The notes under the pieces are model-generated. The model was not told the DNA's origin and made no database searches. It saw only the letters and a program-made list of their open reading frames with translations. DNA of 64,000 nt from Pleomorphomonas diazotrophica (GTDB lineage: Bacteria; Pseudomonadota; Alphaproteobacteria; Rhizobiales; Pleomorphomonadaceae), in contig NZ_PJNW01000002.1 in assembly GCF_002844595.1 (NCBI RefSeq), positions 930,001 to 994,000 on the forward strand, in the 5' to 3' direction. The position numbers were made by a program, and so were the translations under genes. Of the stretch, positions 1 to 64,000 are shown piece after piece (the first letter of the stretch is position 1; each line of letters opens with the position of its first letter).

Positions 1-94
1 TAGGGTTTGTCGGCCTTAACTCCGGCGCGGCGGTGCCAACCGTCGCCGTCGATTCAATCCTGTTCGCCACCTCGAGATCCACGGGAGACGCGCC

Positions 95-1507
95 ATGGCC
101 GAAACCGAGCCCAACGCGCCTGAAACGCTGAGCTTTGACGGCATGCCGCCGCTCAGAACAGAGGATGGCGACCTCGATCCGCTGTTCCTCGACGCCATCA
201 GGGCGGCGATCGAAGCGGCCGATGCCCGAACCGTCGAAGCGCTCGCGGCAGATCTCCACGAGGCCGACGTCGGCGACATCATCGAGGCGCTGTCGGCCGA
301 CGAACGTGTTCCCTTCATCCAACTGCTCGGCGAGCATTTCGACTTCACTGCACTGACCGAAGTCGACGAGACCGTTCGCGTCCAGCTCATTGAGGAACTG
401 TCGCCCGAGGAAGTTGCCGAAGGCGTCCGTGAGCTCGATTCCGACGACGCGGTCTACATCCTCGAAGACCTTGACGACGAGGACCAGGAAGAAATCCTTG
501 CCAAGCTGCCGGCGGTCGACCGCATGGCGCTGCGTCGCAGCCTCGATTTTCCGGAGGAGACGGCGGGTCGTCGGATGCAGACCGACTTCATCGCCGTGCC
601 ACCCTTCTGGACCGCCGGCCAGACCATCGATTACCTCAGGGATCAGAAGGATCTGCCGGAGGAGTTCTACGAGGTCTTCGTCATCGACCCCGGTTTCCGG
701 TTTCTCGGAGCCGTGGCCCTCAATCGCCTTCTGAGGGCTCCGCGACCGACGCGCATGGCCGACATTATGAATGATGAACGGCAGCGAGTGCTCGCCACCG
801 ACGATCAGGAAGACGTGGCGCGCATGTTCGAGCGCTACAATCTGGTTTCGGCAGCGGTGGTCGATGAAGCGGAACGGCTGGTGGGCGTCATCACCGTCGA
901 CGACGTGGTGGACGTCATCCAGGCCGAGGCCGAAGAGGACATTCGCGCGCTAGCCGGCGTCGGCGACGAAGAAATCTCCGATTCGGTCTTCTACACGCTC
1001 AGAACGCGTTGGGTCTGGCTGCTGTTCAACCTGCTGACCGCCTTCCTGGCCTCGTCGGTGATCGGCATGTTCTCCGGATCGATCTCGAAGATGGTGGCGC
1101 TCGCCGTACTGATGCCGATCGTCGCTTCGATGGGCGGCAACGCCGCGACGCAAACCATGACCGTGACGGTACGCGCCTTGGCGACCCGCGATCTCGATGC
1201 ACACAATGTTTGGAGGATTTTCGGCCGAGAATTAAGCGTTGGTTTACTCAACGGCGGCAGTTTTGCTTTGATCGTCGGCTTGGCGGCCGCGCTCTGGTTC
1301 CAGGACCCGCTCCTTGGAGGCGTGATCGGCGCTGCGATGATCGTCAACCTGTTGTCTGCGGCAACGGCCGGCATCCTGATACCCTTGGCGTTCGAGCGGC
1401 TCGACATCGATCCGGCAGTCGCTTCGGGGGTTTTCGTGACGATGGTGACCGATGTCGTGGGGTTTCTGGCGTTCCTCGGGCTCGCGTCATGGATTTTGCT
1501 TGGGTGA
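95..1507 (+). CDS. mgtE: Magnesium transporter MgtE
   Basis: Inner-membrane Mg2+ channel/transporter of the MgtE family. The 470-residue length is usual for the family. An acidic MgtE N-terminal helical domain spans roughly residues 30-150, two CBS domains roughly 150-275, and the membrane part roughly 295-470, with the conserved PIVASMGGNAATQT stretch near residue 345. In known MgtE proteins the cytosolic N and CBS domains sense Mg2+ and gate the pore. The ATG at 95 follows a GGGAGA ribosome site. The last 19 bases overlap the next gene, so the two are probably co-transcribed. No Mg-responsive leader was recognised in the 94 bases upstream. Confidence 0.93.
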   Translation: MAETEPNAPETLSFDGMPPLRTEDGDLDPLFLDAIRAAIEAADARTVEALAADLHEADVGDIIEALSADERVPFIQLLGEHFDFTALTEVDETVRVQLIEELSPEEVAEGVRELDSDDAVYILEDLDDEDQEEILAKLPAVDRMALRRSLDFPEETAGRRMQTDFIAVPPFWTAGQTIDYLRDQKDLPEEFYEVFVIDPGFRFLGAVALNRLLRAPRPTRMADIMNDERQRVLATDDQEDVARMFERYNLVSAAVVDEAERLVGVITVDDVVDVIQAEAEEDIRALAGVGDEEISDSVFYTLRTRWVWLLFNLLTAFLASSVIGMFSGSISKMVALAVLMPIVASMGGNAATQTMTVTVRALATRDLDAHNVWRIFGRELSVGLLNGGSFALIVGLAAALWFQDPLLGGVIGAAMIVNLLSAATAGILIPLAFERLDIDPAVASGVFVTMVTDVVGFLAFLGLASWILLG

Positions 1508-2313
1508 AGACGGCATTTCGGAAGAAGCGACCTCGGCGCGGCAAACCACTGCCGACCGGCGCCCGTCGCTGGGCAAGCCTCGCCGCGCGGCTCGTCAATC
1601 CAGTCGCGCTCGGCTCACTTGCTCTTGGCCTGTCAGCCTGCGCGCTGTTTGACTACAGCCCTCCTGGTCCGGATGATTATCCGGTGAAGGGTATCGACGT
1701 CTCCTATTACCAGGAGGACATCAACTGGCGCTCCGTCGTGGCCGATAACACCGCCTTTGCCTGGCTGAAGGCCACCGAGGGCGGTGACTGGTCGGATCCA
1801 AAGTTCAGCGCCAACTGGTATGGTGCCGCCATGGCCGGCCTGCCGCGCGGCGCCTACCATTTTTGGTACTTCTGCCGGCCGGCCATGGAGCAGGTGAGCT
1901 GGTTCCTGCAGAACGTTCCCTATGATCCCTACGCGCTGCCGCCAGTGCTCGACATCGAGTGGGTCGATTCCAAGACCTGCCCGGGCCATCCGCCGCGCGA
2001 GGCGATCATTCCGGAGGTCAAGATCTGGCTCGAGGCCATCGAGCGCTATTATGGCAAGCGGCCAATCATCTATACGTCGATCAGCTTCTACAACGACCGC
2101 CTCCGGGGCGCCTTTCCCGACCATTTCGTCTGGATAGCGTCCTACAAAGGTCATCCCGTCATCCGCGATCCAAGCCTTCGCTGGCATTTCTGGCAGCATA
2201 CGGAAGCCGGACGCGTGGCTGGCATTCGGGGGCGGGTGGATCGCAATGTCTTCAACGGATCGGCCCGCGAGTGGCGGGCCTTTCTCGAGGGACGGCTCTC
2301 CCCGCAAAGCTGA
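1489..2313 (+). CDS. GH25-family lysozyme-like lipoprotein
   Basis: Predicted cell-wall muramidase of glycoside hydrolase family 25, 274 residues. A basic N terminus is followed by a hydrophobic segment and a lipobox ending in LSAC (Cys51), so it is probably a lipoprotein exported and acylated at the inner membrane. The GH25 catalytic-type acids are visible: Asp70 in KGIDVSYYQ and the Asp155/Glu157 pair in VLDIEW. The start is the ATG at 1489 inside the end of mgtE, in another frame; longer extensions in this frame only shadow mgtE. Translational coupling to mgtE is likely. The substrate is presumably peptidoglycan; a role in turnover rather than attack is an inference. Confidence 0.85.
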   Translation: MDFAWVKTAFRKKRPRRGKPLPTGARRWASLAARLVNPVALGSLALGLSACALFDYSPPGPDDYPVKGIDVSYYQEDINWRSVVADNTAFAWLKATEGGDWSDPKFSANWYGAAMAGLPRGAYHFWYFCRPAMEQVSWFLQNVPYDPYALPPVLDIEWVDSKTCPGHPPREAIIPEVKIWLEAIERYYGKRPIIYTSISFYNDRLRGAFPDHFVWIASYKGHPVIRDPSLRWHFWQHTEAGRVAGIRGRVDRNVFNGSAREWRAFLEGRLSPQS

Positions 2314-2374
2314 GTTGCGTACAGCATAAATATGTAACGCTTTGCGCTGGAGCTTGCCTGAAAACAAAGAGATA

Positions 2375-2411
2375 AAGGCATACCGGTGAACTGGTTTCAC
2401 TGGTATGCCTT
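2375..2411. promoter_or_regulatory. Long hairpin directly before the LprI-like gene
   Basis: Arms 2375-2390 and 2396-2411 pair over 16 bp with a single G-T wobble and a 5-base loop. The hairpin ends two bases before the GGAG ribosome site of the gene starting at 2424. No T-run follows on the plus strand. On the minus strand it is followed by a T-rich stretch, so it could also act as a terminator in that direction. Confidence 0.55.
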
Positions 2412-2423
2412 ATGGAGATGCCG

Positions 2424-2912
2424 ATGCGCGGTTTCCTCGCTTTCTGTCTTGCTATGGTCATTGGGGGAGTGGCCCAGGCTCAGGACGGCAATCCGGCCGA
2501 GCCGACTGACGCCGACCGGCAAAAGATTGCCGAATGCGTGGCAAGCGCTCCGCACGAGAACGTCAGCCCGCTTGGTTGCATCGGCATGGTCTCCGACCCT
2601 TGCCTCGCAGAACCGGACAACGAGAGCACACCGATGATGGCCGCCTGCCTCGAGCGCGAGGCCGCCATCTGGGACGAGCGCCTCAATGACGACTATCAGG
2701 CGCTGATCGACCGCCTCGATAAGACTGAGGCCGCCAAGCTGCGGGACAGCCAGCGGGCCTGGCTCGCGGTTCGTGATGCCACCTGCGACATCGAGGGCTC
2801 GTTCTGGCAGGGCGGCACCGGCTATGGCGGCGCCATTGCCGGCTGCATGCTGCGTGAAACCGGAGCCAGGGATATTTCGCTCGTCGCTCTTCGTACCTAT
2901 CTCGACCAGTGA
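2424..2912 (+). CDS. LprI/DUF1311-like secreted protein
   Basis: Small exported protein, 162 residues, with a Sec signal peptide ending near AQAQ (residues 17-20). Residues about 75-160 resemble the lysozyme-inhibitor LprI N-terminal (DUF1311) domain: an amphipathic segment LERE...W...LN.DY..L, then LRDSQRAWLAVRDATC. Six cysteines of the mature protein could form disulfides. The ATG at 2424 is preferred over 2412 because GGAG at 2414-2417 sits correctly before it, whereas the 2412 start would abut a hairpin. It lies just downstream of a lysozyme gene, which fits an inhibitor or envelope role, but that link is inferred from position only. Confidence 0.75.
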   Translation: MRGFLAFCLAMVIGGVAQAQDGNPAEPTDADRQKIAECVASAPHENVSPLGCIGMVSDPCLAEPDNESTPMMAACLEREAAIWDERLNDDYQALIDRLDKTEAAKLRDSQRAWLAVRDATCDIEGSFWQGGTGYGGAIAGCMLRETGARDISLVALRTYLDQ

Positions 2913-3046
2913 GAGCGCCGTTCACCCTGTCCGTCCGGTCGGGTTGCCGTCCGCTCCCCTGATGGGATACGAATGGGATCCATCAGGATTTGCGAGTCCC
3001 GAGGCCCGACCCCTTCGTCGCGGCCGCCACCCACGAGAAGGTCCAC

Positions 3047-3667
3047 ATGATTTCCAAGGATCAGGAATACGTCCGCTTCGACGACGAAGAGGAGCAGGAC
3101 GAGAAGGCCAAGGACGCGGCCCCCGCCCCGCAGGTCGACAAGTATCTCTTCAAGTCGCGCACGGTTCTGATCACCGGGCAGGTGACCCAGGAGATGGCCA
3201 AGGACGTGACGTCGCGCCTTCTGGCGCTGGCCGAGGCGAGCGCCACCGATCCCATCACCGTCATCGTGTCATCGCCGGGCGGCCACGTCGAATCCGGCGA
3301 TATGATCCACGACATGATCGGCTTCGTGCCCGCTCCTGTGAACATCATCGGCACGGGCTGGGTGGCGAGCGCCGGCGCACTGATCTACGTGTCGGTGCCC
3401 AAGGAGCGCCGTTTCTGCACGCCCAACACCCGTTTCCTGCTGCATCAACCGTCGGGCGGTACCGGCGGTATGGCGACCGACATCGAGATTCAGGCGCGTG
3501 AAATCATCAAGATGCGCGATCGCCTCAATCGGATCTTCGCCGACGCCACCGGCCAACCCGTCGAGCGTATCGAGAAAGACACCGACCGCGACTACTGGAT
3601 GAGCGCCGAAGAAGGCATCGCCTACGGTCTGGTCGGCCGGGTGGTTCGGACCGCTTCGGACATCTGA
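3047..3667 (+). CDS. clpP: ClpP-like serine protease (solo paralogue)
   Basis: ATP-dependent Clp protease proteolytic subunit family, 206 residues. The catalytic triad is visible as Ser108 (WVASAGAL), His133 (FLLHQPSGG) and Asp182 ([13 protein letters not shown]). The nucleophile elbow differs from the usual AASMGA and the first 30 residues are an unusual acidic tail ([10 protein letters not shown]). No clpX or clpA is adjacent, so this is probably an additional ClpP copy; its chaperone partner is unknown. The ATG at 3047 has GAGAAGG upstream; a TTG at 2990 would add 19 residues without support. A strong terminator follows. Confidence 0.85.
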
Positions 3668-3678
3668 TCCAACATGAC

Positions 3679-3707
3679 GCGGGGCGGCCGGACCGCCCCG
3701 CTTCCTT
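3679..3707 (+). terminator. Rho-independent terminator after the ClpP gene
   Basis: A perfect 9-bp GC stem (GCGGGGCGG paired with CCGCCCCGC), a 5-base loop and a following TTCCTTT tract begin 12 bases after the stop codon. Confidence 0.8.
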
Positions 3708-3891
3708 TGGCCCCACGCATCCGCCGAACGGGCCGATCGACATCCAGGTCCGCCAAGAGCGTTCGTTGATATCCTGGTATTTTATTGAGGGATACGAATG
3801 TTTTAGGCGGATCAACGGATTGACCGCCCGGCATTCGTCGGCTCATCTCCATGCCAGGATGGAAGCGGCCGGGCGGCCCGGGAGGACGAGA

Positions 3892-4233
3892 TTGAACGTC
3901 TTGAGAATGATGGCTTTCTCGATCGGCTTTGGCTTCGGGGCGGGAGTCGCTCTGGCCCAGTCGCCGAGCCCTTACGACATGACCTACGCATTGCGCGACG
4001 GCAAGCCGACGTCGCTCTATGCCGACATGAGCGAGAAGGCTGCGAAGAAGGGCTCGGTACCGGGCGACGCCAAGGGTATCGTGTTGCGCTGGTGTCGTGA
4101 CGAGATCCCCTTCGGCTCCTGGCAGTTCGGCAGCCGCAAGTCCCAGCTTGCCCTGCTCGATGCGCGCTGGTGCGAGATTTCCTACAATGGCGTCGTCGGC
4201 AGCGTGCCGGGCAAGGTACTGACGCCTCAGTAA
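3892..4233 (+). CDS. Small secreted SH3-like protein
   Basis: 113-residue protein with a signal peptide (hydrophobic run then AVALAQ near residue 24). The C-terminal half contains VLRWCRDEIPFGSWQFGS and DARWCEISYNGVVGSVPG, a pattern seen in bacterial SH3-like domains of secreted alphaproteobacterial proteins; two cysteines sit in equivalent WC pairs. The start is taken as TTG at 3892 because GGGAGGA lies 5-6 bases before it; ATG 3907 is the alternative. The function is unknown. It stands alone between a terminator and the ydcF-like gene, about 40 bases apart. Confidence 0.7.
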   Translation: MNVLRMMAFSIGFGFGAGVALAQSPSPYDMTYALRDGKPTSLYADMSEKAAKKGSVPGDAKGIVLRWCRDEIPFGSWQFGSRKSQLALLDARWCEISYNGVVGSVPGKVLTPQ

Positions 4234-4272
4234 CAGAACTGTCCTGAAGGCTTCGAGGGGAGGGCATGCGGC

Positions 4273-5073
4273 GTGTTCTATGTGCTCTCCAAGCTCGGCT
4301 TTCTGTTCCTGCGCCCTTCCAATGCGCTGGTGCTGGCTCTGCTCGTGGGGGCCGGACTGCGGCTTCTCGGCTGGCGCCGCCGTGGTGCGGAGTTGATCGG
4401 CATCGCGCTCGTGCTACTTGCGGCCTGTGCTTGGACCGGAGTTCCGACCCTGCTGTTGCGGCCGCTGGAGCAGCGCTTCTCGCTGCCGGCCAGTCCCGAC
4501 CGGCTCGACCCAGCAGGCATTCTCGTGTTGGGAGGTGTTGTCGACACCGGTCTGACGACCGAGCGCCGAACGGTCGAACTCATTGACGGCGCCGAACGGC
4601 TTATTGTCGCTGCCGAGCTCGCTCGGCGCTACCCCGAGGCGCGCGTTCTTCTTTCTGGCGGGTCCAACGGCGTCTTTGCCAATGACGAGTTCGCCGAAGC
4701 GACCATCGCTCGCGATCTGCTGATCGAGTTCGGCGTGCCGGCCGAGCGGATCACGGTCGAGGATCGTTCCCGCAACACCCACGAAAACGCCATCAATAGC
4801 TTCGCCACCATCGAGCCAAAGCCGCAGGAGCAGTGGCTGCTTGTCACCTCGGCCTTTCATATGCCGCGGGCCATCGGCACCTTCCGTGCCGCCGGCTGGA
4901 ATGGCGTTGTCGCTTGGCCCGTCGATCATCGCAATGGTGTCACGACCAACTGGCTGGGCGGGCGCACCGCCGCCGAGGGGCTGAACATGACCGACATGGC
5001 CGTTCGCGAGTGGATCGGCCTCGTTGCCTATCGCTTCGTCGGCTATACGGATGCTTTGTTTCCCGCGCCTTAG
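4273..5073 (+). CDS. YdcF/ElyC family membrane protein (DUF218)
   Basis: 266-residue inner-membrane protein. Two N-terminal membrane spans (about residues 8-28 and 36-57) are followed by a DUF218 domain. Its features are DPAGILVLGG, the LLSGG loop, the DRSRNTHENA motif and VTSAFHMPRA, all typical of the SanA/ElyC/YdcF fold. Members are linked to envelope integrity (ElyC) but the reaction is not established. The start is GTG at 4273, preceded by AGGGGAGG. It converges on the DUF3253 gene. Confidence 0.85.
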   Translation: MFYVLSKLGFLFLRPSNALVLALLVGAGLRLLGWRRRGAELIGIALVLLAACAWTGVPTLLLRPLEQRFSLPASPDRLDPAGILVLGGVVDTGLTTERRTVELIDGAERLIVAAELARRYPEARVLLSGGSNGVFANDEFAEATIARDLLIEFGVPAERITVEDRSRNTHENAINSFATIEPKPQEQWLLVTSAFHMPRAIGTFRAAGWNGVVAWPVDHRNGVTTNWLGGRTAAEGLNMTDMAVREWIGLVAYRFVGYTDALFPAP

Positions 5074-5108
5074 GCCGTCCACGTTTCGGCGAAGATCAGG
5101 GCGATATT

Positions 5109-5477
5109 CTACGCCTCGTCGTCGCCATCCAGCAGGAAATCATCGTCGTCCAGGAGGTCGTCGGACTTCGGCGCGTCATAGACCGGCATCGGCTCGCCCT
5201 CGGCCCTGAGGCGGATGCGGTAGAGACCTCGCACCCGGTCTGGATCGACCGGCTTGCCCTTTCGCAGAAGAACGACCTTGCCATCCTTGGCGAGGCGCGC
5301 CGCCTCGTCCTTGATCGGCTTCATCAACCGGCGCCAGACCTTCTCGTCCTTGCCGGCGATGGCGCGGGCGACGGCGTCCGGGCCGATCGGCTTTCCGGAA
5401 GGCGATTCGGCAGCCATCAGAAGCAGAACGTCGCGGATCTGGCCGGCCTTGACACGGTGTGGGTCGACGTCGGTCAC
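5109..5477 (-). CDS. DUF3253 domain protein
   Basis: 122-residue cytosolic protein. Residues about 8-95 match the DUF3253 pattern: a helical segment with ILLLMA-type core, PIGPDAVARAIAG..EKVWRRLMKPIKDEAARLAKDGKV, and then a strand with RKGKPVDPD, resembling a small winged-helix fold. The tail is strongly acidic (DDLLDDDDFLLDGDDEA). The GTG start at 5477 overlaps the stop of the upstream DUF599 gene in GTGA, so it is translationally coupled. Function unknown. Confidence 0.8.
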   Translation of the reverse strand: MTDVDPHRVKAGQIRDVLLLMAAESPSGKPIGPDAVARAIAGKDEKVWRRLMKPIKDEAARLAKDGKVVLLRKGKPVDPDRVRGLYRIRLRAEGEPMPVYDAPKSDDLLDDDDFLLDGDDEA

Positions 5478-6163
5478 TCGTATCTCCTCATGGCCTTGAC
5501 GGCGTTGGAGGTGAACTGGCGGCGGGCGAGCACCACCGCGATGAAGGTGGAACTGGCGATCAGCGGTATCGGCCCGAGGAAACAGCCGAGATAGCCGATC
5601 GACATGAAGAAGGCGCGGAGGCCGCGGTTGAAGTTGGTGCCGGCCACCACGATGATCGCCGAGGCTCGCGCGACCGCCTTGTCCATTTCCGTGGTCTCGG
5701 CCTCGGCCGGTGGGGGCAAGGCGCCGAGCAGGATCGAGCCGAAGTTGAACATGCGGTAGGCCCAGCCGAACTTGAAGAAGGCATAGGCATAGATGCCTAG
5801 CAGGCCGAGGACCTTGTATTCGAAGGCGGTTCGGTTGGTGGCGGTGAGATCGGACAGTGCGGAAACGACACCGACAGCGGCATCCACCGAGTTCAGCAGA
5901 GTGAACCCGCCACCGATGGCGAGAAGCGACGTCGAGGCGAAGAAGGCCGTTCCGTTCTGAAGGCCCGCGACGATGGCCGTGTCGACCATGCGCAAGTCGC
6001 GCGTCGCCGCCTGCCGCACCCAGCCGTGACGGCCTATGTTGATGAAATGGGTGAGCGAGTGCTCGGCCCATGGGCTCTTTTCGGTCAACCAGGCCTGTCC
6101 GAACCACATGGCCAGGAACCAGACGAAGGCGGCGATATCGAAAGGCGTGAAGGCGGTCGTCAT
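5474..6163 (-). CDS. DUF599 family membrane protein
   Basis: 229-residue protein with about four membrane spans (roughly residues 8-28, 70-95, 110-130 and 190-210). It contains the DUF599 hallmarks: an N-terminal FVWFLAMW segment, the N..R..W motif (NIGRHGWVR), GLQNGTAFFAST and a central KFGWAYRMFNF. Function is unknown; the family is widespread in Proteobacteria. It is the first gene of a two-gene unit with the DUF3253 gene. Confidence 0.85.
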   Translation of the reverse strand: MTTAFTPFDIAAFVWFLAMWFGQAWLTEKSPWAEHSLTHFINIGRHGWVRQAATRDLRMVDTAIVAGLQNGTAFFASTSLLAIGGGFTLLNSVDAAVGVVSALSDLTATNRTAFEYKVLGLLGIYAYAFFKFGWAYRMFNFGSILLGALPPPAEAETTEMDKAVARASAIIVVAGTNFNRGLRAFFMSIGYLGCFLGPIPLIASSTFIAVVLARRQFTSNAVKAMRRYE

Positions 6164-6237
6164 GGCGGTCTTTCAGAAAGACGAGGCAGGCGGACGATAC
6201 AGGCTTCCGACGCGCCGCAAAAGCGGCCGGACGTCGA

Positions 6238-8127
6238 TCAAACGTCCGCCGCCTCTGCCTCCTCATACTCGGCCGATAGCGTCAACCATTCTTCCTCTAG
6301 GGTGTCGAGGCCACGAACGGCATCCGCCCGCTCCTTGGAGAGCCTGGCGCCCTTGGCCGGATCGCTGGTGAACAGAGCCGGGTCGGCCAGCGCCGCGTCG
6401 ATGCGGGCAATCAACTTTCTCGCCTTCTCCATCTCCGCCTCGATGCCTTGGATACGCTTCCTGAGCGGGGCGAGTTGGGCGCGGCGCTCGGCCGCAAGGC
6501 GGCGGCGATCGGCGTTGGTGACCTTCAGCTCCTCACCTCTGGAGGCCCGGTCGGCGTCGCCGGCCCCAGAGAGGATGAAACGCTTGTAGTCGTCCATATC
6601 GCCGTCGAAGGGGGTGATGCCGCCTTTGTCCACCAGCCAGAGACGATCCATGGTCGCTTCGACCAGATGGCGATCGTGGCTGATCAGGATGACGGCGCCC
6701 TCGAAATCGTTCAGCGCCTGGATGAGGCTTTCGCGGCTGTCGATATCGAGATGGTTGGTCGGTTCGTCGAGGATCAGAAGGTTCGGCCCATGGAAGGTGG
6801 CAAGGCCGAGGAGAAGGCGGGCCTTCTCACCGCCGGAGAGCTCGCGGGCCGGCGTGTCCATCTTGTTGGTGTCGAGCCCCATCTGCGCGACTCGCGACCG
6901 CACGCGGGCATCGGGCGCGTCGGGCATCAGGCGGCGAACATGGGCAACGGCCGTCTCGTCGGGATGCAACTCATCGAGCTGGTGCTGGGCGAAGAAGGCG
7001 ATCTCCAACTTGCCCGCCTTGACGATATTGCCGGAAAACGGCGCCAGCCGGTCGGCCAGTGCCTTGGCAAAGGTGGACTTGCCATTGCCGTTCTTGCCGA
7101 GGAGGGCGATGCGGTCGTCGTCGTCGATGCGGAGCGTCAGGCGCTTCAGCACCGGCTTGTCCGGATCGTATCCGAGGTCGACCTTGTCATAGGTGACGAT
7201 CGGTGGCGCCAGCTTGGCCTTCGGATTGGGGAAGCTGATCGCCTGGACGTGCTCTTCCACCACCTCGGCGATGATGTCGAGCTTCTCCAGCATCTTGATG
7301 CGCGATTGCGCCTGCGTCGCCTTGCTGGCCTTGTAGCGGAATCGATCGACAAAGGCCTGCAGGTGCTTGCGCCGCGCCTCGATCTTCTCGCGGGCCTTTT
7401 CCTGCAGCAGCATCTTTTCCTGCCGCTGACGGGCAAAGGAGGTGTAGCCGCCCTTCCAAAGCGTCAGCTTGCCCTCGGACAGGTGGCAGATGTGATCGAC
7501 GGCGCTGTCGAGCAGGTCGCGGTCATGGCTGATGAGCACGACGGTGTGGGCATAGCGCTGCACATAGTTGGTGAGCCAGAGCGTGCCTTCGAGGTCGAGG
7601 TAGTTGGTCGGCTCGTCGAGCAGCAACAGGTCCGGCTCGGTGAACAATACGGCGGCGAGCGCCACACGCATCCGCCAACCGCCGGAAAAGTCCGAACAGG
7701 GGCGGCGCTGATCGGCCGCGTCGAAGCCGAGACCCGACAGAATTGTGGCGGCACGCGCCTCGGCCGAATGCGCCTCGATGTCGGCGAGCCGTACCTGGAT
7801 CTCGGCGATGCGGTGCGGATCAGTGGCTGTCTCGGCCTCGGCCATCAACGCGGTCCGCTCGGTATCGGCGGCCAAGACGAAGTCGATCAGCGAGATTTCC
7901 GAGCCCGGCGCCTCTTGGGCGACACGGCCGATGCGGGCACCGCGCTTGAGATCGATCGAGCCGCTTTCGGCCGAAAGGTCGCCGGCAACGATGTTGAACA
8001 GCGTCGTCTTGCCGGTGCCGTTGCGGCCAACAAGGCCGACCTTGGCGCCGTCATGAATGGTGACGGAAGCGCCTTCGATGAGGGTGCGGCCGGCGATGCG
8101 GTAGGTGAGATCGGATATGATCAACAT
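6238..8127 (-). CDS. ABC-F family ATPase
   Basis: Cytosolic duplicated ATP-binding protein without membrane spans, 629 residues. The first cassette has Walker A GRNGTGKTT, signature SGGW and Walker B LLLLDEPTNYLD. The second has GKNGNGKST, LSGGEK and LLILDEPTNHLD. Between them lies a charged linker (RQRQEKML...KIEARRKHLQ) of the P-site tRNA-interaction type, and the C terminus is a coiled coil. ABC-F proteins act on the ribosome in translation, in the manner of Uup, YheS or EttA. The start ATG at 8127 (MLIISDLTYRIAG) is the usual N terminus; the frame remains open upstream but has no family match. Confidence 0.92.
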   Translation of the reverse strand: MLIISDLTYRIAGRTLIEGASVTIHDGAKVGLVGRNGTGKTTLFNIVAGDLSAESGSIDLKRGARIGRVAQEAPGSEISLIDFVLAADTERTALMAEAETATDPHRIAEIQVRLADIEAHSAEARAATILSGLGFDAADQRRPCSDFSGGWRMRVALAAVLFTEPDLLLLDEPTNYLDLEGTLWLTNYVQRYAHTVVLISHDRDLLDSAVDHICHLSEGKLTLWKGGYTSFARQRQEKMLLQEKAREKIEARRKHLQAFVDRFRYKASKATQAQSRIKMLEKLDIIAEVVEEHVQAISFPNPKAKLAPPIVTYDKVDLGYDPDKPVLKRLTLRIDDDDRIALLGKNGNGKSTFAKALADRLAPFSGNIVKAGKLEIAFFAQHQLDELHPDETAVAHVRRLMPDAPDARVRSRVAQMGLDTNKMDTPARELSGGEKARLLLGLATFHGPNLLILDEPTNHLDIDSRESLIQALNDFEGAVILISHDRHLVEATMDRLWLVDKGGITPFDGDMDDYKRFILSGAGDADRASRGEELKVTNADRRRLAAERRAQLAPLRKRIQGIEAEMEKARKLIARIDAALADPALFTSDPAKGARLSKERADAVRGLDTLEEEWLTLSAEYEEAEAADV

Positions 8128-8338
8128 GGCCCGGCGATTTCGCCCGAATGGACGGGAAAGGCAAGACGCGGAGCACGAAAATTCACGCTCCCCGACCGCG
8201 CATGGAACACCGGCCGATCCGGCGGCCATCGTCAGCACTGCCGACCGTGAGAGCAACCTGGAAACAAGCAAGTAGTTAACCTCCCTGGCAGCGTGTGCAT
8301 CGCACACCCACCTCGGCTCCAGAGCTGTGAGGGGGTCG

Positions 8339-9949
8339 ATGCGAGGGAGAAAACTGAGACTTGCCGCCGCCATTCTAGCAGCTGTCGTTGCCGGAGCTGG
8401 CGTCGTTGGCTACCAAGTCTACCAGTCGTTCGGCTCGGTGCCCTACCTCTTCCGGCGAAACGCGGAACTCAAGGCCGAGGGTTACTACATGGCCGAGTTC
8501 GAGTTCAGGATGCTCGGTGTCGTCAAGAAACTGTCCGACGGCGACTATCTCGACGCCTATTCGACCCTGAGCAAGCTGCGCCGGCAAATGGAAAGCGGCG
8601 AGGGCCTTGCCAAGATGCCGACCGACCCCTCGGCGAAGGCACGCTACGCCTTCCTTCTATCTCGCCAGGATCCCACGACCGGCGCTTTCATGAGCCCGGA
8701 CTATCCGGCGTTCACTTTTGTCGCTCCGACGCTCAACGTCGTCGAGGCGCTCGACGGACTGGCCAAGGAGATCGGAGAGCCGCTGCGGCTCCGCTATCCG
8801 CTTCATTTCCTGGACGCCATTGCCACGCCGGAGGCACTTCGCGCCTATCTCGACGCCCATCTTTACGTCGGCCCCTTCTGGGCAAAGCGCGTTCCCGGAC
8901 CGGGCGTCTACGGCCCCGGCATTTCGGAACTCGCCTATGTCGATCTCTTCGAGACAACCGGTACCTATCACTTCACACCGGCGTGGCACGCAGCGTTTCG
9001 CGGCTGGCTCGATGCGACGCAGGATCCGGAATCCGGCATGTGGGGTGCCCGGGTGGGCACGCCGAGCGCCTTCAAGACCAGGCAGGACGCGAACTCCACC
9101 TATCACATCTTGCATTATCTGCTGACCGATGACGGCAACGACCGTGATCCGGCGCATCCGTTGCGCCATGCCGACGCGCTGGCACAGAGCCTGATGCGGG
9201 CAGTGACAGAGCCCATACCGGCCGGCGAGGACGAACAGCATAGCTGGAGCCTCGAACAAGCCCAGGCGACGCAACTGCTAACGCGCCGCCTATGGAGCCA
9301 CCTCAATGAAGAGGAGAAGACGACGGTTCGCTCGGCTCTCGAGGTGGCACTCACGGAACGCTATCGCCTGATTGATGACACGAAGGGCGGCTTTTCCCTC
9401 TACCTCGGCTCACCGGCCGACGTCGACGGGACGACGACAGCGCTCGGCCTCATCGAGGCGACGGGCAGCCTGCCGGGAACACCCGATCGCGTTCGTCTGT
9501 GGGGCGAGCCGGAAGTTTCCCCAGTCGATATCGTTACCATCATGTGGCCGAGCCCGATCGAACTGCCCAAGGATCCTCGCGTCAACTCGTATCGTCTCTA
9601 TGCCGGACGGGTGCTGCCAGCCGATGATCTAGGCATTGGCCCGCCGCTCGCCATCCTCTATCCCGCCGGCAAGGGAAAGGTGCGAGACATGGTGGACCTC
9701 CGGCAGAGCGTTGGGCGCTTCCTCGACGGTGCGGGCGCCAGCTTCGGCAACTGGTCAACCGCTGACAGCCTTCGCAGTTCGGCGCTGCATCCCGACCCAG
9801 GTGAACCCGCCATCCCGGTGCTATGGGCCGACCAAAGACTTGACGATGCGGTCGGCGATATCGCCAAGGATGCGCGTGACCTTTTGATCGTGGGTTATGA
9901 CGTCTTTCAGCGACCAGTCCTTGCGCGTCACTGGCATATCGAAAGGTAA
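8339..9949 (+). CDS. Unrecognised membrane-anchored protein, 536 residues
   Basis: I do not recognise this family. A basic N terminus and one hydrophobic span (residues about 8-28) suggest a signal anchor, with the rest outside the cytosol. The body is rich in alpha-helical repeats with recurring patterns such as DPTTGAFMSP, DPESGMWGAR and DTKGGFSLYL, each followed by helical segments. That pattern recalls alpha/alpha-toroid folds (terpene-cyclase or glycosidase-like), but no catalytic motif is clear. ATG 8339 is chosen because GAGGGGG lies 6 bases upstream. It is divergent from the ABC-F gene with about 210 bases between. Confidence 0.75.
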   Translation: MRGRKLRLAAAILAAVVAGAGVVGYQVYQSFGSVPYLFRRNAELKAEGYYMAEFEFRMLGVVKKLSDGDYLDAYSTLSKLRRQMESGEGLAKMPTDPSAKARYAFLLSRQDPTTGAFMSPDYPAFTFVAPTLNVVEALDGLAKEIGEPLRLRYPLHFLDAIATPEALRAYLDAHLYVGPFWAKRVPGPGVYGPGISELAYVDLFETTGTYHFTPAWHAAFRGWLDATQDPESGMWGARVGTPSAFKTRQDANSTYHILHYLLTDDGNDRDPAHPLRHADALAQSLMRAVTEPIPAGEDEQHSWSLEQAQATQLLTRRLWSHLNEEEKTTVRSALEVALTERYRLIDDTKGGFSLYLGSPADVDGTTTALGLIEATGSLPGTPDRVRLWGEPEVSPVDIVTIMWPSPIELPKDPRVNSYRLYAGRVLPADDLGIGPPLAILYPAGKGKVRDMVDLRQSVGRFLDGAGASFGNWSTADSLRSSALHPDPGEPAIPVLWADQRLDDAVGDIAKDARDLLIVGYDVFQRPVLARHWHIER

Positions 9950-10045
9950 CGGTGGGCACTCGAGACAGGTGCGAGTTTTGGCTTGCCGCCAACCATCGGC
10001 AAACTACTGTTGGCGCACAGTCGCCACCGCATTGAAAGCTCTGCC

Positions 10046-11077
10046 ATGAGAATCGTCTATTCGCCTCGCCATCGCCTCCATGCCGACAATCAGGAACTCA
10101 ATGCCGGTGTCATTACCCCGGCCTTCGAGTTGCCGGCGCGCGTCGACTTCATCCTGAAGCGGATCGAGGCAGTCGGTCTTGGCGAAGTGATCGAGGCAAA
10201 AACCATTGATGCCGTCGCGGCCGCGGTGAAGGTGCACGACGCCGGCTATCTTCAGTTCATGGCCGATTTCTGGACGCTGTGGCTTGCCGAAGGACGTAGC
10301 GGGCCGACCATGCCCTATGTCTGGCCGGCGCGCGGCCAGCGCGACATCCGGCCCGAACACGTCAATGGCCTGATGGGCTACTATTCCTTCGACGGCGGCG
10401 CATCCTTCGTTGAGGGAACATGGGAAGCGGTGCAGTCCGCTGTCTGGTCGGCGATCGGCGCCGCTGAGCTGATCGGCGGTGGCGAGAGAGCCGCTTATGC
10501 GCTCTGCCGACCGCCGGGGCATCATGCCGGATCGTCGACCATGGGCGGCTATTGCTTCATCAACAATGCCGCCGTGGCGGCACAGTGGTTTCTCGACCAT
10601 GGCGCCAAGCGTGTCACCATCCTCGACGTCGACTACCATCACGGCAACGGCACCCAAGAGATTTTCTACCGGCGCGGCGATGTGCAGATAGTCGACCTCC
10701 ACGCCGATACGGCCGTCGCCTATCCCTTCTTCTCCGGGCGGACCGACGAAACGGGCGAGGGGCAGGGGGAGGGCTTCACGCTCAACCTGCCTATGCCTTT
10801 CGGCACGGATTGGCAAACGTGGGGTGCTGCCCTGGACCATGCCTGCCGGGCGATCGAGGCCTTCGGGCCTGATGTCGTCGTGGTGTCGCTCGGCCTCGAT
10901 ACGTTCGAGGGCGACCCCATCTCGAAGTTCAGGCTGAAGCGCGAGGACTATCCGAAGATCGGCGCACGCATTGCTGCCCTTGGCCGGCCGACGCTGTTCG
11001 TTCAGGAGGGCGGCTACGCCGTCGAAGATATCGGCCACAACGCAGTTGGTGTGCTCTCCGGATTCGAGGGAGCATGA
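10046..11077 (+). CDS. Histone-deacetylase-family amidohydrolase (acetylpolyamine-type)
   Basis: 343-residue arginase/deacetylase-fold zinc enzyme. The active-site signatures are RPPGHHAG (tandem catalytic His), GGYCFINNAA, the zinc ligands in ILDVDYHHGNGT, and a third Asp in SLGLDTFEGDP. The N-terminal part (PYVWPARGQRD..., GYYSFDGGA) resembles acetylpolyamine amidohydrolases, so deacetylation of acetylated polyamines or similar small amides is the best guess. The AcuC type is an alternative. The start ATG 10046 gives MRIVYSPRHRLH. It is followed by two VOC genes on the same strand. Confidence 0.87.
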   Translation: MRIVYSPRHRLHADNQELNAGVITPAFELPARVDFILKRIEAVGLGEVIEAKTIDAVAAAVKVHDAGYLQFMADFWTLWLAEGRSGPTMPYVWPARGQRDIRPEHVNGLMGYYSFDGGASFVEGTWEAVQSAVWSAIGAAELIGGGERAAYALCRPPGHHAGSSTMGGYCFINNAAVAAQWFLDHGAKRVTILDVDYHHGNGTQEIFYRRGDVQIVDLHADTAVAYPFFSGRTDETGEGQGEGFTLNLPMPFGTDWQTWGAALDHACRAIEAFGPDVVVVSLGLDTFEGDPISKFRLKREDYPKIGARIAALGRPTLFVQEGGYAVEDIGHNAVGVLSGFEGA

Positions 11078-11158
11078 CGGGTAGAGACAGTAGGCACTCC
11101 TGACAGGGGCTGGCAGGACGACCGGCTATGTCTGCCGTCGTCAATTCTGGAGGCAACA

Positions 11159-11551
11159 ATGCTGGATCATATGGGCTTTCCGGCCGTCGACTTTGAGACG
11201 TCGAAGGCATTCTACGACAAGGCGCTGGCGCCGCTCGGTATCAGCGTGGTGATGTCCGTTTCGGCCGAGGAGACGGGCGGTGAGGCTCACGCCGGCTATG
11301 GCAGCGACGGCAAGCCGGACTTCTGGGTGTCCACGGGCCGGCCGGCCGGCGAGAAGATGCATTTTCACGTGGCTTTCGTAGCCAAGGACCGGGCGAGCGT
11401 CGATGCATTCTACGCCGCGGCCATTGCGGCCGGTGGTCGCGACAATGGCGGACCAGGGCTTCGGCCGCATTACCATCCCAACTATTACGGCGCCTTCGTT
11501 CTCGATCCCGATGGCAACAACATCGAAGCGGTCTGCCACAAGCCTGAATAA
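11159..11551 (+). CDS. VOC (glyoxalase-fold) protein 1
   Basis: 130-residue single-domain protein of the vicinal oxygen chelate superfamily. Metal-site-type positions are His4 (LDHMGFPAVD), a central MHFHVAF histidine and the C-terminal Glu in DPDGNNIEAVCH. The family includes glyoxalase I, bleomycin-resistance proteins and dioxygenases; the substrate cannot be assigned. GGAGG upstream supports the ATG at 11159. It is followed 61 bases later by a paralogue (VOC protein 2). Confidence 0.87.
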   Translation: MLDHMGFPAVDFETSKAFYDKALAPLGISVVMSVSAEETGGEAHAGYGSDGKPDFWVSTGRPAGEKMHFHVAFVAKDRASVDAFYAAAIAAGGRDNGGPGLRPHYHPNYYGAFVLDPDGNNIEAVCHKPE

Positions 11552-11612
11552 GAAAGGATGGACGGGCCGCGACCGAGACACCCTGGCCCGTCCTGACCCG
11601 TCCTGACCCATC

Positions 11613-11993
11613 ATGTTCGATCATATCGACTGTCCGGTGACGGATATCCGACGCTCTGTCACCTTCTACGATGCCTTGCTGGCACCTCTGGGGCTTGTGA
11701 GACTGATTACCCGCCTGACATCGGCGGCTGGCGGCGCATCAAATGCCGGCTACGGTCGCGATGGCCATGCCGGATTCTGGCTTTCGGATGCCAGCCGCAA
11801 GGGGCGTCTCCACGTCGGCTTTTCCGCCGCGACGCGCGAGGCCGTCGAGGCCTTTCACGCGGCCGGGCTGGCGGCCGGCGGCACCGACAATGGCGCTCCC
11901 GGCCTTCGGCCCTACGCAGCCAACTATTTCGCCGCCTACATCATCGATCCTGACGGCCACAATATCGAGGCCGTATGCCGGGCGGCCGGCTGA
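11613..11993 (+). CDS. VOC (glyoxalase-fold) protein 2
   Basis: 126-residue VOC superfamily protein, clearly paralogous to the gene before it. It shares FDHIDCPVTD...FYDALLAPLG at the N terminus, GGTDNGAPGLRPY in the middle and DPDGHNIEAVC at the end. Metal-site residues appear retained. The tandem arrangement suggests local duplication followed by divergence, and both probably derive from one transcript. No substrate is apparent. Its stop lies 2 bases from the convergent btaB stop. Confidence 0.87.
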   Translation: MFDHIDCPVTDIRRSVTFYDALLAPLGLVRLITRLTSAAGGASNAGYGRDGHAGFWLSDASRKGRLHVGFSAATREAVEAFHAAGLAAGGTDNGAPGLRPYAANYFAAYIIDPDGHNIEAVCRAAG

Positions 11994-11995
11994 TT

Positions 11996-12658
11996 TCAGG
12001 AGACGACGCCGAGCTGGGCATAGCCGCGCGCCGGCCGCTCGAACTGGAGCGTCCGGCCGCTGCCTCGCGCCAGGCGAGCCATTTCCGCCTCAAGACCGGC
12101 GCGCGGCGTGACGTGGAAGAGGGACAGCCAACCATGCAGGAGAAGGCGGGCTGGCGCTCCCAAATCGTCGCAGAAGCCGAAATCGACGACCGACAGGCGA
12201 CCATCATCCTTGAGCAGACTGAGGCCATGGGCAAGAGCCGCCGTCCAGTCGGGAATCATCGACAGCGTGTAGGAGAAGTAGACGCGATCGAAGCGGGCAA
12301 CTCCGAAAGCAGCCTCGGGGTCGAAGGCGCAGGCGTCGCCCTCGGCGAGGCGGATATCGAGGCCGGAACGCTCCACGTTGCGACGGGCCGTCTTCAGCAT
12401 TTCCGAGGAGATGTCGAAGCCGTGGAGCCGAGCACCTGGATAACGCCTGCCGGCGGCAATGAGATTGCGGCCGGTGCCGCAGCCCATCTCCAGAACCGTG
12501 CCGCCCGGCGGCACATCAATGCCGTCGATGAGGCGATCGCGGCCGAGAAGATAGGGCTTGCGCGTCGCGTCGTAGACATGCCGGGTCAGCCGATACATGC
12601 GGTCCATGGCCGCCTTCTGCCTCGCCGACGACGGAGCAGCCGACTCGGCGCCCGTCAC
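11996..12658 (-). CDS. btaB: Betaine-lipid N-methyltransferase BtaB
   Basis: SAM-dependent methyltransferase, 220 residues, with motif I LEMGCGTGRNL and motif II-type HGFDIS. An N-terminal region MDRMYRLTRHVYDATRKPYLLGRD is typical of BtaB, which trimethylates diacylglyceryl-homoserine to the betaine lipid DGTS. The GTG start at 12658 overlaps the btaA stop (GTGA), so the pair is translationally coupled in the order btaA-btaB. Known bta genes in Rhodobacter and Sinorhizobium work in phosphate-limited membrane remodelling. The motif and the neighbour together make this assignment strong. Confidence 0.9.
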   Translation of the reverse strand: MTGAESAAPSSARQKAAMDRMYRLTRHVYDATRKPYLLGRDRLIDGIDVPPGGTVLEMGCGTGRNLIAAGRRYPGARLHGFDISSEMLKTARRNVERSGLDIRLAEGDACAFDPEAAFGVARFDRVYFSYTLSMIPDWTAALAHGLSLLKDDGRLSVVDFGFCDDLGAPARLLLHGWLSLFHVTPRAGLEAEMARLARGSGRTLQFERPARGYAQLGVVS

Positions 12659-13884
12659 GCCGACGCCCTCACGTAGAGGTGGAACCCACCATAGATCGAC
12701 GAGCGATCGCGGGCGACATAGCCGGGAACCGTGGAGGGATCATAGGACCAGCGCGAACGGATGTCGGCGGGCAGTACTGCCTCGAGCGGGCTGTCTAGCC
12801 CGGCGGTGCGGAAGATGACGCGGGCGCCGGGACGCGCCGTGCGGCTGATCTCGGTCCATAGGGCGATCATCTGGGCCGGCGTCATCCAGTCCTGAGCATC
12901 CAGCAGCACGTAGCCGTCGAGGCTCTCGGCCGGCAGGCCGGCGAGTTCGTCGGTCATCGACGCCTGAATGGCGGTAACGCGATCGGCGTTGGCGCGGATG
13001 GCGTCATAGGCCGCATGGGTGAGATAGGGAGGCACGGCGCGGCGGCTCTCGCGGTCGTAGCGGCGGCCAAAGGCTTGCCAGGCGAAATAGTTGTCCTCCA
13101 GCGGGAAGTCGCAGGCCAGGCGCGCCAGGCGTTGGCGCAGCAGGCCGGCGAGATCGCCGTCGGCGTCGGCCGAGAGATAGGCGAACTGGGCCGGCGGTAT
13201 GCCGAGGCCATAGAGCGACACCGGCATGCGACATAGCCAGCGGACGAGCCGGGAGTCGAAGACCGGCGCCAGGTTTTCCTCGAACAGCCGACGCTGTTCG
13301 TCAAGCCCTTGGGCCGTCAGCATCAGGCGCGGGTTTTTGCCGTAGGCGCGGGCAAGCAGATGCATGATGCCGATGAACCGGCCAAGCAGGCCGTAACGAT
13401 AGATGTTGCGGGTGAAAATGGAGATCTGCCGGCGGCCGGTCAGGCTGCGCTTCTCCCAATAGGCGCGGGCATCGTCCGACAGGTGATCGCGCAGAAAGCG
13501 ATCGTAGCGGGCGGTGTTCTCGCCTTCGTCGGCGTGACCGAAGAAGCGGAAGAAACTCTCGTGGTTCGGCAAATGGCGGGCCGCGGTCAGCTTCAGCTTG
13601 AGCAGCGCGATGTGGGCCGGATTGAGATCGACGGCGATGATCTCGGCCGGCGAGGCCGTCAGGTAGTTCATCACGTTGCAGCCGCCGGAGGCGATGGTGA
13701 TGATGCGCTTATCCGGCCCGAGTTCGAGCGCGGCCATGTCGACCGCCGGGTCTTCCCAGATTTGCGGGTAGACAAGACCGGAGAAGGCGAGGGTGAACAG
13801 GCGTTCGAGAATCCCCTCCCGGCTAGCGAGCTTGTTGGCATGCACCGCGTTCGCCAGGAGGTCCTTGGTCTTTTGCTTGCTCAT
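12655..13884 (-). CDS. btaA: Diacylglycerol 3-amino-3-carboxypropyltransferase BtaA
   Basis: 409-residue DUF3419-family protein. It transfers the aminocarboxypropyl group of SAM to diacylglycerol, the first step of DGTS betaine-lipid synthesis. Recognisable features are the N-terminal FSGLVYPQIWEDPAVDMAAL, the SAM-site IASGGCNVMNYL followed by AVDLNPAHIALL, and a late LLDAQDWM segment. The ATG at 13884 (MSKQKTKDLL) follows a weak AGGGA site. The frame stays open far upstream, through the antisense of aspS, and those residues are not part of the protein. A PhoB-type box was looked for upstream and not convincingly found. Confidence 0.92.
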   Translation of the reverse strand: MSKQKTKDLLANAVHANKLASREGILERLFTLAFSGLVYPQIWEDPAVDMAALELGPDKRIITIASGGCNVMNYLTASPAEIIAVDLNPAHIALLKLKLTAARHLPNHESFFRFFGHADEGENTARYDRFLRDHLSDDARAYWEKRSLTGRRQISIFTRNIYRYGLLGRFIGIMHLLARAYGKNPRLMLTAQGLDEQRRLFEENLAPVFDSRLVRWLCRMPVSLYGLGIPPAQFAYLSADADGDLAGLLRQRLARLACDFPLEDNYFAWQAFGRRYDRESRRAVPPYLTHAAYDAIRANADRVTAIQASMTDELAGLPAESLDGYVLLDAQDWMTPAQMIALWTEISRTARPGARVIFRTAGLDSPLEAVLPADIRSRWSYDPSTVPGYVARDRSSIYGGFHLYVRASA

Positions 13885-14226
13885 GGAGAAATCCCTGTCA
13901 GCCGGCAGAAAGCCGCATGAGTCGTCGCGCGGCCTGCCGTCTGAGCGAAGGCTTCTCCCACAATCGAGTGACACTATTCCGACGAAGCCGGCAAACTGCG
14001 AGGCTGCCGCTTGAAAAACGCCGGCAATGGGAAGTTCTTCCGCCTCCGCCGGTCCGGCTTTCAACTGTGATCGGGTAAAGTTGCCGAGCCGGCGAAGCGC
14101 GCAAACTCCGTCAGAATTCTTGACAAATCTGCCTCGCCGTGCGCTTGTCGCGCCCACAGATCCGGCCGTCCCCAAGCGGGAATCCGGAGCCGTTCCCAAC
14201 GGATTCAACGAGACAGGACGATAACC
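13885..14226. other. Divergent intergenic region between btaA and aspS
   Basis: 342 bases without a supported gene. It must hold the promoters of btaA (leftward) and aspS (rightward). A candidate sigma-70 promoter for aspS is listed separately. Short reading frames here lack ribosome sites and family features. Confidence 0.6.
14120..14148 (+). promoter_or_regulatory. Candidate sigma-70 promoter for aspS
   Basis: TTGACA at 14120-14125, a 17-base spacer and a weak -10 (GCTTGT) at 14143-14148, about 79 bases before the aspS ATG. The -35 is consensus but the -10 is poor, so confidence is low. Confidence 0.35.
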
Positions 14227-16008
14227 ATGCACGCCTATCGCACCCACACCTGCGGCCAGCTTCGAGCCAGCGACGTCGGGCAGAATGTGCGGCTGTCCGG
14301 CTGGGTGCACCGGGTGCGCGATCATGGTGGCCTGCTGTTCATCGACCTGCGCGACCACTATGGCATGACGCAGGTGGTGGTCGATCCCGACAGCGCTTCG
14401 TTCAAGCTGGCCGAGACCTTGCGCTCCGAGTGGGTGATCCGGGTCGACTGCCTCGTCCGCGCCCGCACGCCGGAGACCGTCAACGCCAACCTCGCCACCG
14501 GCGAGATTGAGGTGTTCGCCAACGAGATCGCCGTGCTGGGCCAGGCCAAGGATCTGCCGCTGCCGGTGTTCGGCGAGCCGGAGTATCCGGAGGACGTTCG
14601 CCTCAAGTACCGCTTCCTCGACCTGCGCCGCGAGACGCTGCACGGCAACATCGTCAAGCGGACGAAGATCATCCGCTCCATGCGCCGCCGCATGGAAGAT
14701 GCAGGGTTCACCGAGTATTCGACCCCGATTCTCACTGCCTCCTCGCCGGAAGGCGCGCGCGACTTCCTGGTGCCGAGCCGTATCCATGCTGGCAAGTTCT
14801 ACGCGCTGCCGCAGGCGCCCCAGCAGTACAAGCAGCTGCTGATGGTGGCGGGCTTCGACCGCTACTTCCAGATCGCGCCCTGTTTCCGTGACGAGGACCC
14901 GCGTGCCGACCGTCTGCCCGGCGAGTTCTATCAGCTCGACCTCGAGATGAGCTTCGTGACGCAGGACGATGTGTTCAACACGATGGAGCCGGTGATCCGT
15001 GGCGTCTTCGAGGAGTTTGCCGAGGGCAAGCCGGTCACCCAGCAGTTCCGCCGCATCAAGTATGACGACGCCATCCGCCTCTATGGCTCCGACAAGCCGG
15101 ATCTTCGCAACCCGATCGAAATGCAGGCGGTGACCGAGCATTTCGCTGGTTCCGGCTTCAAGGTGTTCGCCCGCATGATCGAGGCCGACCCGAAGACGGA
15201 AGTCTGGGCGATCCCGGCCAAGACCGGCGGCAGCCGCGCCTTCTGCGACCGCATGAACTCCTGGGCACAGGGACAGGGCCAGCCCGGCCTCGGCTACATC
15301 TTCTGGCGGTCGGAGAACGGCGCACTGGAAGGCGCTGGCCCGCTTGCCAAGAACATCGGGCCCGAGCGCACCGAGGCGATCCGTGCGCAGCTCGGCCTCA
15401 CCGAGGGCGATGCGGTGTTCTTCGTCGCCGGCGACCCCTCGAAGTTCTACAAGTTTGCCGGAGAAGCGCGCAATCGAGTCGGCTTCGACCTGAACCTCGT
15501 CGATACGGAGCGCTTCGAGCTCTGCTGGATTGTCGACTTCCCCTTCTACGAGTGGAACGACGAGGAGAAGAAGCTCGATTTCGCTCACAATCCCTTCTCA
15601 ATGCCGCAGGGCGGCCTCGATGCGCTGAACAACCAGGACCCGCTGACCATCAAGGCCTTCCAGTACGACATGGTCTGCAACGGCTATGAGATGGCCTCGG
15701 GTTCGATCCGCAACCAGTCGCCGGAGACCATGGTCAAGGCGTTTGAGCTGGTCGGGACGTCCAAGGCCGAGGTCGAGGCACGTTTCGGCGGCATGTATCG
15801 CGCCTTCCAGTATGGCGCACCGCCGCATGGCGGCATGGCGGCCGGTGTCGACCGTGTGGTGATGCTGCTGTGCGGTGCCCAGAATCTCCGCGAGATCACG
15901 CTGTTCCCGATGAACCAGCGCGCCGAGGATCCGCTGATGGGGGCGCCGTCGGAAGCCTCGATCAAGCAGCTTCGCGAGCTGCATCTCAAGCTGAACCTGC
16001 CGAACTGA
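14227..16008 (+). CDS. aspS: Aspartyl-tRNA synthetase
   Basis: Class II aminoacyl-tRNA synthetase of the bacterial AspRS type, 593 residues. It has an N-terminal anticodon-binding OB fold ([20 protein letters not shown]), motif 1 around residues 150-190, motif 2 [19 protein letters not shown], the bacterial GAD insertion domain at about 290-420, and motif 3 [13 protein letters not shown] near the C terminus. It charges tRNA-Asp. In alphaproteobacteria lacking AsnRS the enzyme also charges tRNA-Asn for amidotransfer; whether that applies here cannot be told from the window. A strong terminator follows. Confidence 0.96.
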
Positions 16009-16030
16009 TCGGCAGCGTAGAGAAAAGAGA

Positions 16031-16062
16031 AGGCCGGGGAGGGCACCTCCCCGGCCTTTTTC
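16031..16062 (+). terminator. Strong terminator after aspS, probably bidirectional
   Basis: A perfect 12-bp stem (AGGCCGGGGAGG with its complement), loop GCA, then TTTTTCTT. On the minus strand the hairpin is followed by TTCTCTTTTCTCT, so it may also end the leftward operon whose last gene stops at 16090. Confidence 0.92.
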
Positions 16063-16089
16063 TTGGGTTTTACCGTACGGCGTAAAGCT

Positions 16090-18273
16090 TTACTGATTGG
16101 CGATCACGCCGACATTCAAGAGGCGGATAAGATCGTTCGGCTTGTCGGTGTTGACCTTTTCAAGCTCGGCGAAGGGAACCGGCTTGTCCGGCGCCATGGT
16201 AAGAGTGATCGACTTCGGATCCTTGATGAAGTCGGCGATCGGCTTTTCGAACTTTGCCTGTAGCTTGGGGTCTTCCAGGAAGCTAAGCATGAGCGGCAAG
16301 GCACCGGCGATGTTCTCCCTGAGCTTGTCGCCATCCTGGCCGTTCTTCTTTGCCTGTGCCTCGAACGCCTTCTCGACGATGCCGCCGTTGCCGTAGGTGA
16401 CGGAGGCGGAGACGAGGTTGGCCTCTTTCATCCGCGCTTCGATCTCCTCAGGCTTTTCGATCAGGGACAACGGCAGGCCGTCGAGATGGAAGTCGCTGGA
16501 CACGGCGCCCATATCGGCTGCCTTGAGGGTAAGGTCCTCAAGATGGAGGTCGCCCTTCTCGGCATCCCAGGACACCGTCAGGCCACCGGAAACATCCAGG
16601 GTTTCATACCCCATGCCGGTCAGCTCGGAGACGACAGTCTCGTCCATTAGCAGCGCCACCGGCAGCGACAGCGACGTAAAGGTGAAGTCACTGCGCTGGG
16701 GTAGGGTGCCCATATAGTCGCCGCTGGTGAGGGCGAGTGAACTTAGCCCCACGGAACCGAGCGGCGATTCCACCGACAGCGTGCTCAGCTCGATGAAGCC
16801 GAATGACGTTCCGCCGTTGACAAGGGCCTCGCGCATCGCCTCGCCGGACGGCTGGTTACCTTCGGACGCACTCTTGCCAAGATCCAGAAGCGATGCCAGC
16901 GAACCGAACCGGATGTCCTGGAGGGTCAAGAGCGACAGGCTGCCCTTGATCGACGTGTCCTTGGAAGAGGCAGTGATATCGCGCAGGGTGAAGGCACCGA
17001 TGCCATTGCCGCTGATGTCGTTGCCGTCAAAACTGTTGACGCCAAAATCGAAGCTCTCGTCGTCGGCCTTCACCTCGATCTTGCTGGCACGAACCAGGCC
17101 CACTCCCATGAGCTGCGTGTAGTTAGGGAGAACGGTGGAGATGAAGGTAATGGGGTCTGCCTCGATCTGCTTGGGATCGCCAAGCGCTTCCATGATCTGT
17201 TTGATCACCGGCTGGTTGGTCTGGCGAAGGAAAACGTTGTTGGCCTCGATGTTTCCGATACTCGCTGTCGCGCCGTCGAATGCGAGAACGATGTTGTTGA
17301 GGCCGTATTGCGAGTAAATCGTGCGCGCCCTGCCATCGCCAACGCCGCCGACATACTTGGCCGGATCGAGCGCTTCGAGGGCCTTGCCAAAGTCCGTGCC
17401 GATTACATAGGTGCTGTCGATCGTCACGGACTTCAGCGGCGACGTCTCGTCCTTCGGTTTTTGCTCCATCGAGTTGATGCCAGCCCGCTCGACACGGCCG
17501 TCATGCATGCCGGACATGTAGGCCAGCGAGTAGGTCGTGACGAAATCGCCTTCGGACATGCCGCTGGTCTCGAGCCGGACTTCGTTCACCTCGGCCCAAT
17601 CGGCCCTTACGCTGGTCATCCAGCCGGCGTAGCTGAACACTGTTTCATAAACGGGTCGGTCAGAGGGCAAAGCCTTCGGTGGCCGCGGGAAAACCAGCCG
17701 TTCGACAAGCATCGTCTCGGCAGAGAAGGAATAGTCGACAACCGGCGGGGCGGTCGTTTCCGTCTCGGAATCGCGTTCGGGCGCCGACGGCGTCTTGTCG
17801 TCGGTCTGGTTGTCGCTGCGGCTTTCCTCCTGCATCTTTTTTGCCGGCTTCTGTTTGGGCGCGGGAGACGCTGCCTTGTCAGGCTCCTTGCCCGAACTGC
17901 CGGACTCCAGCGCGGCCAAGCCAGGGAACCACTTGGCGACGTCGTAATGAATGTCCACCTTGTAGTTCGATGCGCGAACGGCGTGGGCGGCGAAGGCGTC
18001 GCCCGGCGCTAGGCGCGGATCTTCGACGGACAACTCGTCGAAATGAACGGCGATGAGGTCATCATCGAGTTCGCCGATGCTGACGTCGGAGAGGGTTACG
18101 GTCTGCGTGGCAGGATCAAAGTTGCTGCCGCCAATGGTTACCGGTAGCCCGAAGGCAGCGGTCTCAAGCCATTGCCGGACCAGGGTTTCCCGCGGCGTCT
18201 CGGCCTGGGCAAGCGAAGGGCAGTTAAACGCGGCAAGCGCGGCGACCACGCCAAGCGAAGCGCTGGTCTTCAT
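16090..18273 (-). CDS. Secreted protein of unknown function, 727 residues (paralogue A)
   Basis: Exported protein with a signal peptide (cleavage near SLAQA, residue 24). A charged low-complexity linker at about residues 120-170 (Lys/Glu/Ser/Pro rich) separates an N-terminal module from a long beta-rich body. The C-terminal 200 residues align by eye with the upstream gene's product: PLMLSFLEDPKLQAKF, FIKDPKSITLTMAPDKPVPF and a final VIANQ match PLLLSSIGNQPFQDKL, FLKDPQNLTISVEPAAPIPL and VMANQ there. The repeating strand pattern resembles AsmA/DUF945-type lipid-transfer or envelope proteins, but that is only a guess. ATG 18273 has GGGAG upstream. Confidence 0.8.
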   Translation of the reverse strand: MKTSASLGVVAALAAFNCPSLAQAETPRETLVRQWLETAAFGLPVTIGGSNFDPATQTVTLSDVSIGELDDDLIAVHFDELSVEDPRLAPGDAFAAHAVRASNYKVDIHYDVAKWFPGLAALESGSSGKEPDKAASPAPKQKPAKKMQEESRSDNQTDDKTPSAPERDSETETTAPPVVDYSFSAETMLVERLVFPRPPKALPSDRPVYETVFSYAGWMTSVRADWAEVNEVRLETSGMSEGDFVTTYSLAYMSGMHDGRVERAGINSMEQKPKDETSPLKSVTIDSTYVIGTDFGKALEALDPAKYVGGVGDGRARTIYSQYGLNNIVLAFDGATASIGNIEANNVFLRQTNQPVIKQIMEALGDPKQIEADPITFISTVLPNYTQLMGVGLVRASKIEVKADDESFDFGVNSFDGNDISGNGIGAFTLRDITASSKDTSIKGSLSLLTLQDIRFGSLASLLDLGKSASEGNQPSGEAMREALVNGGTSFGFIELSTLSVESPLGSVGLSSLALTSGDYMGTLPQRSDFTFTSLSLPVALLMDETVVSELTGMGYETLDVSGGLTVSWDAEKGDLHLEDLTLKAADMGAVSSDFHLDGLPLSLIEKPEEIEARMKEANLVSASVTYGNGGIVEKAFEAQAKKNGQDGDKLRENIAGALPLMLSFLEDPKLQAKFEKPIADFIKDPKSITLTMAPDKPVPFAELEKVNTDKPNDLIRLLNVGVIANQ

Positions 18274-18301
18274 CGACGATACTCCCGGATGTGCAGTGTC
18301 T

Positions 18302-18321
18302 GGGGCCGGCGAACCGGCCCC
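18302..18321 (-). promoter_or_regulatory. UUCG-capped hairpin between the two paralogue genes
   Basis: In the minus-strand transcript a perfect 8-bp GGGGCCGG stem is closed by a UUCG tetraloop, 29 bases before the start of the 727-residue gene. A second, imperfect 10-bp hairpin lies at 18384-18408 just after the upstream stop. Neither is followed by a T-run in the minus direction, so processing or transcript stability is more likely than termination. Confidence 0.55.
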
Positions 18322-18414
18322 TTTGTAGTCCTGACGATTACGGGCAAATCGCCTCCGCCGCGGCGCATGGCCTTGACAGAGTGAGCCGGCCCGTACGGCG
18401 GGTCGGCTACTCGA

Positions 18415-19587
18415 TCAGTTGGTGTCGGTGCCTTCGCTAGCCTCGCCATCCTCGGTTTCCGGCTGATTGGCCATCACGTCGGCCTTCAGGACATCAGGAA
18501 GCGTCTGGGGCGCGGTCTGCGACGTGGCGAGAACTTCCATCAGCGGGATCGGCGCCGCCGGCTCGACGCTAATCGTCAGATTCTGCGGGTCCTTGAGGAA
18601 AGTGGTCACTCCCTGCGCCAGCTTGTCCTGGAACGGCTGGTTGCCGATCGACGACAGGAGCAAGGGCAGGGCGCCGGTTATCTGGCCGACGAAGGCAGCC
18701 GGCTCCTGTCCCATCTGCTTGGCCTGCTCGGCGATGATCCGGCCAGCCAACGAGGCGTCGCCATAGTAGATCGAAGCCTGCTTCAGGGTGATCTTGCCGA
18801 AGGCGTCCTGCGGCGGGTTGGGCTGCTTGAGCTGCTTGACGACATCGGCCGTGAGCCCGCCGAAAGTGCCGGTGAGCCTCAGGGTTCCGAGATCGGTCCC
18901 GTCGATGGTGATCTCCTTGACGACGAGGTCGCCGCTGGCGTCATCGAGTGAGCCCGAACCGTAGAAGCCGAGCGTGAGCTTGTCGTAGCCCATCGCCTTG
19001 AGCTGCTTGGCGACTTGATCGTTCTCATCGGCGAGCGCCGCCGGGTCGACCACGATGCCCTCGACGGACAGGTCGATGGCCTGCGGCACGTCGTTGGTAT
19101 AGTCCGAGAAGGTGAGGGCGACATTGTCGATCAGGACCGGCGTCTTGCCCGGCTTGGTGACGGAAATGCCGTCGACCGAGACGGCATCAACGCGGTTGCC
19201 CGTTTCGGTCCCGGTGAAAACCGGGGCGGTGAGCTCGAGCGAGGCAACCGCGAGAGCGTCGCCATCGGTCGTGCCGGTAATGTTCTCGGCGAGGATGGAA
19301 TCGGCGCTCAGCGTGTCGCCTTCCACGTTCGGATTGCCTACGGTCAGTACCGCGATCTTGGTCTCTTCACCCTCGGAAGACTTGATCGAGACGTTGTTGT
19401 AGACGACCCCCGCGTCCGACTGGGTCGGCGTTCCCAGCGTGAAGGTTGCCCCCTTGTCCGTCGCCAGCAGTTTGGTCAGGGCCGCCGTCACCTGTTCCGG
19501 CGTTGCCGCCGAGAAGGCCGGCCCTGCGAAGCCCGCGGTCAACGCCACGACAGCGACGGTAAGGGACCAGCGACTGGAAATCGTCAT
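18415..19587 (-). CDS. Secreted protein of unknown function, 390 residues (paralogue B)
   Basis: Exported protein with a clear signal peptide (AGPAFSAA, cleavage near residue 27). The mature part is beta-rich with recurring strands of the form ILAENITGTTDGDALAVASLELTAPVF and LRLTGTFGGL. Its C-terminal half is homologous by eye to the downstream 727-residue protein, which makes the two tandem paralogues. The tail is acidic (ETEDGEASEGTDTN). GGGAG upstream supports ATG 19587. The two probably form an operon with a 141-base gap containing hairpins. No enzyme motif is visible; a periplasmic structural or lipid-binding role is speculative. Confidence 0.8.
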   Translation of the reverse strand: MTISSRWSLTVAVVALTAGFAGPAFSAATPEQVTAALTKLLATDKGATFTLGTPTQSDAGVVYNNVSIKSSEGEETKIAVLTVGNPNVEGDTLSADSILAENITGTTDGDALAVASLELTAPVFTGTETGNRVDAVSVDGISVTKPGKTPVLIDNVALTFSDYTNDVPQAIDLSVEGIVVDPAALADENDQVAKQLKAMGYDKLTLGFYGSGSLDDASGDLVVKEITIDGTDLGTLRLTGTFGGLTADVVKQLKQPNPPQDAFGKITLKQASIYYGDASLAGRIIAEQAKQMGQEPAAFVGQITGALPLLLSSIGNQPFQDKLAQGVTTFLKDPQNLTISVEPAAPIPLMEVLATSQTAPQTLPDVLKADVMANQPETEDGEASEGTDTN

Positions 19588-19874
19588 TTCACACTCCCAA
19601 TTAAGTCTTTATCGACAAATAGAGATAACCCACGCCTATCGAGACCGGCATTGTGGCCAAATGACGGTCGGCGTACAAGCCATGCTTCCGATCAATTTTC
19701 GCAGCCCTGCCACGAGCTTATCGGCTCGAAAGAAAAGAGCGGCCAACCGAGCGCGGGAAACCATTTCTTCATCCAGGCCGACCAAAGATAAATTATCGAA
19801 ACGACGGTATCTGTTTCCACGCGCCAAGACGTGGGGCCGTCAAGTGGCTGGGCTGAAGATCGAATGGATGCGAC

Positions 19875-21521
19875 GTGAAGTTCCGCTGGTTGAAATGGCT
19901 GAGGCTGCTCGCCCTGTCGGCGGTCGTCACGACCGTTCCGATTGCCGCCGCTGACTATGTTCTCTCCCAGCATGCCATTTCAACCGGGCAGACCGAAGCC
20001 GATTCCATGGCCGCGCGTTATCTCGCGCGCGCCGAGACGACCGTCGCCGAGGCGCTGAGGTTACTCGCTGATCTCAGGGCAAGCGGCCGGGTCACCTGTA
20101 GCCTTCCAGATCGTACCGCCTTCGGCATGACCGCCTTCAACTCGGAGTTCGTCGTGCAGATCGGACTGACCGACGAGGCGGGCACGCTGATTTGCGGTGA
20201 GCCGATGGGCGCGCTGGCCGCGCCGGCCCGGTTGCCGGTGGCGGAGAAGGGTGACCCCTCGGTGATGCTGTCCGTGTTGAGCGACGGCAAGGACAAGCGA
20301 CAGGCGGTGGTCACGCTACGCGTGGACGACCGGCTGCGCCTCGTTGCCCGCCTTGCATCGCGGGCCCTCGATATCCAGGCCGGGGCCAGCTATTTCGAGG
20401 ACTCCAGCGTCACATCCATCTACCTCGACGATGGCTCGGAGTGGAGCAAGTTCGCGGGCAAATGGACCGAGAGCGACCAATCGTCGCCCCTGGTCTCAAC
20501 GATGTCCTCGGAGCGCTATCCGATCAAGGTGCGGGTGGCCGTCGATGAGGCGGCAGCCAAGAAGTCGATCGCAAGCCTCAGAGCCATCACCATCATTCTG
20601 TCGACGCTTGCCGGCCTCGGCGTGTTCATCATCGTCACCTGGTCGATGTGGCGCCAGTCCGATGGCGACAGTTTCTCGCGTGCCGTCGACAATCACGAGT
20701 TCATTCCCTACTACCAGCCCGTCTTCGATCTGATGACCGGCGAGATTCGCGGCTGCGAGGTGCTGGTCCGCTGGCTGCGCCCCGATGGCACCATGGTACC
20801 GCCGGGTCAGTTCCTGCCCTATGCCGAGGCGACCGGTGCCATTCGCGACATAACCCGCCAGCTCATGGCGCAGACGGTGGTCGACGTCTCCGACATCTAC
20901 GACAAAAACCCCGACCTCAAGCTGGCCATCAACCTCACTGCCATGCATTTCAACGATCTTGAGATCATGGACGACATCAAGCGGATCTACGGCAACTCCA
21001 AGATCCGCTACGAACAGCTTTGCTTCGAAGTCACCGAGCAACACCCGCTCAAGGATCTGGCCCTGTCACGCGCCATCATCGGCCGCATCCAGGCGCTCGG
21101 CGCCTCGGTGGCGCTCGACGACGTCGGCACCGGCCATGGCGGTCTCGCCTATCTGCAGAAGCTCGGTGTCGACATCATCAAGATCGACAAGATGTTCATC
21201 GACCACATCGGCACCGATCATTCGTCGCAGACGATCGTCGACACGCTGGTCGAGCTTGGCCACCAGCTCGGCCTCGGCATCGTCGCCGAGGGCGTCGAGC
21301 GGCCGGATCAGGTCGAGCACCTCAAGTCGATCGGCGTCGTCCAGGCGCAAGGCTACATTTACTCGCCGCCCATTCCCGTGAAAGCGTTCCGCGAGTTCGC
21401 CCTGAAGTCGCTTGAACGGGCGAAGTCCGGCCTTGGCACCCGCACCGACAAACCGGTGGAGGTGTCTGACAGCTTTGCCTCGCTGACCGTTTCCGTCGAC
21501 GATGAGGCCGACGCCGCGTGA
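19875..21521 (+). CDS. CSS-motif EAL-domain c-di-GMP phosphodiesterase
   Basis: 548-residue inner-membrane protein. A first span (about 10-30), a periplasmic CSS-type sensor loop with cysteines in VTCSLPD and LICGEP, a second span (about 234-255), and a cytosolic EAL domain from about 268 to 510. Catalytic-type residues are all present: EVLVRW, NLTAMHF, EVTEQ, DDVGTGHGG, IKIDKMF, AEGVE and QGYIYSPP. It is therefore probably an active c-di-GMP hydrolase, with redox control through the periplasmic cysteines as known for CSS proteins. There is no GGDEF domain. The start ATG 19875 is preceded by a weak site. Confidence 0.9.
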   Translation: MKFRWLKWLRLLALSAVVTTVPIAAADYVLSQHAISTGQTEADSMAARYLARAETTVAEALRLLADLRASGRVTCSLPDRTAFGMTAFNSEFVVQIGLTDEAGTLICGEPMGALAAPARLPVAEKGDPSVMLSVLSDGKDKRQAVVTLRVDDRLRLVARLASRALDIQAGASYFEDSSVTSIYLDDGSEWSKFAGKWTESDQSSPLVSTMSSERYPIKVRVAVDEAAAKKSIASLRAITIILSTLAGLGVFIIVTWSMWRQSDGDSFSRAVDNHEFIPYYQPVFDLMTGEIRGCEVLVRWLRPDGTMVPPGQFLPYAEATGAIRDITRQLMAQTVVDVSDIYDKNPDLKLAINLTAMHFNDLEIMDDIKRIYGNSKIRYEQLCFEVTEQHPLKDLALSRAIIGRIQALGASVALDDVGTGHGGLAYLQKLGVDIIKIDKMFIDHIGTDHSSQTIVDTLVELGHQLGLGIVAEGVERPDQVEHLKSIGVVQAQGYIYSPPIPVKAFREFALKSLERAKSGLGTRTDKPVEVSDSFASLTVSVDDEADAA

Positions 21522-21549
21522 CGCTTGGCGGCCGTGCGCCTCCGTCCCG

Positions 21550-21834
21550 TCAGAAGGATGACGAGGCGGCGTCGTTGCTGATTTCCTCGAACAGATCAGC
21601 GTTGCGGCAGAACTTCGGGGGATGCACGGCACCGCGGATCGAGGTGATGTCGAGCCAGACCTTGCAGGCTTCGAGCTCGGTGCATTCGTGGCATCGGTCG
21701 GCGGCCAGCTTGCGCTCGATACCCTGGAGAAACTGGTCGGAATCGAGCGTCATCGCCATGCGGCGCATGAGTTCCGGTTCCCGATCGCAGCCGCAGCCCT
21801 CTCCACCTGCCTTGGAGGACGATTTGTCGATCAT
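21550..21834 (-). CDS. DUF6455 small cysteine-rich protein
   Basis: 94-residue cytosolic protein with the C-x2-C...C pattern (ADRCHECTELEACKVWL) and a later FCRN, typical of DUF6455. A further Cys-Gly-Cys lies at the N terminus. The cysteine spacing suggests metal or iron-sulfur binding but the function is unknown. A GGAGG site precedes ATG 21834. It is convergent with the EAL gene, 28 bases apart. Confidence 0.82.
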   Translation of the reverse strand: MIDKSSSKAGGEGCGCDREPELMRRMAMTLDSDQFLQGIERKLAADRCHECTELEACKVWLDITSIRGAVHPPKFCRNADLFEEISNDAASSSF

Positions 21835-22150
21835 TCACACCTCCACACGTTCACGCTATCCGATGCCCTCATGATTAGCCTTAAGGCTAGTTTCGGCGAT
21901 GACATGGATCAAAACGATGTGGATGTGATTGCCCCGTAGCGATCGGGACAAGTCGAACGCGTGCGAAACACTCTTCCGATGAAACAAATATCGCTTTGGG
22001 CGGTGGAATTGACAATCAATCCCATCTTCCTCTCCGCGAAACTACTATGAGGAATTTGAACAAGAATTAGGCAGGGACGGGGAAACCATGGACGAGGGGC
22101 GGGATTGGCCCGCCACACCCCGTCGATGGAGGCGGCGGGCCGGAAGATCT
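21835..22150. other. Intergenic region between DUF6455 gene and glpK end
   Basis: 316 bases, no supported gene. It contains a perfect 14-bp palindrome TAGCCTTAAGGCTA at 21876-21889 and an imperfect FNR/FixK-like site at 21899-21912 (on the minus strand TTGAT-N4-GTCAT), both in the presumed promoter of the DUF6455 gene. Confidence 0.45.
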
Positions 22151-23638
22151 TCAGGTGGTCAAGGTTCTCCTGACCGCGTCGGCCCAGCCAGCCAGCTTTC
22201 TCTGCCGGGTCTGGTCGTCCATTTGCGGCAGGAAGCGCCGATTGCGTTTCCAGCTGGCAGAGAAACCCTGCATATCGGGCCAGACACCCGCCTTGTGGCC
22301 CGCCAGCCAGGCAGCGCCGAGGGCGGTGGTTTCCAGCACCAGCGGACGATCGACGGGCGCGTTCAGAAGATCGGCGAGGCGCTGCATGGTCCAGTCGCTT
22401 GCCACCATGCCGCCGTCGACGCGCAACACGGTCTCCGACGAGCCGGTCCAGTCGCGACGCATCGCCTCGAGCAGATCGTGTGTCTGGTAGCACACCGCCT
22501 CCAGCGCGGCGCGGGCGATTTCGGCCGGTCCTGTGTTGCGGGTCATGCCGAAAAGGGCGCCGCGCGCCTCCGCATCCCACCAGGGTGCGCCAAGGCCGGT
22601 GAAGGCCGGCACGAGATAGACGTTCTGGTTGGGATCGGCGTGGTCGGCCAGTGCTCCCGCTTGGTCCGAGCGCTCGAAAAAGCGAAGACCATCGCGCAGC
22701 CATTGCACGGTGGCGCCGGCCATGAAAATCGAGCCCTCGAGGGCGTAGGTCATCTTGCCATCGAGGCGATAGGCAATGGTCGACAGGAGCCGGTTGGAGG
22801 ATCGAACGATCTCATCGCCGGTATTGAGCAAGGCGAAGCAGCCGGTCCCGTAGGTCGACTTCAGCATGCCGGGCGAAAAGCAGGACTGGCCGACGGTCGC
22901 CGCGTGCTGGTCGCCGGCAATGCCGCGGATCGGAATGGCAACGCCGAAAAGATCGGGGTCGGTCTCGCCAAAGTCGGCGGCGCTGTCGCGCACGTCGGGC
23001 AAAATGGCGCGCGGCACGCCGAACAGGCGGAGGAGGTCGTCATCCCAGTCGCCGGCGGCAATATCGTAGACGAGGGTGCGGGAGGCATTGGTGGCGTCCG
23101 TGGCGTGGACCCGGCCACCGGTGAGGCGCCAGAGCAGGAATGTGTCAACGGTACCGAAGGCCAGGCGTCCGGCTTCGGCGGCAGCGCGGGCACCTTCGAT
23201 GTTATCGAGCAGCCAGGAGATCTTGGTGCCGGAGAAATAAGGATCAAGCAGCAAGCCAGTCTTCTCACGCACCATGTCCTCGGCCCCGTCGGCCCGCAAC
23301 GTGGCGCAGCGATCGGACGTGCGGCGGTCCTGCCAGACGATGGCGCGGTGGATGGGCTTGCCGGTATCTCGGTCCCAGATCAGCGTCGTTTCGCGCTGGT
23401 TGGTGATGCCAATGGCCGCGATATCCTGCGGCGACACTGCGGCGCGGGCGAGAGCGTATTGCATGGTTTCGAGCGTGGTGTGCCAGATGTCTTCCGGCTC
23501 ATGCTCGACCCAGCCCGAATCCGGGAAGTGCTGCGGAAACTCCTGCTTTCCGACACCCTTGACGCGATAGTCCTCATCGAAAACGATGGCCCGCGTCGAT
23601 GTGGTGCCCTGGTCGATGGCGAGTATGAATGCGGCCAT
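22151..23638 (-). CDS. glpK: Glycerol kinase
   Basis: FGGY-family kinase, 495 residues, phosphorylating glycerol to sn-glycerol 3-phosphate. The N-terminal phosphate motif is [17 protein letters not shown]. Substrate-site segments [24 protein letters not shown] and [12 protein letters not shown] follow, with [14 protein letters not shown]-type [14 protein letters not shown] and a C-terminal [23 protein letters not shown] lies before ATG 23638. It lies 87 bases after glpD and is probably co-transcribed as glpD-glpK. No glycerol facilitator or ABC transporter is in the window. Confidence 0.96.
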
Positions 23639-23725
23639 GGTCGGTCTCCTCCCGTCCTTGGTTTTGCTTGAGTTGTAGTTGTCCGGCGAGGCGGCGCAAG
23701 CGCCTGTCCGAGCCTTCTCCCCGGC

Positions 23726-25219
23726 TCAACGCAATCCGGCGATGAAAGCGTCGATGTCCTGAGCGGCCTCCCTGGGCACGCGGAGCCCCAGCTTGGTACG
23801 CCGCCAAAGGATGTCCTCGGCGCTTTTCGCCCATTCCTCCCGGACGAGATAGGCAACCTCGGCTTCGGTCAGGCCGGCACCGAAATCGCGTCCGAGGTCG
23901 GCGGTGACGGCGGCCCCGGCAAGGATCATTTCGGTCTTGGTGCCGTAGGTATGAACAAGCCGTTCGATCAGGTCCGGATCGATGCCGGGGCGGTGGGCAA
24001 TAATATAGGCTTGGTAGGCAGCGAGGTCGCCGGCCGGCGGATTGCCACCCGGCAGTATCGCACCCTTCGTCCAGGACGCGCCTCTGAAGCCGAGCGCCTC
24101 GCCGATCAGCGACAGTGCGCTTTCGGCAAGTCGGCGGTAGGTGGTGATCTTGCCGCCGAAGACGTTGAGCAACTTGGCCTCGTCTTCCGCGCCGTCGAGC
24201 TTCAGCACGTAGTCGCGCGTCGCTTCCTGGGCTTTCGATGCACCATCATCGTAAAGCGGGCGAATGCCGGAATAGGTCCAGACGACGTCGGCATCGGTAA
24301 TCGGCTGTTCAAAATAATCCGAGGCGGCGGCGGTGAGATAGGCAACTTCCTCCTTTGTGATCCCCACCTCGGCCGGATCACCGGAATAATCCCGGTCGGT
24401 GGTGCCGATCAGCGTGAACTCGCCCTCGTAGGGAATGGCGAAGACGATGCGCCCATCGCCGTTCTGAAAGATGTAGGCGCGATCGTGGTCGTAGAGCTTG
24501 CGAACGACGATATGCGAGCCCTGCACGAGGCGAACATGGCGCGCCTCCGGCATGCCTGTGACGGAGCGCAGCACGTCATCGATCCATGGGCCGGCGGCAT
24601 TGACGAGGAGACTGGCGGTGACAGTTCTGATGTCTCCGGTCTCGGTGTCGGTGAGCGTGACCTCCCAGCGGTCACCGGCACGAACCGCTGCGGTGACACG
24701 CGTCCGGGTGAGAATGGTGGCGCCGTGGGCAGCGGCGTCGGCAGCATTGAGCACCACGAGGCGGGCGTCCTGCACCCAGCAGTCGGAATACTCGAACCCC
24801 TTGCCATATCCGGCCTTCAGCGCCCGTCCGGCAACGTCGGCGCCAAGGTCGAGCGTTCGGGTCGGCGGCAGCCGTCGGCGACCGCCGATATGATCGTAGA
24901 GGAAGAGACCGAGCCTGAGCAGCCAAGCGGGCCTGAGGCCGGCATGATGGGGCAGCACGAAGCGCAGCGGCCAAATGATGTGCGGCGCCATGCCCCAAAG
25001 GACTTCCCGCTCCGTCAACGCCTCACGGACGAGACGGAACTCGTAATGCTCAAGATAGCGAAGGCCGCCATGGATCAGCTTGGTCGAGGCGGACGACGTG
25101 CCGGAAGCAAGGTCCCCCATCTCGGCGAGTAGCACGGAATAGCCGCGCCCCACCGCATCACGGGCAATGCCGCAACCGTTGATGCCGCCACCAATTACCA
25201 GGATGTCCACGCCCGTCAT
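23726..25219 (-). CDS. glpD: Aerobic glycerol-3-phosphate dehydrogenase
   Basis: 497-residue FAD-dependent, membrane-associated enzyme oxidising glycerol 3-phosphate to dihydroxyacetone phosphate. The FAD site is ILVIGGGINGCGIARDAVGRG, followed by the family signature SASTKLIHGGLRYLEHYEF. Later segments GPWIDDVL, TDRDYSGDP and YSGIRPLYDDG are typical, and the C-terminal domain ends normally. GGAGGG precedes ATG 25219. It is the first gene of a glp operon; a DeoR/GlpR-type repeat lies about 70-100 bases upstream. Confidence 0.96.
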   Translation of the reverse strand: MTGVDILVIGGGINGCGIARDAVGRGYSVLLAEMGDLASGTSSASTKLIHGGLRYLEHYEFRLVREALTEREVLWGMAPHIIWPLRFVLPHHAGLRPAWLLRLGLFLYDHIGGRRRLPPTRTLDLGADVAGRALKAGYGKGFEYSDCWVQDARLVVLNAADAAAHGATILTRTRVTAAVRAGDRWEVTLTDTETGDIRTVTASLLVNAAGPWIDDVLRSVTGMPEARHVRLVQGSHIVVRKLYDHDRAYIFQNGDGRIVFAIPYEGEFTLIGTTDRDYSGDPAEVGITKEEVAYLTAAASDYFEQPITDADVVWTYSGIRPLYDDGASKAQEATRDYVLKLDGAEDEAKLLNVFGGKITTYRRLAESALSLIGEALGFRGASWTKGAILPGGNPPAGDLAAYQAYIIAHRPGIDPDLIERLVHTYGTKTEMILAGAAVTADLGRDFGAGLTEAEVAYLVREEWAKSAEDILWRRTKLGLRVPREAAQDIDAFIAGLR

Positions 25220-25287
25220 CGCAGCCCTCCAGCTGTCGCACCGTTTTTGTCGGCACGCTTTCAGTCGGTTGCGACCCTAGCAAAACT

Positions 25288-25318
25288 ACGAAAGCAAATG
25301 AATATAAAACGAAAGCAA
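25288..25318 (-). promoter_or_regulatory. Candidate GlpR-type operator upstream of glpD
   Basis: The 10-base sequence ACGAAAGCAA occurs twice, at 25288-25297 and 25309-25318, exactly 21 bases (two helical turns) apart. On the glpD strand each reads TTGCTTTCGT. DeoR-family GlpR repressors are known to use TTTCG-containing repeats, so an operator is likely; no glpR gene is in the window. Confidence 0.5.
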
Positions 25319-25434
25319 GTGCGTCGATTTCATCGAGGCGGGCGAGCACCTCCCAATCCCGCCAAGGAGGGTGGTGCGCCTGAAGACAGTGACACTCGAT
25401 TTTGGAGAAGAAAGCCGTCTCTCAACGGGCGAAC

Positions 25435-25938
25435 TCACGCGCGAATCGGCACCGTGGTGGTCCGCTTGATGGCCTTAAGCGCCACGAAGGAGCGGAGCGA
25501 GGCAAAGCCGCCGACGGCGGTGATCAGCCGCTCGATGAGGCTGGCCAGTTCGCCGAGGTCCTTCACCATGATCTTCAGGAGATAATCGGCATCGCCGGTC
25601 TGCGACCAGCACTCGACCACCTCGTCGGCAGCATCCACGAAAGCCCGGAAGGCCTTGCCCGTTTCGTCGTCATGATTGCGCAGGCCCACCAGCGTGTGGG
25701 CGATAATGTTGATGCCCAGTCGCTCGGGATCGAGAATGGCGACGATATCGCGAACAAAACCATCGGCCCTGAGGCGCTGCAGCCGGCGGGCGCATTGGGT
25801 TGGCGACAGATGCACGATTTCCGACAGTTCCGCCTGGGTCATGTCGCCCTTCGCCTGGATTGCGGCGAGAAGACGCAGGTCGAAGACATCCAACTCTTCC
25901 AAGGCGCGGAACTCCGAAAGGCGCCACGCAAGAAACAT
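25435..25938 (-). CDS. Lrp/AsnC-family transcriptional regulator
   Basis: 167-residue feast/famine regulator. The N-terminal helix-turn-helix is LRLLAAIQAKGDMTQAELSE followed by LSPTQCARRLQRLRADG, and the C-terminal RAM ligand-binding domain includes the GDADYLLKIMV motif. Divergent orientation from the aminotransferase suggests it controls that gene and senses an amino acid. The annotated ATG at 25938 lacks a clear ribosome site; a TTG about 36 bases inside (LEELDVFDLRLL) is a credible alternative start. Confidence 0.9.
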   Translation of the reverse strand: MFLAWRLSEFRALEELDVFDLRLLAAIQAKGDMTQAELSEIVHLSPTQCARRLQRLRADGFVRDIVAILDPERLGINIIAHTLVGLRNHDDETGKAFRAFVDAADEVVECWSQTGDADYLLKIMVKDLGELASLIERLITAVGGFASLRSFVALKAIKRTTTVPIRA

Positions 25939-26064
25939 GCGCGAGCGGCCGGCATAATGCTGAAAATCTTCGCCGCGAGCAATTGTCTTTCAGGAAATCG
26001 CAGAGAAAAATCCGTGGAACCCCATTAAGGTGGAGTTATTCACCGCCATCTGGATGTGCCTCAA

Positions 26065-27237
26065 ATGTTTGACACACTGCCCGAACAGCCAGCCGACGCC
26101 TTGCTTGCCCTCATCGGGCTCTACCGTGCCGATCCACGCCCCCAGAAGCTCGACCTCGGCGTCGGCGTCTACCGCGACGACAGTGGCGTTACCCCGATCA
26201 TGGCGGCGGTGAAGGCTGCCGAGAAGGTGCTTCTCGAAACTCGGACCACCAAGGCCTATCTCGGGCCGGAAGGCGACCCCGTCTACACCGATCTCTTGAA
26301 GCCCATCGTCTTCGGCAAGGATCCGGGCGGCCGCGTCGCCGGCATCCAGACCCCCGGCGGCACCGGCGCCGTGCGGCTCGCCGCCGATCTGGTGGCACTG
26401 GCGCGTCCCGACGCCAAGATTCTCTACGGCGCGCCCACCTGGCCGAACCATCTGCAAATCCTCAACGCCACCCGCCTCAAGGCGGTGCCGCACCCCTATT
26501 TCGACGTGAAGGCGCAGACGGTGAACGTCGCCTCGCTGGTGGCGGCGATCGAGAGCGCCTCGGCCGGTGACGTCGTCCTGCTGCATGGTTGCTGTCACAA
26601 TCCGACCGGCGGCGAGCTGGAGCCGGCCGATTGGCGGACGGTTCTGAAGGCGCTGCAGGAGACCGGCGTCGTACCGCTGATCGACTTCGCCTATCACGGC
26701 CTCGGCAAGGGGCTCGAAGGTGACGCCTATGGCGTGCGCCTTCTGACGGACAACCTCGACGAGGTGATGGTCGCCTATTCCTGCGACAAGAACTTCGGTC
26801 TCTACCGCGAGCGCGTCGGCGCGCTCTACGTCAAGGCGCGCGACGAGAAGGCAGCCTCGGTGGTGATGTCCAACCTTGCCGCCTTCAGCCGGGTATCCTG
26901 GTCGATGCCGCCGGACCATGGCGCGGCCATCGTCCGGACCATTCTCGAGGATCCCGAGCTGACGCGCATCTGGCGCGAAGAGATCGACCGCATGGGCGCC
27001 CGCGTTCGCGGAGTGCGCTCGGCACTGGCCGCAGCCGGTCCGGGCCTCAAGGCGCACGAAACGCAGACCGGCATGTTTTCGACGCTGGCGCTCGGCCCCG
27101 AGCAGGTACTGGCCCTTCGCAAGGACCACGCCGTCTACATGGCCGGTTCCGGCCGGATCAATGTCGCCGGCCTGCATGTCCGCGACATTCCGGCCTTCGT
27201 GACGGCGCTGAAGGCTGTTGGGTATCCGGTCGACTGA
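26065..27237 (+). CDS. Aspartate/aromatic aminotransferase (class I, AspC/TyrB type)
   Basis: 390-residue PLP enzyme of aminotransferase subgroup Ia. Visible residues in AspC numbering: Asn194 in CCHNPTGG, Asp222 in LIDFAYHG, the PLP lysine and Arg266 in CDKNFGLYRER, an Arg292-type residue in SRVSWSMPP and the carboxylate arginine in SGRINVAGL. The residue before the lysine is Asp instead of the usual Ser. Start ATG 26065 (MFDTLPEQPAD) matches the family N terminus; a GTG at 26056 is possible. It likely moves amino groups between aspartate or aromatic amino acids and 2-oxoglutarate. It is divergent from an Lrp regulator and 28 bases before a thiamine-diphosphate enzyme. Confidence 0.92.
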   Translation: MFDTLPEQPADALLALIGLYRADPRPQKLDLGVGVYRDDSGVTPIMAAVKAAEKVLLETRTTKAYLGPEGDPVYTDLLKPIVFGKDPGGRVAGIQTPGGTGAVRLAADLVALARPDAKILYGAPTWPNHLQILNATRLKAVPHPYFDVKAQTVNVASLVAAIESASAGDVVLLHGCCHNPTGGELEPADWRTVLKALQETGVVPLIDFAYHGLGKGLEGDAYGVRLLTDNLDEVMVAYSCDKNFGLYRERVGALYVKARDEKAASVVMSNLAAFSRVSWSMPPDHGAAIVRTILEDPELTRIWREEIDRMGARVRGVRSALAAAGPGLKAHETQTGMFSTLALGPEQVLALRKDHAVYMAGSGRINVAGLHVRDIPAFVTALKAVGYPVD

Positions 27238-27265
27238 CCTGACGACGTCTTCGGGGGAGAACATC

Positions 27266-28936
27266 ATGCTACAAGTTCGTGACGCCGTCTCCGGCGGTCG
27301 CGCGATCGTTGACGCGCTCATTGCCAATGGCGTCGACACGCTGTTCGGCCTGCCGGGCGTGCAGACCTATCCGCTTTTCGATGCGCTGGCCCTGTCGGCG
27401 GACCGGATCCGTACCTATGGCGCCCGCCACGAACAGGCCTCGGGCTACATGGCCTTCGGCTACGCCCGCTCCACCGGCCGGCCCGGCGTGTTCTCCGTGG
27501 TTCCCGGACCCGGCATCCTCAATGCCGGTGCGGCGCTGATCACCGCCCTCGGCTGCTGCGCGCCGGTGTTGCTCATCACCGGAAACGTGCCCACGTCCTT
27601 CGAGGGCAGGGGGCGCGGTCATCTGCACGAGATCCCTGACCAGCTCGGCCTGTTGCGGCGCATGACCAAATGGTCGGCGCGCATCGAGCGGGCGGAGGAT
27701 GCGCCTGATCTCGTCAACGAAGCCTTCCGGCAGATGCTGAGTGGCCGGCCCGGCCCAGTCGCCCTTGAAATGGCCTGGGACAGCATGGGGGAAACGGCGA
27801 TTGTCGAGCCCCCCGGAGCCGCCATCATTCCGCCGCCGCCTGAGCCAGATGCAGCGGAGATCGATGCAGCCGCACGGCTGCTCGTCACAGCCCGCCGGCC
27901 GATGATCATGGCCGGTAGCGGCGCCCAGCATGCGGCGGAGGAGGTGAGGGCGATCGCCACGCTTCTCGACGCACCGGTCACCGCGTTGCGCGGCGGCCGG
28001 GGCATTGTCGCCGAGAGCGATCCACTCGGTCTGTCGTCGGCCGTCGCACACCGTCTCTACAAGGAAACGGACGTCGTGCTGGGTGTCGGCACGCGCCTGG
28101 AGCTGCCGACCATGCGCTGGACCGGCATGATGACCTATCACGAGCGGCTGCCCGGCGGCCGCAAGCTCGTTCGTATCGACATCGATCCCGAGGAACTGGT
28201 GCGTCTCAAGGCCGATGCGCCGGTGGTCGCCGATGCGAAACTCGGCCTCCGCGCGCTGATCGCCGCGATCCGTCGTCTTGAGGCCGATGCGCCCGGGCGT
28301 GACGGCGCCACCATTCGCAGCGAGATATGCGCCGCCAAGGCCGCCGTGGAGAGCGAGATCGCCAAGATACAGCCGGAGGTGAACTATCTCCGGGCCATCC
28401 GGGCCGCGTTGCCGGACGACGGCTTCTTCCTGACCGAGCTTTGCCAAGCGGGCTTTGCGTCCTACTTTGCCTGGGAGGCGAAGCTGCCGCGGACCTATGT
28501 CAGCGAGGGCTACCAGGGTACGCTCGGCTACGGCTTCCCAACGGCGCTCGGCGTCAAGGTCGCCAACCCCGGCCGCAAGGTGCTGGCCGTCTGCGGCGAC
28601 GGCGGCTTCCTGTTCGGCCTGCAGGAGCTGGCAACCGCCGCGCAGGAGGGTATCGGCGTGGTGGCGGTGGTGTTCGACAATGGCGCCTATGGCAACGTTC
28701 GCCGCGACCAGCGGACCCGCTTCGAGGGACGTTTCATCGCCTCCGACCTTCGGAACCCCGACTTTCCGAAACTCGCCGAGGCCTTTGGCATCGAGGCGCA
28801 TTCGGTGAGATCGCCAGCCGAACTTACCGATATTCTGCCGAAAGCGCTCGCCGCCGAAGAAACCGTGTTGATCCACGTCGTCGTGCCGCGCGATGGAGAA
28901 GCCTCGCCCTGGCCCCTTATCCATCCGACGTCCTGA
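27266..28936 (+). CDS. Thiamine-diphosphate enzyme of the acetolactate-synthase type
   Basis: 556-residue ThDP-dependent decarboxylase/synthase superfamily protein. The N-terminal PYR domain has the cofactor-activating Glu in RHEQASGYMA. A central TPP_enzyme_M domain lies about 190-320. The C-terminal PP domain has the cofactor motif GDGGFLFGLQEL...FDNGAYGN. No IlvN-like regulatory subunit follows, so housekeeping acetolactate synthesis is doubtful. Its place after an aminotransferase suggests it may act on the 2-oxo acid made there. The start ATG 27266 has GGGGGAG upstream. The specific reaction is not assignable by eye. Confidence 0.87.
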   Translation: MLQVRDAVSGGRAIVDALIANGVDTLFGLPGVQTYPLFDALALSADRIRTYGARHEQASGYMAFGYARSTGRPGVFSVVPGPGILNAGAALITALGCCAPVLLITGNVPTSFEGRGRGHLHEIPDQLGLLRRMTKWSARIERAEDAPDLVNEAFRQMLSGRPGPVALEMAWDSMGETAIVEPPGAAIIPPPPEPDAAEIDAAARLLVTARRPMIMAGSGAQHAAEEVRAIATLLDAPVTALRGGRGIVAESDPLGLSSAVAHRLYKETDVVLGVGTRLELPTMRWTGMMTYHERLPGGRKLVRIDIDPEELVRLKADAPVVADAKLGLRALIAAIRRLEADAPGRDGATIRSEICAAKAAVESEIAKIQPEVNYLRAIRAALPDDGFFLTELCQAGFASYFAWEAKLPRTYVSEGYQGTLGYGFPTALGVKVANPGRKVLAVCGDGGFLFGLQELATAAQEGIGVVAVVFDNGAYGNVRRDQRTRFEGRFIASDLRNPDFPKLAEAFGIEAHSVRSPAELTDILPKALAAEETVLIHVVVPRDGEASPWPLIHPTS

Positions 28937-29046
28937 TCGGCATCGAATCCGCTCGCCGTTGGCAAGCCGTTAATACCTTGTCTGATTTAGTGACCGCCGT
29001 CGCGTGAGCGGGCGACCGCGGTCGGAATCCGGCCGGAAATGATGCA

Positions 29047-29068
29047 CATCGTTAAAATTTTAGCGATG
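29047..29068. promoter_or_regulatory. 22-bp near-perfect palindrome upstream of a small gene
   Basis: CATCGTTAAAATTTTAGCGATG is symmetrical except for one position per arm (G-T). The AT-rich centre contrasts with the GC-rich surroundings. It lies 84 bases before the start of the 143-residue gene and is a plausible operator. Confidence 0.5.
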
Positions 29069-29151
29069 GTGAGAACGCTCCTTTCAGGTCCTCGGCGTAG
29101 GCTTCCTTCGGTGATCCGGATCATCCGCCATCCGGCTCGAAAGGACAGATC

Positions 29152-29583
29152 ATGGATATCGCGAGTGTGAAGCCGGTCTTTACTGGCGTGACCTCGCCGG
29201 TGCCGAAGACGCCGACCGAGCAGAACCAGTCGACGACAACCGACCTCAGCGCCGAGAAGGCCGTCAAGGTTGCGGAGAAGACGGACGGCAATGCCGTCGA
29301 TACGTCAACCGACAAGCCGCAAGGGCAGGGCGCCGGTTTGGTGTCGGCAAATGCGCTGACCAAGGCCAACACCGTCAAGGCCAGCCCGCTCGACCAGGTA
29401 TCCGGCTTCGAGGTGCTCATGTCGTCAGACAGCAAGGCGCCTGAACAGGCCGCCGAGTCTCCGGCCAACGCCGCCGTCGCCCAGGATAGCCAGGAGTTCG
29501 CCATGCGCATGCAGGCGATGATTGAGGCTTGGGAGGGAACGGGCGGCTCGCCGCGCAGCGCGGTCTTTGACCGCAAGCTCTAG
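29152..29583 (+). CDS. Hypothetical protein, 143 residues, low complexity
   Basis: No family recognised. The protein is hydrophilic and rich in Thr, Ser, Lys and Ala, with no signal peptide or membrane span and a probably disordered first two-thirds. A short predicted helix lies near the end (DSQEFAMRMQAMIEAWEG). AAAGGA precedes the ATG at 29152. A strong terminator follows and an operator-like palindrome lies upstream, which together support it as a real, singly transcribed gene. Confidence 0.65.
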   Translation: MDIASVKPVFTGVTSPVPKTPTEQNQSTTTDLSAEKAVKVAEKTDGNAVDTSTDKPQGQGAGLVSANALTKANTVKASPLDQVSGFEVLMSSDSKAPEQAAESPANAAVAQDSQEFAMRMQAMIEAWEGTGGSPRSAVFDRKL

Positions 29584-29605
29584 GATTTCATCGAAGCAAT
29601 ATGAC

Positions 29606-29638
29606 ATCGGCGCCCCTTGAGGGCGCCGATTTCGTTTT
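29606..29638 (+). terminator. Rho-independent terminator after the 143-residue gene
   Basis: A perfect 10-bp stem ATCGGCGCCC/GGGCGCCGAT with a 5-base loop, followed by TTCGTTTT, starts 22 bases after the stop codon. Confidence 0.85.
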
Positions 29639-29695
29639 GGGAGACTGCATGAGCCCGGCCGAATGGCGGCCCGCCGGGAGCCCGAAGGCCGAGCG

Positions 29696-29932
29696 TTACG
29701 GCGTGGTGGTGGCAGGCGGCGTCGCCGGAGCAGCCGGGGCCTCGGGCGCGGCCGGGGCCGGAGTTGTCGGCGCGGCAGGCGCCGGAGTTTCAGGCGCAGG
29801 CGTCGCCGGTGCGCTTGACGTAGCGGGCGGCGGAGGGGTGGTGGTGCCCGTGTTGTTGCCCGAGAAGTAGACGATGGCGCCGATCACCACGATGATCGCA
29901 ATGACGATCCAAATGATGGAAGATCTCTGCAT
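29696..29932 (-). CDS. Small single-span protein with Pro/Ala/Thr tail
   Basis: 78 residues. One membrane span (residues about 5-24, IIWIVIAIIVVIGAIVYF) is followed by a tail made almost only of Pro, Ala and Thr repeats (TPAPETPAPAAPTTPAPAAP pattern), probably periplasmic and extended. GAGGAG before ATG 29932 supports the start; the frame upstream is not needed. No function is known; such proteins can span the peptidoglycan layer. The repetitive tail gives a strongly GC-rich stretch. Confidence 0.7.
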   Translation of the reverse strand: MQRSSIIWIVIAIIVVIGAIVYFSGNNTGTTTPPPPATSSAPATPAPETPAPAAPTTPAPAAPEAPAAPATPPATTTP

Positions 29933-30054
29933 GGGTGTTCTCCTCTCGCTCGATGAACTCAGAAAGCACCGAAGAACAAGGGTCCGCCAGCGCCGCATAC
30001 TACAAACTAAGATTGCGCATTCCGGTTCCGCCCGAGCAAATGGGGCGCCGACCG

Positions 30055-30993
30055 CTATTGCACGGGAGGCACCGGCATCGCGGGTGTCCTCTGTCGGATC
30101 CGTTCACGGTGGGCCGAATAGAGGCCTGAGCCAGCAATCAGTGCCGACCCTAGGAGGGTATGATAGCTCGGCAAATTTCCGAAGAACAGATAGGAGAGAA
30201 TACCAGCCGATATCAACTGGACGTAGGTGATTGGCGCCAGCAGCGAAAGCGGTGCCAGCTTCAGTCCCGAAATGAACAACATGTGGGCTAGCGTGAAGCT
30301 CAACGAACCGCCAATCCCATAGGCAAGCTCGAGGCCGGTCGGAACATAGAACACAGGCACGACCAAGAGCGTCGAGACGCCAAGACCGACGATGCCCGTC
30401 CACATGAACGTGACCTCCGTCGGCTCATGCTTCATCAGGCGCGTGAAGAGCGCGCCCAGAGCCCAGGCAGTCGCCGATCCGAGCGGCAGCAGGGCTGCAA
30501 GCTGAAAGCTGTCGGTGCCAGGGCGGACGATCAGCAGTACGCCGGCAAAGCCGACCGCTGCCGCCAGCCAGCGCCGGATTCCCACCAACTCGCCCAGGAC
30601 GAAGACCGAAAGGACCATCACGATGATCGGCGAAATGAAGTGGATCGCCGTATTGGAGGGCACATCGAGATAGGCGAGACCGAGAACGAAGAAGCTGGTC
30701 GATGCAACGGCGGCAAGGCCGCGGCCGATCTGCAGGCGATAGCTCGCAGGGCGGAAAGCCGACAGGCCGCGGGACCACAGAGCCCAGGGAATCGCCACGA
30801 GAAAGAAAATCAGGTAGCGAAACCACGTCGCAAGTTGGGCTGGCGCCGTCTCCTTCATCAGCTTGGCGCCCACGTCGCCGCCGGCGAAAAAGACCGTCGA
30901 ACCAACAACCAAGAGGATGGCAAGCAACGTCCGCTCCGCGTTGCGAGGCTGCTCGAACGGCGCCTTTCCGGACGTATCGGGAAGGGAAGACAT
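30055..30993 (-). CDS. DMT-superfamily (EamA) transporter
   Basis: 312-residue inner-membrane protein with about ten spans arranged as two EamA repeats (roughly residues 20-150 and 165-295). Typical features include RYLIFFLVAIPW, AIHFISPIIVMVLSV with a Glu in FVLGE, and the second-repeat PLSLLAPITYVQLISAG. It probably exports or imports a metabolite such as an amino acid; the substrate is unknown. ATG 30993 has GGAG upstream. It is divergent from an IclR regulator, which is its likely controller. Confidence 0.9.
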   Translation of the reverse strand: MSSLPDTSGKAPFEQPRNAERTLLAILLVVGSTVFFAGGDVGAKLMKETAPAQLATWFRYLIFFLVAIPWALWSRGLSAFRPASYRLQIGRGLAAVASTSFFVLGLAYLDVPSNTAIHFISPIIVMVLSVFVLGELVGIRRWLAAAVGFAGVLLIVRPGTDSFQLAALLPLGSATAWALGALFTRLMKHEPTEVTFMWTGIVGLGVSTLLVVPVFYVPTGLELAYGIGGSLSFTLAHMLFISGLKLAPLSLLAPITYVQLISAGILSYLFFGNLPSYHTLLGSALIAGSGLYSAHRERIRQRTPAMPVPPVQ

Positions 30994-31262
30994 GGGTGGC
31001 TCCGGGTTTCGTCCGGCGATGGCGCCGAGCCGGCCAGCAACCCCTCGCAGCGAGAAAAAGCCAAGCCGGGAAAAGGTGTAGCGATCGTCGGCCGCTGGGT
31101 TTTGCAAGGAGTCGTTTATGGGCGCAAGCTAATTTCAACCTTGCCCGGACATTGTCAGTAACGGATGCATTTTTTTGTACATATCCACGTGTCGCCACGG
31201 ATGGCCCGCTTTTCCGCACGTCGTAAAGCTTGTTGCACGTGATAACTTGATGAGGGCGGGCA

Positions 31263-32054
31263 ATGGTCCGTGAAGAAGGCAATGAGGCAGCCGCATCGCG
31301 CCGTGCGGTTGCCGTTCCATCGCTACGGAAAGCGGTGTCAATTCTCGATCTGGTCGGACGCCGTGGCCGGCTGCCTTTCTCAACGATCCAGAAGACCCTC
31401 GATCTCCCGAAAAGCACGACGCACCAGCTTCTCAAGGCTTTGACGGACATCGGCGCGGTGCAGGTCCAATCGGACGGCCGCTTCATGCTTGGGCCAAAGA
31501 TCTGCGAGCTCGGAAGCCTCGGGATCCGGCAGCGTACCATCGACAGCCTCTCGCTCAGACACCTGGAGTCTCTGTCTGGACAGTCCGGCTTTCCCTGTGA
31601 GCTCGCCACCTTTGAAGGACGGGACGCCGTGGTTCTTGCCAGCGCGAGTCCCGACGGCGGGGCCCGTAGTGTAGGCTATGACGGCAGGCGCTGGCCCCTC
31701 AATCGGGTGGCGACGGGCAAGGCACTGCTGGCCTTCCTGGATGAAGCGGAAAGAAAACGGCTGCTCGCCGACCTCGAATGGACGAGAATGACGCCGCGTT
31801 CCATCCCTTCGCCCGAAGCGATGCGCCGGGAGCTCGACCTCGTGCGTCAGCGCGGCTGGGCGCTCGATGACCGCGAGATCCTCGAAGATATCTCCTGCAT
31901 CGCGGCGCCCGTGTTCGATGGCCGCAACCATGTGGTCGCCGCCATCGCAACGGTCGTTCAGGCGGACATGGTCACGCCGGAGCGTTATGAAGCGTTGGCG
32001 GAACTGGTTCGCGCTACGGCGAACGCCGTGTCGCAAGAGGTCCGGGGCGCCTAA
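31263..32054 (+). CDS. IclR-family transcriptional regulator
   Basis: 263 residues. The N-terminal winged helix is ILDLVGRRGRLPFSTIQKTLDLPKSTTHQLLKAL; the C-terminal IclR effector domain spans about 90-255, with VATGKALLAFL and ISCIAAPVFDGRNHVVAAIAT typical of the family. GAGGGCGGG precedes ATG 31263. Divergence from the DMT transporter suggests it responds to the transporter's substrate. Two CACGTG motifs and one CACGTC in the shared promoter are possible sites. Confidence 0.9.
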   Translation: MVREEGNEAAASRRAVAVPSLRKAVSILDLVGRRGRLPFSTIQKTLDLPKSTTHQLLKALTDIGAVQVQSDGRFMLGPKICELGSLGIRQRTIDSLSLRHLESLSGQSGFPCELATFEGRDAVVLASASPDGGARSVGYDGRRWPLNRVATGKALLAFLDEAERKRLLADLEWTRMTPRSIPSPEAMRRELDLVRQRGWALDDREILEDISCIAAPVFDGRNHVVAAIATVVQADMVTPERYEALAELVRATANAVSQEVRGA

Positions 32055-32056
32055 GC

Positions 32057-32479
32057 TCAGTCACGCTCGGCGATGCGGGCACGCACCCAGGCGTGAATTT
32101 CCGCATCGACGAAGGCAATGCGGCTTTCGCCGAGCCGGACTGGCTTTGGAAACGTGCCGGCGGCCATCATGCGCTTGATCGATGATACCGACAGCGTGGT
32201 CATGGCCGATGCCTGTTTCATCGACAGGAGCGTCGGCGCGGCGGCGGTTGCCATCCTGGCTTTTCTTGCGGGAGCCGGGGTCGTGTCAGCTTCCGGCAGA
32301 GCGGAGGCGAAAGCGGCCTCGGTCGTCGCCTGGAGGGCATGAACCGGGTTGTCGGTTCCGATCGGGCGAACCGGCTCCGACCTGCGAAGCACGGACGTCA
32401 GCTTCTCAAGCTTGTCGAGCGCCTTCTTCAGGCCAGGATTGTCATCGAGCGGACTGGCTCCGCCGGCGATCTGCCCCAT
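32057..32479 (-). CDS. AlpA-like helix-turn-helix protein
   Basis: 140-residue protein. The C-terminal 65 residues form an AlpA/excisionase-type winged helix: LLSMKQASAMTTLSVSSIKRMMAAGTFPKPVRLGESRIAFVDAEIHAWVRARI. The N-terminal 75 residues are a variable, probably coiled or disordered extension (LDKLEKLTSVLRR). AlpA-like proteins usually belong to prophages or integrated elements, but no integrase or phage gene is nearby. It is convergent with the IclR gene, 2 bases apart. The start is uncertain. Confidence 0.75.
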   Translation of the reverse strand: MGQIAGGASPLDDNPGLKKALDKLEKLTSVLRRSEPVRPIGTDNPVHALQATTEAAFASALPEADTTPAPARKARMATAAAPTLLSMKQASAMTTLSVSSIKRMMAAGTFPKPVRLGESRIAFVDAEIHAWVRARIAERD

Positions 32480-32620
32480 ATCTTTCTGCTCCCAGCCCCG
32501 TGTCGAAGCGGCCAGCCCGCCGCTTTAGTCAACTTTGCCAGTAGCATAAACGACGATTGGTTCACAGGACGTTGCCAATCCGGCAAACCTTCATTCGGCC
32601 CGACATGCCATATCGACACG

Positions 32621-33577
32621 TCATTTGGCGAAATAGGGGGCGAGATTTGCCCGCACCCGTTCAAGCGGCGTCGCACCGGAAACGTCTGGCACGAAGATCT
32701 GGCCAGTGATCGCCTCGAAAGCGTCGATGTAGACTTTCGAGGTCTCGGCGACCATGCTTTCGGGTATTTCGGGAATGGCATCCTTGTAAGGATCGCAGCG
32801 CGCCCCCACCCAAGCGCGGATGAAGTCCTTGTCGAAGCTTTTCGGACGCCGACCGGCGGCGAAATCCTCGGCATAGGACGCGGCGATCCAGTAACGGCTC
32901 GAGTCGGGGGTATGGATCTCGTCGGCAAGCACAATCGTGCCGTCGCGATCGAGACCGAACTCATACTTGGTGTCGGCAAGGATGAGGCCGTGTCCGGCGG
33001 CGATCTCGGCGCCACGCGCGAATAGCTTCAGCGCGTAGTCGGAGACCGTGGCCCATTGCTCGGGCGTCAGCAGCTTCTTCGCAACGATCTCCTCGCCGCT
33101 CAGCGGTTCGTCGTGACCGCCGTCGAATGCCTTGCTGGTCGGCGTCAAAATCGGGGAGGGGAGCTTCTCGTTGTCGTAAAGGCCGTCAGGCAGGGTCAAT
33201 CCATACATGTGCCGCTCGCCAGCCCGGTATTTGGTAAGAACGGAGGTGCTTGTAGTACCCGCGAGATAGCCGCGCACGATCACCTCGACGGGTAGAATAT
33301 CGAGCCGGCGGCCGATCACCACGTTGGGATCGGGATAGGCGATGACATGGTTGGGGCAGATGTCCGCCGTGGCATCGAACCAGAAGCGTGCCGTCTGGGT
33401 CAGCACCTGGCCTTTGAAGGGAATCGCCGCCAGCACGCGGTCAAAGGCGCTGATGCGGTCGGTGGCGATAATGACGCGGCTGCCGTCCGGCAGATCGTAG
33501 TTCTCGCGCACCTTGCCCTTGTAGTAATTGGGCAGTTCAGGAATGAAGGCTTCGGAGAGAACGCGGTCGAGGGCCAT
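32621..33577 (-). CDS. purC: SAICAR synthetase (purine biosynthesis)
   Basis: Phosphoribosylaminoimidazole-succinocarboxamide synthase, 318 residues, joining aspartate to CAIR in purine synthesis. Features are [27 protein letters not shown] at the N terminus, VRGYLAGTT, and the ATP-site [13 protein letters not shown] followed by [12 protein letters not shown]. The length fits the longer, yeast-like PurC class. AAGGAGG sits 7 bases before ATG 33577. It stands alone rather than in a pur operon. Confidence 0.95.
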
Positions 33578-33728
33578 CGGTGCCTCCTTGACGAATGGAG
33601 CCGGAGAGCGGCTGCGGGCTCGCCGCTGCATAGAGCATCAGCGAAGAAACTTTAAGCCGAACTTGCAGGCACGGGCTCGCTCGGCTTATTTTGATTCGAT
33701 TCATATGCGAAGTTGTCCGGAGAACATC

Positions 33729-34280
33729 GTGAGCCGCATCCGCGTCGCCGTCGACATGGACGAAGTCATCGCCGACACCTATGGCGCCATGCTGAACTGG
33801 CTTGTTGGCCGCCATGGACCACGATGGACACCCGAGGCGTTGCATGGTCGGCAGATCTTCGATGTGCTGGAGTTGGAAGCGGCCGAGTCGCTGTGGAGCG
33901 CCATGCACGATGGCGCGTTCTTTGCCGATCTGCCGGTGATCGAGGGCAGTCAGGCGGCGCTGTCGGCCATCGCGTCGCGTTGCGAGTTGTTTGTGACCTC
34001 GGCGGCGATGGAATTTCCCAACTCGTTCGGTCCGAAGTTCCTCTGGCTGCGCCGCCACTTTCCCTTCGTCGATCCGCTCAACATCGTTTTCTGCGGCGAC
34101 AAAAGCATCATCGCCGCCGATTGCTTGATCGACGACAATGTACGGCATTTCCAGAGATTCGGCGGGCAGGGGATCGTCTTCTCATCCCCTCACAATGCGA
34201 ACGTCACCGGCTATCCGCGCATCCCCCACTGGAGCAAAGCCGCAGCCGTGTTATCGGAGATCTTTCCCGGCGCGATCTGA
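33729..34280 (+). CDS. 5'(3')-deoxyribonucleotidase-like HAD phosphatase
   Basis: 183-residue HAD-superfamily protein of the NT5C type. Motif I is DMDEVIADTYG; motif II-type LFVTSAAM and the C-terminal GDKS...DCLIDDNVRHF follow. It probably removes phosphate from (deoxy)nucleotides; the exact substrate is uncertain. GTG 33729 is preferred over ATG 33705 because GGAGAA lies 7 bases before it and the protein then begins MSRIRVAVDMDE. It is divergent from purC, another nucleotide gene. Confidence 0.85.
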   Translation: MSRIRVAVDMDEVIADTYGAMLNWLVGRHGPRWTPEALHGRQIFDVLELEAAESLWSAMHDGAFFADLPVIEGSQAALSAIASRCELFVTSAAMEFPNSFGPKFLWLRRHFPFVDPLNIVFCGDKSIIAADCLIDDNVRHFQRFGGQGIVFSSPHNANVTGYPRIPHWSKAAAVLSEIFPGAI

Positions 34281-34290
34281 AACACGGGCA

Positions 34291-34884
34291 TCAGTCCTGC
34301 GAGGTCGCGCCGTAGACGCCGCCTTCGGCCTGCCAAGCGGATATGGCCTTGTTGGGCGCGAGCAGTTGCACCACGTTGAGCGTCAGGTTGTCCCGGATCA
34401 TCAGGCCCGTGAACAGTTCGGCGGCGAGCGCAAGCGCGATGCTGGCCCGGACTGGCAGGCGGGCGGCGATCCAGAATCCGGCCAGCATGGCCAGGGTGTC
34501 CGACAACGAGTTCAGGATGCTGTCGCCGGAGTAGCCCTGTGCCAGCGCCTGCTCGCGATAGCGGGCGATCACCGGCGGCGAATTCTCGATGAGCTCCCAG
34601 GCCACCTCAATGCCAAGCGCCAGCGCCAGGGCGAAGAGCGGCGACGTCCATCGCCGGAACAGCAGACGGCCGAGAGCAAAGAACAGTATGCCGTGGATGA
34701 CATGCGAAGGGGTATACCAATCGGTGATCTGCTGGGAGTTTTCGGGGCCGAGAACCGTACCGGCCCATAGGCGCACCGTGCCGCAGGCGCAGATCGACGG
34801 CTGTCCCATGGCATAGAGAACCGCAGCCTGGACAATGAGGGCGGCTGCAATGATCATAACAACGACTCTTGTGGTCTGCACCAT
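34291..34884 (-). CDS. UPF0314/DUF2585 membrane protein
   Basis: 197-residue inner-membrane protein with about five spans. It has the conserved segments CACGTVRLWAGTVLGPENSQQITDWYTPSHVIHG and WELIENSPPVIARYR, diagnostic of UPF0314, a family largely limited to Rhizobiales and relatives. The histidine and acidic residues on the membrane face are conserved, but the function is unknown. GGAG precedes ATG 34884. It converges on the nucleotidase gene. Confidence 0.88.
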   Translation of the reverse strand: MVQTTRVVVMIIAAALIVQAAVLYAMGQPSICACGTVRLWAGTVLGPENSQQITDWYTPSHVIHGILFFALGRLLFRRWTSPLFALALALGIEVAWELIENSPPVIARYREQALAQGYSGDSILNSLSDTLAMLAGFWIAARLPVRASIALALAAELFTGLMIRDNLTLNVVQLLAPNKAISAWQAEGGVYGATSQD

Positions 34885-35013
34885 GAAGGTCTCCAAATCC
34901 CGCCCGGTACGCCGGTCGCGAACAAAGCGAAAAGCTCCGCCACTCTTGCTTGCATATCTCAAAAAAACTCAATAATCTATTGAAATAACGTCACTTTACT
35001 GGCAAGCAGCATC

Positions 35014-35538
35014 ATGGTCGATGAAGAGGTTGTCATTCGTCCGATGTCGGTTGACGATGCCGCCGACTTCAACCACGTGGTCGGTGTCGTGGCGCGCGAG
35101 CGACGCTATCTGCGCTTCATCGACGCGCCGTCGATGGAAGGTACGGTGGAGTTCCTGCAACAAAGCATCGGCGCCGGCAATCCGCATCTGGCCGCCGTTG
35201 TCGGCGGCAGCCTTGTCGGCTGGTGCGACGTCTGCCGCCATTCGTTCGAGATCGAGGCGCATGTCGGCAGGCTGGGCATCGGGCTGCTGCCGGAGTGGCG
35301 CGGTAAAGGCCTTGGCAAAACTCTGCTCGACGTGACCATTGCCGCCGCCGAGCGATTGGATTTCCGTCGGATCGAGCTCACAGCGTTTTCAGACAATGTT
35401 CGGGCAATCGCGCTCTACGAGACTCGCGGCTTTGTTCGCGAGGGCGTGATGCGCGCCGCAGCGCTCTTCGGGGACGAGTATCGCGATGTGGTGCAGATGG
35501 CGCGGCTGGCGCCGGACCTCCAAAACCGGCACCGATAG
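35014..35538 (+). CDS. GNAT-family N-acetyltransferase
   Basis: 174-residue acyl-CoA-dependent acetyltransferase. The acetyl-CoA motif A is LGIGLLPEWRGKGLGKTLLDV and the following motif is AIALYETRGFVREGVMR. The substrate cannot be predicted; the RIERR-like segment and motif spacing match Rim/phosphinothricin-type members loosely. ATG 35014. It converges on the SDR gene, with a 127-base gap containing a CATAAT-N4-ATTATG inverted repeat at 35596-35611. Confidence 0.88.
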   Translation: MVDEEVVIRPMSVDDAADFNHVVGVVARERRYLRFIDAPSMEGTVEFLQQSIGAGNPHLAAVVGGSLVGWCDVCRHSFEIEAHVGRLGIGLLPEWRGKGLGKTLLDVTIAAAERLDFRRIELTAFSDNVRAIALYETRGFVREGVMRAAALFGDEYRDVVQMARLAPDLQNRHR

Positions 35539-35665
35539 GCGGCATCGGAGGCCATCCGACTGCACAAGTGCCGATTTCCGGGCATCATTAGGTTCCATAA
35601 TATCTATTATGCGAATCTCGGATCATGGTCTCATAGTGTGAGCCAAGCTCTCCCCGTCCCGAGCA

Positions 35666-36496
35666 TCAGCCTTGCTTGAAGTCCGCCAGCGTGAGCGGCA
35701 CCGGCCGGTAGCCGTCGACGTCGGCTATGCCATACTCCCGAGCCAGCTCCGCGGCGACCAGTACCCGACCGGATTTCGACATCAACACCGGGTCTCGCCA
35801 CAGTCCGGCAATGACATGGCCGATGAACTGCGGCGACTCCGAGTTTGACATGTCGAAATACTCGGCGTTCGCCAGCACGGCTTCGGTCCGAACCAACCCC
35901 GGATAGAGCGCGACGGCTGCAACGTTGTGGCTGCGCAGGTCGTATGCGAAGTCCGTTGCCATCTTGTCGGCGGCCGCCTTGGCGATTCCGTAAATGGCAT
36001 TGCTATTGTAAGCCTGTGCAGCCCAGAACGAGATGTTGACGATCAGGCCGCGCCGCGCCGAGACCATCATCGGTGCCACCGCGCGCGACATCATGAAGGC
36101 CGCCCTCACCGCAGTGCCGATCATGGCGTCCCACCGCCATACCGGCTGCTCCCAGAAAGCCCTGGGCCAGGTGAACTCGCCGTTCTCCTCCATGTTTTCG
36201 TAGCCGGGCCAGGCGTTGTTCACCAGAATGTCCAACCGGTTGCCGGCCCGGATCTCGTCAGCGACGCGCTCCGTATCGGCATCCTTGCCGTGATCGCAAC
36301 GATGGATAAAAAGTCTCCCCGGCAGGTTCGCGGCTTCACGCTGAAGCCCCGCCAGCGAGCCAGGGCGCCTTTCGTCCGCTTCGTTCAGCGTCCTGCCGGT
36401 CACGTGGACCGTGGCACCCTCGGACAGCAGAGCGAGCGCAATCCCGCGGCCGACACCACGGCTTCCGCCGGTTACCAACGCGACGATGTCTTTCAT
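35666..36496 (-). CDS. Short-chain dehydrogenase/reductase
   Basis: 276-residue SDR with cofactor motif TGGSRGVGRGIAL, the NNAWPG (NNAG-type) motif and catalytic Ser/Tyr/Lys in NISFWAAQ and YGIAKAAAD. Its long middle segment resembles DHRS1-like SDRs. The cofactor (NAD or NADP) and substrate are uncertain; the Arg after the glycine motif favours NADP. It lies 48 bases after the NmrA gene on the same strand, so co-expression is likely. Confidence 0.9.
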   Translation of the reverse strand: MKDIVALVTGGSRGVGRGIALALLSEGATVHVTGRTLNEADERRPGSLAGLQREAANLPGRLFIHRCDHGKDADTERVADEIRAGNRLDILVNNAWPGYENMEENGEFTWPRAFWEQPVWRWDAMIGTAVRAAFMMSRAVAPMMVSARRGLIVNISFWAAQAYNSNAIYGIAKAAADKMATDFAYDLRSHNVAAVALYPGLVRTEAVLANAEYFDMSNSESPQFIGHVIAGLWRDPVLMSKSGRVLVAAELAREYGIADVDGYRPVPLTLADFKQG

Positions 36497-36543
36497 GCTG
36501 ACGCCCCCTGTATTCCCTCGCCCTTATTCACGGCGTCTGCCGA

Positions 36544-37449
36544 TCATATCGGAACCGGCGAGCGAGCCGCTTGATAGGGAAGCCACACCGTTTCCACCCA
36601 CCGGTCAAGGGAGGTGGGATTGGGCAGCAGGCGATCGAGCAACGGACGATCGACCGTGAAGTTCACGTCGTGGAGAACGCGAAAAACGCCGGTGAGCTCG
36701 CGGGCAAAAACCGGATCGGAAATGAATCCGTCGATCATCGCCTGCACTTCCTCTGCCGACATCTTGCGATAGGTCACCGGGCGACCAAGTGCCCGCGAAA
36801 AGGCGGCGGCCATCTCGACGCCGGTGCTGAAACCGCTGACAAGATTGAGCCTGACGCCGGCATAAGTGCCCTGCTCCCGGAACGCGCGCGCGACGAACTG
36901 CCCGATGTCCTGCATGCACACCCAACCATGGGGCTGCTCCGGCTCGGTTACGAAGCGGAACTCGCCACGCCCGATATCGACGAAACCGTCGAGAAAACCT
37001 TCCATGAACCAGGCGCCGCGCAGGATCGACGCGGACGGGAAATAGCGACGGGTCAGTGCCTCGATGCAGCACTTGGTTTCGATGTGCGGTAGTCCCTGAC
37101 CGGACTCCAGCGCGGCGCTTGAGTAAACGAGATGCGATATCCCGGCGTATCTCGCGGCCTCAAGGACATTGAGCGCCTGCTCGAACTCGCGCACATACCC
37201 CGTTTCCCAGAAGTTCTGCATCGAGAAGACACCGAAGGCGCCGCGAAAGATCTCGGCAAGCTCCACGCCATCGTCCATGTTGCCCCGCACCACCTCGGTC
37301 CCCTCGGCCAGCAGTTGGCGTGCCGCCTCGGCATCGGGGTTGCGAACCAGGGCGATCACCTGGAATCCATCGGTGAGCAGACGACGACATACCGCCCGCC
37401 CCTGCCTGCCGGTTGCGCCCGTGACGACGATCGTATTGCGGTTGGTCAT
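36544..37449 (-). CDS. NmrA-like NAD(P)-binding protein
   Basis: 301-residue atypical SDR of the NmrA/HSCARG type: dinucleotide-binding motif VVTGATGRQGRAV at residues 8-20, RGNMDD, and no classic YxxxK catalytic pair. Members act as redox sensors or reductases. GGAGAG precedes ATG 37449. It is divergent from an HxlR-family regulator, an arrangement common for quinone- or electrophile-responsive pairs. The SDR follows, so the two may be induced together. Confidence 0.88.
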   Translation of the reverse strand: MTNRNTIVVTGATGRQGRAVCRRLLTDGFQVIALVRNPDAEAARQLLAEGTEVVRGNMDDGVELAEIFRGAFGVFSMQNFWETGYVREFEQALNVLEAARYAGISHLVYSSAALESGQGLPHIETKCCIEALTRRYFPSASILRGAWFMEGFLDGFVDIGRGEFRFVTEPEQPHGWVCMQDIGQFVARAFREQGTYAGVRLNLVSGFSTGVEMAAAFSRALGRPVTYRKMSAEEVQAMIDGFISDPVFARELTGVFRVLHDVNFTVDRPLLDRLLPNPTSLDRWVETVWLPYQAARSPVPI

Positions 37450-37522
37450 GTGCCTCTCCTAAGCTCCCGCCGGCGATGATAGGGAGGCGACCGAGGCAAA
37501 CAAGCACGGTTTTTTGGAGAGC

Positions 37523-37538
37523 TACTTTCCTTTCAGTA
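37523..37538. promoter_or_regulatory. Candidate HxlR operator TACT-N8-AGTA
   Basis: Inverted TACT...AGTA in the shared NmrA/HxlR promoter, followed by GTAACTTAC at 37536-37544. HxlR-type regulators such as YodB are known to bind TACT-N7-AGTA-like palindromes, so this site probably mediates autoregulation and control of the NmrA gene. It lies 18 bases before the HxlR start. Confidence 0.45.
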
Positions 37539-37555
37539 ACTTACAGGAGATTGGC

Positions 37556-37966
37556 ATGAGGCGACGCGTCGAATGCCCCTACGAGGCGACATACGACCTG
37601 ATAAAGGGCAAGTGGACGATCTGCATCCTGAACCAGCTTGCGGTGGAGTCCCGCGGGTTCAACGAGTTCCTGAGGCTGAACCCCGATCTCAGCCCGAAGG
37701 TTCTCACGCAGAAGCTCAAGGCACTCGAGGAAGGCGGAATCGTACGGCGCCAGATTCACAGCACCAGCCCGCCGTCCAGCGAGTATAGCCTGACGGCTTT
37801 GGGCAACGACTTGATGCCGTTGATGGGGGCCATGGAGAGCTGGGGCCGCCGGTATCTGGCCCAAACAGAGGAGCTTGCACAGGAAACCGACACAAGCGGA
37901 CTTGCCAATGGCAAGGGTGCCCCGCCCCTCCGCCCTCTTCCGGCGAACATGGGCGAGGTTTCGTAA
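37556..37966 (+). CDS. HxlR-family winged-helix regulator
   Basis: 136 residues. The HxlR core is GKWTICILNQLAVESRGFNEFLRLNPDLSPKVLTQKLKALEEGGIVRR, and a Cys near the N terminus (VECPYEAT) matches the redox- or electrophile-sensing cysteine of many members. ATG 37556 is favoured by AGGAGA 6 bases upstream; TTG 37514 would add residues without support. It probably controls the divergent NmrA and SDR genes. The tail after residue 110 is low complexity. Confidence 0.88.
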   Translation: MRRRVECPYEATYDLIKGKWTICILNQLAVESRGFNEFLRLNPDLSPKVLTQKLKALEEGGIVRRQIHSTSPPSSEYSLTALGNDLMPLMGAMESWGRRYLAQTEELAQETDTSGLANGKGAPPLRPLPANMGEVS

Positions 37967-37985
37967 GGTGCGGTGATCCGGGCCG

Positions 37986-38798
37986 TCAAGCCAACATGAA
38001 CGAGCGCATGGAGATCGAGCCGAGGTCGATACCCTCGTTGAAGAAACTGAGCTCATCGGCCTTGTCGGCAACAGCCAGCGGATAGAGAGCCGGGAAGAAA
38101 TGCTCGAAAGTCGGATGCGATAGCTGGGCGATGCGGCCAAGCTTCGGCGCGTCGACGACAGCTCGATAATCTCCCTTGGCTATCGCCTCGGCCATGCGGG
38201 TGTCGAAGGCCTCGGCCCAATCATAGGCCGGTCCACCACCCCAGGCGACGGCCCGGAGATTGTGGACGAGGTTGCCCGATCCGATGATCATCACCCCGCG
38301 CTCGCGCAAGGCCTTCAGCTCCTCGGCCAAGGCGAAGTGCTCCTCGGGCGAACGGCCGAGATCGACAGACAACTGAAACACCGGAATGTCGGCTTTCGGG
38401 AACATCTGGATCAGCACTGACCAAGCGCCGTGGTCAAGGCCCCAGCGCTCGTCGGGCTCGATATGATGGTTCTTCACGAGGTCGATGGTAGCCTCGGCAT
38501 AGCCAGGTGCCCCCGGCGCCGGGTAGCGCTGAGCGAACAGTTCGTCGGGGAAGCCGCCGAAGTCGTGAATGGTGACGGGATGATCCTTCACATGCACCAT
38601 CGTGACGCCGCGCGTCATCCAATGTGCGGACACGACAAGGATCGCCTTGGGCACCGGCAGGCGGGCGCCAAGTTCGCGCCAGCCGCGGCTGTAGGGTGTG
38701 TCCTCGATGGCGTTCATCGGGCTGCCATGACCAACGAACAGCGTCGGCATGCGGGGCGTCCTGGGAAGATCGGCGAAGTGGCGACCGAGACTGGCCAT
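37986..38798 (-). CDS. DODA-type extradiol dioxygenase
   Basis: 270-residue class III (LigB) metal-dependent dioxygenase of the 4,5-DOPA type (YgiD-like). Metal-site histidines are His24 in FVGHGSP and His59 in VVSAHW, with a third near LSHPTFEHF; DHGAWSVL and GSGNLVHNLR are family signatures. It opens catechol rings; the natural substrate is unknown. ATG 38798 is used; the frame upstream to 38888 is not supported. It is convergent with the HxlR gene, 19 bases apart. Confidence 0.88.
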   Translation of the reverse strand: MASLGRHFADLPRTPRMPTLFVGHGSPMNAIEDTPYSRGWRELGARLPVPKAILVVSAHWMTRGVTMVHVKDHPVTIHDFGGFPDELFAQRYPAPGAPGYAEATIDLVKNHHIEPDERWGLDHGAWSVLIQMFPKADIPVFQLSVDLGRSPEEHFALAEELKALRERGVMIIGSGNLVHNLRAVAWGGGPAYDWAEAFDTRMAEAIAKGDYRAVVDAPKLGRIAQLSHPTFEHFFPALYPLAVADKADELSFFNEGIDLGSISMRSFMLA

Positions 38799-39000
38799 GA
38801 TCGAGCTATCCTTTCGGAGCTTTCCGCCGCGTCGTGGAACGCGGCGAGAAGGCTCTTGTCGGCCGCAAGGGGCCGACCTTGATAGCAAGGAATCTAGAAG
38901 GCGCTCATTCGCGATACAAGCCGGTCGTCAGTGACCATATTGTTCCCTCACGCTGAACAACAGATCTGCCCTTCCCTCTAGACTCGCCGATCTGGCGATT

Positions 39001-39438
39001 TCACTCGCCGGTCCAGCGATCCCACCGCCGATCCATCCGGCGTTCAACCCGATAACCGATCCGTGCGTCGCGGCGAGCCTCGGCGCGCGGCGGCAACCCC
39101 GGACCAACGCCATAATAAGGCTGACCGACGTAATAGGCGTTGTGGTAGACGACCGGATCATAAACGATCACCGGATAGGCGGCGACCGGTCCCAGATAGG
39201 CAGCGGCCAACCAGCCTCGATAGCCGGCCCACCCGATGTCGCACCACCCCCGACCAGCCGTACAACCGAAGACGCTGACGGCCTGCCGGGCCGGAATGGT
39301 GGCAATCACCGGATAACCGGTGGCCGGCCCCGTTCGCAGGTTGAGTGCGGTGGTGGTGACCGACGTCTGAGCGTTGGCGCCCGTGACGAGGAGAAGGCCG
39401 GCCAGGCCGGCCGCGACGGATGTGAGCGCGCGATGCAT
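39001..39438 (-). CDS. Secreted SH3-domain protein
   Basis: 145 residues. A signal peptide (AGLLLVTGANAQ, cleavage near residue 24) is followed by an SH3-type domain: TTALNLRTGPATGYPVIATIPARQAVSVFGCTAGRGWCDIGWAGYRGWLAAAYL. The C-terminal part is Tyr/Pro/Arg rich and ends in a basic segment. AGGAG before ATG 39438. Its promoter carries the same bipartite element as the divergent EF-hand/ECF operon, so it is predicted to belong to that sigma factor's regulon. A cell-wall role is typical of SH3 proteins but not proven. Confidence 0.88.
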   Translation of the reverse strand: MHRALTSVAAGLAGLLLVTGANAQTSVTTTALNLRTGPATGYPVIATIPARQAVSVFGCTAGRGWCDIGWAGYRGWLAAAYLGPVAAYPVIVYDPVVYHNAYYVGQPYYGVGPGLPPRAEARRDARIGYRVERRMDRRWDRWTGE

Positions 39439-39499
39439 GTGTGAACTCCTTTGCTCCAATTGTCCGACCGAACCGGCTCGGCAGCTCGCGGAGACGATG

Positions 39500-39531
39500 C
39501 TGTTACGTCGCCCCTCCCCGTCGACTGACGC
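39500..39531 (-). promoter_or_regulatory. Predicted ECF promoter of the SH3 gene
   Basis: Read on the minus strand: GCGTCAG, 12 bases, then GGCGACGTAACAG and CATCG. The element is identical in sequence and spacing to the one facing the EF-hand operon. The GCGTCAG and CGTAAC parts are 17 bases apart, a normal -35/-10 spacing. It lies 62-93 bases before the ATG. Confidence 0.6.
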
Positions 39532-39573
39532 TGCTGCGGTGTTTTTCTAGTTGGTGCTTTTTTGTCGACCGGC

Positions 39574-39605
39574 GCGTCAGCCGCGGCTCCTTGGCGACGT
39601 AACAG
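39574..39605 (+). promoter_or_regulatory. Predicted ECF promoter of the EF-hand/sigma operon
   Basis: GCGTCAG at 39574-39580, 12 bases, then GGCGACGTAACAG at 39593-39605, followed by GATCG, ending 30 bases before the ATG. It is the mirror copy of the element at 39500-39531. All 20 fixed positions match, which argues for one shared recognition factor, most simply the sigma factor encoded in this operon. Confidence 0.6.
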
Positions 39606-39635
39606 GATCGGTTCCAACCAGAAGGAGCATCAAAG

Positions 39636-40073
39636 ATGCGATCATTGACCAAGCTTCTTGTTGCCGGCACTCTTGTGGTGCTGTCGGTGCCGGCGGTGGC
39701 CGGCGACCGTCTTGCCGATATCGCCTTCACGCGCGTGGACGCCAATGGCGACGGACAGCTCGACGCTGCTGAACTGCGGCAAGCCCGCGCCCAGCGGTTT
39801 GAACGGCTCGACGTCAACGGCGACCGCGTCATCACCATGGCGGAGCAGGCTGCGGCTGGCAGCCGGTTGTTCCGCCAAGCCGAAGCGCTCGAGGGCGCCA
39901 TGGCCATCAGGTTCGAGACCCTCGACACGAACGGCGATGGCCGGTTGACGCAAGACGAGTTTCTGGATGCCTCGAAGGGCACCCTGGCGACCCGGGCCGA
40001 CAAGGATGGAGACGGCAAGATTTCCAAAGCCGAATTCCATGCCGGGATCGAAGCGGCGCGCGCCCTACGCTGA
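39636..40073 (+). CDS. Secreted EF-hand (calmodulin-like) protein
   Basis: 145 residues. A signal peptide (residues 1-22, VPAVAG) precedes four EF-hand loops: DANGDGQLDAAE, DVNGDRVITMAE, DTNGDGRLTQDE and DKDGDGKISKAE, each with Asp at positions 1, 3 and 5 and Glu at 12, so calcium binding is very likely. It would act in the periplasm. AAGGAG precedes ATG 39636. It is the first gene of an operon with an ECF sigma factor, an anti-sigma and a sensor, so it may report calcium or metal stress to that system. Confidence 0.92.
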   Translation: MRSLTKLLVAGTLVVLSVPAVAGDRLADIAFTRVDANGDGQLDAAELRQARAQRFERLDVNGDRVITMAEQAAAGSRLFRQAEALEGAMAIRFETLDTNGDGRLTQDEFLDASKGTLATRADKDGDGKISKAEFHAGIEAARALR

Positions 40074-40097
40074 CGCACCTAAGTGCGAGGAAACCTC

Positions 40098-40658
40098 TTG
40101 GAGCAGTCCGACGAAGGTCTGATGCGGGCCGTGGCGGCCGGAGACGAGCGGGCCTTCCGCCGGCTCGTAGACCGCCATGGCCCAAAACTCAGGTCAATCG
40201 CCGGTCAGTTCCTCGACGCGGGCGAGGCCGACGACGCCGTGCAGGAAGCCTTGATCGGGCTCTGGCGCCACGCCAGCCGCTTCGATCCGACCAAGGCCAC
40301 GCTGTCCACCTGGCTTTATCGCATCGTCGTCAATCGCTGCATCGACATTCGCCGGCGGCGTCTTCGATGGCCGTGGAGCCCCCTTGACGAGGCAGAGGGT
40401 GTGGCGTCAGCCGACATCGCTGCCGACAGGACTCTTTCCGGGGTCGAAACGCTCAGGAATGTGCAGGCGGTCATCGCTGCCCTGCCGCCGCGGCAGCGAA
40501 TGGCGTTGATGCTGGCCACCGTCGGCGACCGATCGGCCGAGGAGATAGCCGCGCTCCTCAACATCTCACGCGCCGCGGCGGAACAGTTGATCGCTCGCGC
40601 TCGAAGAAGCGTCAGGGCTGTAATGAGGGAGCCGGCCGATGGATCGGACCGAGTTTGA
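40098..40658 (+). CDS. ECF-type RNA polymerase sigma factor
   Basis: 186 residues. Sigma region 2 (AFRRLVDRHGPKLRSIAGQFLDAGEADDAVQEALIGLWRHA...STWLYRIVVNRCIDIRRRR) and region 4 (LPPRQRMALMLATVGDRSAEEIAALLNISRAAAEQLIARARR) are both present, joined by a short linker, as in ECF factors. TTG 40098 is favoured by GAGGA 7 bases upstream; GTG 40083 is the alternative. The gene overlaps the next by 20 bases. Gene order with a single-span protein and a CnrX-like sensor resembles the CnrYXH layout. Confidence 0.9.
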   Translation: MEQSDEGLMRAVAAGDERAFRRLVDRHGPKLRSIAGQFLDAGEADDAVQEALIGLWRHASRFDPTKATLSTWLYRIVVNRCIDIRRRRLRWPWSPLDEAEGVASADIAADRTLSGVETLRNVQAVIAALPPRQRMALMLATVGDRSAEEIAALLNISRAAAEQLIARARRSVRAVMREPADGSDRV

Positions 40659-41043
40659 GAACAAGTTGCTGAGTTTCGGCGGTGACCTCGATCGCTGGCC
40701 ATCGCCAGAAGCAGAAGCGGCCGGGCATCTGCTGGCCACCGATCCGGAGAGCCGCGCGCTCCTAACGGAATCGCTGGCTATCGACAATGCCATCCGTGCG
40801 GCCGCGGAAGCGCCCCTCGACGCGGCATTGGTCGGGCGGATCATGACGGCGACACGGGCTCCGACTACCGGCGATGTGTTCAGCGGCTGGAGACGGGCGG
40901 TTCCGGCCGGTGCATTGATCGTCCTGCTCGTCGCCTCGCTCGGGTTCAAATCCGGCTACGACGGCGGCCTCGGGTTTGCCGAAGAGCTCGACCTTGCAGC
41001 CGCCGTGACCGGCGCAGCCTACAGTTTGGACAATCTGCCATGA
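40639..41043 (+). CDS. Putative anti-sigma factor (single-span)
   Basis: 134 residues. The N-terminal 80 residues are cytosolic and helical (FENKLLSFGGDLDRWPSPEAEAAGHLLATDPESRALL), a single span lies at about 86-104 (AVPAGALIVLLVASLGF), and a short periplasmic tail follows. No zinc-binding ZAS motif is seen. The overlap with the sigma gene and the 4-base overlap (ATGA) with the sensor gene suggest stoichiometric expression. The anti-sigma role is inferred from position and topology. Confidence 0.75.
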   Translation: MDRTEFENKLLSFGGDLDRWPSPEAEAAGHLLATDPESRALLTESLAIDNAIRAAAEAPLDAALVGRIMTATRAPTTGDVFSGWRRAVPAGALIVLLVASLGFKSGYDGGLGFAEELDLAAAVTGAAYSLDNLP

Positions 41044-41426
41044 TCACGTCGCGCCATCTTCTTCCGCTGCTCGCCGGGCTGCTTTGCCTGTCGTTGCTCG
41101 GCAACGTCTATGCCGTGAGCCGCCTCGCCGGCGACCGCGTTGGTCGAACCGCCTTCGCCGAGATGTCGACGCGGCAGTTCGACCCGGACTTCGGTCGTCT
41201 GGTTCGCCAGGAACTGCTTGGCCACGCTGGCGAACTAAGAGCCGCCATCACTGACCTGCGCCAGGCGCGCGGGCGCATGTTCGACCTCGCGGCCGCCAAC
41301 CCACCCGACCCCGTCGCGCTGGCTCAAGCCACGGCCGACGTGCGCACCGCCTTCACCAAGGCCCAGGCGATTTTCCATGACAGTGTCGTCGAGGCGGCGC
41401 AGCGAGCCACCGCCTCCAACCGCTAG
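41040..41426 (+). CDS. Periplasmic heavy-metal-sensor-like protein
   Basis: 128 residues. An N-terminal signal anchor (LLPLLAGLLCLSLLGNVYAV) is followed by a four-helix-type periplasmic domain with the pattern RAAITDLRQARGRMFDLAA...DPVALAQATADVRTAFTKAQAIFHDSVVEAA, typical of the CnrX/Spy-like heavy-metal sensor (metal resistor) family. There are few His or Met ligands, so true metal binding is uncertain. It ends the operon and may control release of the anti-sigma; the signal is unknown. Confidence 0.83.
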   Translation: MITSRHLLPLLAGLLCLSLLGNVYAVSRLAGDRVGRTAFAEMSTRQFDPDFGRLVRQELLGHAGELRAAITDLRQARGRMFDLAAANPPDPVALAQATADVRTAFTKAQAIFHDSVVEAAQRATASNR

Positions 41427-41525
41427 AGCATGTCGGCGAGCCCTGGTTCGCCGACATGCTCTAGTTCCTTGTTGGTGCATTGTTTCTGCGGAAAACCGGT
41501 TCCCACGTTTCCGCACGATGCTCTA
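41424..41525. repeat. REP-like intergenic palindromic element
   Basis: Two stacked hairpins. The first has a perfect 16-bp stem (41424-41439 with 41448-41463). The second pairs TGCGGAAA (41487-41494) with TTTCCGCA (41508-41515) around ACCGGTTCCCACG, and its outer arms GCAT (41477-41480) and ATGC (41518-41521) can also pair. Sequences of this kind around GAAAACCGGTTCCCAC recur between genes in many Rhizobiales genomes (from memory). The element separates two convergent genes and contains both stop codons. Confidence 0.65.
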
Positions 41526-42548
41526 AACCAACTGCCGGCAGGATTGCCGCACGACAAGCGGACAGGGCACCAGCACCTGCTGCGCGACAGGCCCCTCGGA
41601 TTCGCCGTTGACCCGGCTGAGGATGTCCACCGCGGTGCGACCGATCTCAAAATAGGGGAGCGCCACCGACGTCAGCATCGGCTTCAGCGTATGGGTGATG
41701 ATCGCCATGTCGTCAAAGCCCATCACCGACAGGTCGTCCGGAACCGACAGGCCGAGCGTGGCGGCCGCCGCATAGACCTGCACGGCGATCTGATCGTTGC
41801 CGCAGATGATGGCGGTCGGCCGGTCGGTGCGGCGGAGCAGACCGAGCGCCGTGTCATAGGCCACCAAATCTTCCCCTCCGTCCTGCCGGGTGATGAAGCC
41901 GGGAACGTCCAGAGACGGGTCGTAGAAAAGGCCGCTTTCGGCAAAGGCGGTGCGATAGCCGGCCCCCCTCAGCACGGTGGCGCGCAACACCGGGCTGAGC
42001 GACACGATGCCGATGCGTCGGTGCCCGAGTTCGATCAGATGGCGGGCCTGCGTATAACCGCCCCCCTCGTCGTCCGGCACCACGGAGGCATGGCTGCGCC
42101 GCGCCGAATAGCAGTTGGCGAGCACGACGCCGCGCTCGAAATCCGGGGCGCCAAGATCGACGGGGCGATGATACATGGTGGCGTAAACCACGCCGGCAAC
42201 CTTGTGGGCGCGGAACATCTGCCAGTATTCCTGCTCCTGCTCCGGATCGCCGTCGGTGTTGGCGATCAGCATGGTGCGGGCCTGCTCCCGCAAGCCCGAT
42301 TGCGCTCCCCGTATGATATCGACGGAATAAGGCGTGGTTGCCACCGCATCGGTCATCAGACCGACCACCGAAGAATGGGACATCCGCATCATTCGGGCCG
42401 CATGGTCCGGAACGTAATGCATGCGCCTGATAACCTCGGCGACGGCTTCGCGTGTCTTGCCGTTCACGGCCGGATCGTCGTTCACCACGCGGGATACCGT
42501 CTTGGGCGACACGCCCGCCTCGCGGGCAACATCCTTGAGCGTAACCAC
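41523..42548 (-). CDS. LacI-family transcriptional repressor
   Basis: 341 residues. The LacI helix-turn-helix is VTLKDVAREAGVSPKTVSRVVNDDPAVNGKTREAV with hinge RRMHYVPDHAARMM, and the rest is a periplasmic-binding-like sugar domain (VVGLMTDAVATTPYSVDIIRGAQ). GTG 42548 is chosen because GGAGG lies 5 bases before it; TTG 42560 is possible. Two operator copies lie just upstream. No sugar transporter or catabolic genes are next to it, so its target and inducer are unknown. Confidence 0.9.
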   Translation of the reverse strand: MVTLKDVAREAGVSPKTVSRVVNDDPAVNGKTREAVAEVIRRMHYVPDHAARMMRMSHSSVVGLMTDAVATTPYSVDIIRGAQSGLREQARTMLIANTDGDPEQEQEYWQMFRAHKVAGVVYATMYHRPVDLGAPDFERGVVLANCYSARRSHASVVPDDEGGGYTQARHLIELGHRRIGIVSLSPVLRATVLRGAGYRTAFAESGLFYDPSLDVPGFITRQDGGEDLVAYDTALGLLRRTDRPTAIICGNDQIAVQVYAAAATLGLSVPDDLSVMGFDDMAIITHTLKPMLTSVALPYFEIGRTAVDILSRVNGESEGPVAQQVLVPCPLVVRQSCRQLV

Positions 42549-42567
42549 CCTCGCCTCCAACCCTAAC

Positions 42568-42581
42568 TGACATCGCTGTCA
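42568..42581. promoter_or_regulatory. LacI-type operator 1
   Basis: TGACATCGCTGTCA, a pseudo-palindrome with the central CG usual for LacI-family operators, 20 bases before the LacI start codon. It is the exact reverse complement of operator 2. Confidence 0.65.
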
Positions 42582-42603
42582 CGAAAGAGAGGAAATCAGC
42601 TTA

Positions 42604-42617
42604 TGACAGCGATGTCA
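42604..42617. promoter_or_regulatory. LacI-type operator 2
   Basis: TGACAGCGATGTCA, exact reverse complement of operator 1, with centres 36 bases apart. The pair suggests looping or overlapping autoregulation. Downstream on the plus strand lies only a gene-free stretch up to the era stop at 42848. Confidence 0.65.
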
Positions 42618-42847
42618 ACATCTGTTATGAACTGGGCACAGCCCTGCATTATGGGCAACAGCCCATTTTTAGTGTCCCACAGGACAATTTTGGCGGGTAA
42701 TCAGGAGATTGAGGACACCGAAGCGGACAATGGAGCTCAGATACTTGCCCCGGCCAAAACCAAGCCGCGGCAGGGCGCAGGTAGCCTTCGCCTCGCGACG
42801 GACCGGACCTTGCCCCGGATTAAGTACCGATACCCCTGCCCCGTCGG

Positions 42848-43774
42848 TCAGTGCCTTGGGAAGTTCAGGCCCATCTCACGATAGCGTTCGGGGTCGTCGG
42901 CCCAGTTCTCGCGCACCTTGACGTAGAGGAAGAGATGAACCGGCCGTTCCAGGATGTCCGTCAGCTCCTTGCGGGCGGCGATCGAGATGGCCTTGACGGT
43001 TTCGCCGCCCTTGCCGAGGACGATCTTCTTCTGGCTTTCTCGCTCCACGAAGATGGTCTGCTCGATGCGGGCGGAGCCGTCCTTCTGGTCCTTCCATTGG
43101 TCGGTCTCGACCGTCGATGAATAGGGCAGCTCGTCGTGAAGGCGCATGAACACCTTCTCGCGGGTGATCTCGGCTGCCAGCATGCGCATGGGTAGATCGG
43201 AGAGCTGATCCTCCGGGTAGAGCCAAGGCCCCTCGGGCACACGCGACGCCAGATGAGCGAGGAGATCTTGGGTGCCGGATCCGTTCAAAGCCGAGACCAT
43301 GAAGGTCGCCTCGAAGCCGACGCGGGCATTGAGGTCGGCCGCCAGAGCCAGCAGACTCTCGCGCTTCACCGTGTCGATCTTGTTGAGGATGAGCACCTTG
43401 GGATGGCGGAGCTCGCCGAGCTTTTCGATGACCTGCGTCACCTCCTCGGCCAAGCCACGCTTGGCGTCGACCAGCAGACAGACGACATCGGCATCGGCCG
43501 CGCCCGACCAGGCGGTATCGACCATGGCGCGATCCAGCCGGCGCTTCGGCGCAAAGATACCGGGCGTATCGACAAAGACCACCTGCGACGAACCGTGCAT
43601 GGCGATGCCGCGCATGATGGCCCGCGTCGTCTGCACCTTGTGGCTGACGATCGACACCTTCGCCCCGACCAGGCAATTGAGAAGCGTCGATTTGCCGGCG
43701 TTGGGCGCGCCGATCAGCGCAACGAAGCCGGCGCGGGTGGGCTCGGCGGCGGACGGGGCGGATTCGTCGGTCAT
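42848..43774 (-). CDS. era: GTPase Era
   Basis: 308-residue ribosome-assembly GTPase binding 16S rRNA. G1 is GAPNAGKST, G3 DTPG, G4 NKID; the C-terminal KH domain has IVLGKGGETVKAISIAARKEL. GGAGAGAG precedes ATG 43774, preferred to 43807. It follows rnc in the conserved rsh-acpS-lepB-rnc-era block; the 162-base gap to rnc is longer than usual. Confidence 0.96.
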   Translation of the reverse strand: MTDESAPSAAEPTRAGFVALIGAPNAGKSTLLNCLVGAKVSIVSHKVQTTRAIMRGIAMHGSSQVVFVDTPGIFAPKRRLDRAMVDTAWSGAADADVVCLLVDAKRGLAEEVTQVIEKLGELRHPKVLILNKIDTVKRESLLALAADLNARVGFEATFMVSALNGSGTQDLLAHLASRVPEGPWLYPEDQLSDLPMRMLAAEITREKVFMRLHDELPYSSTVETDQWKDQKDGSARIEQTIFVERESQKKIVLGKGGETVKAISIAARKELTDILERPVHLFLYVKVRENWADDPERYREMGLNFPRH

Positions 43775-43936
43775 CGCGTCTCTCTCCGGAGGCGGAAGGG
43801 TGGTCAAGATTATGTCATTCCTTTCGAGCTGGATAGCGGATGTCAGGGCCTGGCGCGACGATCGAGAAGAGCAACGCCAACGGGAACGGTGAAGAGTTCA
43901 CGGAAGCCAAGAGCGCCCCTGGGTACCGGATAGGTT

Positions 43937-44632
43937 TCACCCTGCCCTGTTGGCCAGCGCCTCGGCGGCGGCGGCCTGCTCGGCGTCGCGCTTCGACTTG
44001 CCCTGCCCCTCGCCGGCCGCCTCGCCGTCAATGGTCACGACGACACGAAACGTCGGAGCGTGATCAGGGCCGGAACGATCGACGATGGAATAGGCGGGAA
44101 GCCCCTGCCCTCGGCCCTGAGCCCATTCCTGCAGCAGCGTCTTGGAATCGCGCAAGGGACCGGTCAGGTTCTCCATGCGGGGCTTCCAGTTGCGCAGAAC
44201 GAAATCCCTGGCCGCGTCGAAGCCGCCGTCGAGATAAATGGCGGCAATGACCGCCTCGGCCACATCGCCGAGAATCGCCTCCTTGCGACGACCACCCGAC
44301 TGACGCTCGCCGGCCCCGAGCCGGACCACTGCCCCGAGATCGAGGTCGGTTGCCACTTCGGCGCAGGTTTCGCGGCGAACCAACTGGTTGAGCCGACGGG
44401 CGAGGTCGCCCTCTTCCTCGCGCGGATAGGCGGTGAACAGCATTTCCGCCACCACCAGCGCCAGCACCCGGTCGCCGAGAAACTCGTGCCGCTGGTAGCT
44501 TTCGTGCGCCACTTGATCGCCGGGCACCGCACTGCGATGGGTGAGCGCGCGCAGCAAGCCGGCGCGGTCCTTGAAACGATACTGGAGGCGCCCTTCGAGC
44601 GCCTCCAGGATTTGTGCCTGATGAGTGTTCAT
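43937..44632 (-). CDS. rnc: Ribonuclease III
   Basis: 231 residues, cleaving double-stranded RNA in rRNA processing. Signature HEFLGDRVLALVVAEML lies near residue 48; the second catalytic acidic stretch is AILGDVAEAVIAAIYLDGG. The C-terminal dsRNA-binding domain (about 165-231) ends KSKRDAEQAAAAEALANRAG. ATG 44632 lies 4 bases after the lepB stop, so they are tightly coupled. Confidence 0.96.
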   Translation of the reverse strand: MNTHQAQILEALEGRLQYRFKDRAGLLRALTHRSAVPGDQVAHESYQRHEFLGDRVLALVVAEMLFTAYPREEEGDLARRLNQLVRRETCAEVATDLDLGAVVRLGAGERQSGGRRKEAILGDVAEAVIAAIYLDGGFDAARDFVLRNWKPRMENLTGPLRDSKTLLQEWAQGRGQGLPAYSIVDRSGPDHAPTFRVVVTIDGEAAGEGQGKSKRDAEQAAAAEALANRAG

Positions 44633-44635
44633 GGA

Positions 44636-45391
44636 TCAGTTCAGCATGGAGAGCATGCGGTCGACACGCACCGTCCAGGGCCAGGTCCAGAACATCCAGG
44701 GCTTGGCACTCTCGTCGATGGAGAAGAAGATGACCTGCGCCTTGCCAACCAGGTGATCGAACGGCACGTAGCCGACGCCGGACCCGTCGATGCGGCTGTC
44801 GGCCGAGTTGTCACGGTTGTCGCCCATCATGAAATAGTGGCCCGGCGGCACCTCGAACTCGCGGGTGTCGTCGCCGGCCGTCGTTCCCATGTCGAGCGTG
44901 TCGTAGGAGACGCCGTTCGGCAGCGTCTCGCGCCAGATCTTGGCGGTGATGTCGCGGCCGAAGGCGTCCTTCTCGACGAAATCGCCGGTTTGCTCACGCT
45001 TTACCGGCTGACCGTTGATGTGGAGCACGCCGCCCTTCATCTGGATCTTGTCGCCGGGCAGGCCGACGACCCGCTTGATGTAGTCCGTCGAGTGATCGGC
45101 CGGCAGCTTGAAGACGACGATATCGCCGGCCTTGGGCGCGCTCGCCCAGATGCGCCCATCGAAGGGCGCAAGACCGAAGGGGAAGGAATACTTGCTGTAG
45201 CCGTAGGAGTATTTCGAGACGAACAGGTAGTCGCCGATGAGCAGCGTGTGCATCATCGAGCCCGACGGAATCGAAAAAGGCTGAAACAGGAAGGTGCGCA
45301 CCACCAGCGCAAGAAGCAGTGCCTCGACGATCACCTTGACCGTCTCCCAAATACCATCCTTGGATTCCGCGCGCTGTTTGGTCGCCGACAT
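44636..45391 (-). CDS. lepB: Signal peptidase I
   Basis: 251-residue inner-membrane serine protease removing Sec signal peptides. An N-terminal span (VIVEALLLALVVRTFLF) is followed by box B with the nucleophile Ser in PSGSMMHTLLIGD and the general-base Lys in DYIKRVVGLPGDKI; box E is GDNRDNSADSR. ATG 45391 (MSATKQRAES) is used; longer starts overlap acpS. It sits between acpS and rnc in the conserved block. Confidence 0.96.
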   Translation of the reverse strand: MSATKQRAESKDGIWETVKVIVEALLLALVVRTFLFQPFSIPSGSMMHTLLIGDYLFVSKYSYGYSKYSFPFGLAPFDGRIWASAPKAGDIVVFKLPADHSTDYIKRVVGLPGDKIQMKGGVLHINGQPVKREQTGDFVEKDAFGRDITAKIWRETLPNGVSYDTLDMGTTAGDDTREFEVPPGHYFMMGDNRDNSADSRIDGSGVGYVPFDHLVGKAQVIFFSIDESAKPWMFWTWPWTVRVDRMLSMLN

Positions 45392-45537
45392 ATGGCCGCC
45401 CTTCAATCGGAGTCTCATCCTGGGCCCACGTCGACGCCGAAGCGGCCGATCCGCGGCGGCCCGGACCTCGGCGCCTTTTATCGGAGCGGCACCGGCGACG
45501 CAACGAAAAGCCGAAAAGCAAGCCGAATTGTGGCGTC

Positions 45538-45960
45538 TCACCCAGTACCCTTCGACGGCCAATCCTCCGGCCAGGCCGAGATCACCACGAAGGCCTGCGC
45601 CAACGGATAGTCGTCGGTGATAGTGACGTCGATGCGCGGCACGAGACCTTTCGGTGTCAGCGCCGCCAGCCGCGCCGCCGCCGAGCCTTCGAGACGCATG
45701 GTCGGCTGTCCGGTCGCAAGGTTGACGACACCCATTTCGCGCCAGTTGACACCCATGCGAATGCCGGTGCCGAGCGCCTTGGAACAGGCCTCCTTGGCAG
45801 CGAAGCGCTTGGCGTAGGAGGCCGCGCGATTGGCCCTGCGGTCCGACCGCTCGCGCTCGACATCGGTGAACACCCGCCGGACGAAACGGTCGCCGAAGCG
45901 TTCCAGCGTCTTTTCAACGCGGCGAATGTCGATGAGGTCGGAGCCGATACCGATGATCAT
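45538..45960 (-). CDS. acpS: Holo-ACP synthase
   Basis: 140-residue 4'-phosphopantetheinyl transferase activating acyl carrier protein. The Mg-binding Asp is in [14 protein letters not shown] and the second motif is [17 protein letters not shown]. The protein is slightly extended at the C terminus. Its start is 3 bases after the rsh stop. pdxJ, which commonly lies here, is absent. Confidence 0.94.
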
Positions 45961-45963
45961 GGG

Positions 45964-48174
45964 TCACCCGTTGACGCGGTCGACCTTGCCGACGTTGGGC
46001 AAGACACGCAGCTCGTTGAGGATCTGCGTCAGGTGCTTGATGTCCCACACTTCGAGGTCAACGACGATCTCGTGGAAATCGGGGGTGCGACGCGCCATGC
46101 CGATGTTGTCGATGTTGCCATCGCTGTCGGATATCGCCTTGGCGATGCGGGCCAACGAGCCCGGCTCGTTGAAGGACTGGATGGAGATGCGGGCCGGAAA
46201 GCGGATAGGATCCTCGCTGTCGATGTCCCAGCGCACGTCCAGCCAGCGGTCGGGCTTGTCCTCGAAGGCGATCAAGGCCGGCGACTGGATCGGATAGATG
46301 GTAATGCCGACATCCGGTTCGACGATACCGACGATACGGTCGCCGGGAACCGCCCCGCCATCGGGGGCAAAGCGCACCGGCAGGTCCGCGGCAACGGTGC
46401 GGATCGGCAGGCCATGGGCGCGGATGGAATCGGAATCGCCGTGGAACTTGATGCCCGCCTGAGCGGCGAAGGAGAACCAGCCGCCCTCCTGACGCTGCGC
46501 CGCGGTCTGACGTGCCGCCCGCTCCTCGCGATAATCGGGAAAACAGGCCTTGAGAACGTCGGCCGACGGCACCTCGGCGCGACCGACGGCGGCGAGGAGA
46601 TCCGGCACGGTCGGTTGCGACAAGCGCGGCAGCGCCTGCTCGAGCAACGCGTCAGTGAGCTCCCTCCCCTCGCGCGAGAAGACGGTCTCCAGCACCTGCC
46701 GGCCGAGTGCCGCGAACTGCTTGCGCGTTGCTTCACGCGTCGCACGTCGGATGGCGGCGCGCGCCTTGCCGGTGACGGCGATGGTCTCCCATGTCGGCGG
46801 CGGCACTTGTGCCTTGGAGCGGATGATCTCCACTTCGTCGCCGTTCTTCAGCTCGGTAACCAAGGGCGTGATGCGGCCGTTGATCTTGCAGCCGACGCAG
46901 GTGTTGCCGATGTTGGTGTGAACGGCATAGGCGAAATCGATCGGCGTCGCGCCGCGCGGCAGGGCGATCAGCAGGCCTTTCGGCGTGAAGCAGAACACCT
47001 GATCCTGGAACAGCTCCAGCTTGGTGTTTTCGAGGAACTCCTCGGGGCTTGCACCCTCCGACAGAGCTTCGACGGTCTGGCGAAGCCAGGCATAGGCGGC
47101 CGTGTCGTCGGCGAGTTGCGGCAGATGGCCGCTCTCGCTGATCTTGTCCTTGTAGAGGGCGTGCGCGGCGATGCCGTATTCGTTGACCTGCTGCATGCCG
47201 TGCGTGCGGAACTGCAGTTCGACACGCTGGCGATGGGGCCCGACCACGGTGGTGTGCAGCGACTTGTAGCCGTTGGGTTTCGGCGTCGAGATATAGTCCT
47301 TGAACCGACCCGGCACCGTCCGCCAGAGCTGATGGACGACGCCCAGCGCGCGGTAGCAGGTGTCGACATCGTCGACCAGCACCCGGAACCCGTAGATGTC
47401 GCTGAGCTGCTCGAAACCAAGCTGTTTGTCGATCATCTTGCGGAAGATCGAATAGGGCTGCTTACGCCGCCCCTTGACCGTCGCAACAATCCCGCGCGTC
47501 TCGAGGTTTTCCTTGAGTTCCTTTTCGATGTCGGCGATGAGGTCCTTCTGAAGGGACTCCATTTCGTCGAGACGAGCCTGAATGGCGCTGAAGGCGTCGG
47601 GGTGCAGCGTCCTGAAGGCGATGTCCTCGAGCTCGTCGCGCATGTCCTGCATGCCCATGCGGCCGGCGAGCGGCGCATAGATCTCCATCGTCTCCTCGGC
47701 GATGCGGCCCCGCTTGCTCTCCGGTGCGAAATGCAGCGTCCGCATGTTGTGGAGACGATCGGCAAGCTTGACCAGCAGGACGCGTAGATCTTCAGCGATG
47801 GCGAGCAGAAGCTTCCGGAGATTCTCGGCCTGTGCCGTACGCTTGGAGACCAGGTCGAGCTTTTGGAGCTTGGTGAGCCCCTCGACCAGTTGGCCAATCT
47901 CGACACCGAATAACTGGTCGATTTCCTGCCGGGTGGCGTCGGTATCCTCGATGGTGTCGTGAAGGAGTGCAATGACGATGGTGGCGTCGTCGACCTTCAA
48001 GTCGGTGAGAATGGCAGCAACTTCGAGCGGATGCGAAAAATAAGGGTCTCCCGAGTCACGCTTCTGCGTGCCGTGCTTCTGCATGGCATAGACGTAGGCG
48101 CGGTTGAGCAGACCCTCATCGCAGTTGGGGTTGTAGCGTTGTACCCGCTCGACGAGTTCGTACTGCCGCATCAT
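45964..48174 (-). CDS. rsh: Bifunctional (p)ppGpp synthetase/hydrolase (Rsh)
   Basis: 736-residue RelA/SpoT homologue. The HD hydrolase domain looks intact (YFSHPLEVAAIL...LLHDTIEDTDA). The synthetase has YGFRVLVDDVDTCY, the RFKDYISTPKPNGYKSLHT motif and VELQFRT. A TGS domain follows (VFCFTPKGLLIALPRGATPIDFAYAVH) and a C-terminal ACT domain (RISIQSFNEPGSLARIAKAI) ends the protein. It is probably the only Rsh, handling both making and breaking of (p)ppGpp in the stringent response. It follows rpoZ, as in other Rhizobiales. Confidence 0.95.
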   Translation of the reverse strand: MMRQYELVERVQRYNPNCDEGLLNRAYVYAMQKHGTQKRDSGDPYFSHPLEVAAILTDLKVDDATIVIALLHDTIEDTDATRQEIDQLFGVEIGQLVEGLTKLQKLDLVSKRTAQAENLRKLLLAIAEDLRVLLVKLADRLHNMRTLHFAPESKRGRIAEETMEIYAPLAGRMGMQDMRDELEDIAFRTLHPDAFSAIQARLDEMESLQKDLIADIEKELKENLETRGIVATVKGRRKQPYSIFRKMIDKQLGFEQLSDIYGFRVLVDDVDTCYRALGVVHQLWRTVPGRFKDYISTPKPNGYKSLHTTVVGPHRQRVELQFRTHGMQQVNEYGIAAHALYKDKISESGHLPQLADDTAAYAWLRQTVEALSEGASPEEFLENTKLELFQDQVFCFTPKGLLIALPRGATPIDFAYAVHTNIGNTCVGCKINGRITPLVTELKNGDEVEIIRSKAQVPPPTWETIAVTGKARAAIRRATREATRKQFAALGRQVLETVFSREGRELTDALLEQALPRLSQPTVPDLLAAVGRAEVPSADVLKACFPDYREERAARQTAAQRQEGGWFSFAAQAGIKFHGDSDSIRAHGLPIRTVAADLPVRFAPDGGAVPGDRIVGIVEPDVGITIYPIQSPALIAFEDKPDRWLDVRWDIDSEDPIRFPARISIQSFNEPGSLARIAKAISDSDGNIDNIGMARRTPDFHEIVVDLEVWDIKHLTQILNELRVLPNVGKVDRVNG

Positions 48175-48321
48175 CGGGGACGGTTATCCTCTCCTGGCCC
48201 AGCGCCCGAATCCGCATCCGGATCGGCGTTCAAGATCAAGCTATAGCAACACCAATTTGGAAAGTAGTTCATTCGCGCGCGCCTGTCGGAAAAGCGCAGC
48301 GAGCGTTTTCAATCCGTTGCC

Positions 48322-48360
48322 ACAAATGAAAACGGGCGAACCGAAACCGGCCCGCCCGTC
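48322..48360 (-). terminator. Terminator after rpoZ
   Basis: On the minus strand ACGGGCG pairs with CGCCCGT (48332-48338 and 48353-48359), with extra GC pairing inside, followed by TTTTCATTT. It lies about 24 bases after the rpoZ stop and before rsh, so rsh may partly depend on read-through or its own promoter. Confidence 0.6.
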
Positions 48361-48383
48361 GAAAGATCCGCCGTGATCGGCTA

Positions 48384-48767
48384 TCAGATTTCTTCGACCT
48401 TCTCGGGCGGAACCATGCTTTCGAGGCCACGCAGCAGGTCTTCTTCCGACATCTGGTCGAAAACGATCTCGTCGTCGTCGGCAGCGTCGCCGGGCGCACC
48501 GATCAGGCCGGCCACCGGCTCCTGCTCCGGTTCATCCACCTCGACATACTTCTGCAGCGAGTGGATCAGGTCTTCCTTGAGATCCTGCGGGGAGATCGAC
48601 GATTCCGCGACCTCGCGCAGCGCGACCACCGGATTCTTGTCATTGTCGCGATCGACCGTCAGCGGCGAACCGGACGAAATCATACGGGCGCGATGGCTGG
48701 CCAGCAGCACCAGTTCGAAGCGGTTGTCCACCTTGTCGATGCAATCCTCGACCGTGACGCGTGCCAT
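48384..48767 (-). CDS. rpoZ: RNA polymerase omega subunit
   Basis: 127 residues. The N-terminal [30 protein letters not shown] is the omega signature, followed by [11 protein letters not shown]. The C-terminal acidic tail ([10 protein letters not shown]...DDDEIVFDQ) is usual in alphaproteobacteria. GGAG lies 7 bases before ATG 48767. Omega is a ppGpp-binding partner in polymerase, fitting its place next to rsh. Confidence 0.95.
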
Positions 48768-49283
48768 TGTCCAACTCCAGCTTCAAAAACAAGTTTCGCC
48801 CGCGCGTACGGCATCCCGTCCGGCAAGCGTCCTGAGAGTGCGATTTTCGCCATCAGCGGTTTAGCCTCGCGTGGGCGAGGTAAAGCCGCTGAACTCCTGG
48901 TGTAAATATGCGGAGGTCGGCCGAAAAGCAAGTGGAGATGCAAGCCAGACCCCGTTGCATGCCCGGCCGTCGATCATTTTTAAGCGGTTTCAGAATTCGG
49001 CGATCATATCTCAAGCGTTACAAATCCGTTCGGCCTATGCATGCACCATTGGTCGAATTGGCGACGTTTTCTGCCGTTTTCCGTGGGAATCCATCACGTG
49101 AATTCAATTTAACTTGGTTGTTTCGCCGAAACTTGATAACAGGCGGACTAATGTGCGAATTATAGCGGGCCGAAACGATGCGCGCTGACATCGCTCTATG
49201 ATAAATTTCTTCGAGCGTGAACGATAGCTCAGCAAAACGAAGAATTGTAATTGACCGCCGGTTGCGAGGTAAGCAAAGAACTA
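48768..49283. other. Intergenic region upstream of rpoZ
   Basis: 516 bases without a supported gene. A hairpin with CAGCGG...CCGCTG outer arms and CCTCGC/GCGAGG inner arms lies at 48854-48891. The right half (49000-49280) is distinctly AT-richer than the surroundings. A tmRNA was considered here and no tag-coding segment was found. Confidence 0.5.
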
Positions 49284-49862
49284 ATGTTTGACGAACGCGA
49301 AAAAATAGCCCTCTTCATCGATGGTGCAAATCTTTACGCGACTGCCAAGGCTCTCGGATTTGATATTGACTACCGTAGGTTGCTAAAGGAATTCAGTGCC
49401 AAGGGTTACCTGTTAAGGGCGCTGTATTACACCGCACTCGCTGAAGACCAGGAATATTCTTCCATACGCCCATTGATCGACTGGCTCGATTACAATGGCT
49501 ACAAGGTTGTGACCAAGCCGACCAAGGAATTCTTTGATTCCACTGGCCGGCGCAAGGTCAAAGGGTCGATGGACATCGAACTGGCGGTTGACGCCATGGA
49601 GCTGTCCGAGCACGTCGACCATGTCGTCCTGTTCTCGGGCGACGGCGACTTTCGCTCGCTGGTGGAAGCCATCCAGCGCAAGGGGCGCAAGGTCTCGGTC
49701 GTCTCAACGTTGCAAACCCAGCCGGCGATGGTCGCCGACGAGTTGCGTCGTCAGGCCGACCACTTCATCGACTTGGCCAACCTCGCCGGACGCATCAGTC
49801 GGGACCCGAACGAGCGTCCGGCTCGCGCCACCGACCGGGCCGGCGCGACCGACGAGGCTTGA
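49284..49862 (+). CDS. NYN-domain protein (LabA/DUF88-like)
   Basis: 192 residues with a PIN-like NYN nuclease fold. The acidic active-site residues are in IALFIDGANLYATAK, GSMDIELAVDAMEL and VVLFSGDGDFRSLVEAIQRKG. Members cleave RNA; the substrate is unknown. ATG 49284 (MFDEREKIALFIDGAN) fits the family, although the ribosome site is weak; TTG 49251 is unlikely. The 3' end is more GC-rich than the first third of the gene. Confidence 0.9.
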   Translation: MFDEREKIALFIDGANLYATAKALGFDIDYRRLLKEFSAKGYLLRALYYTALAEDQEYSSIRPLIDWLDYNGYKVVTKPTKEFFDSTGRRKVKGSMDIELAVDAMELSEHVDHVVLFSGDGDFRSLVEAIQRKGRKVSVVSTLQTQPAMVADELRRQADHFIDLANLAGRISRDPNERPARATDRAGATDEA

Positions 49863-50082
49863 CGCCTTCTCGGCTTACCATCCGGTGCCTTGAGCTCTCC
49901 TGCCGGATTTCCGGGCGGACGATTGTTCGCCCGGCAGGAAGGGTTCGGCAAGGCGGACTCCTGGCGCGCCGCAGGCCTGGCGATGTTTTTCTTACCTCCC
50001 CGGCCATCCCCGAAGCTTTTTCGCATCGCCGCCGCAATAAGGCTATACACGGCCGCCTTCCGGGCAGCCGCAGGAGATTCGC

Positions 50083-50763
50083 ATGGCAAATCGAGGGACA
50101 CTTGCCGACCATGTCGGGCAGCCGGTCGAGCCGGACCGGGACTGCGGCCTGTGCCCCCGTCTGGTTGCCTTTCGACACCTTCAACGCGCCGCGCATCCCG
50201 ACTGGCACAATGCGCCCGTTCCGACCTTCGGGACGCCGGATGCGCGCCTGCTGATCGCCGGCCTCGCCCCGGGCCTTCGCGGCGCCAATCGCACGGGCCG
50301 AGCCTTCACGGGGGATTACGCCGGCGATCTTCTCTACGAGACCATGAGTGAGTTCGGCTTTGCGCGCGGCGTCTACCGCGCCGATCCCAACGACGGCTTC
50401 GATCTGGTCGATGCCGCCATCAGCAACTCGGTGCGGTGCGTGCCGCCCGAGAACAAGCCGACCAACGACGAGATCAACATGTGCCGGCGCTTCTTTGCCG
50501 CGACTCTGGTTCGCTTTTCGCGGCTGTCGGCGATCATCGCCCTGGGCAAGATCGCCCATGACCAGATGTTGAAGACGCTCGGCGTGCCGCTTGCCCGCCA
50601 CAAGTTCGCCCATGGCGCCGTGCACGAGCTGGAAAGTCTGCCGGGCATCCGCCTCTATGACAGCTATCACTGCTCCCGATACAACACGAACACGGGCGTG
50701 CTGACACCGGAGATGTTCAAAGCCGTCTTCGCTGCCGTGCGCCGGGATCTCGACAGTCGCTAG
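50083..50763 (+). CDS. Family 5 uracil-DNA glycosylase (UDGb-type)
   Basis: 226-residue DNA repair enzyme removing uracil and other deaminated bases. Motif A is GLAPGLRGANRTGRAFTGDYAG; motif B is YHCSRYNTNTG, where the usual HPS is replaced by HCS. Four cysteines likely bind a 4Fe-4S cluster: DCGLC near residue 21, VRCVPPENKP and NMCRRF. AGGAGA precedes ATG 50083. It lies between the NYN gene and dnaE, with which it converges. Confidence 0.92.
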   Translation: MANRGTLADHVGQPVEPDRDCGLCPRLVAFRHLQRAAHPDWHNAPVPTFGTPDARLLIAGLAPGLRGANRTGRAFTGDYAGDLLYETMSEFGFARGVYRADPNDGFDLVDAAISNSVRCVPPENKPTNDEINMCRRFFAATLVRFSRLSAIIALGKIAHDQMLKTLGVPLARHKFAHGAVHELESLPGIRLYDSYHCSRYNTNTGVLTPEMFKAVFAAVRRDLDSR

Positions 50764-50839
50764 AAGCTTTCCTCATGGCGACCTGGCCTGCCGCAGAAGC
50801 GCCTGCAGGGAGAGTCCACATCCTTTTGGCCGCTCGAGC

Positions 50840-53800
50840 TTATGCCAGCTCGACATCCACCACGCCGTCGACCGCCCTGAGCGCGCCGGCGAGCTGGGGC
50901 GACACCCGGTAGCCACCCGGCAGCTTCACCTCCACCTCGCCCCGCGCGCCGTCGCCAAGGACGATCAGCGACACGTCCCCCTCCCCGCCGGGCTTCAGCA
51001 CGTCGCGGAGGGCGGCGAGCGGTTCGGCACCGCGCAGGAAGATGCGCAAGGCGTTCTGCAGCTTGCCGGCCGCCTGATCGAGCGGCTCGACGGAATCGAT
51101 GCGCACCGAAATGCCCTCAGGCTTGTCCTCGGCGTTGACCAGCAGGATCACCGACTGTCCGGGCTCGAGCAGGCTGCGGAAATGGGCGAGGCCTTCGGAG
51201 AAGATCACGGCCTCATATTGGCCGGTGGGGTCGGAGATGCCGATGATGCCCATCTTGTTGCCGGTGCGCGTCTTGCGCTCCTGCTTGGCGACGATGGTGC
51301 CGGCGAGCCGCCCGGCCGACGCGCCCCGCTTCACGGAAGCCGAGAACTGGGCCCAGGTCTGCACCCGCAGGCGGCCGAGCAGCGCCTCGTAGGCGTCGAG
51401 CGGATGGGCGGAGAGATAGAAGCCGATAGCCGTATGCTCGCGCTGGAGCTTTTCTTCGGGCAACCAGTTGGGGACGGCCGGCAGGCGGACGGGCTCCGGT
51501 TCGCCGCCACCGCCAAACAGTTCGTTCTGGCCGCTCTGCTGCTGCTCGAGCCGGTGAGCGGCGGCCGCCATGACGGCATCCAACCCCTGGAACAGACGAT
51601 TTCTGTTCGCTTCGAGGCAATCGAAGGCGCCGGCGGAGGTCAGCGCCTCCAGGATGCGCTTGTTCATCGCCTTGGGATTGATGCGACTGGCAAAATCGGA
51701 AATCGACCGGAAGGGCTTGCCGCCTCGCTGCTCGACAATATGCTCGACCGCCGCCTGACCGACGCCCTTGACCGCGGCAAGGGCGTAGAGGATATGCTTG
51801 CCGTCCACCTCGAACACCACGTCGGAGCGATTGACCGACGGTGGTTCGACGGTAATGCCAAGGCGGATCGCCTCGCGACGGAAATCGTTGAGCTTGTCGG
51901 TATTCGTCAGTTCGAGCGTCATCGACGCCGCCATGAACTCGACCGGATGGTTGGCCTTGAGATAGGCGGTCTGGTAGGCGACCAGCGCATAGGCGGCGGC
52001 GTGGCTCTTGTTGAAGCCATAGTCGGCGAACTTGGCCAGGAGGTCGAAGATGGTGTCGGCGAGCGCCTTGTCGATGCCGCGCTCGACGGCGCCGTCAACG
52101 AAGCGGACCCGCTGCTTGTCCATCTCCGCCTTGATCTTCTTGCCCATGGCGCGACGCAACAGGTCGGCTTCGCCGAGCGAATAGCCCGAGAGGATCTGGG
52201 CGATCTGCATCACCTGTTCCTGGTAGACGATGATGCCGTAGGTCTCCTTCAGCACCGGCTCGATGGAGTCATGCAGATAGTCGGGCTTCTCTAGGCCGAA
52301 CTTGCGGGCGCCGTAGACGGGAATGTTGGCCATCGGGCCAGGACGATAGAGCGCAACGAGGGCGATGATGTCCTCGAAGCGGTCCGGCTTGATGTCCGAA
52401 ATGGCCTTGCGCATGCCCATGCTTTCGAGCTGGAACACGCCGACCGTCTCGCCACGGGCAAGCAGCTCGTAGGTCTTGGGGTCGTCGAGCGGCAACGCCG
52501 ACAGGTCGATCTTCACCCCCTTACGCTCGATGAGATCAACGGCGCGCCTCAGCACCGTCAGCGTCTTGAGGCCGAGAAAGTCGAATTTGATGAGGCCGGT
52601 GCTCTCCACCCATTTCATGTTGTACTGGGTGACCGGCATGTCCGAGCGTGGATCTCGGTAGAGCGGAACCAATTGATCGAGCGGTCGATCGCCGATGACG
52701 ATGCCTGCAGCATGCGTCGACGCGTGACGATAAAGGCCTTCGAGCTTGATCGAAATGTCGATCAGGCGATCGACGACCGGGTCCTCGCGCGCCTCCTTGA
52801 GACGCGGCTCGTCTTCGAGCGCCTGCTCCAGCGTCACCGGATGCGCCGGGTTCTGGGGTACCAGCTTACAGAGCTTGTCGACCTGGCTGTAGGACATCTG
52901 CAACACGCGGCCGACGTCCCGCAGCACGGCGCGCGCCTGCAAAGAACCGAAGGTGATGATCTGCGCCACCTGGGCGCGGCCATACTTCTCCTGCACGTAA
53001 CGGATCACCTCCTCGCGGCGATCCTGGCAGAAGTCGATGTCGAAGTCGGGCATCGACACGCGCTCGGGATTGAGGAAGCGCTCGAACAGCAGGGCGAAGC
53101 GGAGAGGATCGAGGTCAGTGATGGTGAGCGAGAAGGCCACCAGCGAGCCGGCGCCCGAGCCGCGCCCCGGCCCGACGGGAATGCCGTGGGCCTTGGCCCA
53201 CTTGATGAAGTCGGCCACGATCAGGAAGTAACCGGGAAACTTCATGCGGGAGATGATGCCGAGCTCGAACTCCAGGCGCTTGTGATAGTCGTCGAGCGTC
53301 AGACCCGGAGCGAGACCGTGGCTCTCGATGCGTCGGGCGAGCCCTTCCCAGGCCTGGCGAGCCAGTTCGTCTGCTTCGGCCGCCTCGGCCGCCGCTACGT
53401 CGTCAACGTCGGCGCCTGCGAAGCGCGGCAGCAGCGGTTTGCGCTTCGGCGCCCTGACGGTGCAGCGGCGGGCGATCTCGATGGTGTTCTCAAGCGCTTC
53501 CGGCAGGTCCGCGAACAGCGTCTGCATTTCGGCGCGCGACTTGAAATAATGCTCCTCGGTAAGCCGCCGGCGATCATCCTCGGCGACCATGCGCCCTTCG
53601 GAAATGGCGATCAGCGCGTCGTGGGCTTCATAGTCGGCGCGGGTCGGGAAATAGCATTCGTTGGTGGCAACGAGCGGCAGGCCACGGGCATAGGCGAGTT
53701 CGACGAGATGCGGCTCGACCATGATCTCTTCGGGCGTGCCGTGCCGCTGCATCTCGACATAGAGACGATCTCCGAACAGCTCCTCGAGCGCCGAGAGACG

Positions 53801-54298
53801 GCTTTCGGCCTGCGGCATCAAGCCAGCGGCAATAGCCTTGTCGATCGGGCCGCCCGGACCGCCCGTCAGGGCGATGATGCCCCCCGTCAATCCCTCGAAA
53901 CGGCCGATCGGCAGCTTGGCAGGCGCGCCCGGCTCGGACTCGAGAAAGGAGCGCGACATCAGCACTGTCAGGTTGGCGAAACCCTCCGCCGTCGCCGCCA
54001 GAAGCACGATGGACGGCAAGGCCGACGGCAGCCCGCCGGGCCGACGGCGATCGGCGCTGTCGTCTCCGAAGTCCACGGCCATCTGGCAGCCTAGAATCGG
54101 CTGAAGCCCCTTCTCGATGGCTTTCTCGGAGAACTCCAAAGCACAGAAAAGATTGCCGGTGTCAGTGATGGCGAGGGCCGGCTGATTGTCGGCCAGAGCC
54201 AGCTTCATTGCCTTGGCGAGCGGGAGCGCCCCTTCGAGCAGCGAATAGGCGCTGTGAACGCGCAGGTGAATGAAGCCGACGTCGCCAATCATCGCCAT
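50840..54298 (-). CDS. dnaE: DNA polymerase III alpha subunit
   Basis: 1152-residue replicative polymerase. The N-terminal PHP domain begins FIHLRVHSAYSLLEGA, with Arg in place of the first metal His as in proofreading-inactive proteobacterial DnaE. The polymerase acids are in PDFDIDFCQDRR and the finger/thumb segments are typical. The late region carries the helix-hairpin-helix (LYALAAVKGVGQAAVEHIV) and an OB fold near residues 980-1060. ATG 54298 is used; TTG 54322 is possible. Its leader is nearly identical to that of the next gene upstream. Confidence 0.96.
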   Translation of the reverse strand: MAMIGDVGFIHLRVHSAYSLLEGALPLAKAMKLALADNQPALAITDTGNLFCALEFSEKAIEKGLQPILGCQMAVDFGDDSADRRRPGGLPSALPSIVLLAATAEGFANLTVLMSRSFLESEPGAPAKLPIGRFEGLTGGIIALTGGPGGPIDKAIAAGLMPQAESRLSALEELFGDRLYVEMQRHGTPEEIMVEPHLVELAYARGLPLVATNECYFPTRADYEAHDALIAISEGRMVAEDDRRRLTEEHYFKSRAEMQTLFADLPEALENTIEIARRCTVRAPKRKPLLPRFAGADVDDVAAAEAAEADELARQAWEGLARRIESHGLAPGLTLDDYHKRLEFELGIISRMKFPGYFLIVADFIKWAKAHGIPVGPGRGSGAGSLVAFSLTITDLDPLRFALLFERFLNPERVSMPDFDIDFCQDRREEVIRYVQEKYGRAQVAQIITFGSLQARAVLRDVGRVLQMSYSQVDKLCKLVPQNPAHPVTLEQALEDEPRLKEAREDPVVDRLIDISIKLEGLYRHASTHAAGIVIGDRPLDQLVPLYRDPRSDMPVTQYNMKWVESTGLIKFDFLGLKTLTVLRRAVDLIERKGVKIDLSALPLDDPKTYELLARGETVGVFQLESMGMRKAISDIKPDRFEDIIALVALYRPGPMANIPVYGARKFGLEKPDYLHDSIEPVLKETYGIIVYQEQVMQIAQILSGYSLGEADLLRRAMGKKIKAEMDKQRVRFVDGAVERGIDKALADTIFDLLAKFADYGFNKSHAAAYALVAYQTAYLKANHPVEFMAASMTLELTNTDKLNDFRREAIRLGITVEPPSVNRSDVVFEVDGKHILYALAAVKGVGQAAVEHIVEQRGGKPFRSISDFASRINPKAMNKRILEALTSAGAFDCLEANRNRLFQGLDAVMAAAAHRLEQQQSGQNELFGGGGEPEPVRLPAVPNWLPEEKLQREHTAIGFYLSAHPLDAYEALLGRLRVQTWAQFSASVKRGASAGRLAGTIVAKQERKTRTGNKMGIIGISDPTGQYEAVIFSEGLAHFRSLLEPGQSVILLVNAEDKPEGISVRIDSVEPLDQAAGKLQNALRIFLRGAEPLAALRDVLKPGGEGDVSLIVLGDGARGEVEVKLPGGYRVSPQLAGALRAVDGVVDVELA

Positions 54299-54313
54299 GT
54301 TCCGGTTGGAGCC
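54295..54313. repeat. Leader repeat copy 1 (dnaE start)
   Basis: CCATGTTCCGGTTGGAGCC covers the dnaE start codon and leader. It differs from the copy at 54742-54761 by a single inserted base. Confidence 0.5.
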
Positions 54314-54430
54314 GATCCTCAAGTCAGGCGGATCGGTGACGACAGGCTATCCCATCCGTCCCGACGATCGGAGTGTTTTCCTGACGAGACGGACAGCTTG
54401 TGGAAAACCCTTCCCTGCCTCTCTGGAGGC

Positions 54431-54745
54431 TCAAACCAGCATGTCAGCCGAGCTCAGCACAAGGACAAGCATGGTGCCGAACAGCACGAGGGCGCCCAGG
54501 GCAGCCACGTCACGCACGATGGAGGCCGATGCGATCGCCGACGCCAGGCGTTGGCGCGGCGACAGCGTGAAATCGCGGACCGTCGGCGTCTCTTCCTGCG
54601 AGAATCCCGGCAAAACCCAGCCCGAACGCGGCAATGATCCCGGTTTGTTCTGAATGTGCGACAGATGGTTGTAGCGAATACCGACTATGCATTCGACTTC
54701 GCCGATGGAAACCTTGGCACTTATGACAGCCATCTTCGCCCCCAT
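54431..54745 (-). CDS. Small membrane protein, unknown function
   Basis: 104 residues with one C-terminal span (VAALGALVLFGTMLVLVLSS) and a cytosolic N-terminal region without recognised motifs. The start ATG 54745 shares a 20-base leader with dnaE; ATG 54733 with GGGGG before it is the alternative. Codon use resembles the neighbours. It lies on the same strand as dnaE, 132 bases away. I do not recognise a family. Confidence 0.55.
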   Translation of the reverse strand: MGAKMAVISAKVSIGEVECIVGIRYNHLSHIQNKPGSLPRSGWVLPGFSQEETPTVRDFTLSPRQRLASAIASASIVRDVAALGALVLFGTMLVLVLSSADMLV

Positions 54746-54761
54746 GTTCCGGTTAGGAGCC
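54742..54761. repeat. Leader repeat copy 2 (small membrane gene start)
   Basis: CCATGTTCCGGTTAGGAGCC around the ATG at 54745, matching the dnaE leader except for one extra A. Confidence 0.5.
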
Positions 54762-54906
54762 AAGATTGTTCTATTTTTGTTCGCTCGTCAAGCATGCCCT
54801 TAACCTAGATCAAAATACAATAGTTCTTGTAACGTTCACGTGTGTGTGAGAAGGCTTTGCAGCGTAGCCGAGGGAATCGCCTGCCTCGCAGGCCGGAGGA
54901 GTTTGC

Positions 54907-55689
54907 ATGCGCGTGGCCACCTGGAACATCAACGGCGTGCGGGCGCGGATCGAGACCGTGTCGGCTTGGCTTGAAAAGAGCCGACCCGACATCGTTTGCC
55001 TCCAGGAGATCAAGTGCATCGACGAAGCGTTCCCAACGGAAGCGTTCGAGCGGCTCGGCTACAACGTTGCCCTGCACGGTCAGAAGGGGTTCAACGGCGT
55101 TGCCCTTTTGTCGCTCCTGCCGCTCGACGATGTCCAGCGCGGGCTTCCGGGCGACGAGGCCGACGTTCAGTCCCGTTACATTGAGGCCGTGGTGTCCGTG
55201 CCCAGTGGCAGCCTCCGCGTTGCCTCCATCTACCTGCCCAACGGCAACCCGCCGGACACCGAAAAGTATGTCTACAAGCTCGCCTGGATGGAGCGTCTGA
55301 GACGTTACTCGGCCGGGCTGCTTGCCCTTGAGGAAGCCACCCTGCTCTGCGGTGACTACAATATCATTCCCGAGCCGCGGGACTGCCACGATCCCGCCGT
55401 CTGGGCCGGTGACGCGCTTTTCCTGCCGAAGAGCCGCGCCGCCTTCCGCTCCATCACCAATCTCGGCTGGACGGATGCATTGCGAGCCGTCGACGACCGA
55501 GCCGGCCGCTACACGTTCTGGGATTATCAGGCCGGTGCCCGCCAACGGAACTGGGGCATCCGAATCGATCATGTGCTGGCGTCACCGCAGGCAGCCGACC
55601 GGATCGCTGGCGTGGAGATCGAAGACGAGGTCCGAGATTGGGAAAAGCCATCCGACCACGTGCCGGTGGTCGTCGAACTCAGGATGTGA
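54907..55689 (+). CDS. xthA: Exodeoxyribonuclease III
   Basis: 260-residue AP endonuclease/3'-5' exonuclease of base-excision repair. Motifs are TWNINGVRAR, LQEIKCID with the metal Glu, YLPNGN, CGDYNIIPEPRD, and the C-terminal RIDHVLAS and SDHVPVV. GGAGGAG precedes ATG 54907. It lies a few kb from the uracil-DNA glycosylase gene, a partner in the same pathway. Confidence 0.96.
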   Translation: MRVATWNINGVRARIETVSAWLEKSRPDIVCLQEIKCIDEAFPTEAFERLGYNVALHGQKGFNGVALLSLLPLDDVQRGLPGDEADVQSRYIEAVVSVPSGSLRVASIYLPNGNPPDTEKYVYKLAWMERLRRYSAGLLALEEATLLCGDYNIIPEPRDCHDPAVWAGDALFLPKSRAAFRSITNLGWTDALRAVDDRAGRYTFWDYQAGARQRNWGIRIDHVLASPQAADRIAGVEIEDEVRDWEKPSDHVPVVVELRM

Positions 55690-55737
55690 TGGCAGGTGGT
55701 CGGCGACAATGCGGACGAGACAGCGGTCTCGTCCTAT

Positions 55738-56631
55738 TTAGCGCGTGGCCGAGGCCTCGATGGCGCGCTCCGACGATGTGGCATAGGCCTGCGCGAAGGC
55801 GGCGTCGTTATCCATCAGCCACTGATCGGCGAGTGCGATGGCCTTGCGGCGTTCGTCCTCGCTGGCCAGCGAGAAGGCCTCCTCATGGGCGGCACGGATC
55901 GCCGCATCGTCATGATGGATGAGCTCGGCGCGTTTCAGGGCGATGGTCAGCCACATCAGACCATGCACCGGATTGGGTTCGATCTGGTCGCCCCTGACCA
56001 GCATTTCACCGAGCTTGGCCTGGGCGTCGACCTGGCCTTTGCGGGCGGCCAACAGGAACCAGCGGGCGGCCTGCCGGGGATCCTGATCTACCCCGACACC
56101 ATCGAGATACATGGTACCGAGCTTCAACTGGGCAAGCGCGTCACCGAAATAGGAGGCCGCGTAGGTGAAGATCTCGCGGGCCCGGTTGACATTGGGCACC
56201 ACGGCAGTGTCGGCAATACCCGTCAGATAATAGGACCCGACCTCGACGAAGGCGCTGGCAACGAAGGGAGCGTCCGGAGACGATGGCGAATCCTCACCAT
56301 GAGCGGAAATCAGCTGGCTGAAGAACTCGAAAGCCTTCATGTCGTCCTCGGCAACGCCGTCGCCCTTGGCGTACATGCGCCCGAGTTTCCATTGTGCGGC
56401 AGGATGGCCGCTCTGGGCTGCGGCAAGCAGGCCGGTAACCGCTTCGCGCTTGTCACCCGAATAGTAAGCCCGGGTGGCCTCGCGGAGCGTGGACATCGTG
56501 GCGGCATCGCAGCACGCGTCCTGCCTGGCGGCGGACTGCGGATCGAAGGCCAAGGCCTGCGAGCCGAGCATCACCCCCAATGACAGGGCGACGGAAACCT
56601 TGCAGACGTTTCTGACACAGACACCCGACAT
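55738..56631 (-). CDS. exoR: ExoR-like periplasmic Sel1-repeat regulator
   Basis: 297 residues with a signal peptide (SLGVMLGSQALAF) and Sel1/TPR-like repeats: AAQSGHPAAQWKLGRMYAKGDG, SYFGDALAQLKLGTMYLDGVGVDQDP and AARKGQVDAQAKLGEMLVRGD. The order and ends match rhizobial ExoR, the periplasmic inhibitor of the ExoS/ChvG-ChvI sensor kinase that controls exopolysaccharide and motility. ATG 56631 has GAGAG upstream. The kinase pair is not in the window. Confidence 0.85.
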   Translation of the reverse strand: MSGVCVRNVCKVSVALSLGVMLGSQALAFDPQSAARQDACCDAATMSTLREATRAYYSGDKREAVTGLLAAAQSGHPAAQWKLGRMYAKGDGVAEDDMKAFEFFSQLISAHGEDSPSSPDAPFVASAFVEVGSYYLTGIADTAVVPNVNRAREIFTYAASYFGDALAQLKLGTMYLDGVGVDQDPRQAARWFLLAARKGQVDAQAKLGEMLVRGDQIEPNPVHGLMWLTIALKRAELIHHDDAAIRAAHEEAFSLASEDERRKAIALADQWLMDNDAAFAQAYATSSERAIEASATR

Positions 56632-57439
56632 GTTCACTCTCGGCGTTCCGCCCCGCCCGCTTTCCGGTTAACGGCGCACGAGCACCGCACCCATTCCGCG
56701 AACCTCCGTGGGATCATCAAGGCACTTGGCAACGGCGCCCTGCGCTTCTCCCACGCTTGTTTTACAGCCGATAAGGTCAGGTTCGTTTATGGCTGAATAG
56801 GGGCAATTTATGCCTAATGAATTCTGTTTTCGCGAGTTTGGAGGTGCTGTTGCGGATTCATCACAGCCGTCGCGACCGCAGCTGGAACAGGTCCGGCGCC
56901 GCTTAGTAATCCGCCGGATACGCTTCCCCCTTGTCGGGATTGAAGCTCCGGGCTTGCCTTGACGTCTGTCCGACCCAAGCGGCGATTCTGGGCTCTTTTG
57001 CTCAGTCCAGCCCAACTCACGTTGGGGACGGAGCGGTAAGTTTGGCTCTCCTAGACCGATTCGTCGTCGCACGAGTTTCAACCCTGCCCGCAAAGGGAAG
57101 AACCAGCCGTCTTGTTCGTCACGTTAGTTTGTATGGAATTATATAATATATTCAATATATTATATAACGTTCTTATTGTTATGATTCAACCACGATCCTG
57201 AGCGAAAACCTCGCGTTTTGGTTTAGATACTAAATATAACTATTTGTTTTTTATACAACAGTCCGGGCCTTGGGCCATATCTGTCTGCGAGTGTCGATAC
57301 AGACGCCCCCTTGCGACACCCTCTTCAGACCTCTACGTAAAAGACCTATGAGCCGGCCAACTGTCCGGCGATAATACCCACGTCCCGAGATCGTCATGGC
57401 CGATATCGTCACTGACGGTCCGGTTTCGAGGAACCTCCC
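56632..57439. other. Gene-free region with an AT-rich core
   Basis: 808 bases between divergent exoR and selO. One short frame at 56668-57093 (minus) is arginine-rich and not credible. From about 57120 to 57260 the base composition turns sharply AT-rich and holds a perfect AT palindrome. No transposase or tRNA was found. Confidence 0.6.
57139..57167. repeat. 29-bp all-AT perfect palindrome
   Basis: Arms TTATATAATATATT and AATATATTATATAA, 14 bases each and exact, around a single C. Apart from that C it contains no G or C, in a strongly GC-rich genome. It could be an operator or a cruciform-forming site. Confidence 0.7.
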
Positions 57440-58918
57440 TTGTCGCTCGCCATTGCCTTCGACAACAGCTACGCCCGGCTTCCCTCTCGGTTCTACGAGC
57501 GCGTGCGCCCGGAGGCCGCGCCTTCACCTGGGCTGCTGGTGCTCAACACGACGCTGGCGGCGGATCTCGGGCTCAACCCCGAGGCGCTCGCTTCGCCCGA
57601 GGGAGTCGCCGCACTGTCGGGCGCGGCGGTGCCGGAGGGCGCCGACCCGATCGCAATGGCCTACGCCGGTCATCAGTTCGGCCACTTCGTGCCGGCCCTT
57701 GGCGATGGCAGGGCAGTTTTGCTTGGCGAGGTGATCGCCCGAGACGGCCGACGCCTGGACCTGCAACTGAAGGGATCCGGACGGACCGTCTTCTCACGTC
57801 GGGGTGATGGCAAGGCGGCGGTCGGACCGGTGTTGCGCGAGTACCTGATCAGCGAGGCGATGGCGGCCTTCGGCATCCCGACGACGCGATCGCTGGCAGC
57901 CGTCGCGACAGGCGAGACGGTGCTGCGCGAGCGCCCCCTGCCGGGTGCCGTGCTGACCAGGGTCGCGGCGAGCCATGTCCGCGTGGGGACCTTCCAGTAT
58001 TTCGCCCATCGCTCCGACGAGGACGGTGTCCGCCGTCTCGCCGATTATGTCATCGATCGTCTTTACCCGGACATCGCCGGTGCCGAGGCGCCTTACGCCG
58101 CGCTGTTCGAGAGCGTCGTCCAGCGCCAGGCTCGGCTGATCGCCCTCTGGCTGTCGGTGGGATTCGTCCACGGGGTGATGAACACGGACAACATGGCGAT
58201 CTCCGGCGAGACCATCGATTACGGCCCATGCGCCTTCCTGGACGCCTATGACCCCGGCATGGTGCTGAGCTCCATCGACCGGCAGGGGCGCTATGCCTAC
58301 GGGCGGCAGCCGCAAATCGCCCAGTGGAACCTCGCCCGCCTCGGCGAGTGCCTGCTGCCCCTTCTCTCTGACGATCGCGACAAGGCGGTTCAGATCGTCG
58401 TGGACCGCCTGAGCGGCTTTGCCCGTCAGTTCGAGGCAGCCTATTTCGGTCGGTTTCTCGAAAAGCTCGGTATTGCCGACGAGCGCCCCGGCGATCGCGA
58501 ACTAGTCACCGGACTGCTCTCCCTGATGCAGATGGGTGAGGCCGACTTCACCCTCGTCTTCCGCCGTCTTGCCGATATCGTCGACCCCAAGGCGGACACC
58601 GAAGCCTTCCTGTCGCTCTTCGGCGGCAATGCCGGCCTCGAGCCCTGGCTGACGGCGTGGAGGGCGCGGCTCGCGGCCGGCGGCCGATCCCCGACCGAGG
58701 TCGCAACGTCGATGCGGGCGATCAACCCGGCCATCATTCCCCGTAACCACCAGGTGGAAAAGGCGCTCGATGCCGTCATCGACGGGAGCGACGGCTCGAC
58801 CTATATTCGCCTGCTGCAAGCGGTGACCCATCCCTTCGACGATCGCCCTGATGATGCCGATCTTGCCGTGCCACCGCGCACGGAAGAACGGGTGGCGGCG
58901 ACCTTCTGCGGCACCTGA
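57440..58918 (+). CDS. selO: SelO-type protein adenylyltransferase
   Basis: 492-residue UPF0061 pseudokinase that transfers AMP to Ser, Thr or Tyr of target proteins. Visible features are AMAYAGHQFGHFVPALGDGRAVLLGE, LDLQLKGSGRTVFSRRGDGKAAVGPVLREYL and GVMNTDNMAISGETIDYGPCAFLD. The bacterial form here ends in a Cys-containing ATFCGT tail. TTG 57440 follows GAGGAA. Known members act in redox stress. It converges with the ArsC-like gene. Confidence 0.92.
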   Translation: MSLAIAFDNSYARLPSRFYERVRPEAAPSPGLLVLNTTLAADLGLNPEALASPEGVAALSGAAVPEGADPIAMAYAGHQFGHFVPALGDGRAVLLGEVIARDGRRLDLQLKGSGRTVFSRRGDGKAAVGPVLREYLISEAMAAFGIPTTRSLAAVATGETVLRERPLPGAVLTRVAASHVRVGTFQYFAHRSDEDGVRRLADYVIDRLYPDIAGAEAPYAALFESVVQRQARLIALWLSVGFVHGVMNTDNMAISGETIDYGPCAFLDAYDPGMVLSSIDRQGRYAYGRQPQIAQWNLARLGECLLPLLSDDRDKAVQIVVDRLSGFARQFEAAYFGRFLEKLGIADERPGDRELVTGLLSLMQMGEADFTLVFRRLADIVDPKADTEAFLSLFGGNAGLEPWLTAWRARLAAGGRSPTEVATSMRAINPAIIPRNHQVEKALDAVIDGSDGSTYIRLLQAVTHPFDDRPDDADLAVPPRTEERVAATFCGT

Positions 58919-58938
58919 CGGCTTTCATGCTCCCTCAT

Positions 58939-59310
58939 TTACGGCTCGGGATTTGACGGGTCGAAGCTCGCCGTAAAAGATTCCTCGGAAAAGCCGATGA
59001 TCAGCTTGCCGCCGTCGGCCTCGATGATCGGACGGCGGATCATGCTCGGCTTCTCGGCCATCAGCGCAATGGCGCGCTCATCGTCGAGGCTCGCCTTGAT
59101 GTCTTCCGGCAGGCCGCGGAACGTAAGACCGCTCTTGTTGGCCACATGGCTCCAGCCGCCGGCGCGCGCTACCCAGGTCGACAGCTTGTCGGTGGCGATG
59201 CCCGCCTTCTTGTAGTCGTGGAAGCTGTAGGCGATGCCATGCTGGTCGAGCCAGGCAAAGGCCTTCTTCATGGTGTCGCAGTTCTTGATTCCGTAGATGG
59301 TGACGGGCAT
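58939..59310 (-). CDS. ArsC/Spx-family thioredoxin-fold protein
   Basis: 123 residues of the YffB-like ArsC subfamily. The only cysteine is in YGIKNCDTMKKA, and SMIRRPIIEADGG is the RRPI motif typical of the family. It is thought to be a glutathione-dependent reductase rather than a true arsenate reductase. AAGG precedes ATG 59310. It is divergent from the hup operon by 290 bases. Confidence 0.9.
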   Translation of the reverse strand: MPVTIYGIKNCDTMKKAFAWLDQHGIAYSFHDYKKAGIATDKLSTWVARAGGWSHVANKSGLTFRGLPEDIKASLDDERAIALMAEKPSMIRRPIIEADGGKLIIGFSEESFTASFDPSNPEP

Positions 59311-59376
59311 CGACTTACCTTCTTGGTTGCTGCGGATCCGCCTCTGCCGACGTCGCTGACGCCGCCGCTTGCATAC

Positions 59377-59398
59377 GGAATGATACCTAGATCATTCC
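59377..59398. promoter_or_regulatory. Inverted repeat upstream of the hup operon
   Basis: GGAATGAT-N6-ATCATTCC, exact 8-base arms, 202 bases before the hupS start. A second short repeat GTAGT-N4-ACTAC lies at 59447-59460. A sigma-54 -24/-12 site and FNR box were looked for and not found. Confidence 0.5.
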
Positions 59399-59600
59399 CT
59401 TCCTCAAAGCCTATCCCTTTATTCTACCGACGAAAACCCGGCTCGTGTAGTCATCACTACGATTTGTGATCTGGACCCATTCTGAACTGAAGACTAAGCT
59501 GCATGAGCGATTGCTAATGTTCGCGAGTCGCCGCCGAAGACGCCTTATCGGCGCTTGCGGGGCCGTTTGCCAGCATTGGCGCGCTTTTCGGGGGAGCAGC

Positions 59601-60698
59601 ATGGGTTCGGCGACCGAGACCTTTTACGACGTGATCCGGAGGCAAGGGATCACGCGGCGAAGCTTTGTCAAATTCTGCAATCTGACGGCGGCGAGTCTCG
59701 GGCTTGGCTCGGTGGCGGCCAGCCAGATGGCGCATGCACTGGAGACAAAGCCGCGCATACCCGTCATCTGGATGCACGGCCTCGAATGCACCTGCTGCTC
59801 GGAAAGCTTCATCCGCTCGGCGCACCCACTGGCCAAGGATGTCGTCCTGTCGATGGTCTCCCTCGACTATGACGACACGCTGATGGCGGCGGCCGGCCAT
59901 CAGGCTGAGGCGATCCTCCAGGAAACCCGCGAAAAGTACAAAGGTGGCTACATCCTGGCCGTCGAAGGCAACCCGCCGCTCAACGAGGATGGCATGTATT
60001 GCATCGACGGCGGTCGTCCGTTCGTCGAGAAGCTCAAGGAAATGGCCGAGGACGCCATGGCGGTGATCGCCTGGGGCGCCTGTGCCTCCTGGGGCTGCGT
60101 GCAGGCGGCCAAGCCCAATCCCACCCAGGCCGTGCCCATCGACAAGGTGATCCGCGACAAGCCGATCATCAAGGTGCCCGGCTGTCCGCCGATCGCCGAG
60201 GTGATGACCGGCGTCATCAGCTACATCCTGACCTTCGGCAAGATGCCCGAACTCGACCGCCAGGGTCGGCCGAAGATGTTCTACTCGCAGCGCATCCACG
60301 ACAAGTGCTACCGCCGGCCGCATTTCGACGCCGGCCAGTTCGTCGAGAGCTGGGACGACGAGAGCGCACGCAAGGGCTATTGCCTCTACAAGGTCGGCTG
60401 CAAGGGACCGACCACCTACAATGCCTGCTCGACGGTGCGCTGGAACGGCGGCGTCTCCTTCCCGATCCAGTCCGGTCACGGCTGCATCGGCTGCTCGGAA
60501 GAGGGCTTCTGGGACAAGGGCACCTTCTACGATCGGCTGACCACCATCCGCCAGTTCGGCGTCGAGGCGACGGCCGATCAGATCGGCCTTCTGGCGGCCG
60601 GCGCGGTGGTCGGCGGCGTGGCGGTGCATACGGCGGCGACCGCCGTCAAGCGCCTCACCAGCAAGCACGATCCCCACCGCCGCAACGAGCAGCAGTAA
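59601..60698 (+). CDS. hupS: Uptake [NiFe]-hydrogenase small subunit
   Basis: 365-residue precursor exported by the Tat pathway (RRSFVK, Arg19-Arg20). Iron-sulfur cysteines include Cys63, 65 and 66 in LECTCCSES, Cys161 and Cys166 in ACASWGC, and Cys195 in VPGCPP. Cys65 and Cys166 correspond to the supernumerary cysteines of the O2-tolerant membrane-bound enzymes. A C-terminal span anchors it to the membrane. GGGGGAG precedes ATG 59601. It oxidises H2 with HupL and passes electrons to the quinone pool through HupC. Confidence 0.95.
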
Positions 60699-60755
60699 CA
60701 ACCGGCGCGCGGGCGCATCGCGCCCCGCCGGTCCTCAGCAACGGGACACTTTCCA

Positions 60756-62546
60756 ATGGGCATCGAAACCCCCAACGGCTTCAAGCTCGATAACGCCGGC
60801 CGCCGCATCGTCGTCGACCCGGTGACGCGCATCGAAGGCCATATGCGCGTCGAGGTGAATGTCGACGCCGACAACGTCATTCGCAACGCCGTCTCCACCG
60901 GCACCATGTGGCGCGGCATCGAGGTGATCCTGAGGGGACGCGACCCGCGAGACGCCTGGGCCTTCACCGAACGCATCTGCGGAGTCTGCACCGGAACGCA
61001 TGCCCTGACTTCGGTGCGCGCCGTCGAGAACGCGCTTGGCATCGCCATTCCCGAGAATGCCAACTCCATCCGCAACATCATGCAGCTGACGCTGCAGGTG
61101 CACGACCATCTCGTCCATTTCTACCACCTGCATGCCCTCGACTGGGTGGACGTCGTCTCCGCCCTCTCGGCCGATCCGAAGGCAACCAGCGCGCTCGCTC
61201 AGTCGATCTCCGACTGGCCGCTGTCGTCGCCCGGCTACTTCCGCGACCTGCAGGGACGCCTCAAGAAGTTCGTCGAAAGCGGCCAGCTCGGCCCGTTCAA
61301 GAACGGCTACTGGGGCCATGCCGCCTACAAGCTGCCGCCCGAAGCCAACCTGATGGCGGTCGCCCACTATCTGGAAGCGCTCGACTTCCAGAAGGAGATC
61401 GTCAAGATCCACACCATCTATGGCGGCAAGAACCCTCATCCCAACTGGCTGGTGGGCGGCGTGCCGTCGCCGATCAACGTCGATGGCACCGGTGCCGTCG
61501 GCGCGATCAACATGGAGCGGCTGAACCTCGTCTCGTCGATCATCGATCAGGCGATCGCCTTCACCGAACAGGTCTACCTGCCGGACCTCAAGGCCATCGG
61601 CTCCTTCTACAAGGACTGGCTGCACGGTGGCGGTCTGTCGTCGACGTCGGTGATGAGCTACGGCGACATTCCCGAGCACGCCAACGACTATTCCGACGCC
61701 TCGCTGAAGCTGCCGCGCGGTGTGATCCTCAATGGAAATCTCAATGAGATCCACCCGATCGACTTGACCAATCCCGAGGAAGTGCAGGAGTTCGTCACCC
61801 ACTCCTGGTACAAGTATCCCGACGAGACCAAGGGACTGCATCCCTGGGACGGCGTCACCGAGCCGCATTTCGAGCTCGGCCCCAACGCGCGCGGCACCAA
61901 GACCAATATCGAGGCGCTGGACGAAGCAACCAAATACTCCTTCATCAAGTCGCCGCGCTGGAAGGGTCATGCCGTCGAGGTCGGGCCCCTTTCCCGCTAC
62001 GTCATCGGCTATGCGCAGGGCAAGGCCGAGTTCAAGGAACCGGTCGACAAGCTCCTCACCGACCTCGGCCTGCCGCTCACCGCCCTGTTCTCGACGCTTG
62101 GCCGCACAGCGGCGCGGGCTCTCGAATGCCAATGGGCGGCGCATCAGCTTCGCTATTTCCAGGACAAGCTCGTCGCCACCATCAAGGCAGGCGATCTCTC
62201 CACGGCCAACACCGACAAATGGACGCCGGATACCTGGCCGAAGGAAGCGAAGGGCGTCGGTTTTACCGAGGCACCGCGTGGCGCGCTCGGCCACTGGATC
62301 AAGATCAAGGACGGCAAGATCGACAACTATCAGGCCGTTGTGCCGACCACATGGAACGGCTCACCGCGCGACCCCGAGGGGAACATCGGGGCCTTCGAGG
62401 CCGCTCTGCTCGACACGCCGATGGCCGATCCTGAAAAGCCGCTGGAGATCCTGAGGACGTTGCACTCCTTCGATCCCTGCCTTGCCTGCTCGACCCACGT
62501 GATGAGCGAAGACGGGCAGGACATGGCCACCGTAACCGTCCGCTGA
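60756..62546 (+). CDS. hupL: Uptake [NiFe]-hydrogenase large subunit
   Basis: 596 residues carrying the NiFe active site. The L1 motif [10 protein letters not shown] supplies Cys75 and Cys78, and the C-terminal DPCLACSTH supplies Cys575 and Cys578. His581 is followed by a 15-residue tail ([15 protein letters not shown]) that HupD should remove after nickel insertion. The sequence belongs to the group 1 membrane-bound uptake class. ATG 60756 lies 57 bases after hupS, in the same operon. Confidence 0.95.
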
Positions 62547-62557
62547 GGAGCATCATC

Positions 62558-63289
62558 ATGGTTGACCAGACCAGAATGCTCACCGGCGTGATGGATGCCA
62601 CCGATGACGTCATCGTCACAGGCCCGTCCATCTACGTCTACGAGGCACCGGTTCGCCTCTGGCATTGGGGCAACGCTCTCTGCATCACCATCCTGGCGGT
62701 GACCGGCTATCTGATCGGGTCCCCCCCGCCGACCATGCCGGGCGAGGCGTCCGGCAGCTTCCTGTTCGGCTACATTCGCTTCGCACATTTTGCAGCTGGG
62801 CAGGTGCTGGCCGTCGCCTTTCTCGCCCGCATCCTATGGGCGTTCTGGGGCAATAAATACTCGCGCCAGATCTTCTATCTGCCGGTGTGGGAGAAGACAT
62901 GGTGGAAGGGCGTCATCCGCGAGGCCCGCTGGTATCTGTTCCTGGAAAAGGAACCCTACAAGTACATCGGGCATAATCCGCTCGCCCACACCGCCATGTT
63001 CGCGATGTTCACGCTGTTCAACCTCGGCATGATCATCACGGGTTTCGCGCTCTATTCCGAGGGGACCGGCCGGGACAGCTGGCAGGCTAAGGCGTTCGGC
63101 TGGGTGTTCGACATCTGGCCGAACTCGCAGGATGTCCATACGCTGCATCACCTGGGCATGTGGGTGATCGTCATCTTCGCCATCGTTCACATCTACGCGG
63201 CGGTGCGCGAGGACATCATGAGCCGCCAGACCATGATCTCCACCATGATCTCCGGCGAGCGGCAGTTCCGCGACGAGCGCGAGGGCTGA
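62558..63289 (+). CDS. hupC: Hydrogenase b-type cytochrome subunit
   Basis: 243-residue membrane protein with four spans. Heme-ligand-type histidines sit in VRLWHWGNALCI, FAHFAAGQ and TLHHLGMWVIVIFAIVH. It anchors HupSL and carries electrons to ubiquinone. GAGGAG precedes ATG 62558, 11 bases after hupL. The end ISTMISGERQFRD is typical of HupC/HyaC. Confidence 0.94.
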   Translation: MVDQTRMLTGVMDATDDVIVTGPSIYVYEAPVRLWHWGNALCITILAVTGYLIGSPPPTMPGEASGSFLFGYIRFAHFAAGQVLAVAFLARILWAFWGNKYSRQIFYLPVWEKTWWKGVIREARWYLFLEKEPYKYIGHNPLAHTAMFAMFTLFNLGMIITGFALYSEGTGRDSWQAKAFGWVFDIWPNSQDVHTLHHLGMWVIVIFAIVHIYAAVREDIMSRQTMISTMISGERQFRDEREG

Positions 63290-63294
63290 GCGGC

Positions 63295-63861
63295 ATGAGC
63301 GTACTGGTATTGGGAATCGGCAACATCCTCTGGGCCGATGAGGGCTTCGGCGTCCGCGCGGTCGAGGCCTTCGATCGGCTTTATGCCATGGCGGAGGGCG
63401 TCGATCTTCTCGACGGCGGCACACAGGGGCTCTACCTCGTCAATCGTGTCGCCGAGGCTGACCGTCTTCTGGTGTTCGACGCCATCGATTACGGCCTTGC
63501 TCCCGGTAGGCTCAAGGTGGTGAGGGGCGATGAGGTGCCCAAGTTCACCGGCGCCAAGAAGATGAGCCTGCACCAGACCGGGTTTCAGGAGGTTCTGTCT
63601 GCCGCCGATCTCATGGGCCGCTATCCCCGGGACATCGCGCTGATCGGTTGCCAGCCGCTCGACTTGGAGGACTGGGGTGGTCCGTTGACCGTGCCGGTGG
63701 CGGCCAGCATCGAGCCGGCCATCGGCAGGGCCATCGATATTCTGGCGGAATGGGGCGTCGCGCCGGTCCGTCGCGCCATGCCCCTTCCCCCGGGAAGCGG
63801 CCTGCTCGCCAACGACATCGACTGGACCGCCTATGAGCGGCCCCGCGCCGGTACAGGCTGA
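63295..63861 (+). CDS. hupD: Hydrogenase maturation endopeptidase
   Basis: 188-residue protease that trims the HupL C-terminal tail. The nickel-sensing residues of the HybD type are visible as Glu16 (LWADEGFGV), Asp62 (VFDAIDYG) and His93 (MSLHQTGF). GAGGG precedes ATG 63295, 5 bases after hupC, so coupling is likely. Longer upstream frames are shadows of hupC. Confidence 0.93.
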   Translation: MSVLVLGIGNILWADEGFGVRAVEAFDRLYAMAEGVDLLDGGTQGLYLVNRVAEADRLLVFDAIDYGLAPGRLKVVRGDEVPKFTGAKKMSLHQTGFQEVLSAADLMGRYPRDIALIGCQPLDLEDWGGPLTVPVAASIEPAIGRAIDILAEWGVAPVRRAMPLPPGSGLLANDIDWTAYERPRAGTG

Positions 63862-63873
63862 GGGAACCGATCC

Positions 63874-64000
63874 ATGTGCCTCGGCCTGCCAATGACCGTC
63901 CTCGACGGCGACGATTTCTCCGCTCTCTGTGAGTGGCGCGGTGAGACGCGGCGCGTTTCGACGCTACTCATTGGAAGACAGTCATCCGGGGCGCGGCTGC
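63874..64000 (+). CDS. hupF: HupF/HypC-family hydrogenase chaperone (truncated by window)
   Basis: First 42 residues only. The start MCLGLPMTVLDGDDF has the N-terminal Cys2 and MCxGxPM motif of HypC/HupF chaperones, which carry the Fe(CN)2CO unit and shield the large subunit. After hupD, the HupF member is expected in the hupSLCDF order. GAGGG precedes ATG 63874. The window ends within the gene. Confidence 0.85.
   Translation, partial: MCLGLPMTVLDGDDFSALCEWRGETRRVSTLLIGRQSSGARL

Follow-up and report, generated by a model that had tools for sequence, protein, structure and literature searches.

A conserved pair of probable divergent ECF-type promoters in Pleomorphomonas, probably read by the sigma factor encoded beside them

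In a stretch of 64,000 nucleotides from Pleomorphomonas diazotrophica (the window, to which all positions refer), two divergent genes are each preceded by the same bipartite element. These elements are very likely divergent ECF-type promoters, with GCGTCAG as -35 element, a spacer of 16-17 nt and CGTAAC as -10 element, which would be read by the sigma factor encoded at 40083-40658. On the sequence comparisons presented here, the pair is real and conserved, and autoregulation by this sigma factor is probable.

GCGTCAG-N12-GGCGACGTAACAG was found in two exact copies, the minus-strand one at 39500-39531 and the plus-strand one at 39574-39605. Read in its own direction, the minus copy (39531-39500) is GCGTCAG TCGACGGGGAGG GGCGACGTAACAG C ATCG and the plus copy (39574-39605) is GCGTCAG CCGCGGCTCCTT GGCGACGTAACAG G ATCG. 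The sequence-only reading had described one identical motif per divergent gene, with 20 matching fixed bases, a spacer of equal length and 17 nt between GCGTCAG and CGTAAC, and this description was confirmed. All 20 fixed bases agree, and the N12 spacers of the two copies are unrelated. Each copy also points at its own gene, as had been claimed: from the end of CGTAAC it is 32 nt to the ATG of the EF-hand gene (39636) on one side and 63 nt to the ATG of the SH3 gene (39438) on the other. With up to three mismatches allowed, the window contained these two copies alone, compared to 0.05 expected from shuffled sequences.

In the promoter of the EF-hand/ECF operon, the -35 element GCGTCAG is located at 39574-39580 and the -10 element CGTAACAG at 39598-39605 (both plus strand). 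The exact copies that form the promoter of the SH3 gene are located at 39525-39531 and 39500-39507, respectively (both minus strand). Between the two -35 elements lies a 42-nt stretch with T/A tracts (39532-39573). These tracts are kept in congeners, the sequence itself is not, and the stretch may provide UP-element-like DNA for either promoter. A search of the DNA between the SH3 and EF-hand genes revealed neither a sigma-70-like promoter nor the EcfG pattern GGAAC-N14..18-GTT, and the elements are no match to the EcfG consensus, as had been stated before.

The minus-strand gene (39001-39438, SD AAGGAG) encodes a secreted SH3_3-domain protein (Pfam SH3_3, 3e-12). On the plus strand, the operon begins with the gene of a secreted EF-hand protein (39636-40073; Pfam EF-hand_1, 1.1e-20), followed by the ECF sigma factor gene (40083-40658; Sigma70_r2, 6e-21; Sigma70_r4_2, 9e-14). 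The sigma factor has 191 aa and, according to Pfam, sigma-70 regions 2 and 4 only, as in a plain two-domain ECF; its closest solved relatives are sigma-E (1or7) and CnrH (4cxf). Overlapping the sigma gene by 20 nt is a putative anti-sigma gene (40639-41043, plus strand), assigned by its position, its conservation beside ECF genes and its predicted fold. The product has a helical N-terminal domain with a GxDxxRWP motif and then one predicted TM helix, and the N-terminal helices were predicted with high confidence in the structure model. No Pfam family matched this protein. Comparison of the predicted fold with solved structures yielded no significant match and no solved anti-sigma among the matches, and profile matches to PDB chains were at chance level and were dismissed. 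The last gene (41040-41426, plus strand) encodes a Metal_resist protein resembling periplasmic heavy-metal sensors of the CnrX-type family (PF13801, 5.5e-10).

A paralogous pair of an ECF and an RWP-type anti-sigma, belonging to a different ECF clade, was seen elsewhere in the same genome (G000:C8:270713-271476, locus L139). The paralogous ECFs of the source genome (contigs C8 and C38) fall into other ECF groups or resisted placement.

We compared the locus within the genus. The anti-sigma candidate is present in 7 of 14 Pleomorphomonas genomes, and an SH3 orthologue (80-88% identical outside the source genome) occurs in the same seven and in none of the others (G007, G008, G010, G012, G013, G015 and G018). 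Since the anti-sigma and SH3 genes are both missing in half of the genus, the module seems to have been gained or lost as a block. All seven orthologous operons and all seven SH3 genes keep their element (14 of 14 sites). On the EF side, the mean pairwise identity across the seven loci was 92.5% for the -35 and 96.4% for the -10 element; on the SH3 side it was 100% and 96.4%, respectively. Outside these blocks the loci are less alike, with spacers sharing 55-58% identity and flanks 39-60%. Blocks that are kept while the flanks diverge are the pattern expected for promoters under selection. The core conserved across congeners is CGTCAG-N16/17-CGTA(A/C)(C/A)AG, with CGTCAG invariant in all seven on the EF side and the complete GCGTCAG on the SH3 side. 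The additional GGCGA and the trailing ATCG did not show block conservation. The spacer measures 17 nt, except that three genomes have one of 16 nt on their EF side; a shift of at most 1 nt is as one would expect for a promoter. The joint occurrence of motif and sigma gene, which had been proposed as a check in related genomes, held in all seven, but it is a weak test and nearly automatic within the genus, since the sites are themselves part of the module.

In the leader of the EF-hand gene after the -10 element (39606-39630, plus strand) we noted the sequence GGTTCCAACCAGAAGGAG. A CCAACCA-like block and the SD of this leader are better kept than the remaining flank in most of the seven genomes.

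Outside the genus, no sigma orthologue was detected at E <= 1e-40 among 249 genomes. Therefore, distant homologues were sought with a profile of the anti-sigma candidate, which brought up related proteins in 38 further genomes from the same order. Twenty-six of these loci were examined. In the great majority the ECF gene directly precedes the anti-sigma gene, and the whole gene order of EF-hand, ECF, anti-sigma and Metal_resist recurs in many of them. The Metal_resist gene follows the anti-sigma gene in homologous operons as well. A secreted EF-hand gene directly upstream of the ECF gene is found here and in many families of the order. One locus retrieved by the query, L037 ('Rhizobium sp.'), contained neither module genes nor the motif and was set aside as a chance match. 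Across many families of the order, genes for single-TM proteins with an N-terminal GxDxxRWP and no Pfam match were seen after ECF genes; these proteins are candidates for an unnamed anti-sigma family.

Many homologous operons of other families carry CGTA elements upstream. In one sister clade, CGCAGGG-N15-CGT was present 61-81 nt before the EF-hand start in nine of nine operons (L101, L102, L104, L105, L111, L113, L115, L132 and L135), compared to 0.0085 expected by chance, with the reservation that the nine are not independent because all come from one family (f34). Written as CAG-N17-CGT, this motif is in register with the CAG-N17-CGTA of Pleomorphomonas, a match that we spotted after the fact. 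A second set of operons, grouped by eye, carries CGTAGG, preceded in some of them by an A-rich G(G)AAAAA. Placed on the sigma tree, the three promoter types require two changes, which is the minimum, a test that is inflated by related sequences. The CGT -10 element is thus shared throughout the sigma clade, and the -35 type varies by sigma subclade, as expected of a sigma factor that reads the promoter of its own operon. Recognition of both promoters by the local sigma is strongly suggested by these data. The proposal of an autoregulated promoter pair, made from the window alone, gained support from the orthologue conservation and from this tracking of the -35 type. The accompanying idea of a new ECF promoter type stands in part: the -35 element is particular to the genus, and the CGT/CGTA -10 element belongs to the whole sigma clade.

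The extent of the regulon was addressed with the degenerate pattern CGTCAG-N16/17-CGTAMMAG, which covers all 14 sites. In the 14 genus genomes it gave three extra matches, one of them in a genome that lacks the module, and in the source genome it gave the two known sites and none besides. The exact motif had otherwise six stray matches in 298 genomes of the order, similar to the reversed control and hence at chance level. A short pattern with two mismatches showed no excess in the source genome (109 matches vs 145 in the reversed control). A third exact GCGTCAG-N17-CGTAAC (C6:98536) lies within a LacI-family coding sequence, is missing the rest of the element and was rejected as a target. From the near-absence of the motif elsewhere, the regulon looks local, consisting of the operon itself and one effector; weak sites are conceivable. 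The SH3 gene is the sole other target found in the source genome, and no metal efflux pump was among the targets.

In 13 genomes of the sister genus, a search for CGCAGGG-N15-CGT gave 14 matches, five of which led to EF-hand genes of this family. Several others were seen 32-50 nt before genes of small proteins with a signal peptide, a hint that the regulon may be wider there.

These scans also bear on the possibility that another ECF sigma, whose gene lies outside this locus, reads the two promoters and controls the operon from above. At least eight other ECF-like proteins are encoded in the genome, and such cascades have precedents in RpoE6 acting on rpoE8 in Azospirillum (PMC12826043) and SigT acting on sigV in Caulobacter (PMC13171946). 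However, a broader regulon would be expected from such a regulator, yet outside the module the 14 genus genomes lack the motif save for the three scattered matches, and the -35 type goes with the clade to which the local sigma belongs. We therefore consider a sigma cascade unlikely. By analogy with the Caulobacter case, cross-activation of the two promoters by another ECF may occur.

The internal likeness of GCGTCAG and CGTAACAG, which share CGT-(AA)-CAG, raises the question of transcription-factor operators, in the form of a direct repeat CGTCAG / CGTaaCAG about 23-24 nt apart with one pair per promoter; the equal orientation of both copies to their genes would fit as well. This reading is somewhat less probable still. 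The conserved module does not include a transcription factor gene, although a downstream LacI-type gene adjoins it in one congener too, the spacing shifts by 1 nt in three genomes, and no sigma-70-like promoter was found there to be regulated. Furthermore, the -35 and -10 elements of the sister operons (CGCAGGG and CGTGACAA) no longer resemble each other. Ordinary conserved intergenic DNA or a chance likeness without promoter function is highly improbable. CGTC-like words are frequent in GC-rich DNA, but only 0.05 copies were expected in the window and 14 of 14 sites were kept in seven diverged loci despite changed flanks.

ECF-type promoters read by the local sigma thus remain the favored explanation. 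An AAC core is common in the -35 elements of ECF promoters, and its absence from GCGTCAG counts against this explanation. The following sequence of events would fit the arrangement. One promoter would serve the sigma operon with its EF-hand protein, sigma, anti-sigma and metal-sensor-like protein, and the other would serve a single effector gene, that of the secreted SH3 protein. Without a signal, the membrane-bound RWP-type anti-sigma would hold the sigma factor. Its release would follow an envelope signal, in whose sensing the periplasmic Metal_resist protein, the EF-hand protein or both would take part. The freed sigma would then activate both promoters, thereby amplifying its own operon and inducing the SH3 protein. 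That the membrane protein acts as an anti-sigma and that the signal is metal or calcium we infer from gene order and from knowledge of the families.

More tentatively, and with slightly less than even confidence, we propose that the -35 element and sigma region 4 changed together within one ECF clade, with CGCAGGG or G(G)AAAAA giving way to GCGTCAG. The result would be an insulated circuit of two promoters, with the SH3 protein as its sole effector in the genus and perhaps with the role of reporting periplasmic calcium or metal to the envelope. The module is compact and well bounded, with four genes in the operon, a single effector, two identical promoters and no other clear genomic site. Sigma factor, promoters and -35 variants can be compared across sister clades, which is useful for learning how region 4 changes its specificity, and the module could be useful as an insulated switch.

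Judged from the open-access literature that we searched, what appears to be new is the sequence of the -35 element and the SH3 gene as a target, and the kind of system is already known; a motif for this ECF group may have been published. The -35 element GCGTCAG is unlike those of EcfG (ECF15; GGAAC-N16-GTT) and of the Sinorhizobium RpoE1 type (GAAT-N18-GTCT; PMC3616915). More similar is the ECF41 promoter TGTCACA-N16-CGTC (Sinorhizobium RpoE9 type; PMC3616915), which has a GTCA-type -35 and a CGT -10 as here, and also the same spacing when our motif is written CGTCAGY-N16-CGTA. In contrast, ECF41 sigmas carry a fused C-terminal domain (PMC3426412); the sigma described here has none and is accompanied by a separate membrane protein. 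As a plain ECF of 191 aa with a -35 element different from TGTCACA, it does not qualify as an ECF41 member.

In the CnrYXH system of Cupriavidus metallidurans (ECF20-like), an ECF sigma is likewise accompanied by a sensor of the Metal_resist/CnrX kind and by an anti-sigma in the membrane, for which the locus described here has a putative counterpart. CnrYXH also has two local sigma-dependent promoters, for regulatory and for effector genes (PMC9045368). It differs in that CnrH drives an RND efflux pump, an EF-hand protein is absent, the gene order is Y-X-H and the host belongs to another group (PMC9045368). Moreover, no similarity to a known family was detected for the anti-sigma candidate described here. 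The nearest systems with experimental support are those of Azospirillum and Caulobacter. In Azospirillum brasilense, the rpoE8 operon has the order sigma, unnamed protein and periplasmic heavy metal sensor; RpoE8 activates its own promoter in E. coli, and RpoE6 activates it too. The accessible part of that source reports no EF-hand or divergent SH3 gene (PMC12826043). In Caulobacter vibrioides a periplasmic EF-hand gene, cabp, directly precedes the ECF gene sigV; SigV activates cabp, and both promoters are also under SigT (PMC13171946). In contrast to the pair described here, the cabp promoter is GGAAA-13-CGTTCA and sigV has its own promoter inside cabp. An anti-sigma was not identified in that study (PMC13171946), and the RWP-type candidate could fill this link left open in the CaBP-SigV work.
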